Source: Nocardioides iriomotensis
GTDB taxonomy: Bacteria; Actinomycetota; Actinomycetes; Propionibacteriales; Nocardioidaceae
NCBI RefSeq assembly: GCF_004168035.1
Contig: NZ_SDPU01000013.1
Span: 1-64,000 of the forward strand
Direction: 5' to 3'
Length of the DNA stretch: 64,000 nucleotides
Made by a program: the position numbers and the translations under genes. This document shows positions 1 through 64,000 of the stretch, in pieces (the first letter of the stretch is position 1; every line of letters begins with the position of its first letter). The notes beneath the pieces were generated by a model. The model saw only the letters and a list, made by a program, of their open reading frames with translations. It did no database searches and was not told the DNA's origin.

Positions 1-128
1 TCTGGGCCGCTGCGCGGCCTGCTGTAACGCGGGGTTATGGACGCTCCACAAGGCGCATACCGCTGGGGAAGCGTCCACACGCCTGGGGAAGTGCCTCGCG
101 TACGGCGATCGGCGGTCTCGACGTCGAG

Positions 129-245
129 GGGCAAGACGCGCCGACTCGACGGGTCCGCGAGGGCAAGACGCGCCGACTCGCGCCCTCCCGGCGGGAGGTT
201 CGAGCCGGGTCGGCCGTCCAGCGCGGGAGGTTCGAGCCGGGTCGG
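129..245. repeat. Two consecutive pairs of short direct repeats
   Basis: A 20-base unit (GGGCAAGACGCGCCGACTCG) occurs at 129-148 and exactly again at 161-180. A different 23-base unit, starting GCGGGAGGTTCGAGCC, occurs at 191-213 and exactly again at 223-245. Both pairs have the same 32-base period. The block ends two bases before the stop codon of the threonine ammonia-lyase gene, so it lies in its 3' untranslated region. A shortened relative of the second unit (GGTTCGAGCCG) appears again near 9174. The function is unknown; it may be a dispersed intergenic repeat. Confidence 0.75.
168..213 (-). terminator. Hairpin downstream of threonine ammonia-lyase gene
   Basis: The second copy of the first repeat and the first copy of the second repeat can pair with each other. 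CCTCCCG and CGGGAGG form the inner stem at about 184-198. CCGACTCG (173-180) pairs with CGAGCCGG (201-208) with one mismatch. The structure stands just beyond the ilvA stop codon and could end that transcript. No T-tract follows, so this is inference from pairing alone. Confidence 0.4.
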
Positions 246-247
246 CG

Positions 248-1471
248 CTACTCGGCCACGTGGTAGCCGCACGCGCGCAGCCGGCCGAGCACCCGCTCGG
301 CGTGCTCGGCGCCGCGGGTCTCGACCTGCACGGCGACCTCGACCTCCTCGAGGTGCAGGTGCATCGAGGTGCGCTCGTGCACGACGTCGAGCACGTTGGC
401 CTCGGCGTCGGCGAGCTCGTTGAGCAGCCGGGCGAGGCCGCCGGGGGTGTCGGCGATCCGGACCTTGAACGCGAGGTAGCGGCCGGCCGCGGCCATGCCG
501 TGCCGGATCACCCGCATCAGCAGCAGCGGGTCGACGTTGCCGCCGCTGAGCACCGCGACGGCGGGGGTCTCGAACGCGTCCGGCCGGTCCAGCATCGCCG
601 CGACGGCGGCGGCACCCGCCGGCTCGACGACGAGCTTCGCCCGCTCGAGCAGCATCAGCAGCGCCTGCGAGAGGGACTCCTCGCTGACCGTCACCATCTC
701 GTCGACGTAGCGCTGGATCGCCCGGAACGGCACGTCGCCGGGGCAGCCGACCGCGATGCCGTCGGCCATCGTCGTCATGGTCTTCAGCGCGACGGGGTGG
801 CCCTGCGCCAGCGAGGTCGGGTACGCCGCCGCGCCCTCCGCCTGCACGCCGACCACGCGCACGTCGGGACGTCGCGCCTTGATCGCCGTCGCCATCCCGG
901 CGATCAGGCCGCCACCGCCGCACGAGACGACCACCGTGCGCACGTCCGGGCACTGCTCGAGCACCTCGAGGCCACACGTGCCCTGGCCGGTGACGATGTC
1001 GACGTGGTCGAACGGGTGGATCAGCACCGCGCCGGTCTCCGCGGCGAAGGCCTTGGCCTGGACCAGCGCCTCGTCGACGGAGTGGCCGTGGAACCGCACG
1101 TCGGCGCCGTACCCGCGGGTGGCCTTCTCCTTCGGGATCGGCGCGCCCTCGGGCATGAACACCGTGGCCCTGATTCCGAGCATCTGCGCGGCGAGCGCGA
1201 CCCCCTGCGCGTGGTTGCCGGCACTGGCGGCGACCACGCCGTGCGCGCGCTCCTCCGCGGACAGCCGGGAGATCCGCAGGTAGGCGCCGCGGATCTTGAA
1301 CGAACCCGTGCGCTGGAGGTTCTCGGCCTTCAGCAGCACCGGCCCGCCGGCGAGTCCGGAGAGCCAGCGGGACTCCTCCATCGGCGTCTCGATCGACACG
1401 CCGCGGAGCGCCTCACGGGCCTCCTCGATGTCCGCCAGCGTCGGCCCGTCATAGGCGGCAGGGTCGCTCAT
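248..1471 (-). CDS. ilvA: Threonine ammonia-lyase with C-terminal ACT-like domain
   Basis: This is a PLP enzyme of the threonine dehydratase family, which deaminates threonine to 2-oxobutanoate. The PLP lysine lies in SFKIRGAY (about residue 59), and the glycine-rich phosphate-binding loop SCGGGG is near residue 190. A C-terminal segment of about 75 residues (AFKVRIADTPGGLARLLNEL) looks like an ACT domain, which usually binds a regulatory amino acid. The product is 407 residues, close to the TdcB-with-ACT type found in actinobacteria. The start was taken at ATG 1471 (MSDPAAYDG), because the 11 upstream codons do not resemble the family. The next gene is transcribed divergently. Whether the role is isoleucine synthesis or threonine catabolism cannot be told from sequence. 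Confidence 0.93.
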   Translation of the reverse strand: MSDPAAYDGPTLADIEEAREALRGVSIETPMEESRWLSGLAGGPVLLKAENLQRTGSFKIRGAYLRISRLSAEERAHGVVAASAGNHAQGVALAAQMLGIRATVFMPEGAPIPKEKATRGYGADVRFHGHSVDEALVQAKAFAAETGAVLIHPFDHVDIVTGQGTCGLEVLEQCPDVRTVVVSCGGGGLIAGMATAIKARRPDVRVVGVQAEGAAAYPTSLAQGHPVALKTMTTMADGIAVGCPGDVPFRAIQRYVDEMVTVSEESLSQALLMLLERAKLVVEPAGAAAVAAMLDRPDAFETPAVAVLSGGNVDPLLLMRVIRHGMAAAGRYLAFKVRIADTPGGLARLLNELADAEANVLDVVHERTSMHLHLEEVEVAVQVETRGAEHAERVLGRLRACGYHVAE

Positions 1472-1600
1472 GCGGCACACCCTAGACCGCCCTGTCGGGA
1501 CCACTCACCGGTGCACCGATGAGTTTTCCGCGCGGGCGTCGTTACATCCCCGTACCGCCTGACAGAGTGGCCCCAGAGGCCCGCACGAAAGGGAACCACC

Positions 1601-2014
1601 ATGGACTGGAAGCTCGAGCTCGTCCTGCTGCCCGTCAAGGACCCGGACCGCTCCAAGGAGTTCTACGTCGACAAGCTCGGGTTCCACCTCGACGTCGACC
1701 ACGACATGGGTGAGTTCCGGGTCATCCAGTGCACGCCGCCCGGGTCCGCCTGCTCGATCACCTTCGGGGTCGGGATGCCCGTCGGGGAGCCCGGCACGAT
1801 CAAGGGCACCCACCTCGTCGTCGAGGACATCGAGGCCGCCCAGGCGTTCCTCGACGAGCGGGCGATCGAGAACGGCGGCGTCGTGCACTTCGAGGACGGC
1901 GGGCCGAAGCCCGGGCCGGACCCCGAGCGTCGCGACTACAACTCGTTCATCTACTTCGACGACCCCGACGGCAACTCGTGGGCCGTGCAGGAGGTCGCAC
2001 ACCGCGGCGCCTGA
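1601..2014 (+). CDS. VOC (glyoxalase/bleomycin resistance) family protein
   Basis: This 137-residue protein has the paired beta-alpha-beta-beta-beta layout of the vicinal oxygen chelate superfamily. It begins with LELVLLPVKDPDRSKEFYVDKLGFHLDVD and closes with FDDPDGNSWAVQEV, which holds the typical late metal-ligand region. The substrate is unknown. An AAAGGG ribosome binding site lies about 9 bases before ATG 1601. The sigma factor gene begins 17 bases after the stop and is probably co-transcribed. Pairing of VOC genes with SnoaL-type ECF sigma factors is common in actinobacteria, so this protein may belong to the response that the sigma factor controls; that is inference. Confidence 0.85.
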   Translation: MDWKLELVLLPVKDPDRSKEFYVDKLGFHLDVDHDMGEFRVIQCTPPGSACSITFGVGMPVGEPGTIKGTHLVVEDIEAAQAFLDERAIENGGVVHFEDGGPKPGPDPERRDYNSFIYFDDPDGNSWAVQEVAHRGA

Positions 2015-2030
2015 GGCACGAGGGGTCGTC

Positions 2031-2984
2031 GTGGACGTCGACGCGCTCGCCGCGCGCCACCGGCACGAGCTGCACGTGCACTGCTACCGGATGCTGGCGT
2101 CGTACGACGACGCGGAGGACTGCGTCCAGGAGACCTTCCTGCGCGCCTGGAAGCACGCCGCCGGCTTCGAGAAGACTGCGGAGGAGGCAGCCGAGCCGGG
2201 TGGTGGCAACGTCCGCGCGTGGCTCTACAAGATCGCGACGAACGTCTGCCTCGACGCGATCAAGGCCAAGGGACGGCAGGCCGCGAAGCTGCGGTCGTAC
2301 GCCGAGATCGCCTGGCTCCAGCCCTACCCCGACGTGCTCCTCGACGACGGCCCCGAGGAGTCGGCAGTCGCGCGGGAGACCATCGAGCTCGCGTTCCTCG
2401 CGGCCCTCCAGGCGCTGCCGCCCCGGCAGCGGGCCGCGCTGATCGCCCGCGAGGTGCTCGGGCTGCCGGCCGCCGAGACGGCCCGGATGCTCGACACCTC
2501 CGTCGCCTCGGCCAACAGCGCCCTCCAGCGCGCCCGCACCACGATGCGCGAGCACCTGCCGTCCCACCGCGGCGACTGGACCGCCCGCGACCCCAGCCCC
2601 GCGGAGAGGGAGCTGCTGGACAGGTTCATCGACGCCCACCAGCGGTACGACGCGGAGGCGGCGCTCGCCATCGCCGCGACCGACATCCGCGTCACCATGC
2701 CGCCCAACCCGGCGCGCATCGACGGCCACGAGCAGCTGCGGCCGCTGCTCGCGCGCGCGTTCGGCCCCGGCCGCGACGGCGAGTGGCGGCTCGTCCCGAC
2801 CGCGGTCAACCGGATGCCGGCGGCGGCGAGCTACCTCGCCCGGCCCGGCGACTCGGCGTACCGCGGTTTCAAGCTCGACGTCCTCCGCGTCGAGGCCACA
2901 CCGGCGCCCCGGATCGCCGAGATCACCACGTTCGGCTGGTCGCACTTCGAGCGGCTCGGGCTCCCGCTGGTGCTGCCGGCCTGA
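2031..2984 (+). CDS. ECF-type RNA polymerase sigma factor with SnoaL-like C-terminal domain
   Basis: Region 2 occupies roughly residues 8-85 (YDDAEDCVQETFLRAWKHA) and region 4 roughly 125-185 (LPPRQRAALIAREVLGLPAAETARMLDTSVASANSALQRAR). From about residue 195 a SnoaL/NTF2-like domain follows (LLDRFIDAHQRYDAEAALAIAATDIRVTMPPNP). This layout, about 317 residues, is that of the TIGR02960/SigG-SigJ-like sigma factors, in which the extra domain is thought to replace a separate anti-sigma factor. No anti-sigma gene is adjacent. The start was set at GTG 2031, because upstream codons overlap the VOC gene in another frame. The signal sensed is unknown. Confidence 0.87.
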   Translation: MDVDALAARHRHELHVHCYRMLASYDDAEDCVQETFLRAWKHAAGFEKTAEEAAEPGGGNVRAWLYKIATNVCLDAIKAKGRQAAKLRSYAEIAWLQPYPDVLLDDGPEESAVARETIELAFLAALQALPPRQRAALIAREVLGLPAAETARMLDTSVASANSALQRARTTMREHLPSHRGDWTARDPSPAERELLDRFIDAHQRYDAEAALAIAATDIRVTMPPNPARIDGHEQLRPLLARAFGPGRDGEWRLVPTAVNRMPAAASYLARPGDSAYRGFKLDVLRVEATPAPRIAEITTFGWSHFERLGLPLVLPA

Positions 2985-3019
2985 CCAGCCCCCGCGTCGC
3001 GGATCACATCGGGAGAAAA

Positions 3020-3061
3020 TTGCATGGCTCACGCACGTAGTTGTATGGTTGACGCATGCAA
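3020..3061 (+). promoter_or_regulatory. Putative MarR operator and promoter overlapping the marR start
   Basis: Two direct repeats, TTGCATGGCTCACGCAC at 3020-3036 and TTGTATGGTTGACGCAT at 3041-3057, match at 12 of 17 positions and are spaced exactly 21 bases, two helical turns. The second, together with CATGCAA at 3055-3061, also forms an imperfect palindrome covering the ATG of the regulator gene. No Shine-Dalgarno sequence precedes the ATG. A -35-like TTGCAT at 3020 would place transcription start near the ATG, so a leaderless mRNA that the regulator represses at the start codon is plausible. This is inferred from the layout. Confidence 0.55.
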
Positions 3062-3550
3062 TCTTCCACTCCCCTCGCCGAGGCGGCCACCCCCGCCGCG
3101 GTGACCGACCGGGTTCCGGAGCCCGCCACCGTCGAGGACGCGCTGATGGCGGCCATGGCCCGGATGGGCAAGCGGCTGCGCCAGCGCACGGCCGGCGACG
3201 ACGTCGACTTCCCGACGTTCATCCTGCTCAAGACCGTCGCCCACCTCGGCCCCATGCGCCTCTCGGCCCTCGCCGCCGAGCTCTCGCTCGACGCCTCCAC
3301 CGTCAGCAGGCACGTCAAGTCCCTCGAGGACGCCGGCCTGCTTGAGCGCACCACCGACCCCGACGACGGCCGCGCGTTCCAAGTCGCGCTCTCCCCCGCG
3401 GGCACCGCCCGCATCGAGGCGGCCGGCGCCCGCCGCCGCGAGCTGATCGGCTCGCTGCTCGCGGACTGGAACGACCAGGACCGCGAGGACATGCGCCGCC
3501 TCCTCCACCAGCTGACCCTCTCCCTCGAGACCCAGGAGCACACCAAGTGA
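3056..3550 (+). CDS. MarR family transcriptional regulator
   Basis: This 164-residue winged-helix protein has the DNA-binding domain at about residues 45-110 (LSALAAELSLDASTVSRHVKSLEDAGLLERTTDPDDGRAFQVALSPAG), including the D-DGR wing motif typical of MarR proteins. Its stop overlaps the GTG start of a DHA2 efflux transporter, so the two are translationally coupled. By analogy with EmrR-type systems it probably represses its own operon until a toxic ligand binds. The start at ATG 3056 lies inside a palindromic repeat and lacks a ribosome binding site, which fits leaderless expression. Confidence 0.9.
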   Translation: MQSSTPLAEAATPAAVTDRVPEPATVEDALMAAMARMGKRLRQRTAGDDVDFPTFILLKTVAHLGPMRLSALAAELSLDASTVSRHVKSLEDAGLLERTTDPDDGRAFQVALSPAGTARIEAAGARRRELIGSLLADWNDQDREDMRRLLHQLTLSLETQEHTK

Positions 3551-5160
3551 CCCCCGACTCCCAGGGCTACCTGTCCCACAAGCAGATCCTCGTCGTCATG
3601 GGCGGCCTCATGGTCGGCATGTTCCTCGCCGCCCTCGACCAGAGCATCGTCGGTACGGCGCTGCCGCGCATCACCTCCGAGCTCGGCGGCCTCGACAAGC
3701 TGTCGTGGGTCGTCACGGCCTACTTGCTGACCGCCACGTCGTCGACCCCGTTGTGGGGCAAGCTCTCCGACCTCTACGGTCGCCGCCTGCTCTTCCAGGC
3801 CGCGATCACCACCTTCATCCTCGGCTCGCTGCTCTCCGGCCTGTCGCAGAACATCGACCAGCTCATCGCCTTCCGCGCCGTGCAGGGTCTCGGCGGCGGT
3901 GGCCTGATGGCGCTGGCGCTCGCCACCATCGGCGACGTCGTGCCGCCGATCGAGCGCGGCCGCTACCAGGGCTACTTCGCCGCCGTCTTCGGTGTGTCCA
4001 GCGTGCTCGGCCCGGTGCTCGGTGGCTGGTTCGCCGACGGCCCCGGCTGGGAGTGGATCTTCTTCATCAACGTCCCGCTGGGCATCGCGGCGCTGGTCGT
4101 CACCTCGGCCGCGCTGAAGATCCCACACGTGCGTCGCGAGCACACGATCGACTACCTGGGCGCCGCCCTGGTGGTCTCCGCCGTGTCGTCGTTCCTGCTC
4201 TACACCGCGTGGGCCGGCCCCGACCTGGGCTGGGCCTCCGGCACCGGCATCGCCCTGCTCGCCGCCGGCGTGGTGCTGACCGCGCTGTTCATCGTCGTCG
4301 AGCTGCGCGCCGCCGAGCCGATCCTCCCGATGCGGCTGTTCCGCAACTCGATCTTCACCGTGTCCAACATCTTCGGCTTCCTCATCGGCGTCGCGATGTT
4401 CGGCTCGATGATCTTCATCCCGGTCTACCTGCAGGTCGTCGACGGGATGAGCCCGACCGAGTCCGGCCTGGCCATGGTCCCGATGGTGCTCGGCATCTTC
4501 ACCACCTCGATCACCTCCGGTCGGCTGATGAGCCGCAACGGGAAGTACAAGCGCTACCCGATCGCCGGCGCGCTGGTCGTGACCGCCGGCCTGGTGATGC
4601 TGTCGATGCTCGACAACTCCTCGCCGTACTGGTTCGCCGGCATCTCGATGTACGTCATGGGCATGGGCCTCGGCCTCACCATGCAGGTGCTGGTCGTCGT
4701 CGTGCAGAACTCCGTCGACCGCTCCGACATGGGCGTCGCGACGAGCTCGGTGACGTTCTTCCGCCAGATGGGCGGCTCGTTCGGTACGGCGCTCTTCGGC
4801 GCCATCCTGTCCAGCCGTCTCGCCACGCACATGACCGACGTGCTCGCCGGCAACCCGGCGGCCGTCCGGGCCGGTGGCCAGGGCGGGAACCTCGACTCGG
4901 TCACGAACAACGTCGAGGCGATCAAGGCGCTCCCGGAGCCGCTGCACGGCCTGGTCACGCAGGCGTTCAGCATGTCGCTCCACGACACGTTCATCGCGGC
5001 GGTGCCGCTGACGGTCGTGGCCGTGGTCGTGGCGCTGTTCCTGAAGGAGATCCCGCTGATCGGGCGGCAGGCGCCTCAGGCGCCGGCGGCCGGCGGCGCG
5101 TCGGACGACGCCTCGTCGGGCGTGCCCGCCTCGTCGGTGTCGTCGCCCACCGCGGTGTAG
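3547..5160 (+). CDS. DHA2 family (EmrB/QacA-type) MFS drug efflux transporter
   Basis: This is a 537-residue integral membrane protein whose alternating hydrophobic segments fit the 14-helix DHA2 family. The family signature LDQSIVGTALPRI stands in the first helix, and the loop motif GKLSDLYGRR follows helix 2. A conserved helix 5 proline-rich motif can be seen around VLGPVLGGWF. It would export drugs or toxic metabolites in exchange for protons. The GTG start at 3547 overlaps the TGA of the MarR gene. The last 85 bases overlap the 3' end of the convergent AI-2E permease gene; the tail here is a low-complexity Ala/Ser/Pro stretch. Confidence 0.92.
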   Translation: MTPDSQGYLSHKQILVVMGGLMVGMFLAALDQSIVGTALPRITSELGGLDKLSWVVTAYLLTATSSTPLWGKLSDLYGRRLLFQAAITTFILGSLLSGLSQNIDQLIAFRAVQGLGGGGLMALALATIGDVVPPIERGRYQGYFAAVFGVSSVLGPVLGGWFADGPGWEWIFFINVPLGIAALVVTSAALKIPHVRREHTIDYLGAALVVSAVSSFLLYTAWAGPDLGWASGTGIALLAAGVVLTALFIVVELRAAEPILPMRLFRNSIFTVSNIFGFLIGVAMFGSMIFIPVYLQVVDGMSPTESGLAMVPMVLGIFTTSITSGRLMSRNGKYKRYPIAGALVVTAGLVMLSMLDNSSPYWFAGISMYVMGMGLGLTMQVLVVVVQNSVDRSDMGVATSSVTFFRQMGGSFGTALFGAILSSRLATHMTDVLAGNPAAVRAGGQGGNLDSVTNNVEAIKALPEPLHGLVTQAFSMSLHDTFIAAVPLTVVAVVVALFLKEIPLIGRQAPQAPAAGGASDDASSGVPASSVSSPTAV

Positions 5161-6347
5161 TCGGCGAGGTACTGCACGACGGCGTTCAGGGCGGCGACGA
5201 GCGGCACGGCGAGGAGGGCGCCGGCCACTCCGCCGACCAGGACGCCCATGCCGATGGCCACGATGACGCCGAGCGGGTGCACCGACACGAACCGCCCGGT
5301 GAGGAACGGCTGGAGGACGTGCGCCTCGATCTGCTGGACGAGGATCACGCCGCCGAACATCAGCAGCGCGACGAGGGGGCCGTGCGCGACCAGCGCGACG
5401 AGCACGGCCACCGAGCCCGAGATGGTGGCCCCCACCATCGGGATGAACGCACCGAGGAACACCAGCACGCCGATCGCCGTCGCGAACGGCACCTTGAGGA
5501 TGAACGCGACGGTCATGATGCCGATCGCGTCGGCCAGCGCGATGATCACGGTCGCGCGGACGAACTGGGTCAGCGAGCGCCAGGCGACCTTGCCGGACTC
5601 GTTGGCGCGGAGCCGCGCCACCCGCGGGAACAGCCGGACGACCCACGCCCAGATGCGGGCGCCGTCGGCGAGGAAGAAGTAGCTGGAGAACAGCACGATG
5701 AAGAAGCCCGCGACGATGTGACCGATCGCCGTGCCGACCTCGGTGGCCTGGGCCAGCAGCTCCTGGGAGGAGTTGGTGATCGCGGACTGGGCCTGCTTGA
5801 TGTAGTCCTGGACCTGCGAGTCGCTGGCCTGGAGCGGCCCGGTGCGCAGCCAGCGCCGGATCTCCTCCAGGCCCGAGACCACTTGCGCGGAGAGGTCGCT
5901 GAAGCCGGCCGAGACCTGGGTGCCGACGAACGTCAGCAGCAGGACCACCGCCCCGAGCCCCCCGACGACCACGATGGCCGAGGCGAGCTTGCGGTTGATC
6001 CCGACCCGGCCCGCGGAGGCGACGATCGGCGAGGCCAGCGCCGTGATCAGCAGCGAGATCGCCAGCGGCAGGAAGATGACCGAGAAGTAGGCGGCGACCC
6101 GGTAGGCGATGTAGCCCGCTGCCCCGATCACGAGCAGCCGCCACGCCCAGGCCGCGGCGAGGTCGAACGCCCAGGGCACCTGCGCCCGGCTGAAGTTGCT
6201 GGGCCCGGCGTCGATGGTCGGCGGCTTCTCCTCCTCCTGGACGCGCTCACCGCGCATCTGGCTCCACTGGTGCGCGAAGCGCTCGGCGAACCGCTCGTCG
6301 GACTTGGCCCGCTGCGCAGCGCGCAGGCGGCTGAGCCGTGCCGTCAT
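5076..6347 (-). CDS. AI-2E family (UPF0118/PerM) transporter
   Basis: This 423-residue membrane protein belongs to the AI-2 exporter/PerM superfamily. It has hydrophobic segments from about residue 55 onward and the family's hallmark C-terminal half (GVLVFLGAFIPMVGATISGSVAVLVALVAHGPLVALLMFGGVILVQQIEAHVLQPFLTGR). Substrates range from quorum signals to ions, so the substrate here is unknown. ATG 6347 was chosen over the in-frame ATG 6365, because GGAGGGG sits 6 bases before it. The N-terminal ~45 residues are charged and cytosolic. The gene end overlaps the convergent efflux gene by 85 bases. A MITE-like element lies directly upstream. Confidence 0.88.
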   Translation of the reverse strand: MTARLSRLRAAQRAKSDERFAERFAHQWSQMRGERVQEEEKPPTIDAGPSNFSRAQVPWAFDLAAAWAWRLLVIGAAGYIAYRVAAYFSVIFLPLAISLLITALASPIVASAGRVGINRKLASAIVVVGGLGAVVLLLTFVGTQVSAGFSDLSAQVVSGLEEIRRWLRTGPLQASDSQVQDYIKQAQSAITNSSQELLAQATEVGTAIGHIVAGFFIVLFSSYFFLADGARIWAWVVRLFPRVARLRANESGKVAWRSLTQFVRATVIIALADAIGIMTVAFILKVPFATAIGVLVFLGAFIPMVGATISGSVAVLVALVAHGPLVALLMFGGVILVQQIEAHVLQPFLTGRFVSVHPLGVIVAIGMGVLVGGVAGALLAVPLVAALNAVVQYLADYTAVGDDTDEAGTPDEASSDAPPAAGA

Positions 6348-6377
6348 CCGGTTCCCCTCCGCCATGAGGCCAGGCTA

Positions 6378-6597
6378 GGGCGTGTCTCCCAATTCTGGCC
6401 GTAGCGAGCGTCGTCCGGCGCGTGCGATCGATTCACCGGGGTCCCCGGCGAATCGCGGAGCCTGCGGAGCGATTCGTTGGGGTGGTGGCTTGGCGCCGGA
6501 GCGACGGCGGGCCGGCGGCCCGTCGAGCGACGGCAACGCCGCCAGCGTGCGTGTCCGGGCGGCGCGCAGCAGGCCATCTGAATTGGGAGACACGCCC
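6378..6597. mobile_element. MITE-like element with 18-bp perfect terminal inverted repeats
   Basis: GGGCGTGTCTCCCAATTC at 6378-6395 is repeated as its exact reverse complement at 6580-6597, bounding a 220-base segment. The interior has more inverted symmetry: 6429-6441 against 6443-6455 (12 of 13 pairs), and CGAATCG 6449-6455 against CGATTCG 6470-6476. No transposase-sized gene lies inside; the open frames in it look like chance high-GC frames. I see no clear target duplication. It fits a non-autonomous insertion or a structured intergenic repeat between the permease and MutL genes. Confidence 0.6.
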
Positions 6598-6611
6598 GAG
6601 GGCCGTGGCAC

Positions 6612-7973
6612 CTACGGACGGAGCAGACGGCGCGCCAGGCTGCGGGCGGCCTCCGGGTACGCGGCGGCGAGCAGCCCGACCGGCGCGAGCACGTAGTCGC
6701 GGTCGACGACCGTGCGCGGGTGCTCCGGGAGCTGCCAGCCCGCACCGGGGTCCGCGGCGAGGTGACGGGTCAGCACTCCATCGGCGGGGCTGTCGCTGTG
6801 CCGCAGAACGCCGCCGGACCCGACCAGCAGGTCCACCTCGCGCAGGTCCTTGCCGCTGCGCTCGACGACCCGCCCCTCGGGGCTGAACACGACCTGCGAC
6901 CGGCCGGCGTGCCGGCGCAGCGCGACGGTGACCGCCGCGGCGGCGATGGCGAGGTCGGCGTCGGCGCCAAGTGCGTCGCCGGGGAGGTACGACGGGTCGG
7001 CCTGCCGGACGGCGGCGGCGTCGGCCAGCGCCGGGTCGAGCAGCCCAGCGGCGACACCCTCCTCCACGGTGCTGATCGCGCTCCAGCGCATGCCGAGGTC
7101 GCCCTCGACGGTCCGGCTGACCGGCACGGTCGCCACCACCTGCCGGGAGAGACCGGCGTCCTCGGGGTCGACCTCCACGACGGAGTGCACGTCGGTGGTG
7201 GCGCCGCCGACGTCGACGACCACCACGTCGCTGCCGAGCTCGTCCGCGAGCAGCTCGACCGCGGTGAGCACGACATCGGGCGTCGCCCCGCGCACCATCG
7301 CGGTGAAGCGCTCCCCCGAGTCGCGCCTGGACAGGTGCTTGCCGCCGATCACGTGCCGCAGGAACATCTCGCGGATCGCCGCCCGCGCCGACTCGGGCGC
7401 GAGCACGCCGATGCGCGGCACCACGTTGTCGGCCAGGACGTGCGGCGTACCGGACCCGGTGAGCAGCGCCGCCACCTCGGCCTGCGCGTCGACGTTGCCC
7501 GCGACCACGACCGGGCCGCGCCAGCGCGCCCTGGCCAGCGTGGTCGCGCAGCCGACGAGAACCTCCTCGTTGCCCCCGTCGGTGCCGCCGACGAGCAGCA
7601 GCACGTCGGGCTTGGTGGCGCGCAGCGTCGTGACGTCGGCGCGGGCCAGCCCGCCGTGCGTGACGTGCACGACCCGGCCGCCGCTGGACAGCGCGACCCG
7701 GCGTCCGGCCTCGGCGGTGACCAGCTCCTCGTTGCCGACGACGGCGATCCGCAGCCCGCCGCCGGCCGAGGAGCAGGCCAGCACCTCGGCGTCGTCCGCC
7801 CGCGGGTCGGCCGCGGCCAGTGCCGCCCGGCAGGCGTCCCAGCCGTCGAGCACGTCGGTGTCGATCGTGGTCCGGTGGTCGGCGGTCGCGACGAGTGCGC
7901 CGCTCGGCACCTCGACCAGCGCCGCCTTGGTGAACGTGGACCCGAAGTCCACGCAGGCGACGACGTCAGCCAA
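6612..7973 (-). CDS. MutL/GlmL family protein (B12 mutase reactivation-type ATPase)
   Basis: This 453-residue protein opens with the ASKHA-fold phosphate loop VDFGSTFTKAALVEV and has a second phosphate motif, VVVDVGGATTDVHSV, near residue 250. SSAGGGLRIAVVG and VLLLVGGTDGGNEE are hallmarks of the MutL (GlmL) family. Members lie beside glutamate mutase or ornithine/lysine aminomutase genes and are thought to reactivate the B12 enzyme. No mutase subunit is present in this window, so its partner is unknown. The start appears to be TTG 7973, which overlaps the stop of the cystathionine gamma-lyase gene by 8 bases; a GTG seven codons in would cut the phosphate loop. It is probably co-transcribed with the upstream PLP enzyme. 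Confidence 0.82.
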   Translation of the reverse strand: MADVVACVDFGSTFTKAALVEVPSGALVATADHRTTIDTDVLDGWDACRAALAAADPRADDAEVLACSSAGGGLRIAVVGNEELVTAEAGRRVALSSGGRVVHVTHGGLARADVTTLRATKPDVLLLVGGTDGGNEEVLVGCATTLARARWRGPVVVAGNVDAQAEVAALLTGSGTPHVLADNVVPRIGVLAPESARAAIREMFLRHVIGGKHLSRRDSGERFTAMVRGATPDVVLTAVELLADELGSDVVVVDVGGATTDVHSVVEVDPEDAGLSRQVVATVPVSRTVEGDLGMRWSAISTVEEGVAAGLLDPALADAAAVRQADPSYLPGDALGADADLAIAAAAVTVALRRHAGRSQVVFSPEGRVVERSGKDLREVDLLVGSGGVLRHSDSPADGVLTRHLAADPGAGWQLPEHPRTVVDRDYVLAPVGLLAAAYPEAARSLARRLLRP

Positions 7974-9150
7974 GCGCCTGCTCCAGGTCGGCCAGCAGGT
8001 CGTCGGCGGTCTCGATGCCGACCGAGAGGCGAACCAGGTCGTCGGGCACCTCGAGGTCGGTGCCGGCCACCGAGGCGTGCGTCATCAGGCCGGGGTGCTC
8101 GATCAGCGACTCGACCCCACCGAGGGACTCCCCGAGCGTGAAGACCTCGGCCTTCTCGCAGACCGCGAGCGCCTGCTGCCGCCCGCCGGCGACCCGGAAG
8201 GACACCATCCCGCCGTACCGCTTCATCTGGCGGGACGCGACCGCGTGACCGGGGTGCTCGGGCAGACCGGGGTAGATCACCTCGGTGACTTGCGGGTGCT
8301 TGGTCAGGAAGTCGACGACCTTCTCGGCGTTGTCGCAGTGCCGGTCCATCCGCAGCGCGAGCGTGCGGATGCCGCGCAGCGTCAGCCACGCGTCGAACGG
8401 CCCGGACACGGCGCCGATGGCGTTCTGGTGGAACGTGATCTTCTCGGCGAGGTCGAGGTCGCGCACCACGATCGCGCCGCCGACGACGTCGCTGTGCCCG
8501 CCGACGTACTTCGTGGTCGAGTGCACGACCACGTCGGCGCCAAGGGTGAGCGGCTGCTGGAGGTACGGCGAGGCGAAGGTGTTGTCGACGACGAGCAGCG
8601 CGCCGCCCTCGTGGGCGACGGCGGCGACCGCCTCGATGTCACCGATGTTGAGCATCGGGTTCGTCGGCGTCTCGAGCCAGACGATCTTGGTCTCGCCCGG
8701 ACGGATCGCGGCGCGGATCGCGTCGACGTCGGAGACCGGCGCGGACGTGTGGGACAGGCCCCAGGGCTCCTCGACCTTGGCGAAGAGGCGGTAGGTGCCG
8801 CCGTACGCGTCGTCGGGGACGACCAGGTGGTCGCCCGGCCTGCAGACCGCCTTGAGCAGGGTGTGCTCGGAGGCGAGCCCGCTCGCGAACGCGAACCCGC
8901 GCTCGCCCTCCTCCAGCGCCGCGATGTTGCCCTCGAGGGCGGTGCGGGTGGGGTTGGCGGAGCGGGAGTACTCGTAGCCGCCGCGCAGGCCGCCGACGCC
9001 GTCCTGCTTGTAGGTCGAGGTGGCGAAGATGGGCGGGATCACCGCGCCGGTGGTCGGGTCGGGCTCGTACCCCGCGTGGATGGCGCGGGTCTCGAACCCG
9101 GACTTGTGCCGGTGCTGCTGGCCCGTGGAGGCGCTGGTCTGGTCGGACAT
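7966..9150 (-). CDS. Cystathionine gamma-synthase/gamma-lyase (Cys/Met metabolism PLP enzyme)
   Basis: This 394-residue enzyme belongs to the Cys/Met-metabolism PLP family. Conserved parts include [16 protein letters not shown], the cofactor motif [14 protein letters not shown], and the PLP lysine in [16 protein letters not shown] near residue 210. It acts in transsulfuration, either making cystathionine from an O-acyl-homoserine or cleaving it to cysteine, and sequence alone does not separate these. Since a cystathionine beta-synthase gene stands at 29141-30532, a reverse transsulfuration role is reasonable. ATG 9150 (MSDQTSAST) was chosen over in-frame codons further upstream, which run into the msrA promoter region. 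Confidence 0.9.
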
Positions 9151-9235
9151 GCGTGCGAGCCTAGACCTGGGAAGGTTCGAGCCGTCCGGCGCGTTGGGGA
9201 GAGCGAACCCCCCACTGATCGAGGAGGAAGTGCCC

Positions 9236-9889
9236 GTGCTGTTCAACCGTCACAAGAGCACGCTGCCGACCGAGGAGCAGGCGCTGAAGGGGCGCACCGA
9301 GCAGTGGTTCACGCTGGCCGAGGAGCACCTCGTGCTGCACACCCCGCTGGTCACCCCCGACAGCGAGATCCCCGAGGGCCACGAGGTCGCGGTGTTCGGG
9401 CTGGGCTGCTTCTGGGGCGCCGAGGAGGCGTTCTGGCAGGTCCCGGGCGTCTGGTCGACGTCCGTCGGTTACGCCGGCGGCCTCACCCCGCACCCGTCGT
9501 ACGAGCAGGTCTGCTCCGGGCAGACCGGCCACACCGAGGCCGTCCGGGTCGTCTACGACCCCGCGAAGGTGTCGTACGCCGACCTGGTGAAGCTGTTCTT
9601 CACGATCCACGACCCGACGCAGGGCATGCGCCAGGGCAACGACCACGGCACGCAGTACCGCTCGGCGATCTACACCACGACCCCCGAGCAGGCCGAGGTC
9701 GCGGCGCGGCTCCGGGCCGCCTACGAGCCCGTGCTCACGCAGCGCGGGTACGGCCCGATCACCACCGAGATCAAGCCGGCGCCGACGTACTACTACGCCG
9801 AGGACTACCACCAGCAGTACCTCGTGAAGAACCCCCACGGCTACCGCTGCCACTCGGCCACGGGGATCCCGTTTCCCTCGGACGCCTGA
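9236..9889 (+). CDS. msrA: Peptide methionine (S)-S-oxide reductase
   Basis: This 217-residue MsrA reduces methionine-S-sulfoxide in proteins and free methionine, using thioredoxin. The catalytic cysteine is in GCFWG (Cys58), and the conserved stretches [22 protein letters not shown] and FFTIHDPTQ follow. A further cysteine in [10 protein letters not shown] near the C-terminus is a candidate resolving residue. The length matches the E. coli-type enzyme with its ~50-residue N-terminal extension. GTG 9236 was preferred over GTG 9230, because GAGGAGG at 9221-9227 is correctly spaced for it. It is divergent from the transsulfuration gene, with 85 bases between. Confidence 0.94.
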
Positions 9890-9910
9890 GCCCGTTGCTA
9901 GCCTCACCCG

Positions 9911-10265
9911 GTGCCTGATGAGGAGCCGCGGACCGCGCCCGATAAGTGCACCGTCGTCACGCTCTTGCGGCTCCATGCGGTTCCGCGAGGAGTTCGAGCG
10001 TCTTGACGCCGAGCTGACCCTGGCGGGACACGTGGTGCTGACCCCGATCGTCCTGGATCCGGCCACGAAGCTTGACGCAGCGGAACGCGCACGGCTCGCC
10101 CGGGTACACCTCCAGAGGATCGCGATGTCGGACCAGGTCCTCATCGTCAACGTGGGCGACTACGTCGGGGAAAGCACCCGTCGCGAGATCGAGCACGCAC
10201 GATCGCGTGGGATCCCGGTGAGCTTCCTGGAGCCACACGCCAACGATGACGACGACGCCGCCTGA
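9911..10265 (+). pseudogene. Frameshifted nucleoside 2-deoxyribosyltransferase-like (DUF4406-type) protein
   Basis: Related proteins start with a nucleotide-binding strand of the form VVTLCGSxRFRxEF. Here that motif is split over two frames. From GTG 9911 the reading PDKCTVVTL runs to 9964, while CGSMRFREEFERLDAELTLAGHVVLTP is read from 9966 in the +1 frame. Removing one T at 9965 joins them into one protein of about 117 residues. The remainder (MSDQVLIVNVGDYVGESTRREIEHARSRGIPVSFLEP) is intact to TGA 10265. Without the shift, translation could begin only inside the motif at ATG 9975. It is either a real mutation or a sequencing error. Confidence 0.7.
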
Positions 10266-10281
10266 GATTTCCTGCAGGATC

Positions 10282-10327
10282 GTGTCGATTCCACCGCACG
10301 CCGTTCGTCAGTGAGGTGGAGTCGGAC
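10282..10327. other. Intergenic hairpin between the frameshifted gene and YCII gene
   Basis: GTCGATTCCACC near 10284-10295 pairs with GGTGGAGTCGGA at 10315-10326 over about 11 positions, including two G-T pairs, with a 19-base loop. It stands after the stop at 10265 and about 30 bases before the YCII start. It may act as a weak terminator or as an element in the YCII leader. Confidence 0.35.
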
Positions 10328-10357
10328 ATCGGGTCCGCGCGCGCAGGAGGAGCAGAC

Positions 10358-10708
10358 ATGGCGGAGTACCTCATCTACTTCAACCAGCAGTGGGTCGGCG
10401 ACCACCCCCCGGAGTGGTTCGGCACGCGGGTGGAGCCGAGCATGGCGGTCGTCCACGAGATGGAGAAGGCCGGCGTCCTCGTCTACGCCGGCGGTCTGGA
10501 GGAGGGGGGACCGGTCTACGGCGCCGACGCGACGAGCGGCACGGTCATGGTCACCGAGGGGCCGTACGCCGAGACGACGGAGTTCCTGGGCGGGCTGACG
10601 ATCATCGACGTGCCCGACCTCGAGGAGGCCAAGAGGTGGGCGGGCAAGGTGGCGGAGGGCTGCGGCTGGCCGCAGGAGGTCCGCCGCTTCAGCCCGCGCC
10701 CCGGCTAG
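10358..10708 (+). CDS. YCII-related (DGPF domain) protein
   Basis: This 116-residue protein of the YCII/DGPF superfamily has a ferredoxin-like fold. Conserved parts are MAEYLIYFNQQW, the middle segment VYAGGLEEGGPVYGADATSGTVMVTEGPYAET, and EFLGGLTIIDVPDLEEAKRWAGKV. Such proteins often lie near ECF sigma factor genes. Their activity is poorly known; the founder YciI has cleavage activity on a chlorinated lactone. The start at ATG 10358 has AGGAGGAGCAG directly upstream, favouring it over an in-frame ATG 14 codons earlier. The stop overlaps the stop of the convergent amidohydrolase gene by four bases. Confidence 0.88.
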   Translation: MAEYLIYFNQQWVGDHPPEWFGTRVEPSMAVVHEMEKAGVLVYAGGLEEGGPVYGADATSGTVMVTEGPYAETTEFLGGLTIIDVPDLEEAKRWAGKVAEGCGWPQEVRRFSPRPG

Positions 10709-11904
10709 GCGAGGTCGACCGGGGTCCCTCGCACGAGGACGTGTCGCGGCCGGCCGAGCAGCGACGGGTCCTCGGCGAGGTCGCCGTCGACGACGAGCAG
10801 GTCGGCGGCGTACCCCTCGGCGAGCCGCCCGGTCTCCGCCGCGAGCCCGCAGGCCTCCGCGGCCACCGACGTGGCGGCTGCCAGGGCCTCGGCCACCGGG
10901 TAGCCGCTCTCGACCATCTCGCCGACCGTGCGCCAGACGTTGCCGTGCTGCTTGGGCGGGGCCATCCCCGAGTCCACGCCGCTGACCACGGCCACCCCGT
11001 GCTCGCGGAGCCGGGAGAGATCGCGCATGCGGGAGGCGTAGAGCTCGTCGAACGAGCCGACCCCGAGTCTGGCCATCAGCGCCGCGAGGGCAGGCGGAGG
11101 CTCGGGCATCAGGGCGTGCAAGGAGCGGTCGTTGCCCATCGTCAGACCCACGTACACACCCTGCCGAGCCACCTCGTCCAGCAGGTCGTCGTCGATCCGC
11201 GGTCCCTGCGAGGTGAGCCCCGTGAAGTGCTCGATCCCGTCGACGCCGGCGGCCAGCGCGTTCTGCATGGCGGCGAGCGAGTGTGCGTGCGCGACCACGG
11301 GTAGCCCGGCGTCGTGCGCCGCGTCGACCAGCCCGGTGAGCTCGGCAACGGTGAACTGGGTACCCAGCTGGTCCGTCCCCGGCGTTGCGAAGCCGCCCGA
11401 GGCCATCACCTTGACCACGTCGACTCCGCGCCCGGCGTGCTCCGCGACGACCGCACGCAGGTCGCCGTCCACGACCCCACCGAGGAAGTGGCAGTGCCCG
11501 CCCGGGATCGTGAGCGGAGGCCCGGAGGCCACGACGCGCGGCAGGCCTGGGCGCTCCCGAGACGCCAGAGTGCGGAAACCTCGGTCACCCAGGTCCCGGA
11601 CCGTCGTCACTCCGGCCACCGCGTGCGCGCGCAGGGAGCTCGCGATGACGGTGTCGATCTCCGCGTCGGACAGCGCACCGGCGCGCTCCAGCCCGCCGAT
11701 CGTGCCATCGGCGACCAGGTGGGTGTGGCCGTCCACCAGGCCGGGCAGCACGGTGCCGGCGTGCTCCGTCACCTCGACGCCGTCCGGAAGGTCGGCCGCA
11801 CCCGTCACGACACCGACGATGCGCCCGGACTCGTGGAGCACCGTGGCACCGCCGGGAAGGAACCGGGCACCGTCGAAAGCGTGTGCCGCGCGGACCGCCT
11901 GCAT
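10705..11904 (-). CDS. Metal-dependent amidohydrolase family protein
   Basis: This 399-residue protein of the amidohydrolase superfamily has the metal-binding HTH of DGHTHLVADGT at residues 60-62 and a candidate bridging lysine in VVKVMASGGF. Further histidines lie in VVAHAHSLAAMQNALAAGVDGIEHFTGL, and the late aspartate in VVSGVDSGM. The C-terminus returns to the small beta-sandwich with LAEGYAADLLVVDGD. It resembles the prolidase/imidazolonepropionase-like branch, so the substrate is probably a cyclic amide or a dipeptide; this is not resolved. ATG 11904 begins MQAVRAAHAFDG, matching the family start. Confidence 0.87.
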   Translation of the reverse strand: MQAVRAAHAFDGARFLPGGATVLHESGRIVGVVTGAADLPDGVEVTEHAGTVLPGLVDGHTHLVADGTIGGLERAGALSDAEIDTVIASSLRAHAVAGVTTVRDLGDRGFRTLASRERPGLPRVVASGPPLTIPGGHCHFLGGVVDGDLRAVVAEHAGRGVDVVKVMASGGFATPGTDQLGTQFTVAELTGLVDAAHDAGLPVVAHAHSLAAMQNALAAGVDGIEHFTGLTSQGPRIDDDLLDEVARQGVYVGLTMGNDRSLHALMPEPPPALAALMARLGVGSFDELYASRMRDLSRLREHGVAVVSGVDSGMAPPKQHGNVWRTVGEMVESGYPVAEALAAATSVAAEACGLAAETGRLAEGYAADLLVVDGDLAEDPSLLGRPRHVLVRGTPVDLA

Positions 11905-12004
11905 GTGATCACGATCCCGTCGCGGCGCCCCCTGCGGCATCACCCGGCCGGGCCATTCGCCCGACCGATTCCGCCCCGGATCCGAGAGCGGCCCGCGTTC
12001 CGTT

Positions 12005-12010
12005 GATAAT
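12005..12010 (+). promoter_or_regulatory. Possible -10 element upstream of the LCP gene
   Basis: GATAAT at 12005-12010, inside GTTGATAATCTCC, is one of few AT-rich hexamers in the 194-base gap between the amidohydrolase and LCP starts. It would give a 5' leader of about 80 bases for the LCP gene. No good -35 hexamer lies 17 bases before it, so the call is weak. Confidence 0.3.
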
Positions 12011-12098
12011 CTCCGGGTGGCGGACCGGCTGGTGCGGGCCGCCGACCGCACGGGGCGAGGGCTCCGGGCGTCGACCTCACGAAGTCCCGAGGTAGTCC

Positions 12099-13634
12099 GT
12101 GGCGAGCACGATGCACCGTGTCGCGCCCCCCGCGCAGAAGGAGCGCCCGGGGAAGCGCGCGCTGCGGCCATCCCGTCGCCGGGCCCGGACCCTCGGCGGG
12201 GCGTTGCTCGTGACGCTGCTGTCGGCGCTGCTGCCGGGCACCGGGTTCCTCTGGTCCGGGCGCAAGAGCCTCGGCTTCCTGGTGCTCCCACCCGCGCTGA
12301 CGGTGATCGCGCTCGCCGCCTGGTACGCCGTGCGTGACCCGCGCGCGGTGCTCGACCTGGCCTTCGACCCCACCCGGCTGCAGGTCGCGGCGGTCGCGCT
12401 CGGCGCCGGGCTCGTGATCTGGGCGCTGATCGTGCTGACGACGTACTTCATGGTGCGGCCGCTGCCGAGCCGCGCGATCCACACGTTCGTCGGCACCGCG
12501 TTCGTCGGCCTGCTGTGCGCCGCCGTCGCGGCGCCGGTCGTCGTCGGCGCGCGCTACGCCATGGTCCAGGCGGACCTCGTGCAGACGGTGTTCCAGGACA
12601 ACACCAGCGCGACCGCGCCCAAGAACGTCACCGTCAAGGACCCGTGGGCCGGACGCGACCGGGTCAACGTGCTGCTCCTCGGCGGCGACGGAGGCGTGCA
12701 CCGCGAGGGCGTGCGCACCGACACGATGATCCTGCTGAGCCTCGACACCCGCACCGGCCGCACGATCATGTTCAGCCTCCCGCGCAACATGATGAACGCG
12801 CAGTTCCCGGCCGACAGCCCGCTGCACGACCTCTACCCCTCCGGCTTCGGCGGGTACGGCGACGCGGGCAACTGGATGCTCAACGCGGTCTACCGGATGG
12901 TGCCGATCCTGCACCCCGGCATCCTCGGCACGTCCGACAACGAGGGCGCCGACGCGCTCAAGCTCGCCATCCAGGGCAGCCTCGGCGTCCCGGTCGACTA
13001 CTACGTGCTGGTCAACCTCCGGGGTTTCCGGCAGATCGTCGACGCGATGGGCGGCGTCACCGTCAACATCAGCTCGCCGATCCCGGTCGGCGGCAACACC
13101 GACCTCGGCATCCTGCCCGACCGCTACCTGCAGCCGGGCCCGGACCAGCGGCTCGACGGCATGGACGCGCTCTGGTACTCCCGCGGCCGGTACGGCTCTG
13201 ACGACTACCAGCGCATGGAGCGCCAGCGCTGCATGATCGACGCGATCATCGACGAGGCCAAGCCGCTCAACCTGCTGCGCCGCTACCAGGGGCTCGCCGA
13301 GGCCGGGAAGAAGATCATCCGCACCGACATCCCCAGCAAGCTGCTGCCGGCGTTCGTCGACCTGGCGATGGAGATCAAGGACGCCAGCGTCACCTCGGTG
13401 GTGTTCCGCTCCTCCGAGGCGTTCTTCCCGGGCGACCCCGACTTCGCCTGGATGCGGCAGAAGGTGCGCGCGGCGCTGAAGCCGCCGCCCGACCGGCCCC
13501 GCGACCGCGGCGAGAGCCGGCCGTCCGCGACGGCGTCACCGACCCCGACGCCCGGTGTGCCGAGCGAGGAGGCCGACCCGGGTACGGCGGTCGAGGCCAA
13601 GGACACCTGCGGGTACCACCCCGAGACCTCCTGA
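12099..13634 (+). CDS. LCP (LytR-CpsA-Psr) family cell-wall polymer ligase
   Basis: This is a 511-residue membrane-anchored LCP protein. After a basic cytosolic start there are hydrophobic segments between about residues 30 and 160, then the extracellular catalytic domain. LLLGGDGGVHREGVRTDTMILLSLDTRTGRTIMFSLPRNM holds the conserved Arg/Asp residues that bind the polyprenyl pyrophosphate. LRGFRQIVDAMGGVTVNI and DGMDALWYSRGRYGSDDYQRMERQR are the other family blocks. LCP enzymes move glycopolymers such as teichoic acid or arabinogalactan from lipid carriers to peptidoglycan. GTG 12099 has GAGG six bases upstream; ATG 12111 is the alternative. The C-terminal ~60 residues are a Pro/Ser/Thr tail. 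Confidence 0.9.
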   Translation: MASTMHRVAPPAQKERPGKRALRPSRRRARTLGGALLVTLLSALLPGTGFLWSGRKSLGFLVLPPALTVIALAAWYAVRDPRAVLDLAFDPTRLQVAAVALGAGLVIWALIVLTTYFMVRPLPSRAIHTFVGTAFVGLLCAAVAAPVVVGARYAMVQADLVQTVFQDNTSATAPKNVTVKDPWAGRDRVNVLLLGGDGGVHREGVRTDTMILLSLDTRTGRTIMFSLPRNMMNAQFPADSPLHDLYPSGFGGYGDAGNWMLNAVYRMVPILHPGILGTSDNEGADALKLAIQGSLGVPVDYYVLVNLRGFRQIVDAMGGVTVNISSPIPVGGNTDLGILPDRYLQPGPDQRLDGMDALWYSRGRYGSDDYQRMERQRCMIDAIIDEAKPLNLLRRYQGLAEAGKKIIRTDIPSKLLPAFVDLAMEIKDASVTSVVFRSSEAFFPGDPDFAWMRQKVRAALKPPPDRPRDRGESRPSATASPTPTPGVPSEEADPGTAVEAKDTCGYHPETS

Positions 13635-13657
13635 GCCCCCGCCCGCTGCCGGGGAGT

Positions 13658-13686
13658 GAGCGCCGTACCGGCGGGGTACGGGGCTC
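13658..13686 (+). terminator. Strong hairpin between the LCP gene and the small membrane protein gene
   Basis: GAGC at 13658-13661 pairs with GCTC at 13683-13686, and CCGTACC at 13663-13669 pairs with GGTACGG at 13675-13681. This gives 11 base pairs around a single G-G mismatch and a 5-base loop. It lies 24 bases after the LCP stop and 17 bases before the next start, with no U-tract, so it may reduce read-through or shield the upstream mRNA. Confidence 0.45.
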
Positions 13687-13703
13687 GCAGGGAGGTGAGG
13701 ACG

Positions 13704-14018
13704 ATGCGGACGCTGCGCGGACTCCTCGGCGCGCTGCTGTGGATCCTCGGCACCGTGCTCGGGCTCGTCGCGCTCGTGCTGTGCGTGACGGTGATCCTGC
13801 TGCCGCTGGGCATCCCGCTCTTCAAGCTGGCGCGACGCCTCGTCGACAAGGCGATCCTGCTGATGCTGCCGCGGCCGGTCGCGAACCCGGCCGCCTCGCT
13901 GAAGCGCGGCTCCAAGAAGGCCCGGAAGAAGGGCAGGAAGAAGGGTCGCGAGGCGACGAAGGACCTCGAGAAGACCCGCAAGAAGCTGGGGAAGAAGGCG
14001 CGCGCCCTCGCGCCGTGA
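13704..14018 (+). CDS. Small membrane protein with lysine-rich C-terminal tail
   Basis: This 104-residue protein has one long or two closely packed hydrophobic segments (LLGALLWILGTVLGLVALVLCVTVILLPLGIPLFKLA, about residues 6-42). A strongly basic tail from residue 60 to the end is full of KK and RK pairs (KKARKKGRKKGREATKDLEKTRKKLGKKARALAP). I recognise no named family. The basic tail suggests contact with nucleic acid, membrane phospholipid or an acidic partner, but this is speculation. ATG 13704 has GGGAGGTGAGG just upstream. It may be co-transcribed with the LCP gene, though a stable hairpin separates them. Confidence 0.75.
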   Translation: MRTLRGLLGALLWILGTVLGLVALVLCVTVILLPLGIPLFKLARRLVDKAILLMLPRPVANPAASLKRGSKKARKKGRKKGREATKDLEKTRKKLGKKARALAP

Positions 14019-14023
14019 GCCGA

Positions 14024-14043
14024 AGCGGACTCTCTGGTCCGCT
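14024..14043 (+). terminator. Hairpin after the lysine-tailed membrane protein gene
   Basis: AGCGGAC at 14024-14030 and GTCCGCT at 14037-14043 pair perfectly around a six-base loop, six bases after the stop codon. There is no U-run, as is usual for high-GC actinobacterial terminators. Confidence 0.5.
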
Positions 14044-14154
14044 CCGTCATGCACGTCACACCGGCCCACGGGAATATCGACACCCCGATCTCCGGTTATG
14101 TCTCATGCCGGCCCTGGATGCGCCTGCAGGCGGCGGTCACGTACCGCGGCAGCC

Positions 14155-14198
14155 GAGCATGGGCGATGCGGGTGGTTCGATTCCGCCCGACGGCACCA
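14155..14198 (+). other. tRNA-like 3' half with T-arm, acceptor strand and encoded CCA
   Basis: GGTGG-TTCGATT-CCGCC at 14171-14187 is a T-arm with a normal 7-base loop. It is followed by a 7-base acceptor strand CGACGGC (14188-14194), discriminator A, and CCA (14196-14198). Before it, GCAT-GGGCG-ATGC (14157-14169) could be a class II variable arm, as in Leu or Ser tRNAs. No matching 5' acceptor strand (GCCGTCG), D-arm, or anticodon loop with U33 is visible in the 150 bases upstream. It therefore looks like the 3' half of a decayed or displaced tRNA, not a working gene. Confidence 0.5.
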
Positions 14199-14216
14199 CT
14201 CGGACGAGACGGGTCG

Positions 14217-14741
14217 TCACTCCCCGACCTCGCCGTCGATCGCCTCGCGCAGCAGGTCGGCGTGCCCGTTGTGCCGGGCGTACTCCTCGATCATGTGCAG
14301 CAGGATCCAGCGCAGGTTGGCGTGCTGGTCGTTGAAGCGTCGCTTCCGGACCGACTCCTGCTCCAGTGGTACGTCGGCCACCAGGCCTCGCACGCGCTCG
14401 ATCGTGCCGGTGAGGAGGTCGCGCAGCTGCTCGGGCGTGTCGTCGACCGCGCTGTGCCAGTCCCAGTCGGCGTCGGCCTCCCAGTCCACCCCCCGCCAGG
14501 GGGCGTCCTCGTCGTTGCCGAGGAGGAACACCGAGAACCAGTTGTCCTCGACCAGCGCCAGGTGCTTGAGCATCCCGCCGAGCGTCATCGTCGAGGGAGC
14601 GAGGGTCCGCGCGAGCTGCTCGCCCGACAGCCCCTCGGTCTTCCACAGCAGCGTCGCGCGGTGGTAGTCGAGGTAGGCCATCAGCTGGGTGCGCTCGTCG
14701 GCCGTGCTCGGCGGCTCGACGCGGTCGGTCGGTGCGGTCAT
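14217..14741 (-). CDS. DinB family protein (DUF664-type)
   Basis: This 174-residue four-helix DinB/YfiT-like protein has the typical parts: helix 1 (LMAYLDYHRATLLWKTEGLSGEQLARTLAPSTMTLGGMLKHLALVEDNWF) and the late histidine motif in EEYARHNGHADLLREAIDG. The three histidines spread over these segments fit a divalent metal site. Members act as thiol-dependent S-transferases using bacillithiol or mycothiol, but many have no known substrate. ATG 14741 overlaps the stop of the upstream GNAT gene in an ATGA junction, so the two are translationally coupled. Confidence 0.88.
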   Translation of the reverse strand: MTAPTDRVEPPSTADERTQLMAYLDYHRATLLWKTEGLSGEQLARTLAPSTMTLGGMLKHLALVEDNWFSVFLLGNDEDAPWRGVDWEADADWDWHSAVDDTPEQLRDLLTGTIERVRGLVADVPLEQESVRKRRFNDQHANLRWILLHMIEEYARHNGHADLLREAIDGEVGE

Positions 14742-15247
14742 GCGGGTCCTCCGGGGGTCGTGAGCGGCAGGTACATCACGTGCAGGCCGACGAGGCCGTC
14801 CACGGGGCTGCGGAAGGCCTCGGGCACGGTGCCGACGATCGTGAAGCCGAGCGCCTGCCACAGCCGCACGGCGGAGGTGTTGGTCTCGACGACGGCGTTG
14901 AACTGGATGCCGTGGAAACCCTGCTCGCGGTGCCACCGCACCATGTCCTCGGCCAGCGCCCGGCCGACGCCCCTACCCCGTGCGGCCGGCGACACCATGA
15001 ACGACGCGGTGCCGATGTGGGCACCGGGACCGGGCTTGTTGGGGCCCATCTTCGACGAGCCGAGCACGGTGCCGTCGTCGTCGACCGCGACCGCGGTGCG
15101 CGACGGCGGCGTCTCCATCCAGAGCGCGCGACCGGCGTCGTACGACGTCGCAGGGTCGTAGGTGTAGGTCTCCTGGGCCTGCACGACGTCGCGGAAGAAC
15201 GGCCAGATCGCGTCCCAGTCGTCGTCGTTCGCGTCACGGATCAGCAT
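14738..15247 (-). CDS. GNAT family N-acetyltransferase
   Basis: This 169-residue acetyltransferase has the acetyl-CoA-binding motif A around SFMVSPAARGRGVGRALAEDMVRWHREQGFHGIQFNAVVETNTSAVRLWQALGFTIVGTVPEAF. The R-G-x-G-x-A pyrophosphate loop and the N-A-V/LGF signature are complete. The sequence is close to the phosphinothricin-acetyltransferase-like branch, so small amines or amino acid analogues are likely substrates, though none is proven. ATG 15247 starts MLIRDANDDDW, matching the family. It leads a two-gene operon with the DinB protein and diverges from the GH2 gene 56 bases away. Confidence 0.9.
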   Translation of the reverse strand: MLIRDANDDDWDAIWPFFRDVVQAQETYTYDPATSYDAGRALWMETPPSRTAVAVDDDGTVLGSSKMGPNKPGPGAHIGTASFMVSPAARGRGVGRALAEDMVRWHREQGFHGIQFNAVVETNTSAVRLWQALGFTIVGTVPEAFRSPVDGLVGLHVMYLPLTTPGGPA

Positions 15248-15303
15248 CGTTCGCGACCCTAGCGACGCCCGGGGACGGGGAGCGACTGGTTATCGTCGCG
15301 CCC

Positions 15304-17115
15304 GTGACCATGCTGACGCGCTGGGGCCGCGACCTGGACGCCGAGCGCGTGCTGCCCGAGCACCCGCGTCCGCAGCTGGTCCGCGGCACGTGGCGCTCCC
15401 TCAACGGCTGGTGGGAGCACGCCGTCACGCCGGCCGACGTGTCCGAGCCGCCGGCCGACGGCGCCTGGGACGGTCGCATCCTGGTTCCGTTCTCCCCCGA
15501 GGCGCCGCTGTCGGGCGTCGGCCGGCAGGTGCAGCCCGACGAGCTGCTCTGGTACCGCCGCACCCTCGACGTCCCGACCGGCTTCGTCCCGCCCGGCGGC
15601 CGGCTGCTGCTGCACTTCGGTGCCGTCGACCAGACCGCGACCGTGTACGTCGACGGGCAGGAGGTGGGTGACCACCACGGCGGCTACCTGCCGTTCACGG
15701 TGGACCTCACGGACGCGGTCTCCCCGGGGCCGCGCGAGCTCGTCGTCCGGGTCCGCGACCTGTCCAACAACCGCGGCCCGAGCAGCGGCAAGCAGCGGCT
15801 GGTGCGCGGCGGCATCTGGTACACCGCCCAGTCCGGCATCTGGCAGACCGTCTGGCTCGAGGCGGTCCCGGCGCGGTACGTCGCGGAGCTCCACCTCGTG
15901 CCCCGGCTCGACGACGGCACCGTCGAGGTCACGGTCGTCGCGGCCGGTGCGCCGTCGCGCGACCTGGCGACGGTGCGGGTCACCGACGGCGGCAGGCTGG
16001 TCGGCGGCGCGGCCGCGCCCGCGGGCGTGCCCACGACGGTCCGGCTGTCCGCCGTACGACCGTGGACGCCGGACGACCCGCACCTGTACGGCGTCGAGGT
16101 CACCCTCGGCGCCGACCGTGTCCGGTCGTACGTCGGGATGCGGTCGGTCGCGGTCGGCACCGACGAGAGCGGCACGCCGCGGCTGCTGCTCAACGGCGAG
16201 CCGTTCCTGCACGCGGGGGTGCTCGACCAGGGCTACTGGCCGGACGGGCTGCTCACGCCGCCGTCCGACGAGGCGATGGTGCACGACATCAGCACGATGA
16301 AGCGGCTCGGCTTCACCATGCTCCGCAAGCACATCAAGGTGGAGCCGCTGCGCTGGTACCACCACTGCGACCGGCTCGGCATGCTCGTCTGGCAGGACAT
16401 GGTCAACGGCGGCGGCCGCTACCGCACGGCCGCGGTGACCTGGCCGGGCCGGCTCCCGAGCGCCGGCCGGCGGCTCCGCGACGACCGCTACGCGGTGTTC
16501 GGTCGCACGGACAGCCACGGCCGCGACGAGTTCCGGCGCGAGGCGCGGGCGACCGTCGAGCTGCTGCGCAACACGCCATCGGTCGTGTGCTGGGTGCCGT
16601 TCAACGAGGGCTGGGGCCAGTTCGACGCCGCCGCGGTCGCCGCCGAGGTCGCCGCGCTCGACCCGACCCGGGTGGTCGACCACGCGAGCGGCTGGCACGA
16701 CCAGGGCGCGGGCGACGTGTGGAGCCTGCACGTCTACCAGCGACGGTTCCGCGCCCCGCGCCGGGCGCCGGAGGAGCGGCGGGTGCTGGCGCTCACCGAG
16801 TACGGCGGCTACGACCTCACCGTGCCCGACCACACCTGGGGGCCGGAGCACATGGGCTACCGGCACTTCGACACCGTCACGGCCCTGGCCGCGGCCTTCG
16901 AGCGGCTGCACGACGACGAGCTCGTCCCCACGGTCGGTGCGGGGCTGTCGGCGACCGTCTACACCCAGCTCTGCGACGTCGAGGACGAGGTCAACGGCCT
17001 GCTCACCTACGACCGCGAGGTGCTCAAGATCGACGAGGCCGTCGTCCGGGCTGCGCTCGACCGGCTGCGCGCCGCGTTCACAGCGTCGACGAGTGCAGGA
17101 ACCGGTCGACCGTGA
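15304..17115 (+). CDS. Glycoside hydrolase family 2 protein
   Basis: This 603-residue enzyme starts with a sugar-binding jelly roll (RPQLVRGTWRSLNGWWEHA, then LLLHFGAVDQTATVYVDGQEVGDHHGGYLPFTVDLTDAV), an immunoglobulin-like middle and a TIM barrel. In the barrel, CWVPFNEGWGQFD holds the acid/base Asn-Glu pair near residue 435, and ALTEYGGYDL near 498 is the probable nucleophile region. No signal peptide is seen, so it may act in the cytosol. Substrate could be a beta-galactoside, mannoside or glucuronide. GTG 15304 was used; ATG 15310 is an alternative. No sugar transporter gene lies near. Its last 38 bases overlap the convergent PPOX gene. Confidence 0.88.
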   Translation: MTMLTRWGRDLDAERVLPEHPRPQLVRGTWRSLNGWWEHAVTPADVSEPPADGAWDGRILVPFSPEAPLSGVGRQVQPDELLWYRRTLDVPTGFVPPGGRLLLHFGAVDQTATVYVDGQEVGDHHGGYLPFTVDLTDAVSPGPRELVVRVRDLSNNRGPSSGKQRLVRGGIWYTAQSGIWQTVWLEAVPARYVAELHLVPRLDDGTVEVTVVAAGAPSRDLATVRVTDGGRLVGGAAAPAGVPTTVRLSAVRPWTPDDPHLYGVEVTLGADRVRSYVGMRSVAVGTDESGTPRLLLNGEPFLHAGVLDQGYWPDGLLTPPSDEAMVHDISTMKRLGFTMLRKHIKVEPLRWYHHCDRLGMLVWQDMVNGGGRYRTAAVTWPGRLPSAGRRLRDDRYAVFGRTDSHGRDEFRREARATVELLRNTPSVVCWVPFNEGWGQFDAAAVAAEVAALDPTRVVDHASGWHDQGAGDVWSLHVYQRRFRAPRRAPEERRVLALTEYGGYDLTVPDHTWGPEHMGYRHFDTVTALAAAFERLHDDELVPTVGAGLSATVYTQLCDVEDEVNGLLTYDREVLKIDEAVVRAALDRLRAAFTASTSAGTGRP

Positions 17116-17485
17116 TGCGCAGCGCGACCCGCTGCGGGTTGGGCCGCGGCTGCTTGTAGCGCACGGCGTACCGCTCCTCCGCCCGCGCGACCGACGCCGG
17201 GTCGTCGAGCACGACCGCGGACCCCTCGATCGTCGACCAGCGACGGCCGTCCACCTGGCAGGCGGCCACCCGGCCGTCACCCTCGCGCAGGTTGCGGGCC
17301 TTGCGCGAGTCGCGCGAGGTGATCACCCACGCGCAGCGCTCGTCGAGGTCGAGCGCGACCCCGACGGGGACCAGGTGCGGGCGTCCGTCGGGCCGGGTCG
17401 TGCTCAGGGTGAGCAGGTGCCGCTCGGTCCAGAAGTCCAGCAGGGCCTGGGGAAACGCGTCCCAGCCCGGCGCGAAGGCGCTCAT
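17078..17485 (-). CDS. Pyridoxamine 5'-phosphate oxidase-like (PPOX) FMN/F420-binding protein
   Basis: This 135-residue split-barrel flavin-binding protein has the family start AFPQALLDFWTERHLLTLSTTRPDGRPHLVPVGVALDLDERCAWVIT. A basic patch SRDSRKARNLREGDGRVAACQVDGRRWSTIEGSAVV follows. In actinobacteria many such proteins use coenzyme F420 to reduce small substrates. The substrate is unknown. ATG 17485 overlaps the stop of the upstream VOC gene (ATGA). The 3' end overlaps the convergent GH2 gene by 38 bases. Confidence 0.85.
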   Translation of the reverse strand: MSAFAPGWDAFPQALLDFWTERHLLTLSTTRPDGRPHLVPVGVALDLDERCAWVITSRDSRKARNLREGDGRVAACQVDGRRWSTIEGSAVVLDDPASVARAEERYAVRYKQPRPNPQRVALRITVDRFLHSSTL

Positions 17486-18228
17486 CGCGGCGTCCGGCCC
17501 GTGATGCAGTACGAGCGCCCGGCCGGGTCCTCCAGCGCGATCCAGCTGTCGTGCCGGCCGAGCTCCCGCGCGCCGAGCGCGACGTGCCGGGCAGCCTCGG
17601 CGGTCCGGTCGTCGGAGGCGAGGTCGAGGTGACCGGTCACGACGGGCTGCTCGTCGTCGAGGCGCTGGAGCAGCAGGCCGAGCACGACCTCGTCGGGCAC
17701 CGCCATCCGGCGGAACTCGGCGTACCTGGGGTGGTCGGTGACCGTCCAGCCGGTCAGGTCCGCCCAGAACGCGCACTCCGCGTCCCAGCGCGACGGCGGG
17801 ACGTCCAGGCAGACCTGGTCGACCATGCTGCGCCCGCCCGGCCAGGTGGCCGGCTCGGCGCGGACCGCGCCCGGGTGCCCGACCACGCAGAACGTCATGC
17901 CCCCGGGCGACCCGCACACGACGTACCCGAGGTCGAGGTAGCTCGCGCTGGCCCCGAGCTCCTCGGCCCGCTCGGCCAGCCCGCGGACGTCGTCGGTGTG
18001 CAGGTCGACGTGCAGCGCGCCGGGCGGGGTCTGCACGACCCGCTGCACCCTCAGGTGCGGGTCGCCGCTCGGCGGCAGCAGGGTCGCGAACTCGTCGCGG
18101 TCGCCCCGGCTCGCCGACAGGCGGTAGCCGGTGACCCGCGACCAGAACGTCTCGGCGGCCTCGGCCGACTCGCGGGCGGTGTCGAGGAACCCGGTGACCC
18201 AGCGCACCGCGGGAGCGGCCGGCGTCAC
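17482..18228 (-). CDS. Tandem VOC domain protein
   Basis: This 248-residue protein contains two glyoxalase-fold repeats. The first (about 1-120) carries FWSRVTGYRLSASRGDRDEFATLLPPSGDPHLRVQRV. The second (about 135-245) carries AECAFWADLTGWTVTDHPRYAEFRRMAVPDEVVLGLLLQRL and ends in ALEDPAGRSYCITGR. Its nearest type is the actinobacterial CFP-30-like/VOC group, whose substrates are unknown. The GTG start at 18228 forms a GTGA overlap with the upstream split-barrel gene, and its end overlaps the PPOX gene, so all three form one translationally coupled unit. Confidence 0.82.
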   Translation of the reverse strand: MTPAAPAVRWVTGFLDTARESAEAAETFWSRVTGYRLSASRGDRDEFATLLPPSGDPHLRVQRVVQTPPGALHVDLHTDDVRGLAERAEELGASASYLDLGYVVCGSPGGMTFCVVGHPGAVRAEPATWPGGRSMVDQVCLDVPPSRWDAECAFWADLTGWTVTDHPRYAEFRRMAVPDEVVLGLLLQRLDDEQPVVTGHLDLASDDRTAEAARHVALGARELGRHDSWIALEDPAGRSYCITGRTPR

Positions 18229-18545
18229 CGGTCGGCCGGCCGGTGCAGCACGGCGTGGGTGGCGGTGAGGCGCGCGCCGTCGCCGTCGACCTCGGCCCGG
18301 GCGTCGACGAGCAGCGAGAAGCCGCCCGCCTCCGGGGGCGGGAAGACCAGCACGACGTCGGAACGTGCGGCGAGGTTCGCGCGGGTGCCGTCGCCGAGCG
18401 ACGGCAGCGTGACCGTGACGCCGTCGACCTGCGGCCGCACGGCCACGGGCTTGGCGCGCTGGCCGTCGCCGACCGTGACCAGGTAGGCGAACCGGTGCTC
18501 CGCGGCCTTGTCGGCCAGCTCGGCCAGGTCGACCTCGACACTCAT
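18225..18545 (-). CDS. Small split-barrel (pyridoxamine 5'-phosphate oxidase-like) protein
   Basis: This 106-residue protein has beta-rich segments of a flavin-binding split barrel (RFAYLVTVGDGQRAKPVAVRPQVDGVTVTLPSLGDGTRANLAARSDVVLVFPPP). It lacks the C-terminal extension of full PPOX enzymes, so it may be a minimal member that binds flavin or F420, or a degenerate one. ATG 18545 starts MSVEVDLAELADKAAEHR. It is the first gene of the three-gene overlapping unit and follows the YigZ gene by 9 bases, so the whole run from 20913 to 17078 may be one transcript. Confidence 0.75.
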   Translation of the reverse strand: MSVEVDLAELADKAAEHRFAYLVTVGDGQRAKPVAVRPQVDGVTVTLPSLGDGTRANLAARSDVVLVFPPPEAGGFSLLVDARAEVDGDGARLTATHAVLHRPADR

Positions 18546-18554
18546 GGGGCGAGG

Positions 18555-19187
18555 CTACCCGTCGGCCCAGGTCTCCCCCGCCGGCCGCGCGACGGCCGAG
18601 CCGGACGTCAGCGCGGCGACCTGGGCCTCGAAGGACACCACCTCCCCTGCCGGTACGGCGAGGTGCAGCGTGACGCGCTCGGCGTGCTCGACGTCCAGCA
18701 CCGTGACGCCGCGGCCGCGCAGGTCGGCCTCCCAGCGGGCGGCGTGAGCGTGGTCGGCGACGAGGTCGAAGCAGGACAGCAGGACGCGGCGACGGGTGCC
18801 GGCGACGTCCAGGGCGGCTCGCGTCGCGTCCGAGTAGGCGCGGACGAGCCCGCCCGCGCCCAGCAGCGTGCCGCCGAACCACCGCGTCACCACGACGACC
18901 AGGTCAGTGAGGTCGCGCCCGCGGAGCACCTCCAGCATCGGTGCGCCCGCGGTGCCCGACGGCTCACCGTCGTCGCTCGACCGCTGCACGGCGCCCTCGG
19001 GTCCGAGCACGAAGGCCGAGCAGTGGTGCCGGGCGTCCCAGTGCTCCTTGCGGGCCGCCTCGACGACAGCGCGCGCGTCGGCCTCGGTCCCGACCGGTAC
19101 GACGCGGCCGAGGAAGCGGGACCGCTTCACCTCGATCTCCGCCGTCGCCGCGCGGGCGACCGTGAGGTAGCCGGCCGGGTCAGCCAC
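18555..19187 (-). CDS. YigZ/IMPACT family protein (UPF0029)
   Basis: This 210-residue protein matches the YigZ family. The N-terminal Impact domain carries EIEVKRSRFLGRVVPV, then HHCSAFVLGPEGAVQRSSDDGEPSGTAGAPML and VVVVTRWFGGTLLGAGGLVRAYSDATRAAL, which is the family signature. A second, smaller domain (DUF1949-like) fills the last 70 residues. E. coli YigZ structures suggest a translation-related role; the function is not fixed. GTG 19187 overlaps the 3' end of the TauE/SafE gene by 8 bases. Confidence 0.93.
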   Translation of the reverse strand: MADPAGYLTVARAATAEIEVKRSRFLGRVVPVGTEADARAVVEAARKEHWDARHHCSAFVLGPEGAVQRSSDDGEPSGTAGAPMLEVLRGRDLTDLVVVVTRWFGGTLLGAGGLVRAYSDATRAALDVAGTRRRVLLSCFDLVADHAHAARWEADLRGRGVTVLDVEHAERVTLHLAVPAGEVVSFEAQVAALTSGSAVARPAGETWADG

Positions 19188-19956
19188 CGAGCACCCGCCA
19201 GCCGAGCGTCACGATGAAGGCGCCGACGACGAGCACGAAGAACACGCGGACGAAGCGCGATCCCCGCCGCACGGCGGTCCGCGCACCGACGTACCCGCCG
19301 CACAGGTTGGCGACGCCCATCACGATGCCGACCTTCCAGAGCACCGCGCCCTGCGGCACGAAGATGACGAGCGCGGCGAGGTTCGTCGCCCAGTTGGCCA
19401 GGCGCGCCTTGGCCGAGGCCTCCAGGAACGAGTAGCCGAGCAGCCCCACGAGCGTGAACACGAAGAAGGACCCGGTGCCGGGCCCGAGCGCGCCGTCGTA
19501 GAAGCCGATCACGGCGCCGGCCGTCACCGCCGCCAGGGTGTGGTGGTGGCCGGCGAAGCGCAGCTCGGTGAGCTCGCCGAGGTCGGGCTTGAACAGCACG
19601 TAGGCGCCGACGACGACCAGCACGACGAGCACGATCGGCTCGAGCGCGTCCGCCGGGATGTGGGACGCGGCGAGGGCGCCGGCCATCGAGCCGAGGAACG
19701 CGAAGACCATGAGCGGCACGAACGTGCGCGGGTCCGGCCGCACCCGGCGGTAGTAGGTGACCGAGCTGACCGTCGTGCCGCACAGCGACGCGAGCTTGTT
19801 GGTCGCCAGCACGTGCACGGGAGCGACGCCGGGCATCGCGAGGACGAGCGCGGGGAGCTGCACGAGACCGCCGCCGCCGACGACGGCGTCGACGAAGCCG
19901 GCGGCGAGACCGGCCAGCGCGAGAAGCGCGAGCAGCTCCAGCGACAGGTCGGTCAC
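19180..19956 (-). CDS. TSUP family (TauE/SafE) membrane transporter
   Basis: This 258-residue, very hydrophobic protein has about eight predicted membrane segments in two repeats. The family glycine-rich motif AAGFVDAVVGGGGLVQLPALVL stands at the N-terminus, and its second copy, IGFYDGALGPGTGSFFVFTLV, in the middle. TSUP proteins move sulfite, sulfonates or related anions out of or into the cell. The neighbours give no clear clue to the substrate. The GTG 19956 start begins MTDLSLELLALLALAGLAAG. It follows the coiled-coil gene by 9 bases and overlaps the YigZ gene. Confidence 0.92.
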   Translation of the reverse strand: MTDLSLELLALLALAGLAAGFVDAVVGGGGLVQLPALVLAMPGVAPVHVLATNKLASLCGTTVSSVTYYRRVRPDPRTFVPLMVFAFLGSMAGALAASHIPADALEPIVLVVLVVVGAYVLFKPDLGELTELRFAGHHHTLAAVTAGAVIGFYDGALGPGTGSFFVFTLVGLLGYSFLEASAKARLANWATNLAALVIFVPQGAVLWKVGIVMGVANLCGGYVGARTAVRRGSRFVRVFFVLVVGAFIVTLGWRVLGG

Positions 19957-19965
19957 CGGTCAACC

Positions 19966-20913
19966 CTAGGCGGCCCGGACGAGGGCCTCCCGCTCGGCGT
20001 CCAGCGAGGTCACCTCGTCGTCGATGCGGCGCTTGGCCGCCGCGAGATCGGTGCCGATGCGGCGTACGGCGGACATCGCCTCGTGCAAGCGGTCGCGCGC
20101 CTCGTGGATCCGCGAGCGCACGCTCATGTCGCTGAAGATGTTGTCGAACCAGATGTCGAACGTGCGGACCAGCCCGTCGATCTCGACACCCCGGACGCCC
20201 TCGACACCGACGTCCGCGAGCTCCGTCGCGAAGTGCGCCATCGCGTCGTTGGCGGCGCGGACCAGCTGCTGCGCCTGCTCGAGCCGGTTGTACTTCATCA
20301 TGTCGGTCAGCAGCCCGCCGCCACCGAACGTGTCCCAGGTCGACCACGACGCGGCGCTGGCGAGCACGTCCAGCGCGGCGGCCAGCGCGTCGTGCGCGGC
20401 GACACCGGCGGCGTGCGCCTCGCGGTTCTCCTTGTCCTCGGCGGCGAGCTCACCCCGACGCGTCGCGATCTCGACGAGCCGGGTGCTCGCTGCACCCGGG
20501 TGCTCGCGCAGCCAGGCCTCCTTGGCGTCCAGCGCGCGGGCGAGGTCACCGTCGACATCACCCAGGGCGTTCAGCTGCGCCTCGATCGCGCGGACGTCGC
20601 CCTCGGCCATGGTCGCCCGGTGTGCGGCCTCCGCGGCGGCGTACCGTGCCGCGTCGCGCTCGGCGGCCTCCCGCTCGAGGTCCGTGGCGCGACCACCGCG
20701 CAACGTCGCCCAGATCCGCACCCAGGACATCGACTCGAGCTGCGCGACGTCGCGCTCCTCGTCGGCGAAGCGGGACGCCTGCTCGTCGGCACGGTGACGC
20801 GCCTCCGCGGCGTGCCCCTGCGCCGCGGTGAGCCGCGCGGCGAGGCCGCGCGCCTCGCTCCGGGCCGCCTCGGCGCGCGTGATCTCGTCCTGGATGGGTC
20901 CCCCGTCGGTCAT
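19966..20913 (-). CDS. Coiled-coil protein of unknown function
   Basis: This 315-residue acidic protein is rich in Ala, Glu, Arg and Asp. Its long heptad-like stretches span about residues 8-130 (EITRAEAARSEARGLAARLTAAQGHAAEARHRADEQASRF, EREAAERDAARYAAAEAAHRA) and the C-terminus (RIGTDLAAAKRRIDDEVTSLDAEREALV). A central, more globular part (residues 185-260) contains SWSTWDTFGGGGLLTDMMKYNRLEQAQQLVRAANDAMAHFATEL. That phrase recalls uncharacterised actinobacterial proteins but no family with a known role. There is no signal peptide. It heads the minus-strand run that continues with the TSUP transporter, 9 bases away. Confidence 0.75.
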   Translation of the reverse strand: MTDGGPIQDEITRAEAARSEARGLAARLTAAQGHAAEARHRADEQASRFADEERDVAQLESMSWVRIWATLRGGRATDLEREAAERDAARYAAAEAAHRATMAEGDVRAIEAQLNALGDVDGDLARALDAKEAWLREHPGAASTRLVEIATRRGELAAEDKENREAHAAGVAAHDALAAALDVLASAASWSTWDTFGGGGLLTDMMKYNRLEQAQQLVRAANDAMAHFATELADVGVEGVRGVEIDGLVRTFDIWFDNIFSDMSVRSRIHEARDRLHEAMSAVRRIGTDLAAAKRRIDDEVTSLDAEREALVRAA

Positions 20914-20931
20914 GCCGGAGATCCTAGGACG

Positions 20932-21906
20932 TCAGGAGGCGAGGAAGCCTTCCTTCTTCAGCCAGTCGTGGGCCACGTCGACCGGGTCGCGACCGTCGAC
21001 GTCGACCTGGGCGTTGAGCTCGATCAGGGTCTTGTCGTCGAGCTTGGCCGACACCGGCGCGAACAGGTCCTTCAGCTCCGGGTGCTGGTCGAGCACCTCC
21101 TTGCGGAAGACCGTGGCGACGTTGTACTTGGGGAAGAACTGCCGGTCGTCCTCCAGCACGGTGAGGTCGAGCGCCTTGATCCGGCCGTCGGTCGTGAAGA
21201 TCTCACCGAAGTTGCACTCGCCCTTGTCGGTGGCGGCGTAGATGGCACCGGTGGCCAGCGTCTTGACGTTGCCCTGCGGGACCTCCTTGCCGAGCGGGAG
21301 GTCGTACTTCTCGAGCATCGGCTGGAAGCCGTCGTTACGGTTCTTGAACTCCGACTCGACGCAGAAGGTGCGCTGGTCGACGGGCAGGTCGGCGATCTCG
21401 GACAGCTTGGTGATGCCGAGCTTCTTCAAGGTCTCGGCCGGCGTCGCGAAGCCGTAGGTGTTGTTCATCGGCGCGGGCTTCGCCCAGACGAGGTCGTTCT
21501 TCTTCAGCTCCTCGTCGCGGACGGCTTCGTACTGCTTCTGCTCGTCGGGGATCGGCTTGGTGTGGCCGAGGTAGCTGATCCAGGCGGTGCCGGTGTACTC
21601 CCACTCCATGTCGACCTGGCCGTCGATCTGCGCGTAGCGCGCGCTGGCGCTGCCCGGGATGTTGGTCAGGTCGGTCACGTCCGCGCCCGCCGACTGCAGC
21701 AGGATCACCGCGATCTTGCCGAGGACCAGCTGCTCGGTGAAGTTCTTCGAGCCCACGCTGACGCTGGCGCCACCGAGGTCGACGTCCTGCACCGGACCGT
21801 CGAGCTTCCCGGACGGTGAGAACCCCGCGGCGGTGCCGAGACCGCACCCGGCGGTCACGGCGAGGCAGGCGGTGGCGGCGACGGCAGCCAGCGAGCGACG
21901 GAGCAT
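20932..21906 (-). CDS. Glycine betaine/choline-type ABC transporter substrate-binding lipoprotein
   Basis: This 324-residue protein has a lipoprotein signal peptide (MLRRSLAAVAATACLAVTAGC, lipobox Cys near residue 21) and an OpuAC/ProX-type ligand-binding domain. The signatures are VSVGSKNFTEQLVLGKIAVILLQSAGADVTDL, GQVDMEWEYTGTAWISYL and NVATVFRKEVLDQHPELKDLFAPVSAKLDDKTLIELN. It would capture quaternary amines such as glycine betaine or choline outside the membrane. It is the last gene of the four-gene operon; its ATG 21906 shares one base with the TGA of the permease gene upstream. Confidence 0.92.
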   Translation of the reverse strand: MLRRSLAAVAATACLAVTAGCGLGTAAGFSPSGKLDGPVQDVDLGGASVSVGSKNFTEQLVLGKIAVILLQSAGADVTDLTNIPGSASARYAQIDGQVDMEWEYTGTAWISYLGHTKPIPDEQKQYEAVRDEELKKNDLVWAKPAPMNNTYGFATPAETLKKLGITKLSEIADLPVDQRTFCVESEFKNRNDGFQPMLEKYDLPLGKEVPQGNVKTLATGAIYAATDKGECNFGEIFTTDGRIKALDLTVLEDDRQFFPKYNVATVFRKEVLDQHPELKDLFAPVSAKLDDKTLIELNAQVDVDGRDPVDVAHDWLKKEGFLAS

Positions 21907-22706
21907 CACAGTCCCTTCGGCCGGGCGATCGTCTCGAGGACGCGGCCGGCCCAGTCGACGAGCAGGGCGAGCAGGGCGATGAGCAGGCCGCCGCTGACCA
22001 GGACCGACGTGCGGAACAGCGTGATGCCGGTCTGGATCAGGGCGCCGAGCCCGCCGGCGTCGATGAAGGTCGCGAACGACGCGACGCCGACGACGAGCAC
22101 GAGCGCGGTGCGGGCACCGGCCATGATCACGGGTACGGCGAGCGGCAGCTCGATCCGGAACAGCACGCCGGCGCCGGACATGCCCATGCCCCGGCCGGCC
22201 TCGACGAGCGTCGGGTCGACGCCCTGCAGACCGACGATGGTGTTGCGCAGCACCGGGAGGACGCCGTACAGGGTGAACGCGAGGACGCCGGTCCAGAAGC
22301 CGAAGCCGAGCCAGATCGCGAACAGAACCACGAGCCCGATCGCGGGCGCGGCCTGCCCGATGTTGGCGACACCGACGACGAGCGGGGAGGCGCGGCGGAA
22401 GCGGCCGCGCGTGAGCAGCACGCCCAGCGGGATCGCGGTGACCAGCACGAAGGCCGTGGTGACCAGTGAGATCTTGATGTGCTGCCAGGTGAGGTTCGCC
22501 AGGGTCCCCCAGGCGAGCTGCCGGGACTCGATCGAGTCGAGGTCGGCGCTCGCCCGCCACCACGCCCACAGCGCGAACGTGATCGCCACCAGCGCCGGCA
22601 GCGCGGTCAGCAGGATGACCTGCTCGCGCGAGAGCCGGGAGCGGCGTCGCCGGGCGGCCGGCGCGGCCGGCTCGGTGGTGCGGGGTTCCTCGACGGTGGC
22701 CGTCAT
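21906..22706 (-). CDS. Glycine betaine-type ABC transporter permease
   Basis: This 266-residue BPD-type permease starts with a basic N-terminus and has several transmembrane segments. The EAA-like loop that meets the ATPase is VDPTLVEAGRGMGMSGAGVLFRIELPLAVPVIMAGARTALV, near residues 150-190. It is OpuCB/OpuCD-like. The operon carries two such permeases, as in Bacillus OpuC, and they probably form a heterodimer. ATG 22706 overlaps the ATPase stop in an ATGA junction. Confidence 0.91.
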   Translation of the reverse strand: MTATVEEPRTTEPAAPAARRRRSRLSREQVILLTALPALVAITFALWAWWRASADLDSIESRQLAWGTLANLTWQHIKISLVTTAFVLVTAIPLGVLLTRGRFRRASPLVVGVANIGQAAPAIGLVVLFAIWLGFGFWTGVLAFTLYGVLPVLRNTIVGLQGVDPTLVEAGRGMGMSGAGVLFRIELPLAVPVIMAGARTALVLVVGVASFATFIDAGGLGALIQTGITLFRTSVLVSGGLLIALLALLVDWAGRVLETIARPKGL

Positions 22707-23893
22707 GCGGTCCCAGCCGCCTCGCGCTCGGCGGCCTCGCCGGCGTCCTGGATCTGCTGGGTGACCGTGGCGAAGTCGACGACGCCGAGGAACTCGTCGC
22801 GGCGCCCGGTGACGATCGCAGCGCCGTGGCTGGAGGTCAGCATGTCGTCGAGCGCGTCGTTGAGCGTCGCGCGGCGGTCGACGCCGAGGATCTCGTCGGT
22901 GCGCGGCTCCGGCACGGTCTCGGCGGCCCGGAGGTCGCGCAGCCAGGTCCAGCCTCGTGGCCGCTTGCGGGAGTCGAGGACGACCACGGAGGAGTGCCCG
23001 GCCTGCTCGGCGCGCGCGAGCGCGTCGCGGCTGGACTCACCGACCGTGACGGTCGTCCACGGCGAGAGCTCGACGTCGCTGACGCGCGCGAGCGTGAGCT
23101 GCTTGAGCGAGGAGCCGGCGCCGACGAAGTCCTCGACGAACTCGTCGGCAGGCGCGGCGAGGATGTTGGCGGGGGTGTCGTACTGGGCGACCCTCGCCCC
23201 CTCCTGGAGGATGCAGATCCGGTCGCCGAGCTTGATCGCCTCGTCGATGTCGTGGGTGACGCAGACGATGGTCTTTCCCAGCTCCGACTGGATCGACATC
23301 AGCTCGTCCTGCAGCCGCTGCCGGGTGATCGGGTCGACGGCGCCGAACGGCTCGTCCATCAGCACCACCGGCGGGTCGGCGGCGAGCCCGCGGGCGACAC
23401 CGACGCGCTGCTGCTGCCCGCCGGAGAGCTCGCGGGGATAGCGGTCGCGGTAGCGGCCGGCGTCGAGGCTGACCAGGTCGAGCAGCTCGTCGACCCGCTC
23501 GTCTGCCTTCTTCTTGTCCCAGCCGAGCAGGCCCGGAACGAGCGCGATGTTCTGCGCGACCGTCATGTGCGGGAACAGGCTGCCGCCCTGGATGACGTAG
23601 CCGATGTGGCGGCGAAGGTCGTCGACCTTCTGCGAGCGGACGTCCTCGCCGTCGATCGTGATGGTGCCGGAGGTCGGCTCGATGAGCCGGTTGATCATCT
23701 TCAACGACGTGGTCTTGCCGCATCCCGACGGGCCGACGAACATCACGATCTCGCCGGCGGGGATGTGCAGGCTGAGCCCGTCGACGGCCGGCGTCTGCTG
23801 CCCGGCGTACTTCTTGGTGACGTCCTTCAGCTCGAGGTCGACGCCACTGACGCCGTCGGGGTGCTGCTGGGAATGGTCGTTCATCTCAGACAC
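22703..23893 (-). CDS. Glycine betaine-type ABC transporter ATP-binding protein with CBS-like tail
   Basis: This 396-residue protein has a nucleotide-binding domain with Walker A GPSGCGKTTSLK, the signature LSGGQQQRVGVARGLA, and Walker B VVLMDEPFGAVD followed by VCVTHDIDEA. From about residue 255 two CBS-type repeats follow (ALARAEQAGHSSVVVLDSRKRPRGWTWLRDL and ATLNDALDDMLTSSHGAAIVTGRRDEFLGVVDFATV), as in OpuA/OpuC ATPases that sense ionic strength or c-di-AMP. GTG 23893 has AAGGGG in front and overlaps the first permease gene; ATG 23884 is the alternative start. Confidence 0.93.
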   Translation of the reverse strand: MSEMNDHSQQHPDGVSGVDLELKDVTKKYAGQQTPAVDGLSLHIPAGEIVMFVGPSGCGKTTSLKMINRLIEPTSGTITIDGEDVRSQKVDDLRRHIGYVIQGGSLFPHMTVAQNIALVPGLLGWDKKKADERVDELLDLVSLDAGRYRDRYPRELSGGQQQRVGVARGLAADPPVVLMDEPFGAVDPITRQRLQDELMSIQSELGKTIVCVTHDIDEAIKLGDRICILQEGARVAQYDTPANILAAPADEFVEDFVGAGSSLKQLTLARVSDVELSPWTTVTVGESSRDALARAEQAGHSSVVVLDSRKRPRGWTWLRDLRAAETVPEPRTDEILGVDRRATLNDALDDMLTSSHGAAIVTGRRDEFLGVVDFATVTQQIQDAGEAAEREAAGTA

Positions 23894-24527
23894 GGATCCC
23901 CTTCGAGGTGGTGAGGCGGCCGAACAGGAGCAGGAGCAGGTCGAGCACGAGCGCGAGGACCACGACGCCGACGGTGCCGACCAGCGCGGAGTGGAGGGCG
24001 TTGGCGCTGCCGATCTGCTCGAGGCCGCTGAAGATGTAGGTGCCGAGACCGGGGCCGAGCACGATCGCGGCGATCGCGGCGACGCCCATGGTCATCTGCG
24101 TGGACGTGCGGACGCCGGCCAGGATGACCGGCCACGCGAGTGGGAGCTGGACGCGCACGAGCGTGCTGACCGGGTCCATGCCCATGCCGCGCGCCGACTC
24201 CAGCAGCGTGCGGTCGACGCCCTGGAGCCCGACGACCGCGTTGCGCAGGATCGGCAGCACGGCGTAGAAGGTCACCGCGGCGACGGCGGGACCGGTGCCG
24301 AGGCTCAGCAGCGGCAGCAGGAAGCCGAGCAGCGCGAACGACGGCAGGGTGAGCCCGATCGCGCTGACGGCGTTGGCGACGCCCTCCAGCCGGGGCACGC
24401 GGGTGACCAGCACGGCCAGCGCGAAGGCCAGGACCGTGGCGAGCACGACGCACTGCACGACGAGCGAGGTGTGCTGGTAGGCACCGAACGCGATGTCGGC
24501 GCGCTCCTGGACGAGGTAGTCCCACAC
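23886..24527 (-). CDS. Glycine betaine-type ABC transporter permease, first operon gene
   Basis: This 213-residue BPD-type permease has the coupling loop QGVDRTLLESARGMGMDPVSTLVRVQLPLAWPVILAGVRTSTQM, the same layout as the second permease of the operon, and ends in LLLFGRLTTSKGIRV. At 213 residues it is the usual OpuCB/OpuCD size. Its GTG start at 24527 is followed by WDYLVQERADIAFG. It opens the osmoprotectant operon, which also holds the ATPase, a second permease and the lipoprotein. The promoter must lie in the 127 bases shared with the divergent BtuF-like gene. Confidence 0.9.
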   Translation of the reverse strand: MWDYLVQERADIAFGAYQHTSLVVQCVVLATVLAFALAVLVTRVPRLEGVANAVSAIGLTLPSFALLGFLLPLLSLGTGPAVAAVTFYAVLPILRNAVVGLQGVDRTLLESARGMGMDPVSTLVRVQLPLAWPVILAGVRTSTQMTMGVAAIAAIVLGPGLGTYIFSGLEQIGSANALHSALVGTVGVVVLALVLDLLLLLFGRLTTSKGIRV

Positions 24528-24576
24528 GAGGTGCGCTCAGCTCCCGAGAGTCGACGACGGGTCCTGATCCAACGTG

Positions 24577-24591
24577 CCCGAGCAACTCGGG
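24577..24591. other. Small perfect hairpin in the divergent opuC/BtuF-like intergenic region
   Basis: CCCGAG (24577-24582) and CTCGGG (24586-24591) form a six-base-pair stem with a three-base loop. It lies between the two divergent starts, where an operator could stand. No further symmetry supports a specific regulator. Confidence 0.3.
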
Positions 24592-24654
24592 TTCAAACAC
24601 CGTGTGACATCGCTCCGGGGGCACCCGGGGGTACGGCGTGCGAGGCTGTCAGCC

Positions 24655-25557
24655 ATGCGGATCGTGTCCCTGCTGCCCTCGACGACCGAGATCCTGTTCG
24701 ACCTCGGGGCCGGTGACGACGTGGTCGGGGTGACGTTCGAGTGCGACCACCCCGTCGAGGCCCGCACCCGGACGATCGTGTCCACCAGCGCGATGCCCGA
24801 GGGTCTGACGACGAGGGAGATCGACGCCTGGGTCGCGGCGGCGCTGCACCGCGGCGAGGACCTCTACCACCTCGACGCGGGCGCGCTGTCCGGGCTCGAC
24901 GCCGACCTCGTCGTGACCCAGGACCTCTGCGCCGTCTGCGCGGTCGACGTGTCCGTCGTCGACGACGCGCTCGCCCACCTGGGCTGCACGGCCGAGGTCC
25001 TCACGATCGACCCGCACACGCTCGACGAGGTGCTCGCGTCGGTCGAGACGCTCGGCAAGGCCACCGGCACCGAGACCACGGCATCGGAGCTGGTCACGTC
25101 GCTGCGCAGCCGGCTCGACGAGGTGGCCCGACGCGTCGCGGGACGTCCTCGCCCGCGCACCCTGCTGCTGGAGTGGACCGAGCCGCCGTTCGCTCCCGGC
25201 CACTGGGTGCCCGACATGGTCGCGCTCGCCGGTGGCGAGTCCGTGCTCGGCACGCCGGGCGAGAAGTCGTTCCGCACCACCTGGCAGGCCGTGACGGAGG
25301 CGCGCCCGGAGGTCGTGGTGTGCGCGCCGTGCGGCTACGACCTCGACGGGTCGGCGGCGCTCGCCGCGCAGCTCGTCGCGTCGGGGGCGCTGCCGGACGC
25401 CGTACCGGTGTGGGCGGTGGACGCCAACGCGTCCTTCGCGCGACCGGGCCCGCGGCTGGTCGACGGCGTCGAGGCACTGGCCGGGATCCTGCACCCGGAG
25501 GCCTTCGCCGACCTGCCGGCGAGCCCGATCGCGCGGCGCGTCCGTGACGGCGGCTGA
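24655..25557 (+). CDS. Cytosolic BtuF-like cobalamin-binding protein
   Basis: This 300-residue protein matches the periplasmic-binding-protein fold of BtuF. It opens with MRIVSLLPSTTEILFDLGAGDDVVGVTFECDHP and carries WVPDMVALAGGESVLGTPGEKSFRTTWQAVTEARPEVVVCAPCGYD. It has no signal peptide or lipobox, so unlike BtuF it should stay in the cytosol. Such cobalamin-binding proteins are often seen in actinobacteria without their own transporter. Its exact role, perhaps corrinoid handling, is unproven. A B12-linked gene (MutL) is present at 6612-7973. ATG 24655 fits the family start; upstream in-frame codons look random. Confidence 0.85.
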   Translation: MRIVSLLPSTTEILFDLGAGDDVVGVTFECDHPVEARTRTIVSTSAMPEGLTTREIDAWVAAALHRGEDLYHLDAGALSGLDADLVVTQDLCAVCAVDVSVVDDALAHLGCTAEVLTIDPHTLDEVLASVETLGKATGTETTASELVTSLRSRLDEVARRVAGRPRPRTLLLEWTEPPFAPGHWVPDMVALAGGESVLGTPGEKSFRTTWQAVTEARPEVVVCAPCGYDLDGSAALAAQLVASGALPDAVPVWAVDANASFARPGPRLVDGVEALAGILHPEAFADLPASPIARRVRDGG

Positions 25558-25581
25558 CCGAGCCGCCCGCCGGCCAGGCCT

Positions 25582-25923
25582 TCAGAGCAGTACGGCGAGG
25601 GCGAGGACCGTGCCCACGGCGGCGCCGCCGTAGCAGAGCAGCGCGACCGCGCGACGGGCCTTGATCTGCAGGCCGTCGTAGAGCGTGTAGCGGAAGCGGT
25701 GCGCGCTGTGCACCAGCAGCAGCACGAAGAACCCGAGCAGGAACAGCACCGTCAGCGGGTGGCTCGTCACGGCACTCAGGTGAGCATGGCCGGGCGGGGT
25801 CATCCAGCCCAGCGGGAAGGCGAACGCGAACAGGAACGCGAGCACCGGCAGGAACACGGCGGCGAGCACGCCCCCGGCGCTGAACATCAGCCACACGAAC
25901 GGCTCCAGGCGGCGCTTGGTCAC
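25582..25923 (-). CDS. frdD: Fumarate reductase subunit D
   Basis: This 113-residue membrane anchor has three predicted helices (LMFSAGGVLAAVFLPVLAFLFAFAFPLGW, LTVLFLLGFFVLLLVHSAHRFRYTLYDGLQ, ALLCYGGAAVGTVLALAVLL). The HSAHRFRYTLYDGL motif is typical of FrdD. With FrdC it anchors the FrdAB dimer and binds menaquinone. The GTG start at 25923 overlaps the FrdC stop (GTGA). It is the last gene of the frdABCD operon. Confidence 0.9.
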   Translation of the reverse strand: MTKRRLEPFVWLMFSAGGVLAAVFLPVLAFLFAFAFPLGWMTPPGHAHLSAVTSHPLTVLFLLGFFVLLLVHSAHRFRYTLYDGLQIKARRAVALLCYGGAAVGTVLALAVLL

Positions 25924-26309
25924 AGGGTCACCAGCCAGACCACGAACGCGGACACCACGGCGAGCCCGACGTACTGGGACGCCATCACCGCCGCGGCCGG
26001 CACCCGGCGGCCGGCCACCCGGGCATCCATCGCCTTCGGGGTCAGCGCGAACCAGGTGACCGTGTGCAGCACCACGAACGCGAACGCGACCGCGTTGACC
26101 ACGACGACCAGCGGGTGGGCGGCGAGGTCGAGGACGTCGCGGTAGGCCTCCTCGCCCCGCCCGATCGCCGACAGCAGGACCAGCAGGTACAGCACGAACC
26201 AGGCGACGAAGATGCTGCTCAGCTCGCGCATCACGAACAGGAAGTACGACGGCTTCCGCACCCACCACCAGGTCGACAGCGTGCGCCGGTAGGCCCGCAC
26301 CTCGGTCAT
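25920..26309 (-). CDS. frdC: Fumarate reductase subunit C
   Basis: This 129-residue membrane anchor begins [37 protein letters not shown], matching FrdC of the E. coli-type quinol:fumarate reductase, and has three hydrophobic segments. In that type the anchors carry no haem. Start ATG 26309 overlaps the FrdB stop (ATGA). Two small anchors of this type, rather than the single haem-bearing SdhC of the B-type, identify the complex as type D. Confidence 0.91.
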
Positions 26310-27055
26310 CGCGCACCCCGCGGGAGCAGCACCGCCATCACCGACTGCTTGGCCGCCTTCAGCTTGTAGCGCTGGATGGCGCCGGCCGGGTCCACGTGCT
26401 TGGGGCACACGCGCGTGCACTCACCGACGAACGTGCAGCCCCAGACCCCCTCGTGCTCGATCAGCACGTCGAGCCGCTCCCTGGCCCCCCGGTCACGCGA
26501 GTCGAGGTCGTAGCGCTCCGCCAGCGCGATCGCCGCCGGACCGATGAAGTCGGGGTCGAGCCCGTAGACCGGGCAGGCGGCGTAGCAGAGCATGCAGTTG
26601 ATGCACATGCTGAACTGCTTGTAGGCGTCGAGCTCCTCCGGCGTCTGGAGGTACTCACCGTCGTCGACGGACTGCTCCTCGTCGCGGATGATCCACGGTT
26701 TCACGCGCGGCAGCTTCTCCATGAAGTCGGTCATGTCGATGACGAGGTCGCGCACGACGTGGAAGTTCGCCAGCGGCTCCACACGGATCGGGCCCGGGGC
26801 ATGGTCGACGAGGAAGGTGCCGCACGTCAGCCGCGGCTCGCCGTCGACGTTCATCCCGCAGCTGCCGCAGATCCCCATCCGGCACGACCAGCGGAACGAC
26901 AGGGTGGGGTCGAGCTCGTTCTTGACGTGGTTGAGGGCGTCCAGCACGGTCCACTCCGTGCGCAGCGGTACGTCGTACTCCTGCCAGCCGGGGCCCGGGT
27001 CGCTCTCGGGCCGGTACCTCGACACCCGCAGGCCGATGCTGCTCTCGGATCCCAT
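26306..27055 (-). CDS. frdB: Fumarate reductase/succinate dehydrogenase iron-sulfur subunit
   Basis: This 249-residue subunit carries the [2Fe-2S] motif [15 protein letters not shown] near residue 60, the [4Fe-4S] motif [15 protein letters not shown] near 150, and a second cysteine set in [13 protein letters not shown] near 210 for the [3Fe-4S] cluster. It moves electrons between the flavin of FrdA and menaquinone at FrdCD. ATG 27055 lies three bases after the FrdA stop and has GGGAGG upstream. Confidence 0.94.
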
Positions 27056-27057
27056 GA

Positions 27058-28812
27058 CTACCTCCCGTAGACCCGCTCGCCCGGCGGCCATCGCGTGATC
27101 GTCACCGGGACGGTGCCCACGCGCGGCGACCCGTCCGGGCCCCGGTGGACCAGCTGGTGCACGAGGAAGCGCTCGTCGTCGCGCGCCGGGAAGTCGGTGC
27201 GCTGGTGTGCTCCGCGGGACTCCTCACGCTCCAGCCCGGAGCGCAGGATGCACTCGGCCACGTCCAGCATGTTCGCGAGCTCCAGCGCTGCGACCAGCTC
27301 GGTGTTGAAGGACCGGCTCGTGTCGGCGACCCCCACCCCGGCCATCCGCTGCTGGAGCTCCGCCAGCGTGTCCACGCCCTTCTTCATCGCGGGCGCGGCC
27401 CGGTAGATGCCGGCACTCTCCTCCATCGTCGCCTGCATCTCGTCGCGGATCCGCGAGACGCGCTCGGTGCCGGCGCGGTGGCCGAGGAGCTCGCGCTCGA
27501 GCCGGCGCACCTCGTCGGCGGCCTGCGCGTGCACCGACGACGGCGCGGGTCGGGCGCCCGTTGCGTACGTCGCCGCGGCCCGTCCGGCGCGCGCTCCGAA
27601 GACCAGGCACTCGGGCAGGGAGTTCGACCCGAGCCGGTTGGCGCCGTTGATGCTGACGCAGGCGGTCTCCCCGGCGGCGTACAGCCCGGCGACCGGCGTC
27701 GCGCCGTGCAGGTCGGTGTGGACCCCGCCCATCATGTAGTGCACGACCGGCCGCACCGGGATCAGCTCGTGCACGGGGTCGATGCGCTCGTACTTCAGGC
27801 ACAGCTCACGCACGAACGGGAGCTTGGCCTCGATCAGCTTCTCGCCGAGGTGGCGCAGGTCGAGGTGCACGATGGGCCCGTACGGCGAGTGGCTGGTGCG
27901 GCCCTTCTCCACCTCGTGCACGAAGGCCTGCGACAGCCTGTCCCTCGGCCCGAGCTCCATGCTGCGGAGCACCGGGGTCGGCGACGGGGTGCCGAGGTCG
28001 TAGTCCTGCAGGTAGCGGTAGCCGTCCCCGTTCAGCAGCCAGCCGCCCTCGGCGCGGGCCGCCTCGGTGATGAGGATGCCCGTGAAGGGCAGGCCGGTCG
28101 GGTGGTACTGGACGAACTCCATGTCCTTGAGCGGGGCTCCCGCCCGGTAGGCCAGCGCCATCCCGTCGCCGGTGTTGATGTTGGCGTTGGTGGTGAACGG
28201 GAAGACCTTGCCGCAGCCGCCGGTGCACAGGATGACGGCCTTGGCGCCGATGCTGTGGATCTTGCCGGTGGTGAGCTCGACGGCGACCACCCCGTGCACC
28301 CGGCCGTCGTCGACCAGCAGACGGGTGACGAAGCCTTCGTCGTACCGGGTCAGCCGGTCGTACTTCAAGGACGTCTGGAAGAGCGCGTGCAGCATGTGGA
28401 AGCCGGTCTTGTCCGCGGCGAACCAGGTGCGCATCCTCTTCATGCCGCCGAACGCACGCACCGCGACGTGACCGTCCGGCTGACGGCTCCACGGGCAGCC
28501 CCAGTGCTCGAGCTGCAGCAGCTCGCGCGGCGCCTCCTCGACGAACGCCTCGATGGCGTCCTGGTCGCCGAGCCAGTCGCTGCCCGAGACCGTGTCGTAG
28601 GCGTGCTCGTCGAGGGAGTCCCCCTCGGCGATGACCCCGGCGGCGCCGCCCTCGGCGGACACCGTGTGGCTGCGCATCGGGTAGACCTTCGACACGACGG
28701 CGACGTCGAGCCGCGGGTCGGTCTCGGCGATGGCGATGGCGGCCCGCAGGCCGGCGCCGCCACCACCGACGAGGAGCACGTCGTGCGTGGCGGCGAACCC
28801 GCCGTCACTCAC
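27058..28812 (-). CDS. frdA: Fumarate reductase/succinate dehydrogenase flavoprotein subunit
   Basis: This 584-residue FAD enzyme has the dinucleotide-binding [15 protein letters not shown] and the His that covalently holds FAD in [13 protein letters not shown] (His49). Active-site stretches include [26 protein letters not shown] and [26 protein letters not shown], then [18 protein letters not shown]. It interconverts fumarate and succinate. The E. coli FrdA-like length and the FrdCD anchors suggest fumarate reduction under low oxygen, but reverse use is possible. It starts at GTG 28812, overlapping the small upstream gene by 8 bases. Confidence 0.94.
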
Positions 28813-29032
28813 CGCGCAGCTCCTCGTCGACGAGCACCTTGCCGCGGTGGTTCACCACCAGGCGATGGACGCTGCCGTCGTGGAACTCCTCCTTGGAGCT
28901 GCGACAGCCGCAGGCGTAGGTCACCTCCTCGGCGAACAGGCCCTGCTCGTCCTCGGAGACGGAGCGCTCACCGGACTTGAGCTGTCCGCAAGGAGCGAGT
29001 GTCGGCTCGAAGCGCGTGATGGTCGACGTCAC
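28805..29032 (-). CDS. Small cysteine-containing protein leading the frd operon
   Basis: This is a 75-residue protein with three cysteines (Cys15, Cys41, Cys43) and histidines at 51 and 56. The central part [26 protein letters not shown] could bind a metal ion or a cluster. It is acidic and has no membrane segment. I do not recognise the family. It overlaps the frdA start by 8 bases and so is translationally coupled to frdABCD, which hints at a role in assembling, flavinylating or regulating that complex. The GTG start at 29032 encodes TSTITRFEP after the initiator. Confidence 0.65.
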
Positions 29033-29102
29033 CGTGCACCTCCCGTGGCTCGGGGACCACGTTCCCGCCCCCAGAGTGCGCCTCGCGGGACGGGTTGGGA
29101 AG

Positions 29103-29117
29103 CACCCCTTTCGGGTG
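29103..29117 (-). terminator. Weak hairpin downstream of the cystathionine beta-synthase gene
   Basis: CACCC (29103-29107) and GGGTG (29113-29117) pair around a five-base loop, 24 bases beyond the CBS stop on the minus strand. It also lies about 70 bases before the small gene that opens the frd operon. The stem is short, so support is limited. Confidence 0.3.
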
Positions 29118-29140
29118 GTCGGGCACCGTCGGTCGAGCGG

Positions 29141-30532
29141 TCAGGCGCCGCTGGTGACCAGGTAGGCCAGCAGGTCCTGCCGGGTCACGACCCCGATGGG
29201 CTTGCCGTCCTCCTGGACGAGCAGCGCGTCGGCGCCCTCGAGCGTCGCGACCGCCTCCGACACCGACTCGTTGGAGCCGATCGTCGGCAGCGCCTTCTCC
29301 ATGTGCTCCTCGACCGGGTCGGTGAGCCGGGCGTGGCCGGCATAGAGCGCGTCGAGCAGCGCCCGCTCCGACACCGACCCGGCCACCTCGGCCGCCACGA
29401 TCGGCGGCTCCGCGCGGACCACGGGCATCTGCGAGACGCCGTACTCCTGGAGGATGTGCACGGCCTCGGCGATCGTCTCGTTGGGGTGGGTGTGCACGAG
29501 GTCGGGGATCTCGCCGCTCTTGCGGCGCAGCACGCCGCCGACGGTCTCCTCGCCCGAGGCGGGCAGGAAGCCGTACTGGGCGAGCCAGTCGTCGTTGAAG
29601 ATCTTGGTGAGGTAGCCGCGGCCCGAGTCGGGCAGCAGCACCACGATCACGGCGTCCTTGCCCTCGGGCGTGCCGGCGAGCTCCTCGGCGAGCTTCGCGG
29701 CCGCGGCGACGGCCATGCCGCAGGAGCCGCCGACGAGCAGCGCCTCCTCGCGGGCGAGCCGCCGGGTCATTGCGAACGAGTCGGCGTCGGAGACCTCGAT
29801 GACGCGATCGGCGATGTCGGGGTCGTACGTCGTGGGCCAGAAGTCCTCGCCGACGCCCTCGACGAGGTAGGGCCGGCCGGTGCCGCCGGAGTAGACCGAG
29901 CCCGCCGGGTCGGAGCCGACCACCCGGACGGCCGGGTTCTGCTCCTTGAGGTAGCGGCCGGTGCCGCTGATCGTGCCGCCGGTGCCCATGCCGGTGACGA
30001 AGTGCGTGACGCGACCGTCGGTCTGCTGCCAGATCTCCGGGCCGGTGGTCTCGTAGTGGGAGCGCGGGTTGTTGGGGTTGGAGTACTGGTCCGGCTTCCA
30101 CGCGCCCTCGATCTCGCGGACGAGCCGGTCGGAGACGTTGTAGTAGGAGTCCGGGTGCTCCGGCGCGACGGCCGTCGGGCAGACCACCACCTCGGCGCCG
30201 TACGCCTTGAGCACGTTGCGCTTGTCCTCGCTGACCTTGTCGGGGCAGACGAAGACGCACTTGTAGCCCTTGGCCTGCGCCACGATCGCGAGCCCGACGC
30301 CGGTGTTCCCGGAGGTCGGCTCGACGATGGTGCCGCCGGGCTTGAGCGAGCCGTCCTGCTCGGCCGCCTCGACCATGCGCAGGGCGATGCGGTCCTTCAC
30401 GGAGCCGCCGGGGTTGAGGTACTCGATCTTCGCGAGCACGAGGGGAGCGTCGTCGCCGGTGGGCACGACGTGCTGGAGCCTGACGAGCGGGGTGTTGCCC
30501 ACCAGGTCGAGGAGCGAGTTCACGTAGTCCAC
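29141..30532 (-). CDS. cbs: Cystathionine beta-synthase with C-terminal CBS domain pair
   Basis: This 463-residue enzyme has the PLP lysine in NPGGSVKDRIALRM (near residue 44) and the substrate loop PTSGNTGVGLAIVA. A further motif, TGMGTGGTISGTGRYLKE, binds the PLP phosphate. After about residue 330 two CBS domains follow (NETIAEAVHILQEYGVSQMPVV, NESVSEAVATLEGADALLVQEDGKPIGVVTRQDLLAYL), the normal regulatory tail. It joins serine and homocysteine to cystathionine. The gene at 7966-9150 could complete the route to cysteine. The GTG start at 30532 lies 27 bases from the divergent SGNH gene. Confidence 0.93.
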   Translation of the reverse strand: MDYVNSLLDLVGNTPLVRLQHVVPTGDDAPLVLAKIEYLNPGGSVKDRIALRMVEAAEQDGSLKPGGTIVEPTSGNTGVGLAIVAQAKGYKCVFVCPDKVSEDKRNVLKAYGAEVVVCPTAVAPEHPDSYYNVSDRLVREIEGAWKPDQYSNPNNPRSHYETTGPEIWQQTDGRVTHFVTGMGTGGTISGTGRYLKEQNPAVRVVGSDPAGSVYSGGTGRPYLVEGVGEDFWPTTYDPDIADRVIEVSDADSFAMTRRLAREEALLVGGSCGMAVAAAAKLAEELAGTPEGKDAVIVVLLPDSGRGYLTKIFNDDWLAQYGFLPASGEETVGGVLRRKSGEIPDLVHTHPNETIAEAVHILQEYGVSQMPVVRAEPPIVAAEVAGSVSERALLDALYAGHARLTDPVEEHMEKALPTIGSNESVSEAVATLEGADALLVQEDGKPIGVVTRQDLLAYLVTSGA

Positions 30533-30559
30533 GGCGGGAGTCTAGGTGGCTTCCATAAA

Positions 30560-31591
30560 ATGACGGACGTGGGGAAGGCTGCTGCGGCGCGACGGCTGGC
30601 GGCTGCCGCGGCGTACGGCGGCGGTGGCCTCTCCGTCGTGGGCGCGACCGTCTACGCCTTGCTCCGCGCCGAGGCGCTGCTCGCCCGCCGTGCGATCGGC
30701 CTGCCCAACGGCGACCCGCCCCAGGCGACCGGCTGGTACGGCCATGGCCGACCCGGTCCCGCCCTCAAGATGGTCCTGCTCGGCGACTCCTCGGCGGCCG
30801 GGTACGGCGTCGACATCGTCCAGCAGACCCCCGGAGCGCACCTCGCCTCCGGTCTCGCCGAGGCCACCGACCAGCGGGTGTACCTGCGCTCGGTCGCCCG
30901 CGTGGGGGCGCAGAGCCGGGACCTCGCGGGCCAGGTCGACGAGGCGCTCGCGGTCGAGCCCGACGTCGCCGTCGTCCTGATCGGCGCCAACGACGTCACC
31001 CACACCCGCCCGCAGTCGGAGTCGATGCGGCTGCTGTCCGAGGCGGTGCGCCGGTTCCGCGAGGCGAACGTCGAGGTGGTCGTCGGGACCTGCCCCGACC
31101 TCGGCACGATCGAGCCGATCGCCCCTCCCCTGCGCCAGCTCGCCCGCGTGCTGTCGCGACGGTTGGCGGCCGGCCAGGCGATCGCGGTCGTCGAGGCCGG
31201 CGGCCGCACCGTGTCGTTGGGCTCGATCCTGGGCCCCGAGTTCGCGGCGACGCCGAGCCTGTTCTTCGGTCCCGACCGGTTCCACCCGTCGGCGGCCGGC
31301 TACTCCTCGCTGGCCTCGGTGCTGCTGCCGTCGGTGCTCGCCGCGCTCGGCGAGATCCCCGACGAGGAGCTGACGCCCGTGGCGGCCCGCGGCGACACGG
31401 TGCTGCCGATCTCCGAGGCCGCCGTGGAGGCCGCGAAGGTGCCCGGCACCGAGCTCGGCGGGACCGAGATCGCCGGCCAGAAGCGCGGCGCGCTCGGCCG
31501 CTGGGTGCAGCTGCGCCGCCGGCGCCGGCAGCCCGAGGCCGAGGCGGAGGCGCCGCGCGCGACCGACGAGGCGCCGGCTCCGGCCTCCTGA
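30560..31591 (+). CDS. SGNH/GDSL family hydrolase
   Basis: This 343-residue hydrolase has an N-terminal hydrophobic segment (about residues 12-28), which may be a membrane anchor. The GDS block is KMVLLGDSSAAGYGVD, the oxyanion block VVLIGANDVTHTRPQ, and the late catalytic Asp-x-x-His pair DRFHPSAAGYSSLASVLLP. All three catalytic positions (Ser, Asp, His) are present. It may deacetylate or de-esterify a lipid or cell-wall sugar. The C-terminal 60 residues are a basic then acidic tail. The ATG 30560 start has AGGTGG about ten bases before it. Confidence 0.87.
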   Translation: MTDVGKAAAARRLAAAAAYGGGGLSVVGATVYALLRAEALLARRAIGLPNGDPPQATGWYGHGRPGPALKMVLLGDSSAAGYGVDIVQQTPGAHLASGLAEATDQRVYLRSVARVGAQSRDLAGQVDEALAVEPDVAVVLIGANDVTHTRPQSESMRLLSEAVRRFREANVEVVVGTCPDLGTIEPIAPPLRQLARVLSRRLAAGQAIAVVEAGGRTVSLGSILGPEFAATPSLFFGPDRFHPSAAGYSSLASVLLPSVLAALGEIPDEELTPVAARGDTVLPISEAAVEAAKVPGTELGGTEIAGQKRGALGRWVQLRRRRRQPEAEAEAPRATDEAPAPAS

Positions 31592-31611
31592 GACAGGTCC
31601 CGACACGAAGA

Positions 31612-31639
31612 AGGCCCCGCGGCGGCTGCCGCGGGGCCT
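31612..31639. terminator. Bidirectional terminator between convergent SGNH and Bax-inhibitor genes
   Basis: AGGCCCCGCGGC at 31612-31623 and GCCGCGGGGCCT at 31628-31639 pair perfectly over 12 bases around the loop GGCT, followed by CTCCTT. It lies between two convergent stop codons and can end both transcripts. Confidence 0.85.
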
Positions 31640-31672
31640 CTCCTTGGGAGTGCTGGGTGCTGTGCTGCTCGG

Positions 31673-32518
31673 TCAGTCGTTGCCGCGCAGGATCGCGAGG
31701 ATCCGGAGCATCTCGATGTAGATCCAGATGATCGTGACGGTCAGGCCGAACGCCGCACGCCACGACTCACGCTCGGGCAGGCGCGCCGCGATGCCGCGCT
31801 CGACGAAGTCGAAGTCGAGGATCAGCATGAGCACGCCGAGGCCCAGGCCGATGAGGCTGGCGATGAAGCCGATCGTGCCGAAGCCGTTGAACCCGAACGA
31901 CGCGCCGAAGAAGCTCAGCACGAAGTCGAAGAGCGAGACGGCGACGAAGCCGAACAGCGCGGCGACGGTCCACTTGCGGAACTTGTCGCTGACCTGGATG
32001 TTGAAGAACTTGTAGGCCGCGAGCGTGCCGGCGACCGCGGCGAAGGTGCCGACGACGGCACCCATCACGAGGCCGCCACCGAAGTTGGCCTCCATCGCCT
32101 TGGAGAACGCGCCGACGAAGACGCCCTCGACGGCGGCGTACGCGAGCACGAGGCCCGGCGAGACGACCTTCTTGAACGAGTTGACCATCGCCAGCCCGAA
32201 GCCGACGAGGGCACCGAACATCGACAGGGCGTAGAGCGTCGGGATCGACTCAGCGGTGATCGGGCCGGTCAGGATCCACGTCGCGGCCGCGATCACGATG
32301 GTCGTTCCCAGCGTGATGCCGGTCTTCTGGACGACCGAGTCGATCGTCATCGGGCCGGTCGAGACCGGGGCCTGGGTCTGCTGCGGAGCGTCGTAGCCAG
32401 CGCCCTGGCCGTAGGCCGGAGCCGGGGGTGCGTCGTAGCCGGGGTAGCTCATGCCGCTCGAGGAGCCACGGCCGTTGAAGCCCTCGCTCCTGGCGAACAC
32501 GGGATTGCTGCTGCGCAT
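31673..32518 (-). CDS. Bax inhibitor-1/YccA family membrane protein
   Basis: This 281-residue protein has a soluble, Pro/Tyr/Gly-rich N-terminus (about residues 1-60, PGYDAPPAPAYGQGAGYDAPQQTQAP) followed by seven hydrophobic segments ending at LTVTIIWIYIEMLRIL. The C-terminal part DFDFVERGIAARLPERESWRAAFGL includes the conserved aspartates of BI-1 proteins, which can leak calcium in a pH-dependent way. The role in bacteria is unsettled. The ATG 32518 start has a strong AAGGAGGAG eight bases ahead. Confidence 0.88.
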   Translation of the reverse strand: MRSSNPVFARSEGFNGRGSSSGMSYPGYDAPPAPAYGQGAGYDAPQQTQAPVSTGPMTIDSVVQKTGITLGTTIVIAAATWILTGPITAESIPTLYALSMFGALVGFGLAMVNSFKKVVSPGLVLAYAAVEGVFVGAFSKAMEANFGGGLVMGAVVGTFAAVAGTLAAYKFFNIQVSDKFRKWTVAALFGFVAVSLFDFVLSFFGASFGFNGFGTIGFIASLIGLGLGVLMLILDFDFVERGIAARLPERESWRAAFGLTVTIIWIYIEMLRILAILRGND

Positions 32519-32661
32519 CGTGTGGTCTCCTCCTTGGAGGCCTGGGGGTGTTCCGGTCTGGAACGTCCCCGTGGGTGTGCGAGTCCAATCCTACGGACCC
32601 GCTGTTCGTTCAACGACCGTGCGCAGGCAACGGTTCCATGAGAAGACGCGGTGGCGCGCCC

Positions 32662-34032
32662 CTAGAGGACGAGCGTGAGGACCAGTCCCAGCGCCGCGCA
32701 GACCCCCAGGGTGCGCAGCACGCTCCAGCCGGCCCTGAGCAGGAGGAACGCCGCCAGCAGCGCCACGACGACCGCCACCCAGTCGAGGGTGGCGAGGACG
32801 GGAAGCTCGACGGTGAAGGGGCCGAGCGCGACGTCGCGGGAGGCGTCGAACAGCGTGTGCGTGGCGAAGTAGACACCCAGGTTGGCGATCACGCCGACGA
32901 CGGCGGCGGTGATCCCGGTCATCGCGGCGGAGAGGGTGGCGTTGCCGCGCAGGCGTTCGACGTACGGCGCGCCGAGGAAGATGAACAGGAAGCAGGGCAC
33001 GAACGTCACCCACGTGGTGAGCAGCGACGCGAGGACGCCGGCGACCCAGGGGTCGAGCGAGCCGGGGTCGCGGAAGGCGCCGAGGAACGCCACGAACTGC
33101 ACCACCATGATCAGCGGCCCGGGCGTGGTCTCGGCCAGCGCGAGCCCGCGCGCCATCTCCCCCGGCGCCAGCCAGCCGTAGACCTCCACCGCCTTCTGGG
33201 CGACGAAGGCGAGCACCGCGTAGGCACCGCCGAACGTGACGAGCGCGGTGCCGCTGAAGAAGAGGCCCTGCTGGGCGTAGACGCTGTCGCCGCCGGCGAG
33301 GGCCGCGGCGAGGGCGACCGGGAGCAGCCAGACCGGCAGGCCGATGCCCAGCACGACGGCCGCGCGGCGCCAGGTCGGGCGGACGGTGTGCAGGGCGTCG
33401 TCGGGGACGACCGGGGCCGGCGCGTCGGGGTCGGCGCTCTCCGCCGGCATCGCCACGACCGCGGGACGCCAGCGGTGCAGGGCGACCCCGGCCAGGCCGG
33501 CGGCGAGCACGACCAGCGGGAACGGCAGGTGCAGCACCGCCAGCGCGACGAACGCGGCGACCGCGAGCCCGACCAGCGCCGGGTGGCGCAGCACCCGCCT
33601 GCCGACACGGACGACCGCCTGCACGACCACGGCCAGGACCGCGGGCGCGAGGCCCGCGAACAGGCCGGCGACGAAGGCGGTCTCGCCGAACCCGGCGTAC
33701 AGCGCCGAGAGCGCCAGCAGCGCGACCAGGCCGGGCAGCACGAACAGCACCCCGGCGATCAGGCCACCGACGGCTCCGTTGAGCAACCAGCCGACGTACA
33801 CGGCGAGCTGCTGCGCCTCGGGGCCGGGCAGCAGCATGCAGTAGTTGAGCGCGTGCAGGAACCGGCGCTCCCCGATCCAGCGGTTCTCGTCGACCATGCT
33901 GCGGTGCATCACCGCGATCTGGCCGGCCGGCCCGCCGAAGGTCTGCAGCGAGATCAGGAACCAGGCGCGGGTGGCCACGCGCAGCGGGACCAGGTGCCCG
34001 TCCCCGATGTCCCGAGAAAGTCCACTGACCAT
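32662..34032 (-). CDS. chrA: Chromate efflux transporter, ChrA family
   Basis: This 456-residue membrane protein is built of two homologous halves. The first holds LISLQTFGGPAGQIAVMHRSMVDENRWIGERRFLHALNYCMLLPGPEAQQLAVYVGWLL and the second, TALVTFGGAYAVLAFVAQKAVEVYGWLAPGEMARGLALAETTPGPLIMVVQFVAFLGAF. Both carry the FGG and PGP signatures of CHR proteins. It would export chromate (or a related oxyanion) with proton motive force. No chromate-sensing regulator is obvious; the downstream gene on this strand is the Bax-inhibitor protein. ATG 34032 overlaps nothing and follows the DUF3618 gene by nine bases. Confidence 0.92.
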   Translation of the reverse strand: MVSGLSRDIGDGHLVPLRVATRAWFLISLQTFGGPAGQIAVMHRSMVDENRWIGERRFLHALNYCMLLPGPEAQQLAVYVGWLLNGAVGGLIAGVLFVLPGLVALLALSALYAGFGETAFVAGLFAGLAPAVLAVVVQAVVRVGRRVLRHPALVGLAVAAFVALAVLHLPFPLVVLAAGLAGVALHRWRPAVVAMPAESADPDAPAPVVPDDALHTVRPTWRRAAVVLGIGLPVWLLPVALAAALAGGDSVYAQQGLFFSGTALVTFGGAYAVLAFVAQKAVEVYGWLAPGEMARGLALAETTPGPLIMVVQFVAFLGAFRDPGSLDPWVAGVLASLLTTWVTFVPCFLFIFLGAPYVERLRGNATLSAAMTGITAAVVGVIANLGVYFATHTLFDASRDVALGPFTVELPVLATLDWVAVVVALLAAFLLLRAGWSVLRTLGVCAALGLVLTLVL

Positions 34033-34041
34033 GTGGACAAT

Positions 34042-34233
34042 CTAGCGGCGTTTCCTCCACACGAGAACAGCGACCCCGAGGGTGAGAGCGACCGCGGCGA
34101 CGATCGCCGCCGGGCGCTTCTTCGCCTCGATGTTCTGCTGGAGGTGGTCGACCGTCTGGGCGAGCTGCTCGCGGTTGCGCTCGACCTCGGCCTGCGCGGC
34201 GGCGACCGCGGGGTCGACGTGGGTGGAGCTCAT
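34042..34233 (-). CDS. DUF3618 family small membrane protein
   Basis: This 63-residue protein has a coiled-coil helix (AAAQAEVERNREQLAQTVDHLQQNIEAKKRP) then one transmembrane helix (AAIVAAVALTLGVAVLVW) and a basic end (RKRR). This is the layout of DUF3618. Such proteins lie beside Holin-X proteins in actinobacteria, as here. Its function is unknown, though cell-envelope stress roles are suspected. ATG 34233 forms an ATGA overlap with the upstream gene's stop, and chrA follows nine bases later. Confidence 0.85.
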   Translation of the reverse strand: MSSTHVDPAVAAAQAEVERNREQLAQTVDHLQQNIEAKKRPAAIVAAVALTLGVAVLVWRKRR

Positions 34234-34634
34234 CGGCTGTGCCCTCCCTTGATGGTCTCGACGTCCTGCTTGACTCCCTCGACGGCGCGCTCGGGCGCCG
34301 GCGGCGTCGCCTGCGACACCTTGCCCTTGCCGACGACGGCGGCGATGCCCGCGGCGGCGAACAGCACCACCGCGACGATCAGCGCCGCGCCCCAGGCGGG
34401 CAGGACGAGGGCCAGCGCGAGGATGGCCGTGGCGATGAGGACCCCGAGCCCGAACAGCCCGAGGATGCCGGCCGCGCCGAACATCCCGGCGCCGACGCCG
34501 GCGGCCTTGCCCTTGGCGGTGAGCTCGGCCTTGGCCAGCTCGACCTCGCTGCGGACCAGCGCGCTGGTCTGCTCACTCAGGTCGTGCACCAGGGCGCCGA
34601 GCGTCTCCCTGTCGGTGTCGTGCGGTGCGCTCAT
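34230..34634 (-). CDS. Holin-X type (DUF1469/phage holin superfamily) membrane protein
   Basis: This 134-residue protein has an amphipathic start (LGALVHDLSEQTSALVRSEVELAKAELTAKGKAAGVGAG), then two long hydrophobic helices (FGAAGILGLFGLGVLIATAILALAL and WGAALIVAVVLFAAAGIAAVVG), followed by a charged tail. This is the actinobacterial Holin-X architecture. It is not a phage gene; these are chromosomal membrane proteins of unknown role. It is translationally coupled (ATGA) to the DUF3618 gene. Confidence 0.87.
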   Translation of the reverse strand: MSAPHDTDRETLGALVHDLSEQTSALVRSEVELAKAELTAKGKAAGVGAGMFGAAGILGLFGLGVLIATAILALALVLPAWGAALIVAVVLFAAAGIAAVVGKGKVSQATPPAPERAVEGVKQDVETIKGGHSR

Positions 34635-34670
34635 GTGGTTCGAGTGCCCACACCACCCCCGGGTAAACCC

Positions 34671-35147
34671 CTACCGCACCAGCGGGACGAGCCGGGACGG
34701 GTCGCGCGGCTTGCGCCACGAGACGGTCGCGGGGCTGAGCGGCTCGCCGCAGGACGTGCACGTGTCGGCGCTCGCGGTCTCGCGTCCGCAGCGGTCGTGC
34801 ACGACGTGCATCACGCCGCTGCCCCGCGGGCGGTGCCGCTCACCCCAGAGCACGAGCGCGTTGAGCAGCGGCAGCAGGTCGGCCCCCGCGTCGGTCAGCA
34901 CGTAGCCGTCCCGCGTGCGCTGGCCGTCGCGGTACGGCGTCCGCTCGAGGAGCCCGGCGTCGACCATGCCGGCGAGCCGCTTGGCCAGCACGCTGTCGGC
35001 CACGCCGAGGCGCGCCCGGAACTCGTCGTACCGGGTGACGCCCTGGAACGCCTCGCGCAGCACGAGCAGCACCCACGGGTCGCCGACGACGTCGAGCGAG
35101 CGGGCGATCGGGCAGGTCGCCTCGGACCAGTCGGAGCGCAGCGGCAT
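34671..35147 (-). CDS. HxlR-type winged-helix regulator with zinc-ribbon-like end
   Basis: This 158-residue HxlR-family protein starts CPIARSLDVVGDPWVLLVLREAFQGVTRYDEFRARLGVADSVLAKRLAGMVDAGLLERTPYRDG, the usual HTH with a Cys near residue 12. An extra C-terminal region holds RCGRETASADTCTSCGEPLSP, whose cysteines could bind zinc. Redox or metal sensing is plausible. It is divergent from an MFS transporter gene 63 bases away, its probable target. Confidence 0.87.
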   Translation of the reverse strand: MPLRSDWSEATCPIARSLDVVGDPWVLLVLREAFQGVTRYDEFRARLGVADSVLAKRLAGMVDAGLLERTPYRDGQRTRDGYVLTDAGADLLPLLNALVLWGERHRPRGSGVMHVVHDRCGRETASADTCTSCGEPLSPATVSWRKPRDPSRLVPLVR

Positions 35148-35177
35148 GGTGCGTGTCCGTTCCTCGGAACTCGGATG

Positions 35178-35210
35178 TTGACTTCTTTCAAGAGAGTCTA
35201 GTCTCTCCCC
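35178..35210 (+). promoter_or_regulatory. Candidate promoter and palindrome in the HxlR/MFS divergent region
   Basis: TTGACT at 35178-35183 looks like a -35 element. Downstream, GAGAG (35192-35196) and CTCTC (35203-35207) bracket TCTAGT, forming a small palindrome just before the MFS start codon. An HxlR dimer could bind there and control both genes. No clear -10 hexamer at 17-base spacing is visible. Confidence 0.4.
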
Positions 35211-36482
35211 ATGGCCACGATCACCCCCGTCCGCCGCGGCGTGCACCCCGCCTGGCTCGTCGCCGCCGTCGCGTTCGTGGCGCTGATCGGGGCCGCCGGG
35301 TTCCGCGCCGCGCCCGGCGTGCTGATGGTGCCCCTGCAGGACGAGTTCGGCTGGAGCCGCGGCGTGCTGTCGCTGGCGGTGGGCGTCAACCTGGTGCTGT
35401 TCGGGCTCACCGCGCCGTTCGCGGCCGCCCTGATGGACCGCTTCGGCATCCGCCGGGTCACCTCGGTGGCCCTGACGCTGATCGCCTTCGGGGCGGGCCT
35501 GACGGTCTTCGTCCAGCAGAGCTGGCAGATCGTGCTCACCTGGGGCGTGCTGATCGGGCTCGGCACCGGGTCGATGGCGCTGGTGTTCGCGGCCACCGTC
35601 GCCAACCGCTGGTTCGTGACGCGGCGCGGCCTGGTGATGGGCATCCTCACCGCGGGCAGTGCGACCGGCCAGCTCGTCTTCCTGCCGATCGTCGCCGCCA
35701 CCGCCGAGGTGGCCGGCTGGCGCACCGCCTCCCTGGTCATCGCCGCAGCCGCCCTCGCGGTCGTCCCGCTCGTGTGGCTCGTGCTGCGCGACCACCCCAG
35801 CGACCTCGGCGTCATGGCGTACGGCGCGTCGGAGCCCACGCCCCGGCCGGTCCCGCACCCGGCCGGCGCCGCCCGCGCCGCGATCCAGGCGTTCCGCGAC
35901 GCCTCGCACAGCCGCACCTTCTGGGCGCTGATGGCCGGCTTCGCGATCTGCGGCGCCACCACCAACGGGCTGATCGGCACCCACTTCGTGCCCGCCGCCC
36001 ACGACCACGGCATGGCGCAGACGACCGCCGCCGGCCTGCTCGCCGTCGTCGGCATCTTCGACATCGTCGGCACGGTCGCCTCCGGCTGGCTCACCGACCG
36101 GTTCGACCCCCGCCTGCTGCTGGGCTTCTACTACTTCTTCCGCGGCGTCGGCCTGGCGCTGCTGCCGGTGCTGCTCAACGACGCCGTGCACCCGAGCATG
36201 GTCGCCTTCGTGGTGATCTACGGCCTGGACTGGGTGGCCACCGTGCCGCCGACCGTCGCGCTGTGCCGCAACGTCTTTGGCGACTCCGGCACGGTGGTGT
36301 TCGGCTGGGTGTTCGCGTCGCACCAGGTCGGTGCCGCGCTCGCCTCGGTGGCCGCCGGCTTCGCGCGCGACGCGACCGGGACCTACACGGCCGCCTGGTT
36401 CAGCGCCGCCGCGCTCTGCGTCGTGGCGGCCGCGCTGTCGGTCGGGATCCGTCGGGACGCGCGGCACCCCGTCACGGGGTGA
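35211..36482 (+). CDS. MFS transporter
   Basis: This 423-residue protein has twelve hydrophobic segments. The loop motif ALMDRFGIRRV after helix 2 and its later counterpart SGWLTDRFDPRLLLG are MFS signatures. GVLMVPLQDEFGWSRGVLSLAVGVNLVLFG resembles the OFA/monocarboxylate porter branch. Substrate may be a small organic acid or drug. The gene is controlled probably by the divergent HxlR regulator. The following acyl-CoA synthetase gene starts 16 bases later and may be co-transcribed. Confidence 0.9.
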   Translation: MATITPVRRGVHPAWLVAAVAFVALIGAAGFRAAPGVLMVPLQDEFGWSRGVLSLAVGVNLVLFGLTAPFAAALMDRFGIRRVTSVALTLIAFGAGLTVFVQQSWQIVLTWGVLIGLGTGSMALVFAATVANRWFVTRRGLVMGILTAGSATGQLVFLPIVAATAEVAGWRTASLVIAAAALAVVPLVWLVLRDHPSDLGVMAYGASEPTPRPVPHPAGAARAAIQAFRDASHSRTFWALMAGFAICGATTNGLIGTHFVPAAHDHGMAQTTAAGLLAVVGIFDIVGTVASGWLTDRFDPRLLLGFYYFFRGVGLALLPVLLNDAVHPSMVAFVVIYGLDWVATVPPTVALCRNVFGDSGTVVFGWVFASHQVGAALASVAAGFARDATGTYTAAWFSAAALCVVAAALSVGIRRDARHPVTG

Positions 36483-36498
36483 GCCCTATCTTCGAGGG

Positions 36499-38067
36499 AT
36501 GGATGCTGCGCTCGGCCTTGCTCCCCTGACCCCGCTCGCCCAGCTCGACCGGGCCGCGGACTACTTCCCCGACCGGGTCGCCTACCGCTTCGAGGGCGCG
36601 TCGACCACCTACGCCGGGCTCCGCGAGCAGGTACGGCGGGCGGCGGGGCTGCTGGTCGAGGCCGGTGTGCGGCGCGGGGACCGGGTGGCGGTGCTGGCGC
36701 GCAACGTGCCCGTCGCGCTGCTCGCGCACTTCGCGGTGCCGTGGGCCGGCGGCGTGCTGGTCGCGCTCAACCACCGGCTCGCCGCCGGCGAGCTGCACGG
36801 CATCCTCGAGCACGCCGAGCCGCGGCTGCTCGTCGCCGAGCAGGACCTCGCGGACCTCGCGGACGACGCCGTCGCGGGTCTCGACCTCCCGGTGCTGCCC
36901 GACTCCGCGCTCCTGACGGCGGCCGTGTCATCGGCGGACGCCGTACCCGAGCGGCACGGGGTCACCGACGAGCTCGACCTGATCACCCTCAACTACACGA
37001 GCGGCACGACCGGTTCGCCGAAGGGCGTGATGTACCGGCACCGCGGCGCCGCCCTGCAGTCGATCGCGATGGCGTACCACCTGCGGCTGGAGATGGACTC
37101 GGTCTACCTCTGGACGCTGCCGATGTTCCACTGCAACGGCTGGTCGTTCCCGTGGGCGGTCGCCGCGGCCGGCGCGACGTCGCTGTGCACCGGCACCACC
37201 GACCCGGAGCAGCTGTGGCAGCTGATCCGGGACGAGACGGTCACCCACTTCTGCGCCGCGCCGACCCTGCTGACCAGCCTGCTGACGTCGCCCGCCGCGG
37301 CCCCGGTGGAGCAGCCCCTCACCGTGGCCACCGGCGGTGCCCCGCCGACCCCGGCGCTGATCCGGCGGGCCGAGCAGCTCGGCCTGCACGTGGTGCACCT
37401 CTACGGGCTGACCGAGACCTACGGCCCCTCGCTGATCTGCGACTGGCAGCCGGAGTGGGACGGGCTGCCCGAGGACGAGCAGGCCGAGAAGCTGTCCCGG
37501 CAGGGCATCCCCAACGTCATGGGCGCGACGGTCACCCTGGAGCCGGTGCCGGGCGACGACGGCCGGGGGCTCGCCGAGCTGACGATCGCCGGCAACACGG
37601 TGATGGCGGGCTACTACCGCGACGACGCGGCGACGGCCGCGGCCACGGTCGGCGACGACCGGTTCCGCACCGGCGACCTCGGCGTGCAGCACGACGACCG
37701 CTACTTCCAGCTCCAGGACCGGGCGAAGGACGTCATCATCAGCGGCGGCGAGAACATCTCCTCGATCGAGGTCGAGCGGGTCCTCGCCGAGCACCCCGCC
37801 GTCAGCGAGTCGGCGGTGGTCGCCCGGCCGGACGAGACGTGGGGCGAGGTGCCCGTCGCGTTCGTGACGCTGAGCGACGACGCCGGCGACGTCTCCGAGG
37901 ACGAGCTGATCGAGTTCGTGAAGTCCCGGATCGCGCGCTACAAGGCGCCCAAGCACGTGGTGTTCGGGCCGCTACCGAAGACGGCGACCGGCAAGATCCA
38001 GAAGTTCGAGCTGCGGACCCGGGTCGGCGAGCAGCCCGCGGGCCCCGGGGCAGATACGCCGCGCTGA
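36499..38067 (+). CDS. Acyl-CoA synthetase (AMP-dependent synthetase/ligase)
   Basis: This 522-residue ANL-superfamily enzyme has the ATP-binding loop NYTSGTTGSPKGVMYRHRG near residue 165. GLTETYG is near 310, and RTGDLGVQHDDRYFQLQDRAKDVIISGGENISSIEVE near 390. The catalytic lysine motif PKTATGKIQKFELR lies at the C-terminus. It activates a carboxylic acid as its acyl-CoA, most likely a medium- or long-chain fatty acid. ATG 36499 lies 16 bases after the MFS stop, with GAGGG in front. Confidence 0.91.
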   Translation: MDAALGLAPLTPLAQLDRAADYFPDRVAYRFEGASTTYAGLREQVRRAAGLLVEAGVRRGDRVAVLARNVPVALLAHFAVPWAGGVLVALNHRLAAGELHGILEHAEPRLLVAEQDLADLADDAVAGLDLPVLPDSALLTAAVSSADAVPERHGVTDELDLITLNYTSGTTGSPKGVMYRHRGAALQSIAMAYHLRLEMDSVYLWTLPMFHCNGWSFPWAVAAAGATSLCTGTTDPEQLWQLIRDETVTHFCAAPTLLTSLLTSPAAAPVEQPLTVATGGAPPTPALIRRAEQLGLHVVHLYGLTETYGPSLICDWQPEWDGLPEDEQAEKLSRQGIPNVMGATVTLEPVPGDDGRGLAELTIAGNTVMAGYYRDDAATAAATVGDDRFRTGDLGVQHDDRYFQLQDRAKDVIISGGENISSIEVERVLAEHPAVSESAVVARPDETWGEVPVAFVTLSDDAGDVSEDELIEFVKSRIARYKAPKHVVFGPLPKTATGKIQKFELRTRVGEQPAGPGADTPR

Positions 38068-38146
38068 GGATGTCACCCGCGGCGCAGCGGTCCTACGCTG
38101 CGCGCTGGAGGCCCCGTCGTACCCCAGACCAGACCTGGAGGTCGAC

Positions 38147-38647
38147 ATGTCCGCTTCGCCCCGCCGCAGTGCCGCCGCCTTCGCCCTCGGCATCCTCGCC
38201 GCGCTGACGGCCGGTGTCCTGCTCAACCAGTCCACGGCGTCGGGGGCGTCGCCGAGCGACCTCTCGTTGCGCTACGAGGGGGCGACCTTCCGGTACGTCG
38301 ACGCGCCACCGCTGCAGGGGCCCGACGAGTTCGCCCCCTCGCCCGGCGACTCGTTCGTGCTCACCAACCACCTGTTCCGCGGCAAGGACAAGGTCGGGAA
38401 CCTGGCCGCCACCTGTGCTGTGGTCAAGGGCGCGACCGTTCCCGAGGACTCCCGGCTGCTCTGCTACGGCGTCTACACGCTTCCTGGCGGCACGGTCAGC
38501 GGCATCACCACCACACGGCTCGGCGGTGCGAACACGGTCATCTCGATCACCGGCGGGACCGGCCGCTACGTCGGCGCCCAGGGTGTCGCGGTGGAGCACA
38601 GCACCGGTGAGGACACCGGCACGGTGCACGTCGACTTCACGGGGTGA
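38147..38647 (+). CDS. Secreted dirigent/allene oxide cyclase-like barrel protein
   Basis: This 166-residue protein has an N-terminal signal segment (RRSAAAFALGILAALTAGVLLNQSTASGA). Its beta-barrel features include RYEGATFRYVDAPP, GDSFVLTNHLFRGKDKVGNLAATCAVVKG and ISITGGTGRYVGAQGVAVEH. The GTGRYxGAxG motif is characteristic of allene oxide cyclase barrel and dirigent-like proteins. Bacterial members are of unknown function. It should act outside the cell. The start ATG 38147 follows a GGAGG at about 38140. Confidence 0.8.
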   Translation: MSASPRRSAAAFALGILAALTAGVLLNQSTASGASPSDLSLRYEGATFRYVDAPPLQGPDEFAPSPGDSFVLTNHLFRGKDKVGNLAATCAVVKGATVPEDSRLLCYGVYTLPGGTVSGITTTRLGGANTVISITGGTGRYVGAQGVAVEHSTGEDTGTVHVDFTG

Positions 38648-38683
38648 CGCCGGTGAGCATGAGCGACCGTGGGACGGCGCGGG

Positions 38684-38756
38684 TGCCCCCGGTCAGACTC
38701 GAACTGACACTGAGAGGTGTTTAAGACCTCTGCCTCTGCCATTGGGCTACGGGGGC
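38684..38756 (-). tRNA. Class I tRNA with anticodon UAA (tRNA-Leu-like, short variable loop)
   Basis: The minus strand folds as a complete cloverleaf of 73 bases. The acceptor stem is GCCCCCG/CGGGGGC, and the D-arm is GCCC...AGGC with one mismatch. The anticodon arm is GAGGT-CTTAAAC-ACCTC, the variable loop has five bases (TCAGT), and the T-arm is GTCAG-TTCGAGT-CTGAC. Discriminator A follows, then CCC, so CCA is not encoded. The anticodon is UAA, for the rare leucine codon UUA. Bacterial leucine tRNAs normally have a long variable arm, which is absent here. Confidence 0.8.
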
Positions 38757-39538
38757 GGATCCAACAGCCCCGAGGTTACGGGCACTGGCGACGTCACGAC
38801 CCCCGGCTTGGCGAGAACGATCAGCGCAGATCGATCCAGCGCGCCGGGCCGTGGTCCATCAGCGTGAACCGTGGCGAGAAGTTCACAATCTCGGTGCCCA
38901 TGGCGAGCTGGAGCCTGCTCACGTGACTCGGGAAGGCGGCGACGGGCACGCTGGCAGTGACGCAGTTACTGTCGACCTTGGATCGCACAGACGCCGACGA
39001 ACCTTGCAGCCCCACTGTTCCCGTACGCACGCCGTCCGGGCTCACGTACACGATGATCTCGCCCACCATGACCGCGGCACCGGGATAGGCGACGATCGCC
39101 TTGTAGGCATACGACGTCCCAGGGCTGAGACTGGGCGACGAGGCCTTCCTCGTGCACCAACGCAACTTGAACGACGAACGACCGACTCCCGAGCCGAACG
39201 CGACCGATGTCAAATCTGTCGCCTTTCGCACAGACGCGTTGGCGCTCTTCCCTCCCTTGAGGGCCTCCAAGTCGTCGATCGGGTCCGATTTGGTCGTCAT
39301 GGATGAGTTGAGGCCCGCAGCGGGCCAAGCCGACAACCCGGCCACCACGACAGCGAGCATTACGAGCAGCGCCGCATGAGTGCGCGTGCGAGAACGCATG
39401 AGATCCCCCGTCTTCGTGTCACCTTGTCAAGTGCAGACACAGACTGCCAGCGCGCATCGAGCACTGCAGGCACATCGAGTCCGATGTGTCGGCGCTCACA
39501 CGAACCTTCCGCGACTATGCCATTGGGCTACGGGGGCG
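38737..39538. mobile_element. Segment flanked by 21-bp direct repeats derived from a tRNA 5' end (att-like)
   Basis: The first 20 bases of the tRNA (plus one flanking base) at 38737-38757 recur exactly at 39518-39538, in the same orientation, 781 bases away. The rest of the tRNA is not present at the second site. Between them lies one gene for a secreted protein, and the DNA is visibly less GC-rich than its surroundings. This is the arrangement left by integration into a tRNA gene. No integrase is present, so it would be a remnant or an element mobilised in trans. Confidence 0.6.
38821..39399 (-). CDS. Secreted protein of unknown function, inside the tRNA-flanked segment
   Basis: This 192-residue protein has a signal peptide (RTHAALLVMLAVVVAGLSAWPAAG, about residues 7-30). 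The mature part contains FGSGVGRSSFKLRWCTRKASSPSLSPG, then VMVGEIIVYVSPDGVRTGTVGLQGSS and NCVTASVPVAAFPSHVSRLQLAMGTEIVNFSPRFT. Two cysteines (in RWCTRK and SNCVTA) could form a disulfide. I recognise no family. The base composition is lower in GC than nearby genes, in agreement with transfer. ATG 39399 is the natural start for the signal peptide. Confidence 0.7.
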   Translation of the reverse strand: MRSRTRTHAALLVMLAVVVAGLSAWPAAGLNSSMTTKSDPIDDLEALKGGKSANASVRKATDLTSVAFGSGVGRSSFKLRWCTRKASSPSLSPGTSYAYKAIVAYPGAAVMVGEIIVYVSPDGVRTGTVGLQGSSASVRSKVDSNCVTASVPVAAFPSHVSRLQLAMGTEIVNFSPRFTLMDHGPARWIDLR

Positions 39539-39544
39539 TGGTGC

Positions 39545-40396
39545 TCAGTCTTCCAGCGCGGCCAGCGACGCCGCACGACCGAGCACCGCGTCCAGCATCG
39601 GCTCGGTGAGCTTGCCGGTGAAGGTGTTCTGCTGGCTCGGGTGGTAGCTGCCCAGCAGGACCACCTCGCGGCCGTCGGGCGCGACGAGCACGGCCTCGGC
39701 GCCGTGCCCGAACCGTGGTTTGGGCCTGGGAACGTCGTACCCCACCTCGCGGAACACCCGCAGCGCGGCGTCCCAGCCGTAGGAGCCGAGGCACACCACG
39801 GCCCGCAGCCGGTCCGAGACGAGCGCGACCTCGCGGTGCAGCCACGGCGCGCAGGTGTCGCGCTCGTCGGTCGTCGGCTTGTTGTCCGGAGGTGCGCAGC
39901 GCACGGTCGCGACCATCCGGGTCCGGACCAGCCGCTGCCCGTCGCCTGCGTGCAGCGAGGTCTCCTGCACGGCCAGCCCGACGCGGTGCAGCGAGGCGAA
40001 GAGCCAGTCGCCGGACCGGTCGCCGGTGAAGATCCGGCCGGTGCGGTTGCCGCCGTTCGCGGCGGGCGCCAGCCCCATGATCAGCACCGATGGGTGCGGG
40101 TCGCCCCAGCCGCCGATCGGCCTGCCCCAGTAGGGCTCCCCCGCGAACGACGCCCGCTTCCCCACGGCGACGTCCTCGCGCCAGCGCACCAGCCGGTCGC
40201 AGGCGCGGCACACGGAGATCGCCGCCTCGAGGTCGTCCAGGGTCGCGCCGCGCGCGGTGCGTCGTACCGCGGCAGCCGTCCGAGCCACCGGTGTGTCGGC
40301 TGTGGCGGGGTCGTCCGGCCAGCCGGTCCCCGGAGGCACCGGGGACGGGAACGCCTCGCCCGTCACCGGGTGCGGAAGCGGGACGGGCCGGACCAT
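39545..40396 (-). CDS. Uracil-DNA glycosylase, family 5 (UdgB)
   Basis: This 283-residue enzyme has the N-terminal iron-sulfur region with cysteines in [10 protein letters not shown]. Motif 1 is [28 protein letters not shown] and motif 3 is [18 protein letters not shown]. These identify the family 5 uracil-DNA glycosylases, which remove uracil and other deaminated bases from DNA. Further cysteines in [13 protein letters not shown] and DTCAPW complete the cluster ligands. The gene ends six bases after the second tRNA-derived repeat. Confidence 0.92.
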
Positions 40397-40446
40397 GGCC
40401 CCATCCTCCCGGGGTCCATGGCCCGGCCCGTCGACCGGGGGTCCCG

Positions 40447-40731
40447 CTACGACTGCGGGTACGGGGTGGACTGGTCGGCGCCACTGCTGTGGCTGCCGAC
40501 CTTCTCCTTGGCGGCCGCGGTCGCCGACGAGGCGGTCTCCACGACCTTGTCCCTCACGTGCGGGGCCTGCTCCTTGATCGTCTGGCCGGCCTCGCTGGCC
40601 TTGGCCCGGACCCGCGGGTCCTGGGCGATCTTCGTGGCCCCTGCCTTGATCTGCTCGTAGCGCTCGCGTCCGGCGCGGCTGCCGAGGACGTAGCCCACGG
40701 CGGCGGCGGCCAGCAGGGTCAGCTTCTTCAT
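40447..40731 (-). CDS. YtxH-like small membrane-associated protein
   Basis: This 94-residue protein starts with a short hydrophobic segment ([25 protein letters not shown]) that carries the GSRAGRERY motif of YtxH-like proteins. An amphipathic, Ala/Lys/Glu-rich helix follows. Its likely place is the membrane; the function is unknown. A GGAGCGACG ribosome binding site precedes ATG 40731. Confidence 0.82.
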
Positions 40732-40794
40732 CGTCGCTCCTTCGTCAGTGCGGCGTCCCTCGTCCTTCCTGGACCTACCCGAGGAGCAGCCGGG

Positions 40795-41730
40795 TCAATC
40801 CTCGCGGTGGACCAGCGACCACGCCATCCCGTCGAGGATGTCGGCGTCGGAGACGAGCAGCCGCTCGGCGGGGGTACGGCGGAGCACGCGGTCGAGCACG
40901 AGCGCACCGGCTCCGATCACGTCCGCGCGGCCTCTCGGCACGTGCAGCGCGATCCGCTCGGCGACGGTCAGGTGCAGCAGCCGGTCGGTCAGGGCGTGCA
41001 CGTCGTCGACGGGAAAGGTGGCGAGGTGGATCCGCTCGCGGTCCCAGTGGTCGAGGCCGGCGAGCAGGGTCGCCACGGTGGTCACGGTGCCGGCGACGCC
41101 GATGACGGTTGCGGCCCGGCTGGGGTCGACACCGAAGGACGGGAGCGTGTCGAGGGCAGCGTCGATCGCGTCCGCGGCCGCGGCCACCTCGTCGGGGGTC
41201 GGCGGGTCGGAGGGCATCAGCCGTTCGGTCATCCGGACCGACCCGATGTCGAGCGACCGCGCCGCGTCCACGGACGTGTCGCCGAGCACCAGCTCGGTGG
41301 AGCCGCCGCCGATGTCGACGACGAGGAACGGCCGGGGCAGGTCGGTCGCCTGCAGCGCGCGGGTGGCGCCGTCGAAGGACAGGGCGGCCTCCTCGTCGCC
41401 CGACACGACCTCGGGCTCGACGCCGAGCCGCTCGCGCACGGCCGCGCGGAACTCGTCGCCGTTGGAGGCGTCGCGGCTGGCGGACGTGGCGCAGAAGCGC
41501 AGTGCGTCGACCCGGTGCTCGTCGAGGATCGCGGCGTACTCCTCGACCGCCGCGAGCGTCCGCGCGACCGCCTCGTCGGCGAGCCGGCCGGTCCGGTCGA
41601 CGTCCTGGCCGAGGCGCACGATCCGCATCTCACGGACGAGCTGCTCCTCGGTGCCGCTCGCCGGGTCGAGGTCGGCGACCAGCAGCTTGATGGTGTTGGT
41701 GCCGCAGTCGATGGACCCGACCCGCGTCAT
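40795..41730 (-). CDS. ppx: Exopolyphosphatase/GppA family phosphatase
   Basis: This 311-residue ASKHA protein has phosphate loop 1 in VGSIDCGTNTIKLLVADLD, with the second phosphate motif in FLVVDIGGGSTELVLG near residue 145. GVAGTVTTVATLLAGLDHWD is the adenosine-region motif. It splits long-chain polyphosphate or pppGpp. The ~310-residue form lacks the extra C-terminal domains of E. coli Ppx, as in mycobacterial Ppx. It completes the conserved eno-ftsB-DUF501-ppx run and overlaps the DUF501 gene by four bases (ATGA). Confidence 0.92.
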   Translation of the reverse strand: MTRVGSIDCGTNTIKLLVADLDPASGTEEQLVREMRIVRLGQDVDRTGRLADEAVARTLAAVEEYAAILDEHRVDALRFCATSASRDASNGDEFRAAVRERLGVEPEVVSGDEEAALSFDGATRALQATDLPRPFLVVDIGGGSTELVLGDTSVDAARSLDIGSVRMTERLMPSDPPTPDEVAAAADAIDAALDTLPSFGVDPSRAATVIGVAGTVTTVATLLAGLDHWDRERIHLATFPVDDVHALTDRLLHLTVAERIALHVPRGRADVIGAGALVLDRVLRRTPAERLLVSDADILDGMAWSLVHRED

Positions 41731-42215
41731 ACGCAGGGTCCCGACTGCCAGAACTCTCCGAGCGCGTCGACCACCTCGTCACCGAGCGGGTTCACCCCGC
41801 GGCCCATGCCCAGCGACTGGCCGGCGAGGACGTGCAGGCACTTCACGCGGGTGGGCATCCCGCCCGCGGAGACGCCCGCGATCTCCTCGACGTGGCCGAT
41901 GGACTCGCGGTACTCCAGGTAGCGCTCGTGCGCCCGCTGGTACGCCGCCGCCAGGTCGGGGTCGTCGGCGAGCCGCTCGGTCATGTCGTTCATCAGCCCG
42001 GACGCCTCGAGCGTGCCGATGCGCGAGGCCGCGCGCGGGCAGGTGAGGTAGAAGGTCGTCGGGAACGGGGTGCCGTCGTCGAGCCGGGGCTCGGTGGCGA
42101 CGACGTCAGGGTTGCCGCAGGGGCAGCGGTGCGCGACGGCGTGGATGGAGCGCGGCGGCCGGCCGAGCTGCTCGCCGACTTTCGCCTCGTCCGCCGGCTC
42201 GATCGGGGCGTTCAC
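41727..42215 (-). CDS. DUF501 domain-containing protein
   Basis: This 162-residue protein matches DUF501. It carries VGEQLGRPPRSIHAVAHRCPCGNPDVVATEPRLDDGTPFPTTFYLTCPRAASRIGTLEASGLM and a conserved end GVSAGGMPTRVKCLHVLAGQSLGMGRGVNPLGDEV. Cysteines in RCPCG, TCPRA and KCLHV could bind a metal. It is conserved in actinobacteria between ftsB and ppx; its function is not known. GTG 42215 overlaps the FtsB stop (GTGA). Confidence 0.92.
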   Translation of the reverse strand: MNAPIEPADEAKVGEQLGRPPRSIHAVAHRCPCGNPDVVATEPRLDDGTPFPTTFYLTCPRAASRIGTLEASGLMNDMTERLADDPDLAAAYQRAHERYLEYRESIGHVEEIAGVSAGGMPTRVKCLHVLAGQSLGMGRGVNPLGDEVVDALGEFWQSGPCV

Positions 42216-42832
42216 CGCTGCGCGGGCGGCTTCGGGGCCCGGATGCGCTCGATCGGCTCGGGGGCGTCCTCCGCGTCCTGCGGGTTGCCGGCGGCCTCCA
42301 CGCTGTCCCACGCGGTCTGCCACCACAGCGGCTGCTCCTCCTCGTCGGTCGCCACCGGGTCGGGCAGGGAGTCGTCGTGGTCGAGCGCCGTGCCGTCCTC
42401 GTCGATGACCTGGAAGCCGATCTCGCCGGGCAGCACCCAGCCGAACCGCTCGCGGGCCTGGGCGCGGACGAACGCCGGGTCGTCCCAGCGCTCCTTCTCG
42501 CGCTCCAGCGCCTCGATGTTGTCCTCCGACGCAGCGATCCGGTCGTGCAGCGTCTCGAGGTGGGAGCGCTGCTCGAGATAGGCCCGCATGCTCGACGCGT
42601 AGGACACCATCAGCACGGCCAGCACGAGCACCAGGATCGCGGCCCGCCCGGTGAACCGGGGGCGCGGCGCCTGGGCTCCTGGCCCAGCGGTGCGTGCGGC
42701 GGCCGCGCGGACCGGGGGCCGCGACGTCGGCCGCTGGTGCTGGTGGGGCCGGCTCGACCCGCCGCGGGGTCGCGAGGACGCGCCGGGAGCCCCGGGGCGG
42801 TTGCCCCGGGACGACGGGCGGCGGTCGGCCAT
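42212..42832 (-). CDS. ftsB: FtsB/DivIC-like septum formation initiator
   Basis: This 206-residue single-pass membrane protein has a disordered Arg/Pro/Ser-rich cytosolic start (about residues 1-62). A transmembrane helix follows (FTGRAAILVLVLAVLMVSYASSM), then a coiled coil (LEQRSHLETLHDRIAASEDNIEALEREKERWDDP), and then RERFGWVLPGEIGFQVID, which is typical of actinobacterial FtsB. It links FtsL and FtsQ in the divisome. The acidic tail after residue 150 is variable. ATG 42832 fits the family; the gene follows enolase by 46 bases. Confidence 0.91.
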   Translation of the reverse strand: MADRRPSSRGNRPGAPGASSRPRGGSSRPHQHQRPTSRPPVRAAAARTAGPGAQAPRPRFTGRAAILVLVLAVLMVSYASSMRAYLEQRSHLETLHDRIAASEDNIEALEREKERWDDPAFVRAQARERFGWVLPGEIGFQVIDEDGTALDHDDSLPDPVATDEEEQPLWWQTAWDSVEAAGNPQDAEDAPEPIERIRAPKPPAQR

Positions 42833-42878
42833 GGTGCGCTGGCTCCTCGCGGGTCGGCTGTGGGTCGGCGGGGTCGGG

Positions 42879-45781
<2,903 letters not shown>

Positions 45782-45843
45782 CCGTCGAGCCTGCCGCGTC
45801 CGGAGTCGGCGCGTCGGCGGTCGTCCACAGGCTCGGCCCGGGC

Positions 45844-45915
45844 ACAACCATGCACATGCGCCGTTGTGACACGGGATCCACCGGCCACGGTGTCACAACA
45901 GTGCACGTGCGCAGT
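45844..45915. repeat. Imperfect direct repeat plus hairpin upstream of the DUF559 gene
   Basis: ACAACCATGCACATGCGCCGT (45844-45864, first 20 bases cited as a unit) and its relative at 45895-45915 match at 17 of 21 positions with a 51-base period. GTTGTGACAC (45863-45872) and GTGTCACAAC (45890-45899) form a perfect 10-base-pair stem with a 17-base loop. The whole lies between the mazG stop at 45927 and the DUF559 start at 45781, on the minus strand. It could be an operator for the AbiEi-type domain, or a terminator of mazG. Confidence 0.6.
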
Positions 45916-45926
45916 CGCGCAGGACG

Positions 45927-46871
45927 TCAGGCCTCCGCGGCCCGCACCGCCTCGGCCAACCGGCGGACGGCGTCCCGCAGCTCCTGCTCGGGGTCGGCGC
46001 CGGCGGCGCGTGCCTCGACGACGAGGGCGAGCAGCCGGTCGCCGAGGGACGGACCGGTGGCGGGCGTGACGCCGACGCGGCCGGCGCGGCCGACGACCTT
46101 GTCGGCGAGGTGCAGGGCGGGCAGCGCCATCGGGACGCCCTCGAGCACGGACGTACGGCCCTTCTCGGAGGCCTTCAGCGCCTCCCAGTTCTCCTCGACC
46201 TCCGCGGCATCGGCGACGTCGAGGCCCGCGAAGACGTGCGGGTGCCGGCTCACCAGCTTGTCGACGATGCCGCCGGCGACGTCGTCGATGGTGAAGCCGC
46301 CGTCCTCGTCGGGCGTCTCAGCGGCGATCCGCGCGTGGAAGTAGACCTGCAGCAGCAGGTCGCCGAGCTCCTCGCGCAGGTGGGTGACGTCGCCGGTCTC
46401 GATCGCCTCGAGCGTCTCGTAGGCCTCCTCGACGAGGTACGTCGCAAGCGACCGGTGGGTCTGCTCCCTGTCCCACGGGCAGTGCAGCCGCAGCTGGTCC
46501 ATGACCGTGACCAGGTCGAGCAGCCGCGCCCCCGGGACGTCGTACGACGCGTGCAGCACCTCGACCTCGGCGGCGTCGGAGCCGTCGGCCGGGCCGGCGA
46601 CGAGCGCGGCGGCGAGCTCGGCGGGGAGCCGGTCTGCCTCCTCGTCACCGGCGAGGTACACGACGAGGCCGGACGCAGCGGCGTTGAGCAGCGCCGCGGT
46701 CGACGGGTCGTCGACGATCGTGACGGGGCGGCCGGCGGCCTCGACGGCGCGCACGACCGGCAGGTCGGCGGACGCGGCGAGCAGCGTCGCCGGCCCGGTG
46801 ACCGCCTGCCACGCGGGCCAGGTCATCAGCCCGGGTGCGACCCGGGGACTCGTGACGAGGAGCGTCAGCAC
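45927..46871 (-). CDS. mazG: Nucleoside triphosphate pyrophosphohydrolase, MazG family
   Basis: This 314-residue protein has a C-terminal MazG domain (from about residue 130) with LHCPWDREQTHRSLATYLVEEAYETLEAIETGDVTHLREELGDLLLQVYFHARIA. The E-x-x-E and E-x-x-D magnesium ligands are complete. The N-terminal 110 residues (LTLLVTSPRVAPGLMTWPAWQAVTGP) are the extension usual in actinobacteria. It clears non-canonical or damaged NTPs. The GTG 46871 start overlaps the stop of the SurA-like gene by seven bases; no better start is in frame. Confidence 0.93.
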   Translation of the reverse strand: MLTLLVTSPRVAPGLMTWPAWQAVTGPATLLAASADLPVVRAVEAAGRPVTIVDDPSTAALLNAAASGLVVYLAGDEEADRLPAELAAALVAGPADGSDAAEVEVLHASYDVPGARLLDLVTVMDQLRLHCPWDREQTHRSLATYLVEEAYETLEAIETGDVTHLREELGDLLLQVYFHARIAAETPDEDGGFTIDDVAGGIVDKLVSRHPHVFAGLDVADAAEVEENWEALKASEKGRTSVLEGVPMALPALHLADKVVGRAGRVGVTPATGPSLGDRLLALVVEARAAGADPEQELRDAVRRLAEAVRAAEA

Positions 46872-47554
46872 TTCTGCGACATCGGGAGACCGGCCGTCCA
46901 CGCCTGGCCCGGTTCGTCGGCGGCACCCTGGCGCGCCCGGTCGGACGCGGCGATCGAGAGCGAGCCGCTGGTGGGCGTGACCGTGCCGTTGGCGTACTCG
47001 CCGAAGCGCGGGTCGACCTCGACGTCGATGCCCTGCTGCTTCACCCACTGGTTGCGCAGCCGCGCGCCCTCGGCGCTGGCCTCCTCAGGCGACGGGTTGG
47101 CGTTGCCCTGCTGCGCCAGCGAGGCGGCGCCGGCCTGGTCGAGGATGCTCTGGCTGACCTGGAAGCCCAGGAACAGCGCCCGGAAGTGGGCGCGCTCCGG
47201 CTGCGGCAGCAGGTTGATCTGCTGGGCGCTCCGGGCCAGCGCGGAGGAGACCGCCTCCTGGTCGACCTTGATTCCCTCGGCCTCGCCGTACTGCCGGCTC
47301 AGCTCGTTGTCGAGCAGCAGCTGGATCGCGGCCGAGCGGGCGCCGCGCGACGGCAGGTCGGGCCGCGGCTGACCCTGCGCCACGGCGGCGCTGACGGTCG
47401 AGCTGCACAGCGCGGCGGCGGCGTCGTCGACCGTGTTTGTCGAGATCTGCTCGTCGCCCACGACGGCCGCGGCACCCGGGTGCATCCCGCAGCCGGACAG
47501 GACGGCCGCGGCGGCGACCGCGATGACGGACAGCTTGACCTTGGCTCGGGTCAC
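46865..47554 (-). CDS. SurA N-terminal-like lipoprotein
   Basis: This 229-residue protein has a lipoprotein signal peptide (KLSVIAVAAAAVLSGC, lipobox Cys near residue 22), followed by a helical chaperone-like region: AAVVGDEQISTNTVDDAAAALCSS and the long helices AIQLLLDNELSRQYGEAEGIKVDQEAVSSALARSAQQINLLP. No PPIase domain follows. It should sit on the outer face of the membrane. Its place between mfd and mazG matches the lipoprotein slot seen in related genomes. It starts at GTG 47554. Confidence 0.85.
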   Translation of the reverse strand: MTRAKVKLSVIAVAAAAVLSGCGMHPGAAAVVGDEQISTNTVDDAAAALCSSTVSAAVAQGQPRPDLPSRGARSAAIQLLLDNELSRQYGEAEGIKVDQEAVSSALARSAQQINLLPQPERAHFRALFLGFQVSQSILDQAGAASLAQQGNANPSPEEASAEGARLRNQWVKQQGIDVEVDPRFGEYANGTVTPTSGSLSIAASDRARQGAADEPGQAWTAGLPMSQKC

Positions 47555-47575
47555 GAGTTCTCTCTCCTACCGGTC

Positions 47576-50500
47576 CTACTGGCTCGCGGCGGCAGGCGCC
47601 GGGGTGGCTCCTGCCGGGTCGACCACGGTGTCGACGACCTGACGGGCCCACGTCAGCAGCGCCTCGTCGCGGATCGGCGTACCGCCCACGACGGCGGTCG
47701 AGGGACGGGGCACGAGCATGGTACGCAGGCTGGCCTTGACGATGCTCTTCGGGTACAGGCGGTTGAGCCGCACCGTCGCGGAGTCGGGCAGCTCGACCGG
47801 AGCGAACCGGACGTACTTGCCCTGCACGGTCACGTCGGTGAGACCCGCACCGCGCATCCGGGCCCGGAACCGGGCCACCTCCAGCAGCGACGCGACCGGG
47901 GCGGGAGGCTCGCCGTAGCGGTCGAGCATCTCCTCGCGCAGCAGCGCGACGTCCTCGTCGGAGCGGACCTCCGCCAGGCGCTTGTACATCTCGAGCCGCA
48001 GCCGCTCGCTGGGCACGTAGTCGTGCGGCAGGTGCGCGTCGATCGGGAGCTCGATCTTGACCTCGGTCGGCTCCTGCTCGGCGCCGTCGCCGCGGAACTC
48101 GTTGACCGCCTCGCCGACGAGCCGCACGTAGAGGTCGAAGCCGACGTCGGCGATGTGGCCGGACTGCTCGCCGCCGAGCAGGTTGCCGGCGCCGCGGATC
48201 TCGAGGTCCTTCATCGCGATCGCCATGCCGCCGCCGAGGTCGGAGTGCTGCGCGAGAGTCGCGAGCCGCTCGTGGGCGGTCTCGGTGAGCGGCTTGTCGG
48301 CCGGGTAGAGGAAGTAGCCGTAGGCACGCTCGCGGGACCGTCCGACGCGACCACGCAGCTGGTGCAGCTGGGACAGGCCGAGCATGTCGGAGCGCTCGAT
48401 GATCATCGTGTTGGCGTTGGAGACGTCGAGGCCGGACTCGACGAGGGTGGTGCACACCAGCACGTCGAACCGCTTCTCCCAGAAGTCGACCATCACCTGC
48501 TCGAGCTGCCGCTCGTTCATCTGGCCGTGGGCGGTGGCGACGCGCGCCTCGGGCACGAGCTGCTTGATCCGGCCGGCGGCCTTCTCGATCGACTGCACCC
48601 GGTTGTGGATGTAGAAGACCTGGCCCTCGCGGAGCAGCTCACGCCGGATCGCGGCGGTGACCTGGCGGTCCTCGTAGGCGCCGACGTAGGTGAGCACCGG
48701 GTGCCGCTCCTCGGGCGGGGTGGTGATCGTGGACATCTCGCGGATGCCGGTGATCGCCATCTCCAGCGTGCGCGGGATCGGCGTCGCCGACATCGACAGC
48801 ACGTCGACGGAGGTGCGCAGCCGCTTCATCTGCTCCTTGTGCTCGACGCCGAACCGCTGCTCCTCGTCGACGATGATCAGGCCGAGGTTCTTGATCTTGA
48901 TGTCGGGGTTGAGCAGCCGGTGGGTGCCGATGACGATGTCGACGCTGCCCTCGCGCAGCCCCTCCATCACCTCGGCCGCCTCCTTGTCGGTCTGGAACCG
49001 CGAGAGGCCCTTGAGCACGACGGGGAAGCCGGACATCCGCTCGGCGAACGTCGAGAAGTGCTGCTGCACGAGCAGGGTCGTCGGCACGAGCACGGCGACC
49101 TGCTTGCCGTCCTGGACGGCCTTGAACGCCGCCCGCACGGCGATCTCGGTCTTGCCGTAGCCGACGTCACCGCAGACCAGCCGGTCCATCGGGACGGTGC
49201 GCATCATGTCGCCCTTGACCTCGTCGACGGTCGAGAGCTGGTCGGGGGTCTCGGTGAACGGAAAGGCGTCCTCGAGCTCGCGCTGCCACGGGCTGTCGGG
49301 GCCGAACGCGTGCCCCTGGGTGGCCTGGCGGGCGGCGTACAGCTTGATCAGCTCGGCCGCGATCTGCCGCACGGCCTTGCGGGCGCGGCCCTTGCGCTTG
49401 GCCCAGTCGGCCCCGCCGAGCCGGTCGAGCGACGGCTGCTCGCCGCCGACGTACCGCGTGACCTGGTCGAGCTGGTCGGTGGGGACGTAGAGCCGGTCGG
49501 GCGGGTGGCCCTTCTTGGAGGCGCCGTACTCGAGGACGAGGTACTCGCGGGTGGCACCCTGCACCTCGCGCTGCTTCATCTCGACGTAGCGGCCGACGCC
49601 GTGCTGCTCGTGGACGACGTAGTCGCCGGGCTTGAGCTCCAGCGGGTCGATCTGCCGCTTGCGCCGCGCCGGCATCTTGCGCATGTCCTTGGTGGACGCG
49701 CGCTGGCCGGAGAGGTCGTCGCCGGTGACGACCACCAGGTCGTCGGTGACGAGCCCGTGGGCCAGCGTCGCGCAGGTGACGACCGCGAGGTCGGTGGGGA
49801 CGTCGGCCGCGGTGGGCAGGGCGTCGACCATGCGGACGGGTACGTCGTGCTCCTGGAGCACCTCGGTGAGCCGCTGCGCGGGGCCGTGACCCTCGTTGAC
49901 CAGCACGACGCGCCGGCCGCCGGCGAGCCAGGTGCGGATGTCGCCGATGGCGCGCTCCATGTCGCCGCGGTACTCGTCGGCCGGCTTGACGTCGACGGCC
50001 CGGCTCTCGACCGCCCCCGCCTCCCAGTCGACGTCGGCGCGGACGATCTCGCCCATCACGTCGCGCAGCGGCGCGTCGTCGGCCGGGACGTCGTCGTCGG
50101 CGAGGCCGAACGGCGAGATGCTCCACCACGGCTTCTGCTGGGTGAGCGCGTGGGAGCGGACCTCGGCGAGGCTGCGGTACGACGCCGCCCCGAGGTCGAT
50201 CGGCGCCTGCCCGCCACCGGCGGCGGCCGCCCACGACGCGCCGAGGAACTCCTCGCTGGTCGCGACCAGGTCGTGGGCGCGGCTGCGGGCGCGCTCCGGG
50301 TCGAGGACGAGCACGTGGGTGTCGTCGGGCATCAGGTCGACGAGCAGCTCCATGTCGTCGACGAGCGCCGGAGCGAGGGACTCCATGCCCTCGACGGCGA
50401 CGCCGGCGGCGAGCTTGTCGGTGATCTCGACGAGCTGCGGGTGCTGCTCACCCAGCACACGGGCGCGCTCGCGCACCTCGTCGGTGAGCAGCAGCTCGCG

Positions 50501-51202
50501 GCAGGGCGGCGCCCACAGTCGGCTGACCGGCTCCAGCGTGCGCTGGTCGGCCACGGCGAACGACCTGATCTCCTCGACCTCGTCGCCCCAGAACTCCACG
50601 CGAAGCGGGTGCTCCTCGGTCGGCGGGAACACGTCGACGATGCCGCCGCGCACCGCGAACTCGCCGCGCTTCTCGACCAGGTCGACCCGGGAGTAGGCCG
50701 CGCCGGCGAGACGGCGCACGACGTCCTCGAGGTCGGCCTCGTCGCCGACCACCAGCTCGACCGGCGCCAGGTCGGCGAGGCCCTTGACCTGCGGCTGCAG
50801 CACCGAGCGGACCGGCGCCACGACGACCTTGAGCGGGCCGTTGGAGACGTCGTCGCCGGGGTGCTTGAGCCGGCGCAGCACGGCGAGCCGCTTGCCGACG
50901 GTGTCGCTGCGCGGGGAGAGCCGCTCGTGCGGCAGCGTCTCCCAGGACGGGTAGTAGCCGACCAGGGACGGGTCGATCAGGCCGCCCAGCGCGTCGACGA
51001 GGTCCTCGGCCTCACGGGCGGTCGCCGCGACCGCGAGCACGGTGCGGCCGGCGTCGACGAGGCCGCGGACGGTGAACGGGCGCAGCGCGGCGGGACCGGT
51101 CAGGTCGAGGGCCGGGAGCGTGCCGGCGCGGGCCTCGTCGAGCGCGCTGCTCAGCGTCTTGTCGCCGAGCACCAGCTCGGCCACACCGGCAAGGGCAGTC
51201 AT
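47576..51202 (-). CDS. mfd: Transcription-repair coupling factor
   Basis: This 1208-residue Mfd removes RNA polymerase stalled at lesions and recruits UvrA. From the N-terminus there are UvrB-like domains and a relay region. The RNA-polymerase-interacting CarD-like domain is near residue 520 (GDYVVHEQHGVGRYVEMKQREVQGATREYLVLEY). The helicase core follows, with Walker A CGDVGYGKTEIAVRAAFKA, Walker B IVDEEQRFGVEHKE, SATPIPRTLEMA and TLVESGLDVSNANTMIIERSD. The C-terminal TRCF domain carries VKIELPIDAHLPHDYVPSERLRLEMYKRLAEVRS. ATG 51202 (MTALAGVAELVLG) matches the usual start; an in-frame GTG 14 codons upstream is less likely. Confidence 0.96.
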   Translation of the reverse strand: MTALAGVAELVLGDKTLSSALDEARAGTLPALDLTGPAALRPFTVRGLVDAGRTVLAVAATAREAEDLVDALGGLIDPSLVGYYPSWETLPHERLSPRSDTVGKRLAVLRRLKHPGDDVSNGPLKVVVAPVRSVLQPQVKGLADLAPVELVVGDEADLEDVVRRLAGAAYSRVDLVEKRGEFAVRGGIVDVFPPTEEHPLRVEFWGDEVEEIRSFAVADQRTLEPVSRLWAPPCRELLLTDEVRERARVLGEQHPQLVEITDKLAAGVAVEGMESLAPALVDDMELLVDLMPDDTHVLVLDPERARSRAHDLVATSEEFLGASWAAAAGGGQAPIDLGAASYRSLAEVRSHALTQQKPWWSISPFGLADDDVPADDAPLRDVMGEIVRADVDWEAGAVESRAVDVKPADEYRGDMERAIGDIRTWLAGGRRVVLVNEGHGPAQRLTEVLQEHDVPVRMVDALPTAADVPTDLAVVTCATLAHGLVTDDLVVVTGDDLSGQRASTKDMRKMPARRKRQIDPLELKPGDYVVHEQHGVGRYVEMKQREVQGATREYLVLEYGASKKGHPPDRLYVPTDQLDQVTRYVGGEQPSLDRLGGADWAKRKGRARKAVRQIAAELIKLYAARQATQGHAFGPDSPWQRELEDAFPFTETPDQLSTVDEVKGDMMRTVPMDRLVCGDVGYGKTEIAVRAAFKAVQDGKQVAVLVPTTLLVQQHFSTFAERMSGFPVVLKGLSRFQTDKEAAEVMEGLREGSVDIVIGTHRLLNPDIKIKNLGLIIVDEEQRFGVEHKEQMKRLRTSVDVLSMSATPIPRTLEMAITGIREMSTITTPPEERHPVLTYVGAYEDRQVTAAIRRELLREGQVFYIHNRVQSIEKAAGRIKQLVPEARVATAHGQMNERQLEQVMVDFWEKRFDVLVCTTLVESGLDVSNANTMIIERSDMLGLSQLHQLRGRVGRSRERAYGYFLYPADKPLTETAHERLATLAQHSDLGGGMAIAMKDLEIRGAGNLLGGEQSGHIADVGFDLYVRLVGEAVNEFRGDGAEQEPTEVKIELPIDAHLPHDYVPSERLRLEMYKRLAEVRSDEDVALLREEMLDRYGEPPAPVASLLEVARFRARMRGAGLTDVTVQGKYVRFAPVELPDSATVRLNRLYPKSIVKASLRTMLVPRPSTAVVGGTPIRDEALLTWARQVVDTVVDPAGATPAPAAASQ

Positions 51203-51328
51203 GAGAGGACGCTCCAGGATCGAGAAGGACGGCACAGACAGCACAGACGCCCCCGGTCGAGGTCGACAGGGGGTTGGAGCGGCCAGTCTACGGAGTGCCG
51301 CCGACAGCCGCCGGGCCGCGGCAGCGGC

Positions 51329-52201
51329 TCAGCCGAGCCAGCCGGCGACCGTGGCCTTGCCGAGGCGCTCGTGCACGCGCTCGTAGTCGGCGAGGTACGC
51401 CGCCGCGGCGATCTCCTCCAGCGCGTGCAGCCGGCCGTAGCTGAAGCCGTTGTCGCCGTCGAGGTAGGCCTGGACGCCCAGGTCGCGCAGTGTCTGCCGG
51501 GTGAGCAGGGTGTCGCGATGGCTGCCGAGGGCGTCCTGCACCGCCTCCGCTGCCTGCTCGAGCCGGGCGGCGTCGTCGCCGAACAGCGGCCCCAGCGTCT
51601 CCGCGGCGTACCGGGCCCGCTTGGCGGCCTTGCGCACGTCGTGGAGCGCATTCCCGCGCAGGTGCTCGTCGGTGGTCATCGCCGCGACGGCGGCCCGCTT
51701 GCGCAGCCGGCGCCAGTCCTTGCGCAGGCGCTTGCGGGCGGTGGACCGCCTCGCGTGCGGCGTCCGCTCCGCCAACACGTCGAGGTCGGCGAGCAGCGTC
51801 CGCCAGGCCGCCGAGCCGAGCAAGGTGTCGACGGCCGGGGCCGCCTCGGCGCGCAGCGCCCGCACGTGGTCGTCGATGCGCCCGGCGACGTTGCCGAGGA
51901 CCAGCTCGACGCGCTGTTCCCCGAGGAGCTGGTGCAGGCGGCCCTCCACCACCTCGAGGTCGCGCAGCCCGCCGAGCTCGAGACCGGCGCGGCGCAGGTC
52001 GAGGCGCAGGGCGTCGCACTCCTCCTCGCCGAGCTCCTGGCGGAAGGTCGTGACCAGGCTGCGGATGCGCCGCAGCGCGACCCGCAGGTCGTGCACGCCC
52101 TCGGGGTCGTCCTCGCCGATCCGGCGCTCGGCGTCGCGGGTGGCCGCGATCAGCGTCGTGAGCCGGTCGCGCAGGAGGGCGGGCACGTCGACGTGGCTCA
52201 T
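51329..52201 (-). CDS. CHAD domain-containing protein
   Basis: This 290-residue helical protein has the conserved histidines and basic residues of CHAD domains: EGVHDLRVALRRIRSLVTTFRQEL near residue 38 and, in the second half, LHDVRKAAKRARYAAETLGPLFGDDAARLEQAAEAVQDALGSHRDTLLTRQ. CHAD domains bind inorganic polyphosphate. No CYTH (ttmP) domain is fused. It lies just upstream of mfd on the same strand, with 126 bases between. Confidence 0.9.
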   Translation of the reverse strand: MSHVDVPALLRDRLTTLIAATRDAERRIGEDDPEGVHDLRVALRRIRSLVTTFRQELGEEECDALRLDLRRAGLELGGLRDLEVVEGRLHQLLGEQRVELVLGNVAGRIDDHVRALRAEAAPAVDTLLGSAAWRTLLADLDVLAERTPHARRSTARKRLRKDWRRLRKRAAVAAMTTDEHLRGNALHDVRKAAKRARYAAETLGPLFGDDAARLEQAAEAVQDALGSHRDTLLTRQTLRDLGVQAYLDGDNGFSYGRLHALEEIAAAAYLADYERVHERLGKATVAGWLG

Positions 52202-52244
52202 GCGCCGAGTCTGCCCTGCGGGTGGGCGCTCCGCAGGGCGTTGC

Positions 52245-52685
52245 TCAGAGGTCCTTGCGCATGAGGTGGTTGACGTGGCCGGGCGGGTAGTCGACCTCGC
52301 GGGCGTAGACGTCGTACCCGCAGGCCCCGTAGAACCCCGGCGCCTGGAAGTCCCAGGTGTTCAGCTTCGCCCAGCGGCAGCCGCGGGCTCGCGCCTGGTC
52401 CTCGACGGACGCGAGCAGCGCGCGGCCGAGCCCGGTGCCGCGCAGCGAAGCGTCGACCCACATCGTGTCGACGGTCAGCCAGTGCCACACGTCCTCGGTG
52501 CGCCCGACGCAGCCGCCGACGAGCCGCTCCCCGTCGAGTGCCCACGCGGCCAGCGGGTTCGACCGGAGGTTGTCCGGCTCGAACCGCTCCCGCACGGCCT
52601 CCGAGGCGGCGACGTTGAACTCGACCAGCCGGTCGGTCAGCACCTCCTCGAGGTCCGGACGCGGACCGGTGACGATCCCGGTCAC
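52245..52685 (-). CDS. GNAT family N-acetyltransferase
   Basis: This 146-residue acetyltransferase has the acetyl-CoA loop region LTVDTMWVDASLRGTGLGRALLASVEDQARARGCRWAKLNTWDFQAPGFYGACGYDVYAREVDYPPGHVNHLMRKDL. The R-G-x-G-x-G/A motif and the GFYxxxGY signature are complete. The substrate is unknown. The GTG start at 52685 overlaps the stop of the VOC gene (GTGA). Confidence 0.88.
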   Translation of the reverse strand: MTGIVTGPRPDLEEVLTDRLVEFNVAASEAVRERFEPDNLRSNPLAAWALDGERLVGGCVGRTEDVWHWLTVDTMWVDASLRGTGLGRALLASVEDQARARGCRWAKLNTWDFQAPGFYGACGYDVYAREVDYPPGHVNHLMRKDL

Positions 52686-53089
52686 GCCTGCGCCGCGCGT
52701 TCGGCGTCGCTGCGCAGGACGCAGAACTCGTTGCCCTCCGGGTCGGCCAGGGTGACCCAGCCGATGCCCGGCCCATGGATGCTGCTGTGGTCGGCCACCA
52801 CGGTCGCGCCGAGGTCGCGCAGCCGTCGCACCTCCTCGTCGCGGGTGCCGTCGCTCGGCCGGAGGTCGAAGTGCACGCGGTTCTTGACCTGCTTGCCCTC
52901 CGGGACCTCGATGAACAGCACGTGGTGGCCGGTCTGCGGCGACAGGATCATGCACTCCTCGTGGCCGGGCTCGTTGGGGTCGCCGTCCACGTCGACGTAC
53001 CCGAGCACCTGCTTCCACCACTCCGAGAGCTCGTAGGCGTTCTTGCAGTCCACGCTGGTGTGGGAGATGTACGACGTCATGGCGGCCAT
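52682..53089 (-). CDS. VOC family protein
   Basis: This 135-residue glyoxalase-fold protein begins TSYISHTSVDCKNAYELSEWWKQVLGYVDVDGDPNEPGHEECMIL and ends GIGWVTLADPEGNEFCVLRSDAER. It contains VPEGKQVKNRVHFDLRPSDGTRDEEVRRLRDLGATVVAD, typical of the CFP-30-like actinobacterial group. The substrate is unknown. ATG 53089 and ATG 53080 are both possible starts. It is coupled to the GNAT gene and divergent from the LigD-like polymerase gene. Confidence 0.85.
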   Translation of the reverse strand: MAAMTSYISHTSVDCKNAYELSEWWKQVLGYVDVDGDPNEPGHEECMILSPQTGHHVLFIEVPEGKQVKNRVHFDLRPSDGTRDEEVRRLRDLGATVVADHSSIHGPGIGWVTLADPEGNEFCVLRSDAERAAQA

Positions 53090-53129
53090 CCTGGCCTGTC
53101 CCGGGGGCCCCGGTCGCTAGGTTTTCTCC

Positions 53130-54095
53130 ATGGCATCGAAGGGGTCGTCGCCCGCGGTGGAGCTGGAGGTCGAGGACAAGGTCGTCCGGGTCTCCAATCC
53201 CGAGCGCGTCTACTTCCCGGCCCGCGGCGAGACCAAGATGGACCTCGTCGAGTACTACCTCGCGGTCGGCGACGGCATCGTCAACGCGCTCCGCGAGCGG
53301 CCGTGCATGCTGCACCGGTTCCCCACCGGCGTCAGCGGCGAGAAGGTCCACCAGAAGCGGCTCCCCCACGGCGCCCCGCCGTGGATGGAGACCGTGCGCG
53401 TGCACTTCCCGCGCTGGAACCGGACCGCCGACGAGCTGTGCGTCACCGAGATCGCCCAGGTGGTCTGGGCGGTGCAGATGTCGACGGTCGAGTTCCACCC
53501 GTGGAACAGTCGCCGCGCCGACACCGAGAAGCCCGACGAGTGGCGCATCGACCTGGACCCCGGCGACGAGTGCGACTACGCGACGGTGCGCCGGGTCGCC
53601 CACGTCGTGCACGAGGTGCTCGACGAGCTGGGAGCCACCGGCTACCCCAAGACGTCGGGCGGCAAGGGGATGCACGTCTACGTGCGGATCCCGCCCGACC
53701 ACGGCTTCAAGGACGTCCGGCGCGGAGCGTTGGCGTTCGCGCGTGAGGTCGAGCGCCGTACCGACGACGTGACGACGACCTGGTGGCGCAAGGACCGCGA
53801 CCCCACCAGGCTCTTCGTCGACTACAACCAGAACGCCCGCGACCACACGATCGCCGCCGCCTACTCCGTGCGCGGCAACCCCGAGGGCACGGTGTCGACG
53901 CCGATCCGGTGGGACGAGGTGGACGACGCGGACCCGCGCGACTTCACGATCGCGACGGTGCCCGCGCGCTACGCCGAGCTCGGCGACCTGCACCACGACA
54001 TCGACGACCACGTCTTCGACTTCACCCCGCTGCTGGAGTGGGCGGAGCGTGACGAGGCCGCGGGCGCCGAGGGCCCGGCCGACCCCGACGAGTAG
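53130..54095 (+). CDS. Stand-alone LigD-type polymerase/primase domain protein
   Basis: This 321-residue protein matches the archaeo-eukaryotic primase domain of LigD. It opens with VSNPERVYFPARGETKMDLVEYYLAVGDGIVNALRERPCMLHRFPTGV. The catalytic aspartates stand in RIDLDPGD, with the phosphate-binding SGGKGMHVYVRI and the late acidic stretch TRLFVDYNQNARDHTIAAAYSVR. LigD polymerases fill gaps with ribonucleotides during end-joining. Here no ligase or Ku gene is nearby, so it is either a separate NHEJ polymerase or an excision-repair one (Prim-PolC-like). Confidence 0.9.
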   Translation: MASKGSSPAVELEVEDKVVRVSNPERVYFPARGETKMDLVEYYLAVGDGIVNALRERPCMLHRFPTGVSGEKVHQKRLPHGAPPWMETVRVHFPRWNRTADELCVTEIAQVVWAVQMSTVEFHPWNSRRADTEKPDEWRIDLDPGDECDYATVRRVAHVVHEVLDELGATGYPKTSGGKGMHVYVRIPPDHGFKDVRRGALAFAREVERRTDDVTTTWWRKDRDPTRLFVDYNQNARDHTIAAAYSVRGNPEGTVSTPIRWDEVDDADPRDFTIATVPARYAELGDLHHDIDDHVFDFTPLLEWAERDEAAGAEGPADPDE

Positions 54096-54103
54096 GTCCC
54101 GCC

Positions 54104-54391
54104 TCAGACGTCGAGCGTGAGGGTGATCGTGACGACGTCGCCGAGCTCGATCCCCTCGGCCTGCCGGATCTTGTCCTTCAGCGGCACGACGAACGACCCG
54201 TCCTTGGGCCACAGCGACGTCGTCCACGTCGTCTCGCCGATGCGAAGGGTGCCCGGGATCATCCCCCAGCCGTAGGTCAGCGCGGCCGCGACGTCCTGGA
54301 TCACGAGGGCGTCGTCCTCGGGCACGGCGACGAAGTGGTACGGCGCGGGGCCGCGCCACTCGAAGACCGGGCCGGTGAACTCCAGCTCCAT
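54104..54391 (-). CDS. DUF1905 domain-containing protein
   Basis: This 95-residue beta-rich protein matches DUF1905: MELEFTGPVFEWRGPAPYHFVAVPED, then YGWGMIPGTLRIGETTWTTSLWPKDGSFVVPLKDKIRQAEGIELGDVVTITL. Its function is unknown. ATG 54391 shares one base with the TGA of the HAD gene, so the two are coupled. The gene ends eight bases from the stop of the convergent LigD-like gene. Confidence 0.88.
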   Translation of the reverse strand: MELEFTGPVFEWRGPAPYHFVAVPEDDALVIQDVAAALTYGWGMIPGTLRIGETTWTTSLWPKDGSFVVPLKDKIRQAEGIELGDVVTITLTLDV

Positions 54392-54996
54392 CAGACGTCC
54401 AGCCCGTGCCGCACGAGGTGCTCGCGGAGGACGTCGACGCCCTCCCCGACCTGCCAGCTCTCGGCGCGCAGGCCGACCGCCCGGGCGTTGTCGACGTTGC
54501 CCGGGTTGTCGTCGACGAACAGCACGCTGTCGGGGGCGAGCCCGAGCCGGTCGAGGACCGTGCGGAAGTAGGCCGGGTCGGGCTTCGCGACGCGCAGGTC
54601 GTAGGAGTAGAAGGCGCCGTCCATGAGCTCGTCGTACCCGAGCTCGCGCTGCATGAAGCGGCCGCGGTGCTCGTCCTGGTTGGTGGCGAGGTAGCAGCGC
54701 GCGCCGGTGGCGCGCACCTTCGCGACCAGCGCTCGGGTCTCCTCGACCGGCCGGATCGTGAGCCACACCTGCAGCGCGTCGTCGTACGCCTCGGGGATGC
54801 CCCACTCCTCCAGCAGGCGGGGCAGCACCTCGACCCAGCGCGCGTCGCCGGTCAGGCACGGCCGCTCGGCGGCGAACGCCGCGGCGAGGAACCCCTCGAC
54901 GTCGTCGACGAGGTGCCCGACGGCCGGGCGCATCGAGGCCTCCCAGCCCGAGGGCAGGTCCTGGAGGACGCCGTCGGCGTCCCACAGGACGGCGGA
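54391..54996 (-). CDS. HAD family hydrolase
   Basis: This 201-residue haloacid dehalogenase-like phosphatase carries motif I AVLWDADGVLQD, with both catalytic Asp residues. Motif II is in CYLATNQDEHRG, and motifs III/IV in VAKPDPAYFRTVLDRLGLAPDSVLFVDDNPGNVDNARAVGL. A helical cap lies between residues 20 and 90. The substrate is unknown. GTG 54996 places the motif at the usual distance from the start; GTG 55014 upstream is an alternative. It follows the CysQ gene and precedes DUF1905 in one unit. Confidence 0.85.
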   Translation of the reverse strand, partial: SAVLWDADGVLQDLPSGWEASMRPAVGHLVDDVEGFLAAAFAAERPCLTGDARWVEVLPRLLEEWGIPEAYDDALQVWLTIRPVEETRALVAKVRATGARCYLATNQDEHRGRFMQRELGYDELMDGAFYSYDLRVAKPDPAYFRTVLDRLGLAPDSVLFVDDNPGNVDNARAVGLRAESWQVGEGVDVLREHLVRHGLDV

Positions 54997-55015
54997 CACG
55001 CCCCCCGCGCGCACG

Positions 55016-55813
55016 TCAGTCGGTGCCGTGGGTGCGGACGAACTCGACGATGGCGTCGGACAGCTCGGGACGGCAGACGATGAGGTCGGGCAGCCAGACG
55101 TCGTCCTGGTTGTAGACGAGCGGGGTGCCGTCGACGCGCGAGGTGAAGAGGCCGGCCGCGCGGGCGACCGCGACGGGGGCGGCGGAGTCCCACTCGTACT
55201 GGCCGCCGGCGTGCACGTAGGCGTCGGACACGTCGCGGGCGACGGAGATGACCTTGGCTCCGGCCGAGCCCATCGGCACCAGGTCGGCGCCGATCTCCTC
55301 GGCCAGGGCCTGCACGAACGCCGGCGGGCGGCTGCGGGAGACCGCGATCCGCGGACGGGGCGCGGTGCGGGCCGGGACCACCGGCGGCTGGCCGGTGTGG
55401 AAGGTGGTGCCGAGGCCGGGCTGCGCGACCGCGCCCGCGACCAGCTCGCCGGTGTCGTCGCCGGTGCGCGACCAGAGCGCGACGTGCACGGCCCAGTCGT
55501 CGCGCGGCGGCTCGGAGAACTCCCGGGTGCCGTCGAGCGGGTCGACGATCCAGACCCGGTCGGCGCCGAGGCGGGCCTTGTCGTCCTTGCCCTCCTCCGA
55601 CAGCACGGCGTCGCCGGGGCGGTGCTCGGCGAGGAGCGCGACGAGCAGGTCGTGGGCGGCCTGGTCACCGGCGTCCTTGAGCTCCTTGCCCTCGAGGCCC
55701 TCGGTGCGGACCTGGGTCAGCCGCTCGCCGGCGACGGTGGCCGCCCAGGCGGCGAAGAGGTGGTCGTCGGCCAGCGCCTCGGCGGGCGGGACGGGGAGGT
55801 CGGTGGTGCTCAT
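55016..55813 (-). CDS. cysQ: 3'(2'),5'-bisphosphate nucleotidase / inositol monophosphatase family protein
   Basis: This 265-residue magnesium-dependent phosphatase has the metal sites EEGKDDKARLGADRVWIVDPLDGTREFSEP (Glu and the DPLDGT motif near residue 93) and QYEWDSAAPVAVARAAGL. CysQ enzymes split PAP or PAPS and so link to sulfate assimilation; inositol phosphatase activity is also possible. ATG 55813 is coupled (ATGA) with a possible short upstream ORF. Confidence 0.88.
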   Translation of the reverse strand: MSTTDLPVPPAEALADDHLFAAWAATVAGERLTQVRTEGLEGKELKDAGDQAAHDLLVALLAEHRPGDAVLSEEGKDDKARLGADRVWIVDPLDGTREFSEPPRDDWAVHVALWSRTGDDTGELVAGAVAQPGLGTTFHTGQPPVVPARTAPRPRIAVSRSRPPAFVQALAEEIGADLVPMGSAGAKVISVARDVSDAYVHAGGQYEWDSAAPVAVARAAGLFTSRVDGTPLVYNQDDVWLPDLIVCRPELSDAIVEFVRTHGTD

Positions 55814-55884
55814 ACGGGGTCCCCGCGGCGTTCTCCGGCGGAGGAGCGTAGCGGAGGAGACGGGGAACGTCGTGGGGTGTTCAT
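55810..55884 (-). CDS. Possible 24-codon leader ORF upstream of cysQ
   Basis: From ATG 55884 a 24-codon frame (MNTPRRSPSPPLRSSAGERR then GDPV) ends with a TGA that overlaps the cysQ ATG (ATGA). It has a GAAGGAG ribosome binding site eight bases ahead. The peptide is Arg/Pro/Ser-rich with no cysteine. It could couple cysQ translation to ribosome movement, or be a chance frame over a GC-rich repeat (GCGGAGGA twice at about 55832-55855). No homolog is known to me. Confidence 0.35.
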   Translation of the reverse strand: MNTPRRSPSPPLRSSAGERRGDPV

Positions 55885-55894
55885 GCGGACTCCT

Positions 55895-56509
55895 TCAGGA
55901 GTTGAAGCGGCTCTGGGTCTTGTCGAGGCCCTCGGTGACCAGGCTCTCGACGGCGTCGGCGGCGCGGTCCACCTGGAACGGCAGCACCTTGCGCTCGCTG
56001 GACGAGTAGTTGGACAGCACGAAGGCGGCGGGGTCCTGCCGGCCGGGCGGGCGGCCGATGCCCACGCGGACCCGGTGGAAGTCACCGGAGTCGAGCGAGC
56101 GGCGCATCGAGCGGAGGCCGTTGTGGCCGTTGTCGCCGCCGCCGATCTTCACGCGCATCGTGTCGAAGGGGATGTCGAGCTCGTCGTGGATCGCGACGAT
56201 CCGCTCGACGGGGACCTTGTAGAACTTCGCCAGCGTGGACACGGGTCCGCCGGTCTCGTTCATGTAGCAGCGCGGCCGGGCCAGCACGACCCGCACCCCG
56301 CCGATGCCGCCGGTGCCGCCGAGGCGGCCCTCCACGACGTCGGCGCGGCCGGACTTGTGCGGCCGGAAGCCGGAGCCGACGCGGTCGGCCAGCTCGTCGG
56401 CCACGAGGTAGCCGATGTTGTGCCGGTGGCCGGCGTACGAAGGGCCGGGGTTCCCGAGGCCCACGACCAGCCAGACACCGCTGTCGGCGCCGGCAGGCGT
56501 GGTGCTCAC
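55895..56509 (-). CDS. pth: Peptidyl-tRNA hydrolase
   Basis: This 204-residue Pth frees stalled peptidyl-tRNA. It carries [36 protein letters not shown], with the catalytic His in HRHN, FMNETGGP-like [11 protein letters not shown], the Asp in [32 protein letters not shown], and [30 protein letters not shown] 56509 gives the usual length. A GTG at 56593, overlapping the L25 stop, would add 28 residues and would couple translation to rplY; I cannot exclude it. Confidence 0.92.
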
Positions 56510-56589
56510 GGGATCCCCGGCCTTCCTGTCGTACTCGGTCGAGCCCCGGAGGGCACGCGCGACGGCCTCGATGAGAGACCTGACGCGGC

Positions 56590-57288
<699 letters not shown>

Positions 57289-57519
57289 GGGGGTGGAACT
57301 CCTCAGCTTCGATGCGTACGACGTGCGTGTGGTGCTTCTGCTCGGTGGCTGCACCGGTGAGGAGGGTGGCGCTCCGGGACGCGGGCGCGGACCGGGCCGG
57401 AAGACCAGCCGGTCGGGCCACCGCGTCGATCACGGAGCGAGAACATCTCCCTCGCCGAGGCAACTTGCCGAGTCTAACGGCCTCCCCGGCCCGCGCGCGA
57501 ATCCGCGACGCGGGGGTGG

Positions 57520-57954
57520 TCAGGCCCAGGGGTCGGTGATCGAGCGCAGGTCGGCCAGCGAGCGGCGCAGCTCGGCCATCCGCTTGGCGCCGAGGTGCTG
57601 CTCCCACTCCCGGTCGATCCGCTGCTCCATCTCGCGGGCCCGGTGCTGCGCCTCCCGGCCGCGTGCGGCGAGCCGGACGAGGCGGGCCCGGGCGTCGGAG
57701 GGGTCGGGGACGCGTTCGACGTACCCGGTCCGCTCGAGCTGGCCGACGAGCTCGCCGCAGGCCTGCTTGGTGATCTGGGCCTGCTCGGCGAGCTCGGTGA
57801 GGCGGATGCCGTCCTGGCTGACACGCGCGGCCACGCGGGCCTGGGCGAGGGTGACGTCGTCGAAGCCCTCGTCGGCGAGGAAGTCGAGGATCCGGCGCTC
57901 GGCGTGCCGTTGCGCGATGAACATCAGCACGGCCACGTGCGGCTGGTCGGCCAT
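57520..57954 (-). CDS. MarR family transcriptional regulator
   Basis: This 144-residue winged-helix protein carries the HTH at about residues 30-95 (RVSQDGIRLTELAEQAQITKQACGELVGQLERTGYVERVPDPSDARARLVRLAARG). The wing motif D-S-D-A-R is a variant of the usual DxRxR. It is divergent from the maleylpyruvate-isomerase-fold gene, and palindromic sites lie in the shared 92-base gap, so it probably controls both. Confidence 0.89.
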   Translation of the reverse strand: MADQPHVAVLMFIAQRHAERRILDFLADEGFDDVTLAQARVAARVSQDGIRLTELAEQAQITKQACGELVGQLERTGYVERVPDPSDARARLVRLAARGREAQHRAREMEQRIDREWEQHLGAKRMAELRRSLADLRSITDPWA

Positions 57955-57979
57955 GGGCTGGACCTCCTCTCCCTCGGCC

Positions 57980-58027
57980 TTGACAGATTGGTCAGGAGTC
58001 CTGACTATTTTCGTCAGGGAACCTTAC
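57980..58027. promoter_or_regulatory. Promoter and two palindromic operators between marR and the DinB-fold gene
   Basis: A perfect -35 hexamer TTGACA is at 57980-57985, with GACTAT 17 bases later. GTCAGGA-G-TCCTGAC at 57991-58005 is an exact palindrome in the spacer. A second imperfect one (GTCAGGGAACCTTAC, 58013-58027) overlaps the likely transcription start. This is the layout of a MarR dimer site that blocks RNA polymerase. Confidence 0.65.
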
Positions 58028-58046
58028 CAGTTTCGGAGGCGTGGCG

Positions 58047-58661
58047 ATGAGCGGCATGGACAAGGACACCGTCTGGCGGTACATCCACGCGGAACGTCGC
58101 GCCCTGGCCGGCCACCTCGCCACCCTCGACGCCGAGCAGTGGGAGCACGACTCGCTCTGCGCGGGCTGGACCGTGCGCGACGTCGCCGCCCACGTCATCT
58201 CCACGCCGCAGATCGGCTGGCGCGAGGTGCTGCGGATGACGCCGCTGATGCTCAAGGGCTACCACCGCGCGATCTTCGAGGTGACCAAGGAGCTGGGAAA
58301 GGCGCCGGTCGACGACATCCTGGCCCAGTACGAGCGGTACGACGGCTCGACCCACCACGTCCCCACCACGACGCACGTGGAGCCGCTGATCGACGCCCTG
58401 GTGCACACCCAGGACGTGCTCCGGCCGCTCGGCATCGAGCACGAGATGCCGGCCGAGGCCGCGGCGTTCGCGGCCGACCGCGCCTGGCTGCTGTTCGCGC
58501 CCGTCTTCGGCACAGGGATCCCACGGCGCGGGCTCCGCCTGGTCGCGACCGACACCGACTGGACGCGGGGCCGGGGTGACCGCGTGGTCGAGGCGCCGAT
58601 GCAGGAGCTGCTGATGTTCGTGACCGGCCGGAGCGCCGCGCGGGTCAGCGTGCCCCAGTAG
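58047..58661 (+). CDS. Maleylpyruvate isomerase/DinB-fold (TIGR03083-type) protein
   Basis: This 204-residue protein matches the mycothiol-dependent maleylpyruvate isomerase N-terminal domain. It carries WRYIHAERRALAGHLATLDAEQWEHDSLCAGWTVRDVAAHVISTPQIGW with the metal His in AAHV, and THVEPLIDALVHTQDVLRPLGI with the second His. Such proteins use mycothiol for transferase reactions with varied substrates. Starting at ATG 58047 matches GGAGG at 58035-58039. It is probably regulated by the divergent MarR. Confidence 0.88.
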   Translation: MSGMDKDTVWRYIHAERRALAGHLATLDAEQWEHDSLCAGWTVRDVAAHVISTPQIGWREVLRMTPLMLKGYHRAIFEVTKELGKAPVDDILAQYERYDGSTHHVPTTTHVEPLIDALVHTQDVLRPLGIEHEMPAEAAAFAADRAWLLFAPVFGTGIPRRGLRLVATDTDWTRGRGDRVVEAPMQELLMFVTGRSAARVSVPQ

Positions 58662-58680
58662 GGGCGCGCGGGGGGCGCTC

Positions 58681-59664
58681 CTACTGGGCCTGGCCCTCGA
58701 ACAGCGAGGTGACCGAACCGTCCTCGAACACCTCGCGGATCGCGCGGCTGATCAGCGGCGCGATCGACAGCACGGTGAGCTTGTCGAACTGCCGGTCCGC
58801 CGGGATCGGCAGCGTGTTGGTCACGACGACCTCGGTGGCCGGGCTGTTCTTGAGCCGGTCGACCGCCGGGTCGGACAGGATCGCGTGGGTGGCGGCGATG
58901 ACGACGCCCGCGGCGCCGTCGTTCATCAGCGCCTCGGCGGCCTTCACGATCGTGCCACCGGTGTCGATCATGTCGTCGACGAGCACGCAGATGCGACCCT
59001 CGACCTGGCCGACGACGCGGTTGGCGACCGACTCGTTGGGCCGGTTGATGTCGCGGGTCTTGTGGATGAACGCCAGCGGGGCACCGCCCAACCGGCTCGA
59101 CCACTGCTCGGCGACCTTGATCCGGCCGGCGTCGGGCGAGACGACCGCCAGCTGCTCGTGGCCGTAGCGGTCCGCCACGTGCTGCGACAGGATCGGCAGC
59201 GCCATCAGGTGGTCCACCGGGCCGTCGAAGAAGCCCTGGATCTGCGCGGTGTGCAGGTCGACCGCGATCAGCCGGTCGGCGCCGGCGGTCTTGAACATGT
59301 CGGCCATCAGGCGCGCGGAGATCGGCTCGCGGCCGCGGTGCTTCTTGTCCTGGCGGGCGTAGCCGTAGAACGGCATCACGACCGTGATCCGCTTGGCCGA
59401 GGCGCGCTTGAGCGCGTCGACCATGATCAGGTGCTCCATGATCCACTCGTTGATCGGCGCCGTGTGGCTCTGGATCACGAAGGCGTCGGAGCCCCGGACG
59501 GACTCCTCGAAGCGGACGTAGATCTCGGAGTTCGCGAACTCGTAGGCCGAGGTCGGGACCAGCCCGGTGCCGAGCAGCTCGGCGACCTCCTCCGCGAGCT
59601 CGGGGTGTGCCCGACCGCTGAAGACCATGAGGTTCTTCTCGGTCGTCCGCTTCAAGCCGCTCAC
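58681..59664 (-). CDS. prs: Ribose-phosphate pyrophosphokinase
   Basis: This 327-residue PRPP synthase carries FVIQSHTAPINEWIMEHLIMVDALKRASAKRITVVMPFYGYARQDKKHRGREPISARLMADMF. Ribose-phosphate and metal sites are in VDLHTAQIQGFFDGPVDHL, SPDAGRIKVAEQW and the PRPP loop VLVDDMIDTGGTIVKAA. It makes PRPP for nucleotides, His and Trp. The GTG 59664 start (VSGLKRTTEKNLMVFSG) matches actinobacterial homologs. It follows glmU by 37 bases and is likely co-transcribed with it. Confidence 0.96.
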   Translation of the reverse strand: MSGLKRTTEKNLMVFSGRAHPELAEEVAELLGTGLVPTSAYEFANSEIYVRFEESVRGSDAFVIQSHTAPINEWIMEHLIMVDALKRASAKRITVVMPFYGYARQDKKHRGREPISARLMADMFKTAGADRLIAVDLHTAQIQGFFDGPVDHLMALPILSQHVADRYGHEQLAVVSPDAGRIKVAEQWSSRLGGAPLAFIHKTRDINRPNESVANRVVGQVEGRICVLVDDMIDTGGTIVKAAEALMNDGAAGVVIAATHAILSDPAVDRLKNSPATEVVVTNTLPIPADRQFDKLTVLSIAPLISRAIREVFEDGSVTSLFEGQAQ

Positions 59665-59701
59665 GTCAGGGGTCTCCTCGAGCTCTGGTACACGCACCGC
59701 G

Positions 59702-61240
59702 TCAGGTCGATTGTGAACCAGACCCCTCGCCCCGACCCAATCGGGGCTCGTCGCTGTGAGACGGCTCATCCCCGGCGGCCAGCGCCGCCGCGGCCGCGTC
59801 GCCCTGCGCGGTGCCCGCCCGCCTCGACAGGACCCACTCCTCGAGGTTGCGCTGCGGGCCGGTCGAGACGGCCAGCGCGCCCGGGGGTACGTCGCGCCGG
59901 ACCACCGTGCCACCGCCGGTCGAGGCGCCGTCGCCGATGGTGACGGGCGCGATGAACGTGTTGTTCGACCCGGTGCGGGCATGCCGCCCGACGGTCGTGC
60001 GGTGCTTGTTGACCCCGTCGTAGTTGGCGAAGATCGTGCCGGCGCCGATGTTGGTGCCGTCGCCGATCTCGGCGTCCCCGACGTACGACAGGTGCGGCAC
60101 CTTCGCGCCGTCGCCGATCTTGGCGTTCTTGGTCTCCACGTAGGTGCCGATCTTGCCGTCGCGCCCGAGCTCGGTCCCGGGCCGCAGGAAGGCGAACGGC
60201 CCGACGGTCGCGCCCTCCCCCACGACCGCGAGCTCGCCGTGCGTGCGCACGACGCGGGCGCCACGGCCGACCTCGACGTCCTTGAGCGTGCAGTCCGGCC
60301 CGACGACGGCGTCCTCCGCGACCACGGTCGCCCCGAGCAGCTGGGTGCCGGGCAGGATCGTGACGTCCGGCTCCAGCACGACGTCGGCGTCGATCCACGT
60401 CGTGGCCGGATCCATCACCGTGACGCCGTCGCGCATCCAGCGCTCGACGATCCGTCGGTTCATCTCGCGGCCGAGCGCCGCGAGCTGCACCCGGTCGTTG
60501 GCGCCCTCGGTCTGGATGACGTCGTCGATGAGGTGAGCACCCACCGGCTGTCCGGCCTCGCGAGCGAGGCCGACGACGTCGGTGAGGTAGTACTCGCCCT
60601 TCGCGTTGTCGTTGGTGATCCGACCGAGAGCGTCGGCGAGGAACGACCCGTCGAAGGCCATCACCCCGCTGTTGATCTCGCGCACCGAGGCCTGCTCGGC
60701 GGTGGCGTCCTTCTCCTCGACGATCGCGGTGACGCCGCCGTCGGCGTCGCGGATGATCCGGCCGTAGCCGAACGGGTTGTCGACCTGCGCGGTCAGCACC
60801 GTCACCGCGCGGCGTCCGGCCGTGTGGTCGGCCACCAGCGCGGCGATCGTCTCGCCCTGCAGCAGCGGGGTGTCGCCGTACATCACGACGACCGTGCCCG
60901 CCGGCGCACCCACCTCGGCCGCCAGCGTCTCGACGGCGACCCGGACGGCGTGCCCAGTGCCCTCCTGCGTCTCCTGGACGGCGAGCAGAGCGCCGGGCGC
61001 CTGCTCGAGCACGTGCGGGCCGACCTGGTCGCGGCCATGGCCCACGACAGCGACGACGCGGTCGGGGTGGACGGCGAGCGCGGCGTGCAGGACGTGACCG
61101 ACCATCGAACGCCCGCCGATCGGGTGCAGCACCTTCATGGTCTTCGACTTCATCCGGGTGCCGCTGCCGGCCGCCAGCACGATGACGGCGGCGGGGCGGC
61201 CAGCGTCGACTAGGCCAGTGCGCTCGGTGGGGTCGCTCAC
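59702..61240 (-). CDS. glmU: Bifunctional UDP-N-acetylglucosamine diphosphorylase/glucosamine-1-phosphate N-acetyltransferase
   Basis: This 512-residue GlmU makes UDP-GlcNAc for the cell wall. The uridyltransferase half carries VIVLAAGSGTRMKSKTMKVLHPIGGRSMVGHVL. The acetyltransferase half, from about residue 260, is a left-handed beta helix with hexapeptide repeats, PHLSYVGDAEIGDGTNIGAGTIFANYDGVNKHRTTVGRHARTGSNNTFIAPVTIG. The last 50 residues are an Ala-rich, disordered tail. GTG 61240 has GGAGG ten bases upstream, and the 3' end of a tRNA-Gln gene lies 30 bases before the start. Confidence 0.96.
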   Translation of the reverse strand: MSDPTERTGLVDAGRPAAVIVLAAGSGTRMKSKTMKVLHPIGGRSMVGHVLHAALAVHPDRVVAVVGHGRDQVGPHVLEQAPGALLAVQETQEGTGHAVRVAVETLAAEVGAPAGTVVVMYGDTPLLQGETIAALVADHTAGRRAVTVLTAQVDNPFGYGRIIRDADGGVTAIVEEKDATAEQASVREINSGVMAFDGSFLADALGRITNDNAKGEYYLTDVVGLAREAGQPVGAHLIDDVIQTEGANDRVQLAALGREMNRRIVERWMRDGVTVMDPATTWIDADVVLEPDVTILPGTQLLGATVVAEDAVVGPDCTLKDVEVGRGARVVRTHGELAVVGEGATVGPFAFLRPGTELGRDGKIGTYVETKNAKIGDGAKVPHLSYVGDAEIGDGTNIGAGTIFANYDGVNKHRTTVGRHARTGSNNTFIAPVTIGDGASTGGGTVVRRDVPPGALAVSTGPQRNLEEWVLSRRAGTAQGDAAAAALAAGDEPSHSDEPRLGRGEGSGSQST

Positions 61241-61270
61241 GTATGCCTCCGGGGTCGCTGGGTACCGCTC

Positions 61271-61352
61271 TGGCTCCCCGGGTAGGAGTCGAACCTACGT
61301 CGCTAGTCCTGATTCAAAGTCAGGCGGGCCCTGCCGGCAGACCAACCGGGGA
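61271..61352 (-). tRNA. tRNA-Gln (anticodon UUG) with a long variable loop
   Basis: The minus strand gives a cloverleaf of 82 bases with encoded CCA. The acceptor stem is TCCCCGG/CCGGGGA and the D-stem GGTC/GGCC. The anticodon arm is CCTGA-CTTTGAA-TCAGG (anticodon TTG), the T-arm GTAGG-TTCGACT-CCTAC, and the discriminator G. The TCCCC...GGGGAG acceptor is typical of actinobacterial tRNA-Gln. The variable loop has nine bases rather than five, and there are two bases between D-stem and anticodon stem. It lies just before glmU on the same strand. Confidence 0.85.
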
Positions 61353-61407
61353 ATGCGGCAGACAGCCTACAAACGCGGTGGACCAGTGCCGGCGACCAGG
61401 TTTGAAC

Positions 61408-61438
61408 TTACGGTTCCGTAGGTTACGGTTGCGTAAGT
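61408..61438 (+). promoter_or_regulatory. Tandem TetR-like operator upstream of the desaturase gene
   Basis: TTACGGTTCCGTAGGT at 61408-61423 and TTACGGTTGCGTAAGT at 61423-61438 match at 14 of 16 positions. Each half-box is also palindromic (AACTTACGG with CCGTAGGTT; TTACG with CGTAA). The site is 38 bases before the desaturase ATG. A TetR gene follows the desaturase, so its product is the natural candidate to bind here. Confidence 0.65.
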
Positions 61439-61476
61439 ACGTCGACCTGCCCCCGACTCGTGAGGAACCGACGCGC

Positions 61477-62484
61477 ATGACCGCACCTGCCACCGAGCTT
61501 GCCCCCCGCCCGCCCGACGGCACCGGTCCCGACGAGCTGACCCAGATCGACGCGACGCTGGGCGGCGACCACCTCTCCCGCACCGACCAGGTCGTGCTGG
61601 GCATCTTCATCGTGGTCCCGTTCCTCGCGCTCGTCACCGCCGTCCCGATCGCCTGGGGCGGCTGGCTCGGCTGGACCGACGTGGTGATCTTCGCGGTCAT
61701 GTACGCCCTGACCGGCCACGGCATCACGGTCGGCTTCCACCGCCTGTTCACGCACAAGTCCTACAAGCCCAACCGTGCTGTGAAGATCTTCTGGGCGGTC
61801 GCCGGGTCGATGGCGATCCAGGGCCCGGTCGTGCGCTGGGTGGCCGACCACCGCAAGCACCACAAGTTCTCCGACCGCGACGGCGACCCGCACTCGCCGT
61901 GGCGCTACGGCACCGGCGTCGGCGCCCTGACCAAGGGGTTCCTGTACGCCCACATGATGTGGCTGTTCAACCCCGAGCAGACCCCGCAGCGCAAGTACGC
62001 CCCCGACCTGATGAAGGACCCCGACATCGTCAAGGTGTCGCGGCAGTTCCCGTTCTGGGTCCTGGTCTCGCTGCTGCTCCCCGCACTGGCGGGCGGCCTG
62101 CTGACCATGTCGTGGCAGGGCGCGCTGACGGCGTTCTTCTGGGGCTCGCTGGTGCGGGTCTCGCTGCTGCACCACGTGACGTGGTCGATCAACTCGATCT
62201 GCCACACGATCGGCGAGCGCCCGTTCGTCTCCCGCGACAAGTCCGCCAACGTCTGGTGGCTGGCGATCCCGTCGATGGGCGAGTCCTGGCACAACCTGCA
62301 CCACGCCGACCCGACGTGCGCCCGGCACGGCGTGCTCAAGGGTCAGATCGACACCAGCGCGCGGGTCATCCGCGTGATGGAGAAGCTCGGCTGGGTGTAC
62401 GACGTCCGCTGGCCGGTCCGCGAGCGGATCGACGCCAAGCTCGTCGCCAACCAGGTGCCCGAGACCGTCTCCCGCGCGGCCTGA
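61477..62484 (+). CDS. Fatty acid (acyl-CoA) desaturase
   Basis: This 335-residue membrane enzyme has three His boxes of the delta-9 desaturase type: HRLFTH near residue 89, HRKHHKF near 127, and HNLHHADP near 271, with hydrophobic helices between. It puts a double bond into saturated acyl chains and so adjusts membrane fluidity. Electrons would come from a ferredoxin or similar carrier not encoded here. ATG 61477 begins MTAPATELAPRPPDG. A tandem palindromic operator upstream and a TetR gene downstream suggest lipid-responsive control. A strong terminator follows the gene. Confidence 0.92.
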   Translation: MTAPATELAPRPPDGTGPDELTQIDATLGGDHLSRTDQVVLGIFIVVPFLALVTAVPIAWGGWLGWTDVVIFAVMYALTGHGITVGFHRLFTHKSYKPNRAVKIFWAVAGSMAIQGPVVRWVADHRKHHKFSDRDGDPHSPWRYGTGVGALTKGFLYAHMMWLFNPEQTPQRKYAPDLMKDPDIVKVSRQFPFWVLVSLLLPALAGGLLTMSWQGALTAFFWGSLVRVSLLHHVTWSINSICHTIGERPFVSRDKSANVWWLAIPSMGESWHNLHHADPTCARHGVLKGQIDTSARVIRVMEKLGWVYDVRWPVRERIDAKLVANQVPETVSRAA

Positions 62485-62531
62485 GCCACACCGCCAGCAG
62501 GACCGACAGCAGCATCGACAACTGCCACAGC

Positions 62532-62561
62532 AGCGGCGGCCCGGAGCACCGGGCCGCCGCT
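62532..62561 (+). terminator. Strong intrinsic terminator after the desaturase gene
   Basis: AGCGGCGGCCCGG (62532-62544) pairs perfectly with CCGGGCCGCCGCT (62549-62561) over 13 bases, with the loop AGCA, followed by TTGCTT. It lies 47 bases after the desaturase stop and just before the TetR start. Confidence 0.88.
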
Positions 62562-62569
62562 TTGCTTGA

Positions 62570-63223
62570 ATGAAGGACGTGTCCGAGGTGAGCAACGAGA
62601 AGACCCGGCGCTACCAGCGCGGCCGGATGACCGCGGCGGAGCGCCGCGAGCAGCTCATCCTCATTGCCCGTGGGCTCTTCGCCGAGCGCGGCTTCGACGG
62701 GTCGTCCATCGAGGAGGTGGCCTCGCGCGCCGAGGTGTCCAAGCCGATCGTCTACGAGCACTTCGGCGGCAAGGAGGGCCTGTACGCCGTCGTCGTCGAC
62801 CGCGAGGTGCGCAGCCTCCTCGACATGATGACGCGCGCCCTGACGGCCGGGCACCCCCGCGTGCTGCTGGAGCAGGCGGCGTTCGCGCTGCTCGACTACA
62901 TCGAGCAGAACCCCGACGGCTTCCGGATCCTGGTGCGCGACAGCCCGGTCGGCTCCTCCTCGGGGTCGTTCGTCTCGATCATCGGCGACGTCGCCAGCCG
63001 GGTGGAGCACATCCTCGCGGCGGAGTTCAAGAGCCGCGGCTTCGACGCCAAGGCCGCGCCCATGTATGCCCAGATGCTCGTCGGCATGGTCGGCACCACT
63101 GGCCAGTGGTGGCTCGACGCGCGCAAGCCGTCCAAGGAGGAGGTCGCCGCACACCTGGTGAACCTCGCCTGGCACGGCCTGGCGAACCTCGAGAAGAAGC
63201 CGACCCTGCGCGGCGGGGCGTAG
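62570..63223 (+). CDS. TetR family transcriptional regulator
   Basis: This 217-residue TetR-type regulator has its HTH at about residues 25-70 (REQLILIARGLFAERGFDGSSIEEVASRAEVSKPIVYEHFGGKEGLYAVVV) and a helical ligand-binding domain after that. By position it probably controls the desaturase upstream through the tandem boxes at 61408-61438. The annotated ATG 62570 has no ribosome binding site and stands just beyond a terminator; GTG 62579 or GTG 62588 (VSNEKTRRYQRGRMT) are alternatives. Confidence 0.88.
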   Translation: MKDVSEVSNEKTRRYQRGRMTAAERREQLILIARGLFAERGFDGSSIEEVASRAEVSKPIVYEHFGGKEGLYAVVVDREVRSLLDMMTRALTAGHPRVLLEQAAFALLDYIEQNPDGFRILVRDSPVGSSSGSFVSIIGDVASRVEHILAAEFKSRGFDAKAAPMYAQMLVGMVGTTGQWWLDARKPSKEEVAAHLVNLAWHGLANLEKKPTLRGGA

Positions 63224-63303
63224 CCACCGCCGGGCGGAGATACGCCGTGCGGCCGGATCGCAACAAAAGCGGTACTTCGGAGTCCGCGCGGATACCCTGA
63301 CGC

Positions 63304-64000
63304 GCGTGAACGCACCCCGCACCCTCGTCGGCGCCCTGGTCGCCGCCGTCGCCCTCGCCCTCGTGGCGACCGCGAGCCCCTCCGCCGTCGCCCGGGACAC
63401 CTCGGGCCCCTCGACCGGCCACCGTGCCCTGTCCACGGCTCCGAAGACACCCGACGTGGTGGAGAAGTACTTCGACCACGACGAGGACGGGGCCACCGCG
63501 CGCTACGCCCGCGTCCGCACGTGGCCCGGCCGCACCATCACCTACTTCGACGCCACCAAGGACTCCGACGCGGTCAAGCGCGCGGTCACGCTGTGGAACC
63601 GCAGCGGCATCGACATGAAGTTCAAGAAGATCAAGAGCAAGAAGAAGGCCCAGCTCCTGATCCGCAACTCCACGAACGTCCCCAACGGCTGCGGCACCGG
63701 CCTCGCCACGCTCGGCTACACCGGCAAGCGCCAGGCCTTCGTCAACATCCTGCACGGCACCGACGCCGACGGTCAGACCTGCGCCTGGCCCGGCCAGACC
63801 CTGGTGATGGCCCACGAGCTCGGTCACGTCCTCGGCCTCAAGCACGACGACAGCCAGTGCTCGCTGATGAACACCATGCACATCAACGGCGTCGCCCAGT
63901 ACAAGTGCGTGACCGACGACCGCACCGACGGCGACGAGATGCCCGGCCACTGGAACTGCCGCGTGCTGCAGAAGGTCGACATCAAGCGCGCCAAGAAGAT
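63304..64000 (+). CDS. Secreted matrixin-like zinc metalloprotease (partial, cut by window end)
   Basis: The visible 232 residues start with a signal peptide (TLVGALVAAVALALVATASPSAVA). A short pro-region follows, then a catalytic domain with the zinc motif VMAHELGHVLGLKHDD near residue 175 and a Met-turn candidate in CSLMNTM. RVRTWPGRTITYFDATKDSDAVKRAVTLWNRSGIDMKFKKI matches the start of M10 peptidase domains. It should be an extracellular protease. The GTG 63304 start was chosen for the signal peptide. The C-terminus lies beyond 64000. Confidence 0.85.

Follow-up and report, generated by a model that had tools for sequence, protein, structure and literature searches.

Partial copies of tRNA genes are reported to derive usually from integrating elements (PMC9897764). 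In the Islander collection, 3760 islands are marked by a 3' fragment of the target tRNA gene and 159 of 3919 by a 5' fragment, so that insertions at the 5' side are a small minority (PMC4383910). As described there, Islander accepts the configuration in which an intact tRNA gene has a 5' fragment upstream, lists the anticodon loop, the T loop and the T/acceptor junction as crossover subsites, and requires an integrase gene and a length of 2-200 kb. Cis-mobilizable elements (CIMEs) are defined as having kept their att sites and lost integration and transfer genes (PMC5704250). Archaeal elements of the pTN3 type insert at the 5' half of tRNA genes, which in T. nautili is that of tRNA-Leu, and encode an integrase; according to the review describing them, expression of a tRNA from the promoter of an element is seldom met in bacteria (PMC8371274). 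In tRNA-dependent lysogeny, actinophages recombine with tRNA genes via a short common core, and in the cases outlined in PMC10865867 the junction does not restore the tRNA, whose role passes to the phage tRNA. Tandem islands bounded by 20-bp ssrA repeats, of which only some contain an integration module, are described in Dehalococcoides (PMC3146451). No publication on the locus presented here was found in the literature on Nocardioides tRNA-Leu genomic islands, the genus being a guess.

The locus is found in a window of 64,000 nucleotides, meaning the whole stretch of DNA that was analysed, and is made up of the following features.

38682-38756, minus strand: tRNA-Leu(UAA), intact, 75 nt
38737-38757, no strand assigned: repeat copy 1, tRNA nt 1-20 plus one upstream base
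38758-39517, no strand assigned: inserted DNA between the copies, 63.7% GC
38821-39399, minus strand: cargo gene, 192 aa, signal peptide apparent by eye, no credible relative found
39518-39538, no strand assigned: repeat copy 2, a 5' tRNA stub at the ancestral place of the 5' end of the tRNA
39545-40396, minus strand: uracil-DNA-glycosylase (UDG) family gene, PF03167, conserved neighbour used as anchor when empty sites are compared

Both 21-bp copies read TGCCATTGGGCTACGGGGGCG. They are identical, as the original prediction of an exact direct repeat at the 5' end of the tRNA had it, and 0.00 repeats of this length are expected by chance (100 shuffles of the window). The copies are spaced 781 bp start to start, with 760 bp of DNA between them, and the tRNA end of the stub and the UDG stop are 7 bp apart. 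The repeat extends to 24 bp if one mismatch is allowed; past this point the similarity of the copies, counted on the alignment, is at chance level, and the edge is therefore sharp. No further copies of the 21-mer, at up to 3 mismatches, were found in the genome (4,713,567 bases, 47 contigs). Since the repeat corresponds to tRNA nt 1-20 and one upstream base, the loose copy, upstream of the gene, represents a 5' fragment; it has the same orientation as the intact tRNA, which is the type of fragment admitted by Islander. No other of the genome's 46 tRNA calls has a UAA anticodon, and an insertion breaking this tRNA would for that reason probably be lost. At tRNA position 10 both copies carry G, where six genus relatives have T; at position 25, outside the repeat, the window tRNA has C in place of A. 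There is no sign of an imported donor tRNA, because both copies have the lineage-specific G10.

Like the islands described by Islander, the locus features an intact tRNA, a displaced 5' fragment upstream and an insert in between; unlike them, the insert lacks an integrase and spans 781 bp, and its shared block stops in the D-loop; it departs on these three counts from the published description. The two traits by which CIMEs are described, att-like repeats at both ends and no integration or transfer genes, are both present. In contrast to CIMEs, the target is the 5' end of a tRNA and the insert is far smaller, and descent from an ICE or IME with mobilization in cis by accretion would be conjectural; no related element was found in family genomes, viral contigs, phage and plasmid records or 21-mer loci. 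The use of the 5' part of a tRNA, rebuilt behind element DNA, recalls the pTN3-like elements, which differ, as reviewed, in being archaeal and in encoding an integrase. Recombination at an actinobacterial tRNA is shared with tRNA-dependent lysogeny, and tRNA-Leu genes are carried by many phages; compared with the lysogens described, an intact tRNA stands at the junction here, and phage genes are absent.

The shift in composition on which the original prediction hinged is evident. GC content is 63.7% over 38758-39517 and 72.2% in the window, and of all 760-bp stretches in the window 0.09% reach values as low as the insert; a second low-GC stretch is located at 20.8-21.1 kb. GC by codon position in the cargo gene is 0.56/0.56/0.80, the third-position value comparing with 0.92-0.99 in six neighbouring genes. 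The insert holds one convincing gene. At E up to 1, nothing in Pfam, NCBIfam, PADLOC or PDB matched its product, and PHROGs gave a single match of no note (E 0.47); the single gene with a signal peptide that could not be assigned has thus stayed so, the signal peptide being judged by eye. A single-sequence model of the protein, of low confidence (mean pLDDT 46.5, insufficient for searching by fold), is mostly beta strand after the signal peptide.

Apart from its own genome, none of 341 family genomes gave a relative of the cargo protein at E up to 0.001, none was confirmed in viral contigs, and phage and plasmid records yielded none at E up to 0.01. In a phylum sample of 396 genomes, own included, 12 genomes gave matches at E up to 0.01, that is, the gene itself and 11 weak matches, whose E ranges from 5.7e-4 to 0.0088 and is below 0.001 for three. 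Three of the 11, all from one genus (L290, L295, L296), were discarded as they are antisense to a long frame, MocR-like by eye. The remaining eight are not credible either: stop codons interrupt four of the eight, only open frames being compared, and the longest frame covering the match runs opposite to it in five (L291, L293, L297, L298, L300) and shares its strand in three (L292, L294, L299). Two weak matches in relative G004 (E 0.0037 and 0.0049) fall short of the family-wide limit of 0.001, and one of them sits in a 401-aa frame, an ATPase gene by eye. Values of E down to 2e-7, obtained by tblastn against single loci without composition correction, were not counted as evidence. The insert has neither terminal inverted repeats at its ends nor a transposase match, and a transposon or IS was rejected on these grounds.

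The locus was searched for in a set made of one genome per species, and 57 of 58 genomes, own included, were matched. Of 35 stretches compared (34 from 33 relatives, one from the own genome), 29 have the tRNA and UDG genes together, G023 being counted without anticodon assignment. The distance from the tRNA to the UDG stop is 10 bp in G004, 11 in G003, 21 in G005 and 23 in G010. The gap is 77 bp in G023 and 87 bp in G036, and G027 is read as near, so that it measures about 90 bp or less in seven of the 29 loci; UDG stops were called mechanically, the call at L052 (G027) being off (-10) and that of L041 lying inside a split match. A query made of the window flanks joined with one repeat copy was tried on these seven loci. 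The alignment crosses the junction unbroken in G003 (482 query bases, 79.1%, 409 bits), G004 (475 query bases, 79.8%, 418 bits), G005 (73.6%, 309 bits) and G010 (72.6%, 236 bits), and falls into two pieces in G023, G027 and G036. The one-piece alignments give the ancestral order, UDG then tRNA, and show that 781 bp, corresponding to the insert plus one repeat copy, were added in the lineage of the window. The empty site with one repeat copy looked for in relatives does therefore exist; fixation of the segment in all of them and the lack of a compositional shift, the two outcomes named beforehand as speaking against integration, were not encountered.

In the other 22 of the 29 loci, other ARRANGEMENTS separates tRNA and UDG by 0.8-4.7 kb; in representatives, the genes in between are an NDH2-like oxidoreductase, a cyclopropane-synthase family gene, or ACT and peptide deformylase genes. 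Direct copies exceeding 10 bp of the tRNA 5' end were absent from the loci of 30 relatives, each scanned with its own tRNA, and for this reason the wide gaps are taken as ordinary synteny differences and not as signs of an insertion hotspot. The strongest other match in the 30 loci belongs to G018, whose UDG contains 16 bp of the 3' end (E 1.4e-4). On the other side of the tRNA, a homologue of the MFS gene of the window (35211-36482) adjoins the tRNA in G003 and G004. The AMP-binding enzyme and AOC/dirigent-like genes found in the window between the MFS gene and the tRNA (36499-38647) are absent there in both; this extra segment (36.5-38.65 kb) has normal GC and no such repeat.

The tRNA genes of three genus genomes were scanned for fragments in 20-kb stretches, covering about 10 kb or less per side, and islands larger than about 10 kb are missed by such a scan. 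The 137 tRNA calls yielded one 5' case and eight cases at the 3' side. The former is the one at tRNA-Leu(UAA), the only 5' fragment among the 46 calls of the window's genome, where four other tRNAs have same-orientation 3'-side fragments downstream. No fragments were found for the 46 tRNAs of G003; the 45 of G002 have four same-orientation downstream fragments, two of which stop short of the 3' end, and one inverted match. In G002 a tRNA-Pro(GGG) (L397, ~9932-11790) is followed by a tyrosine integrase gene (PF00589) and, 1.75 kb downstream, by a 20-bp partial copy, and is a small insert with an integrase; downstream of a tRNA-Lys(TTT) (L391, ~10049-11480) a DDE-transposase-like gene with rve domains lies between two 19-bp copies of the tRNA 3' end. 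At L320 (~6750-9453, G000:C2) a 38-bp 3' fragment of tRNA-Thr(CGT) is located 2.6 kb downstream of the gene, with GAF-ANTAR, HATPase and DUF6221 genes in between. At L318 (~11326-12783, G000:C26) a HATPase gene separates tRNA-Ala(TGC) from a 32-bp 3'-side fragment (3 mismatches) 1.35 kb downstream. Neither of these two contigs has a PF00589 match.

The insert holds no integrase gene, its sole gene having no Pfam match. The genome has four PF00589 matches, all on contigs other than that of the window, and no PF07508 match. One of the four PF00589 matches lies about 0.2 kb from tRNA-Tyr(GTA) at L289 and L316 (G000:C47), and no tRNA fragment is found there within about 10 kb. The core of the original prediction, an att-like duplication of the 5' portion of a tRNA gene next to DNA that is foreign in composition and lacks an integrase, is borne out by the insertion and by the empty site. 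Some of its corollaries fared less well. As the 21-mer does not recur elsewhere in the genome, no recombinase gene could be found beside another copy. The 20-mer, at up to 2 mismatches, is present in 112 of 341 family genomes, and two copies are close together in the window's genome only; the exact 21-mer occurs in at least 118 stretches, and among the 80 exact-match loci listed no second copy was found in the stretch compared. Other cargo between the same repeats was not found in these relatives, and mobility is so far unsupported. In 78 of the 80 loci listed the match is the 5' end of tRNA-Leu(UAA), in one that of Leu(CAA), and one (L231), near the end of its stretch, has no tRNA call. The distribution of the 21-mer suggests that the host is an actinobacterium. 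Among the 79 listed tRNA loci none has an upstream 5' fragment in the stretch compared (median 4.0 kb upstream), and one (L234) has a 3' fragment. Six viral stretches carry a 19-mer form, which in all is the 5' end of a whole tRNA-Leu gene, and no element with a matching attP was identified.

Integration of att type, by an integrase since lost or acting in trans, is the best reading of the locus, and we regard it as somewhat likelier to be right than wrong. Incoming foreign DNA would have brought with it roughly the first 20 nt of a tRNA-Leu(UAA) gene and would have recombined with the host tRNA gene inside those 20 nt. The incoming copy would have become the new 5' end of the intact tRNA gene, and the original 5' end of the host would have been left beside UDG as the 21-bp stub, an outcome equivalent to attP x attB integration in the rarer 5'-fragment configuration. 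Site-specific catalysis is presumed here, and so is this order of events. A tRNA-bounded insert, a terminal 5' fragment on the correct side, regeneration of an intact gene, foreign DNA and an empty ancestral site all support this reading, and so do the end of the repeat, one base beyond the 5' end of the tRNA, and the other tRNA-bounded inserts in the genus, one of which, in G002, has a tyrosine integrase gene. The 21-mer is typical of tRNA-Leu(UAA) in many actinobacteria, and could thus be carried by an element. With no integrase in the insert, the choice is between what is left of a larger element after decay and a non-autonomous, CIME-like cassette that relies on an integrase from elsewhere. 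Against an att-type event are this same lack, the size of only 781 bp and the singleness of the case, along with the failure to find either a relative with other cargo between the repeats or an element with a matching attP. Moreover, the shared block (nt 1-20) ends in the D-loop, outside the listed integrase subsites, a scheme of which Williams 2002 is said to be the source. A more specific version, a tiny single-gene cassette that lacks an integrase, inserts via the D-arm (nt 1-20), is moved by a recombinase in trans and has its cargo upstream of, and possibly co-transcribed with, the sole UUA-reading tRNA, seems quite unlikely.

No integrase would be needed in homology-facilitated illegitimate recombination, to which we give a small but real chance. 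Linear actinobacterial DNA with the cargo gene just upstream of tRNA-Leu(UAA) would have paired with the host tRNA on one side, and would have been joined illegitimately on the other side at nt 20 of the resident tRNA. A process of this kind has been described for competent bacteria and for E. coli conjugation (PMC3240628). It agrees with a D-loop end point that matches no listed integrase subsite, with the presence of other genes directly upstream of the tRNA in relatives (22 of 29 loci) and, as would any model based on tRNA homology, with a repeat ending one base beyond the 5' end of the tRNA; yet the tRNA homology is short, 75 bp at most, G10 in both copies gives no sign of a donor tRNA, and no donor locus was found in the 341 family genomes or in the 396-genome phylum sample. 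The identity of the copies, lineage-specific base included, would be accounted for by duplication within the lineage, as in the capture at a staggered double-strand break of a foreign fragment devoid of tRNA sequence, fill-in creating a 21-bp target duplication. Such a capture would equally dispense with an integrase, and survivors would be limited to insertions keeping the sole UUA-reading tRNA intact. Its position would however be a coincidence, as the repeat ends one base past the tRNA 5' end; a stagger of 21 bp is long, and terminal inverted repeats are missing from the ends of the insert. We deem this origin unlikely. Decay of a tandem tRNA-Leu copy, the segment in between being a mere spacer, is the least probable of all, and very unlikely. 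Two other tRNAs of the genome, Ala-GGC and Glu-CTC, do have partial copies 89 and 74 bp downstream that look like decayed tandems, but these keep the 3' half and have a degraded 5' part, whereas the edge is sharp here; besides, the 760 bp are compositionally foreign and missing from the empty sites, and no relative's locus has two copies of tRNA-Leu together.

The stub should be free of tRNA constraint. By simple arithmetic, identity over 21 bp fits neutral divergence up to about 13%, and the UDG region diverges by 20-25% from genus relatives; judged from these sequences, the insertion is a recent event relative to the genus. UDG, the cargo gene and the tRNA are all read on the same strand, and transcription of tRNA-Leu(UAA) may consequently now start within the insert or reach the gene by read-through. 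A sigma-70 promoter scan of both strands gave no site, a simple scan that says little for a high-GC actinobacterium. Taken alone, one event and one orphan gene make a sound but modest finding. Surveys requiring an integrase and 2 kb would never list such an insert, and a clear case with an empty site and no integrase shows that small tRNA-bounded inserts are overlooked. If common to other cases, the D-loop end point would indicate a recombinase with an unlisted tRNA subsite.

An exact 5' end of the actinobacterial tRNA-Leu(UAA) type was also met in a Firmicute (L247, in a record titled Sporosarcina beigongshangi), by transfer or contamination. Leucine tRNAs were compared in length at 38682-38756 of the window, at L308 and at loci L302 and L347-L407. 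Both tRNA-Leu(UAA) and Leu(UAG) have a short variable arm here, being 75 and 78 nt long, respectively. Leu(CAA) measures 87 nt in the window's genome and 74-75 nt in G003 and G002. In the 79 loci sharing the same 5' end the tRNA is 73-76 nt long.
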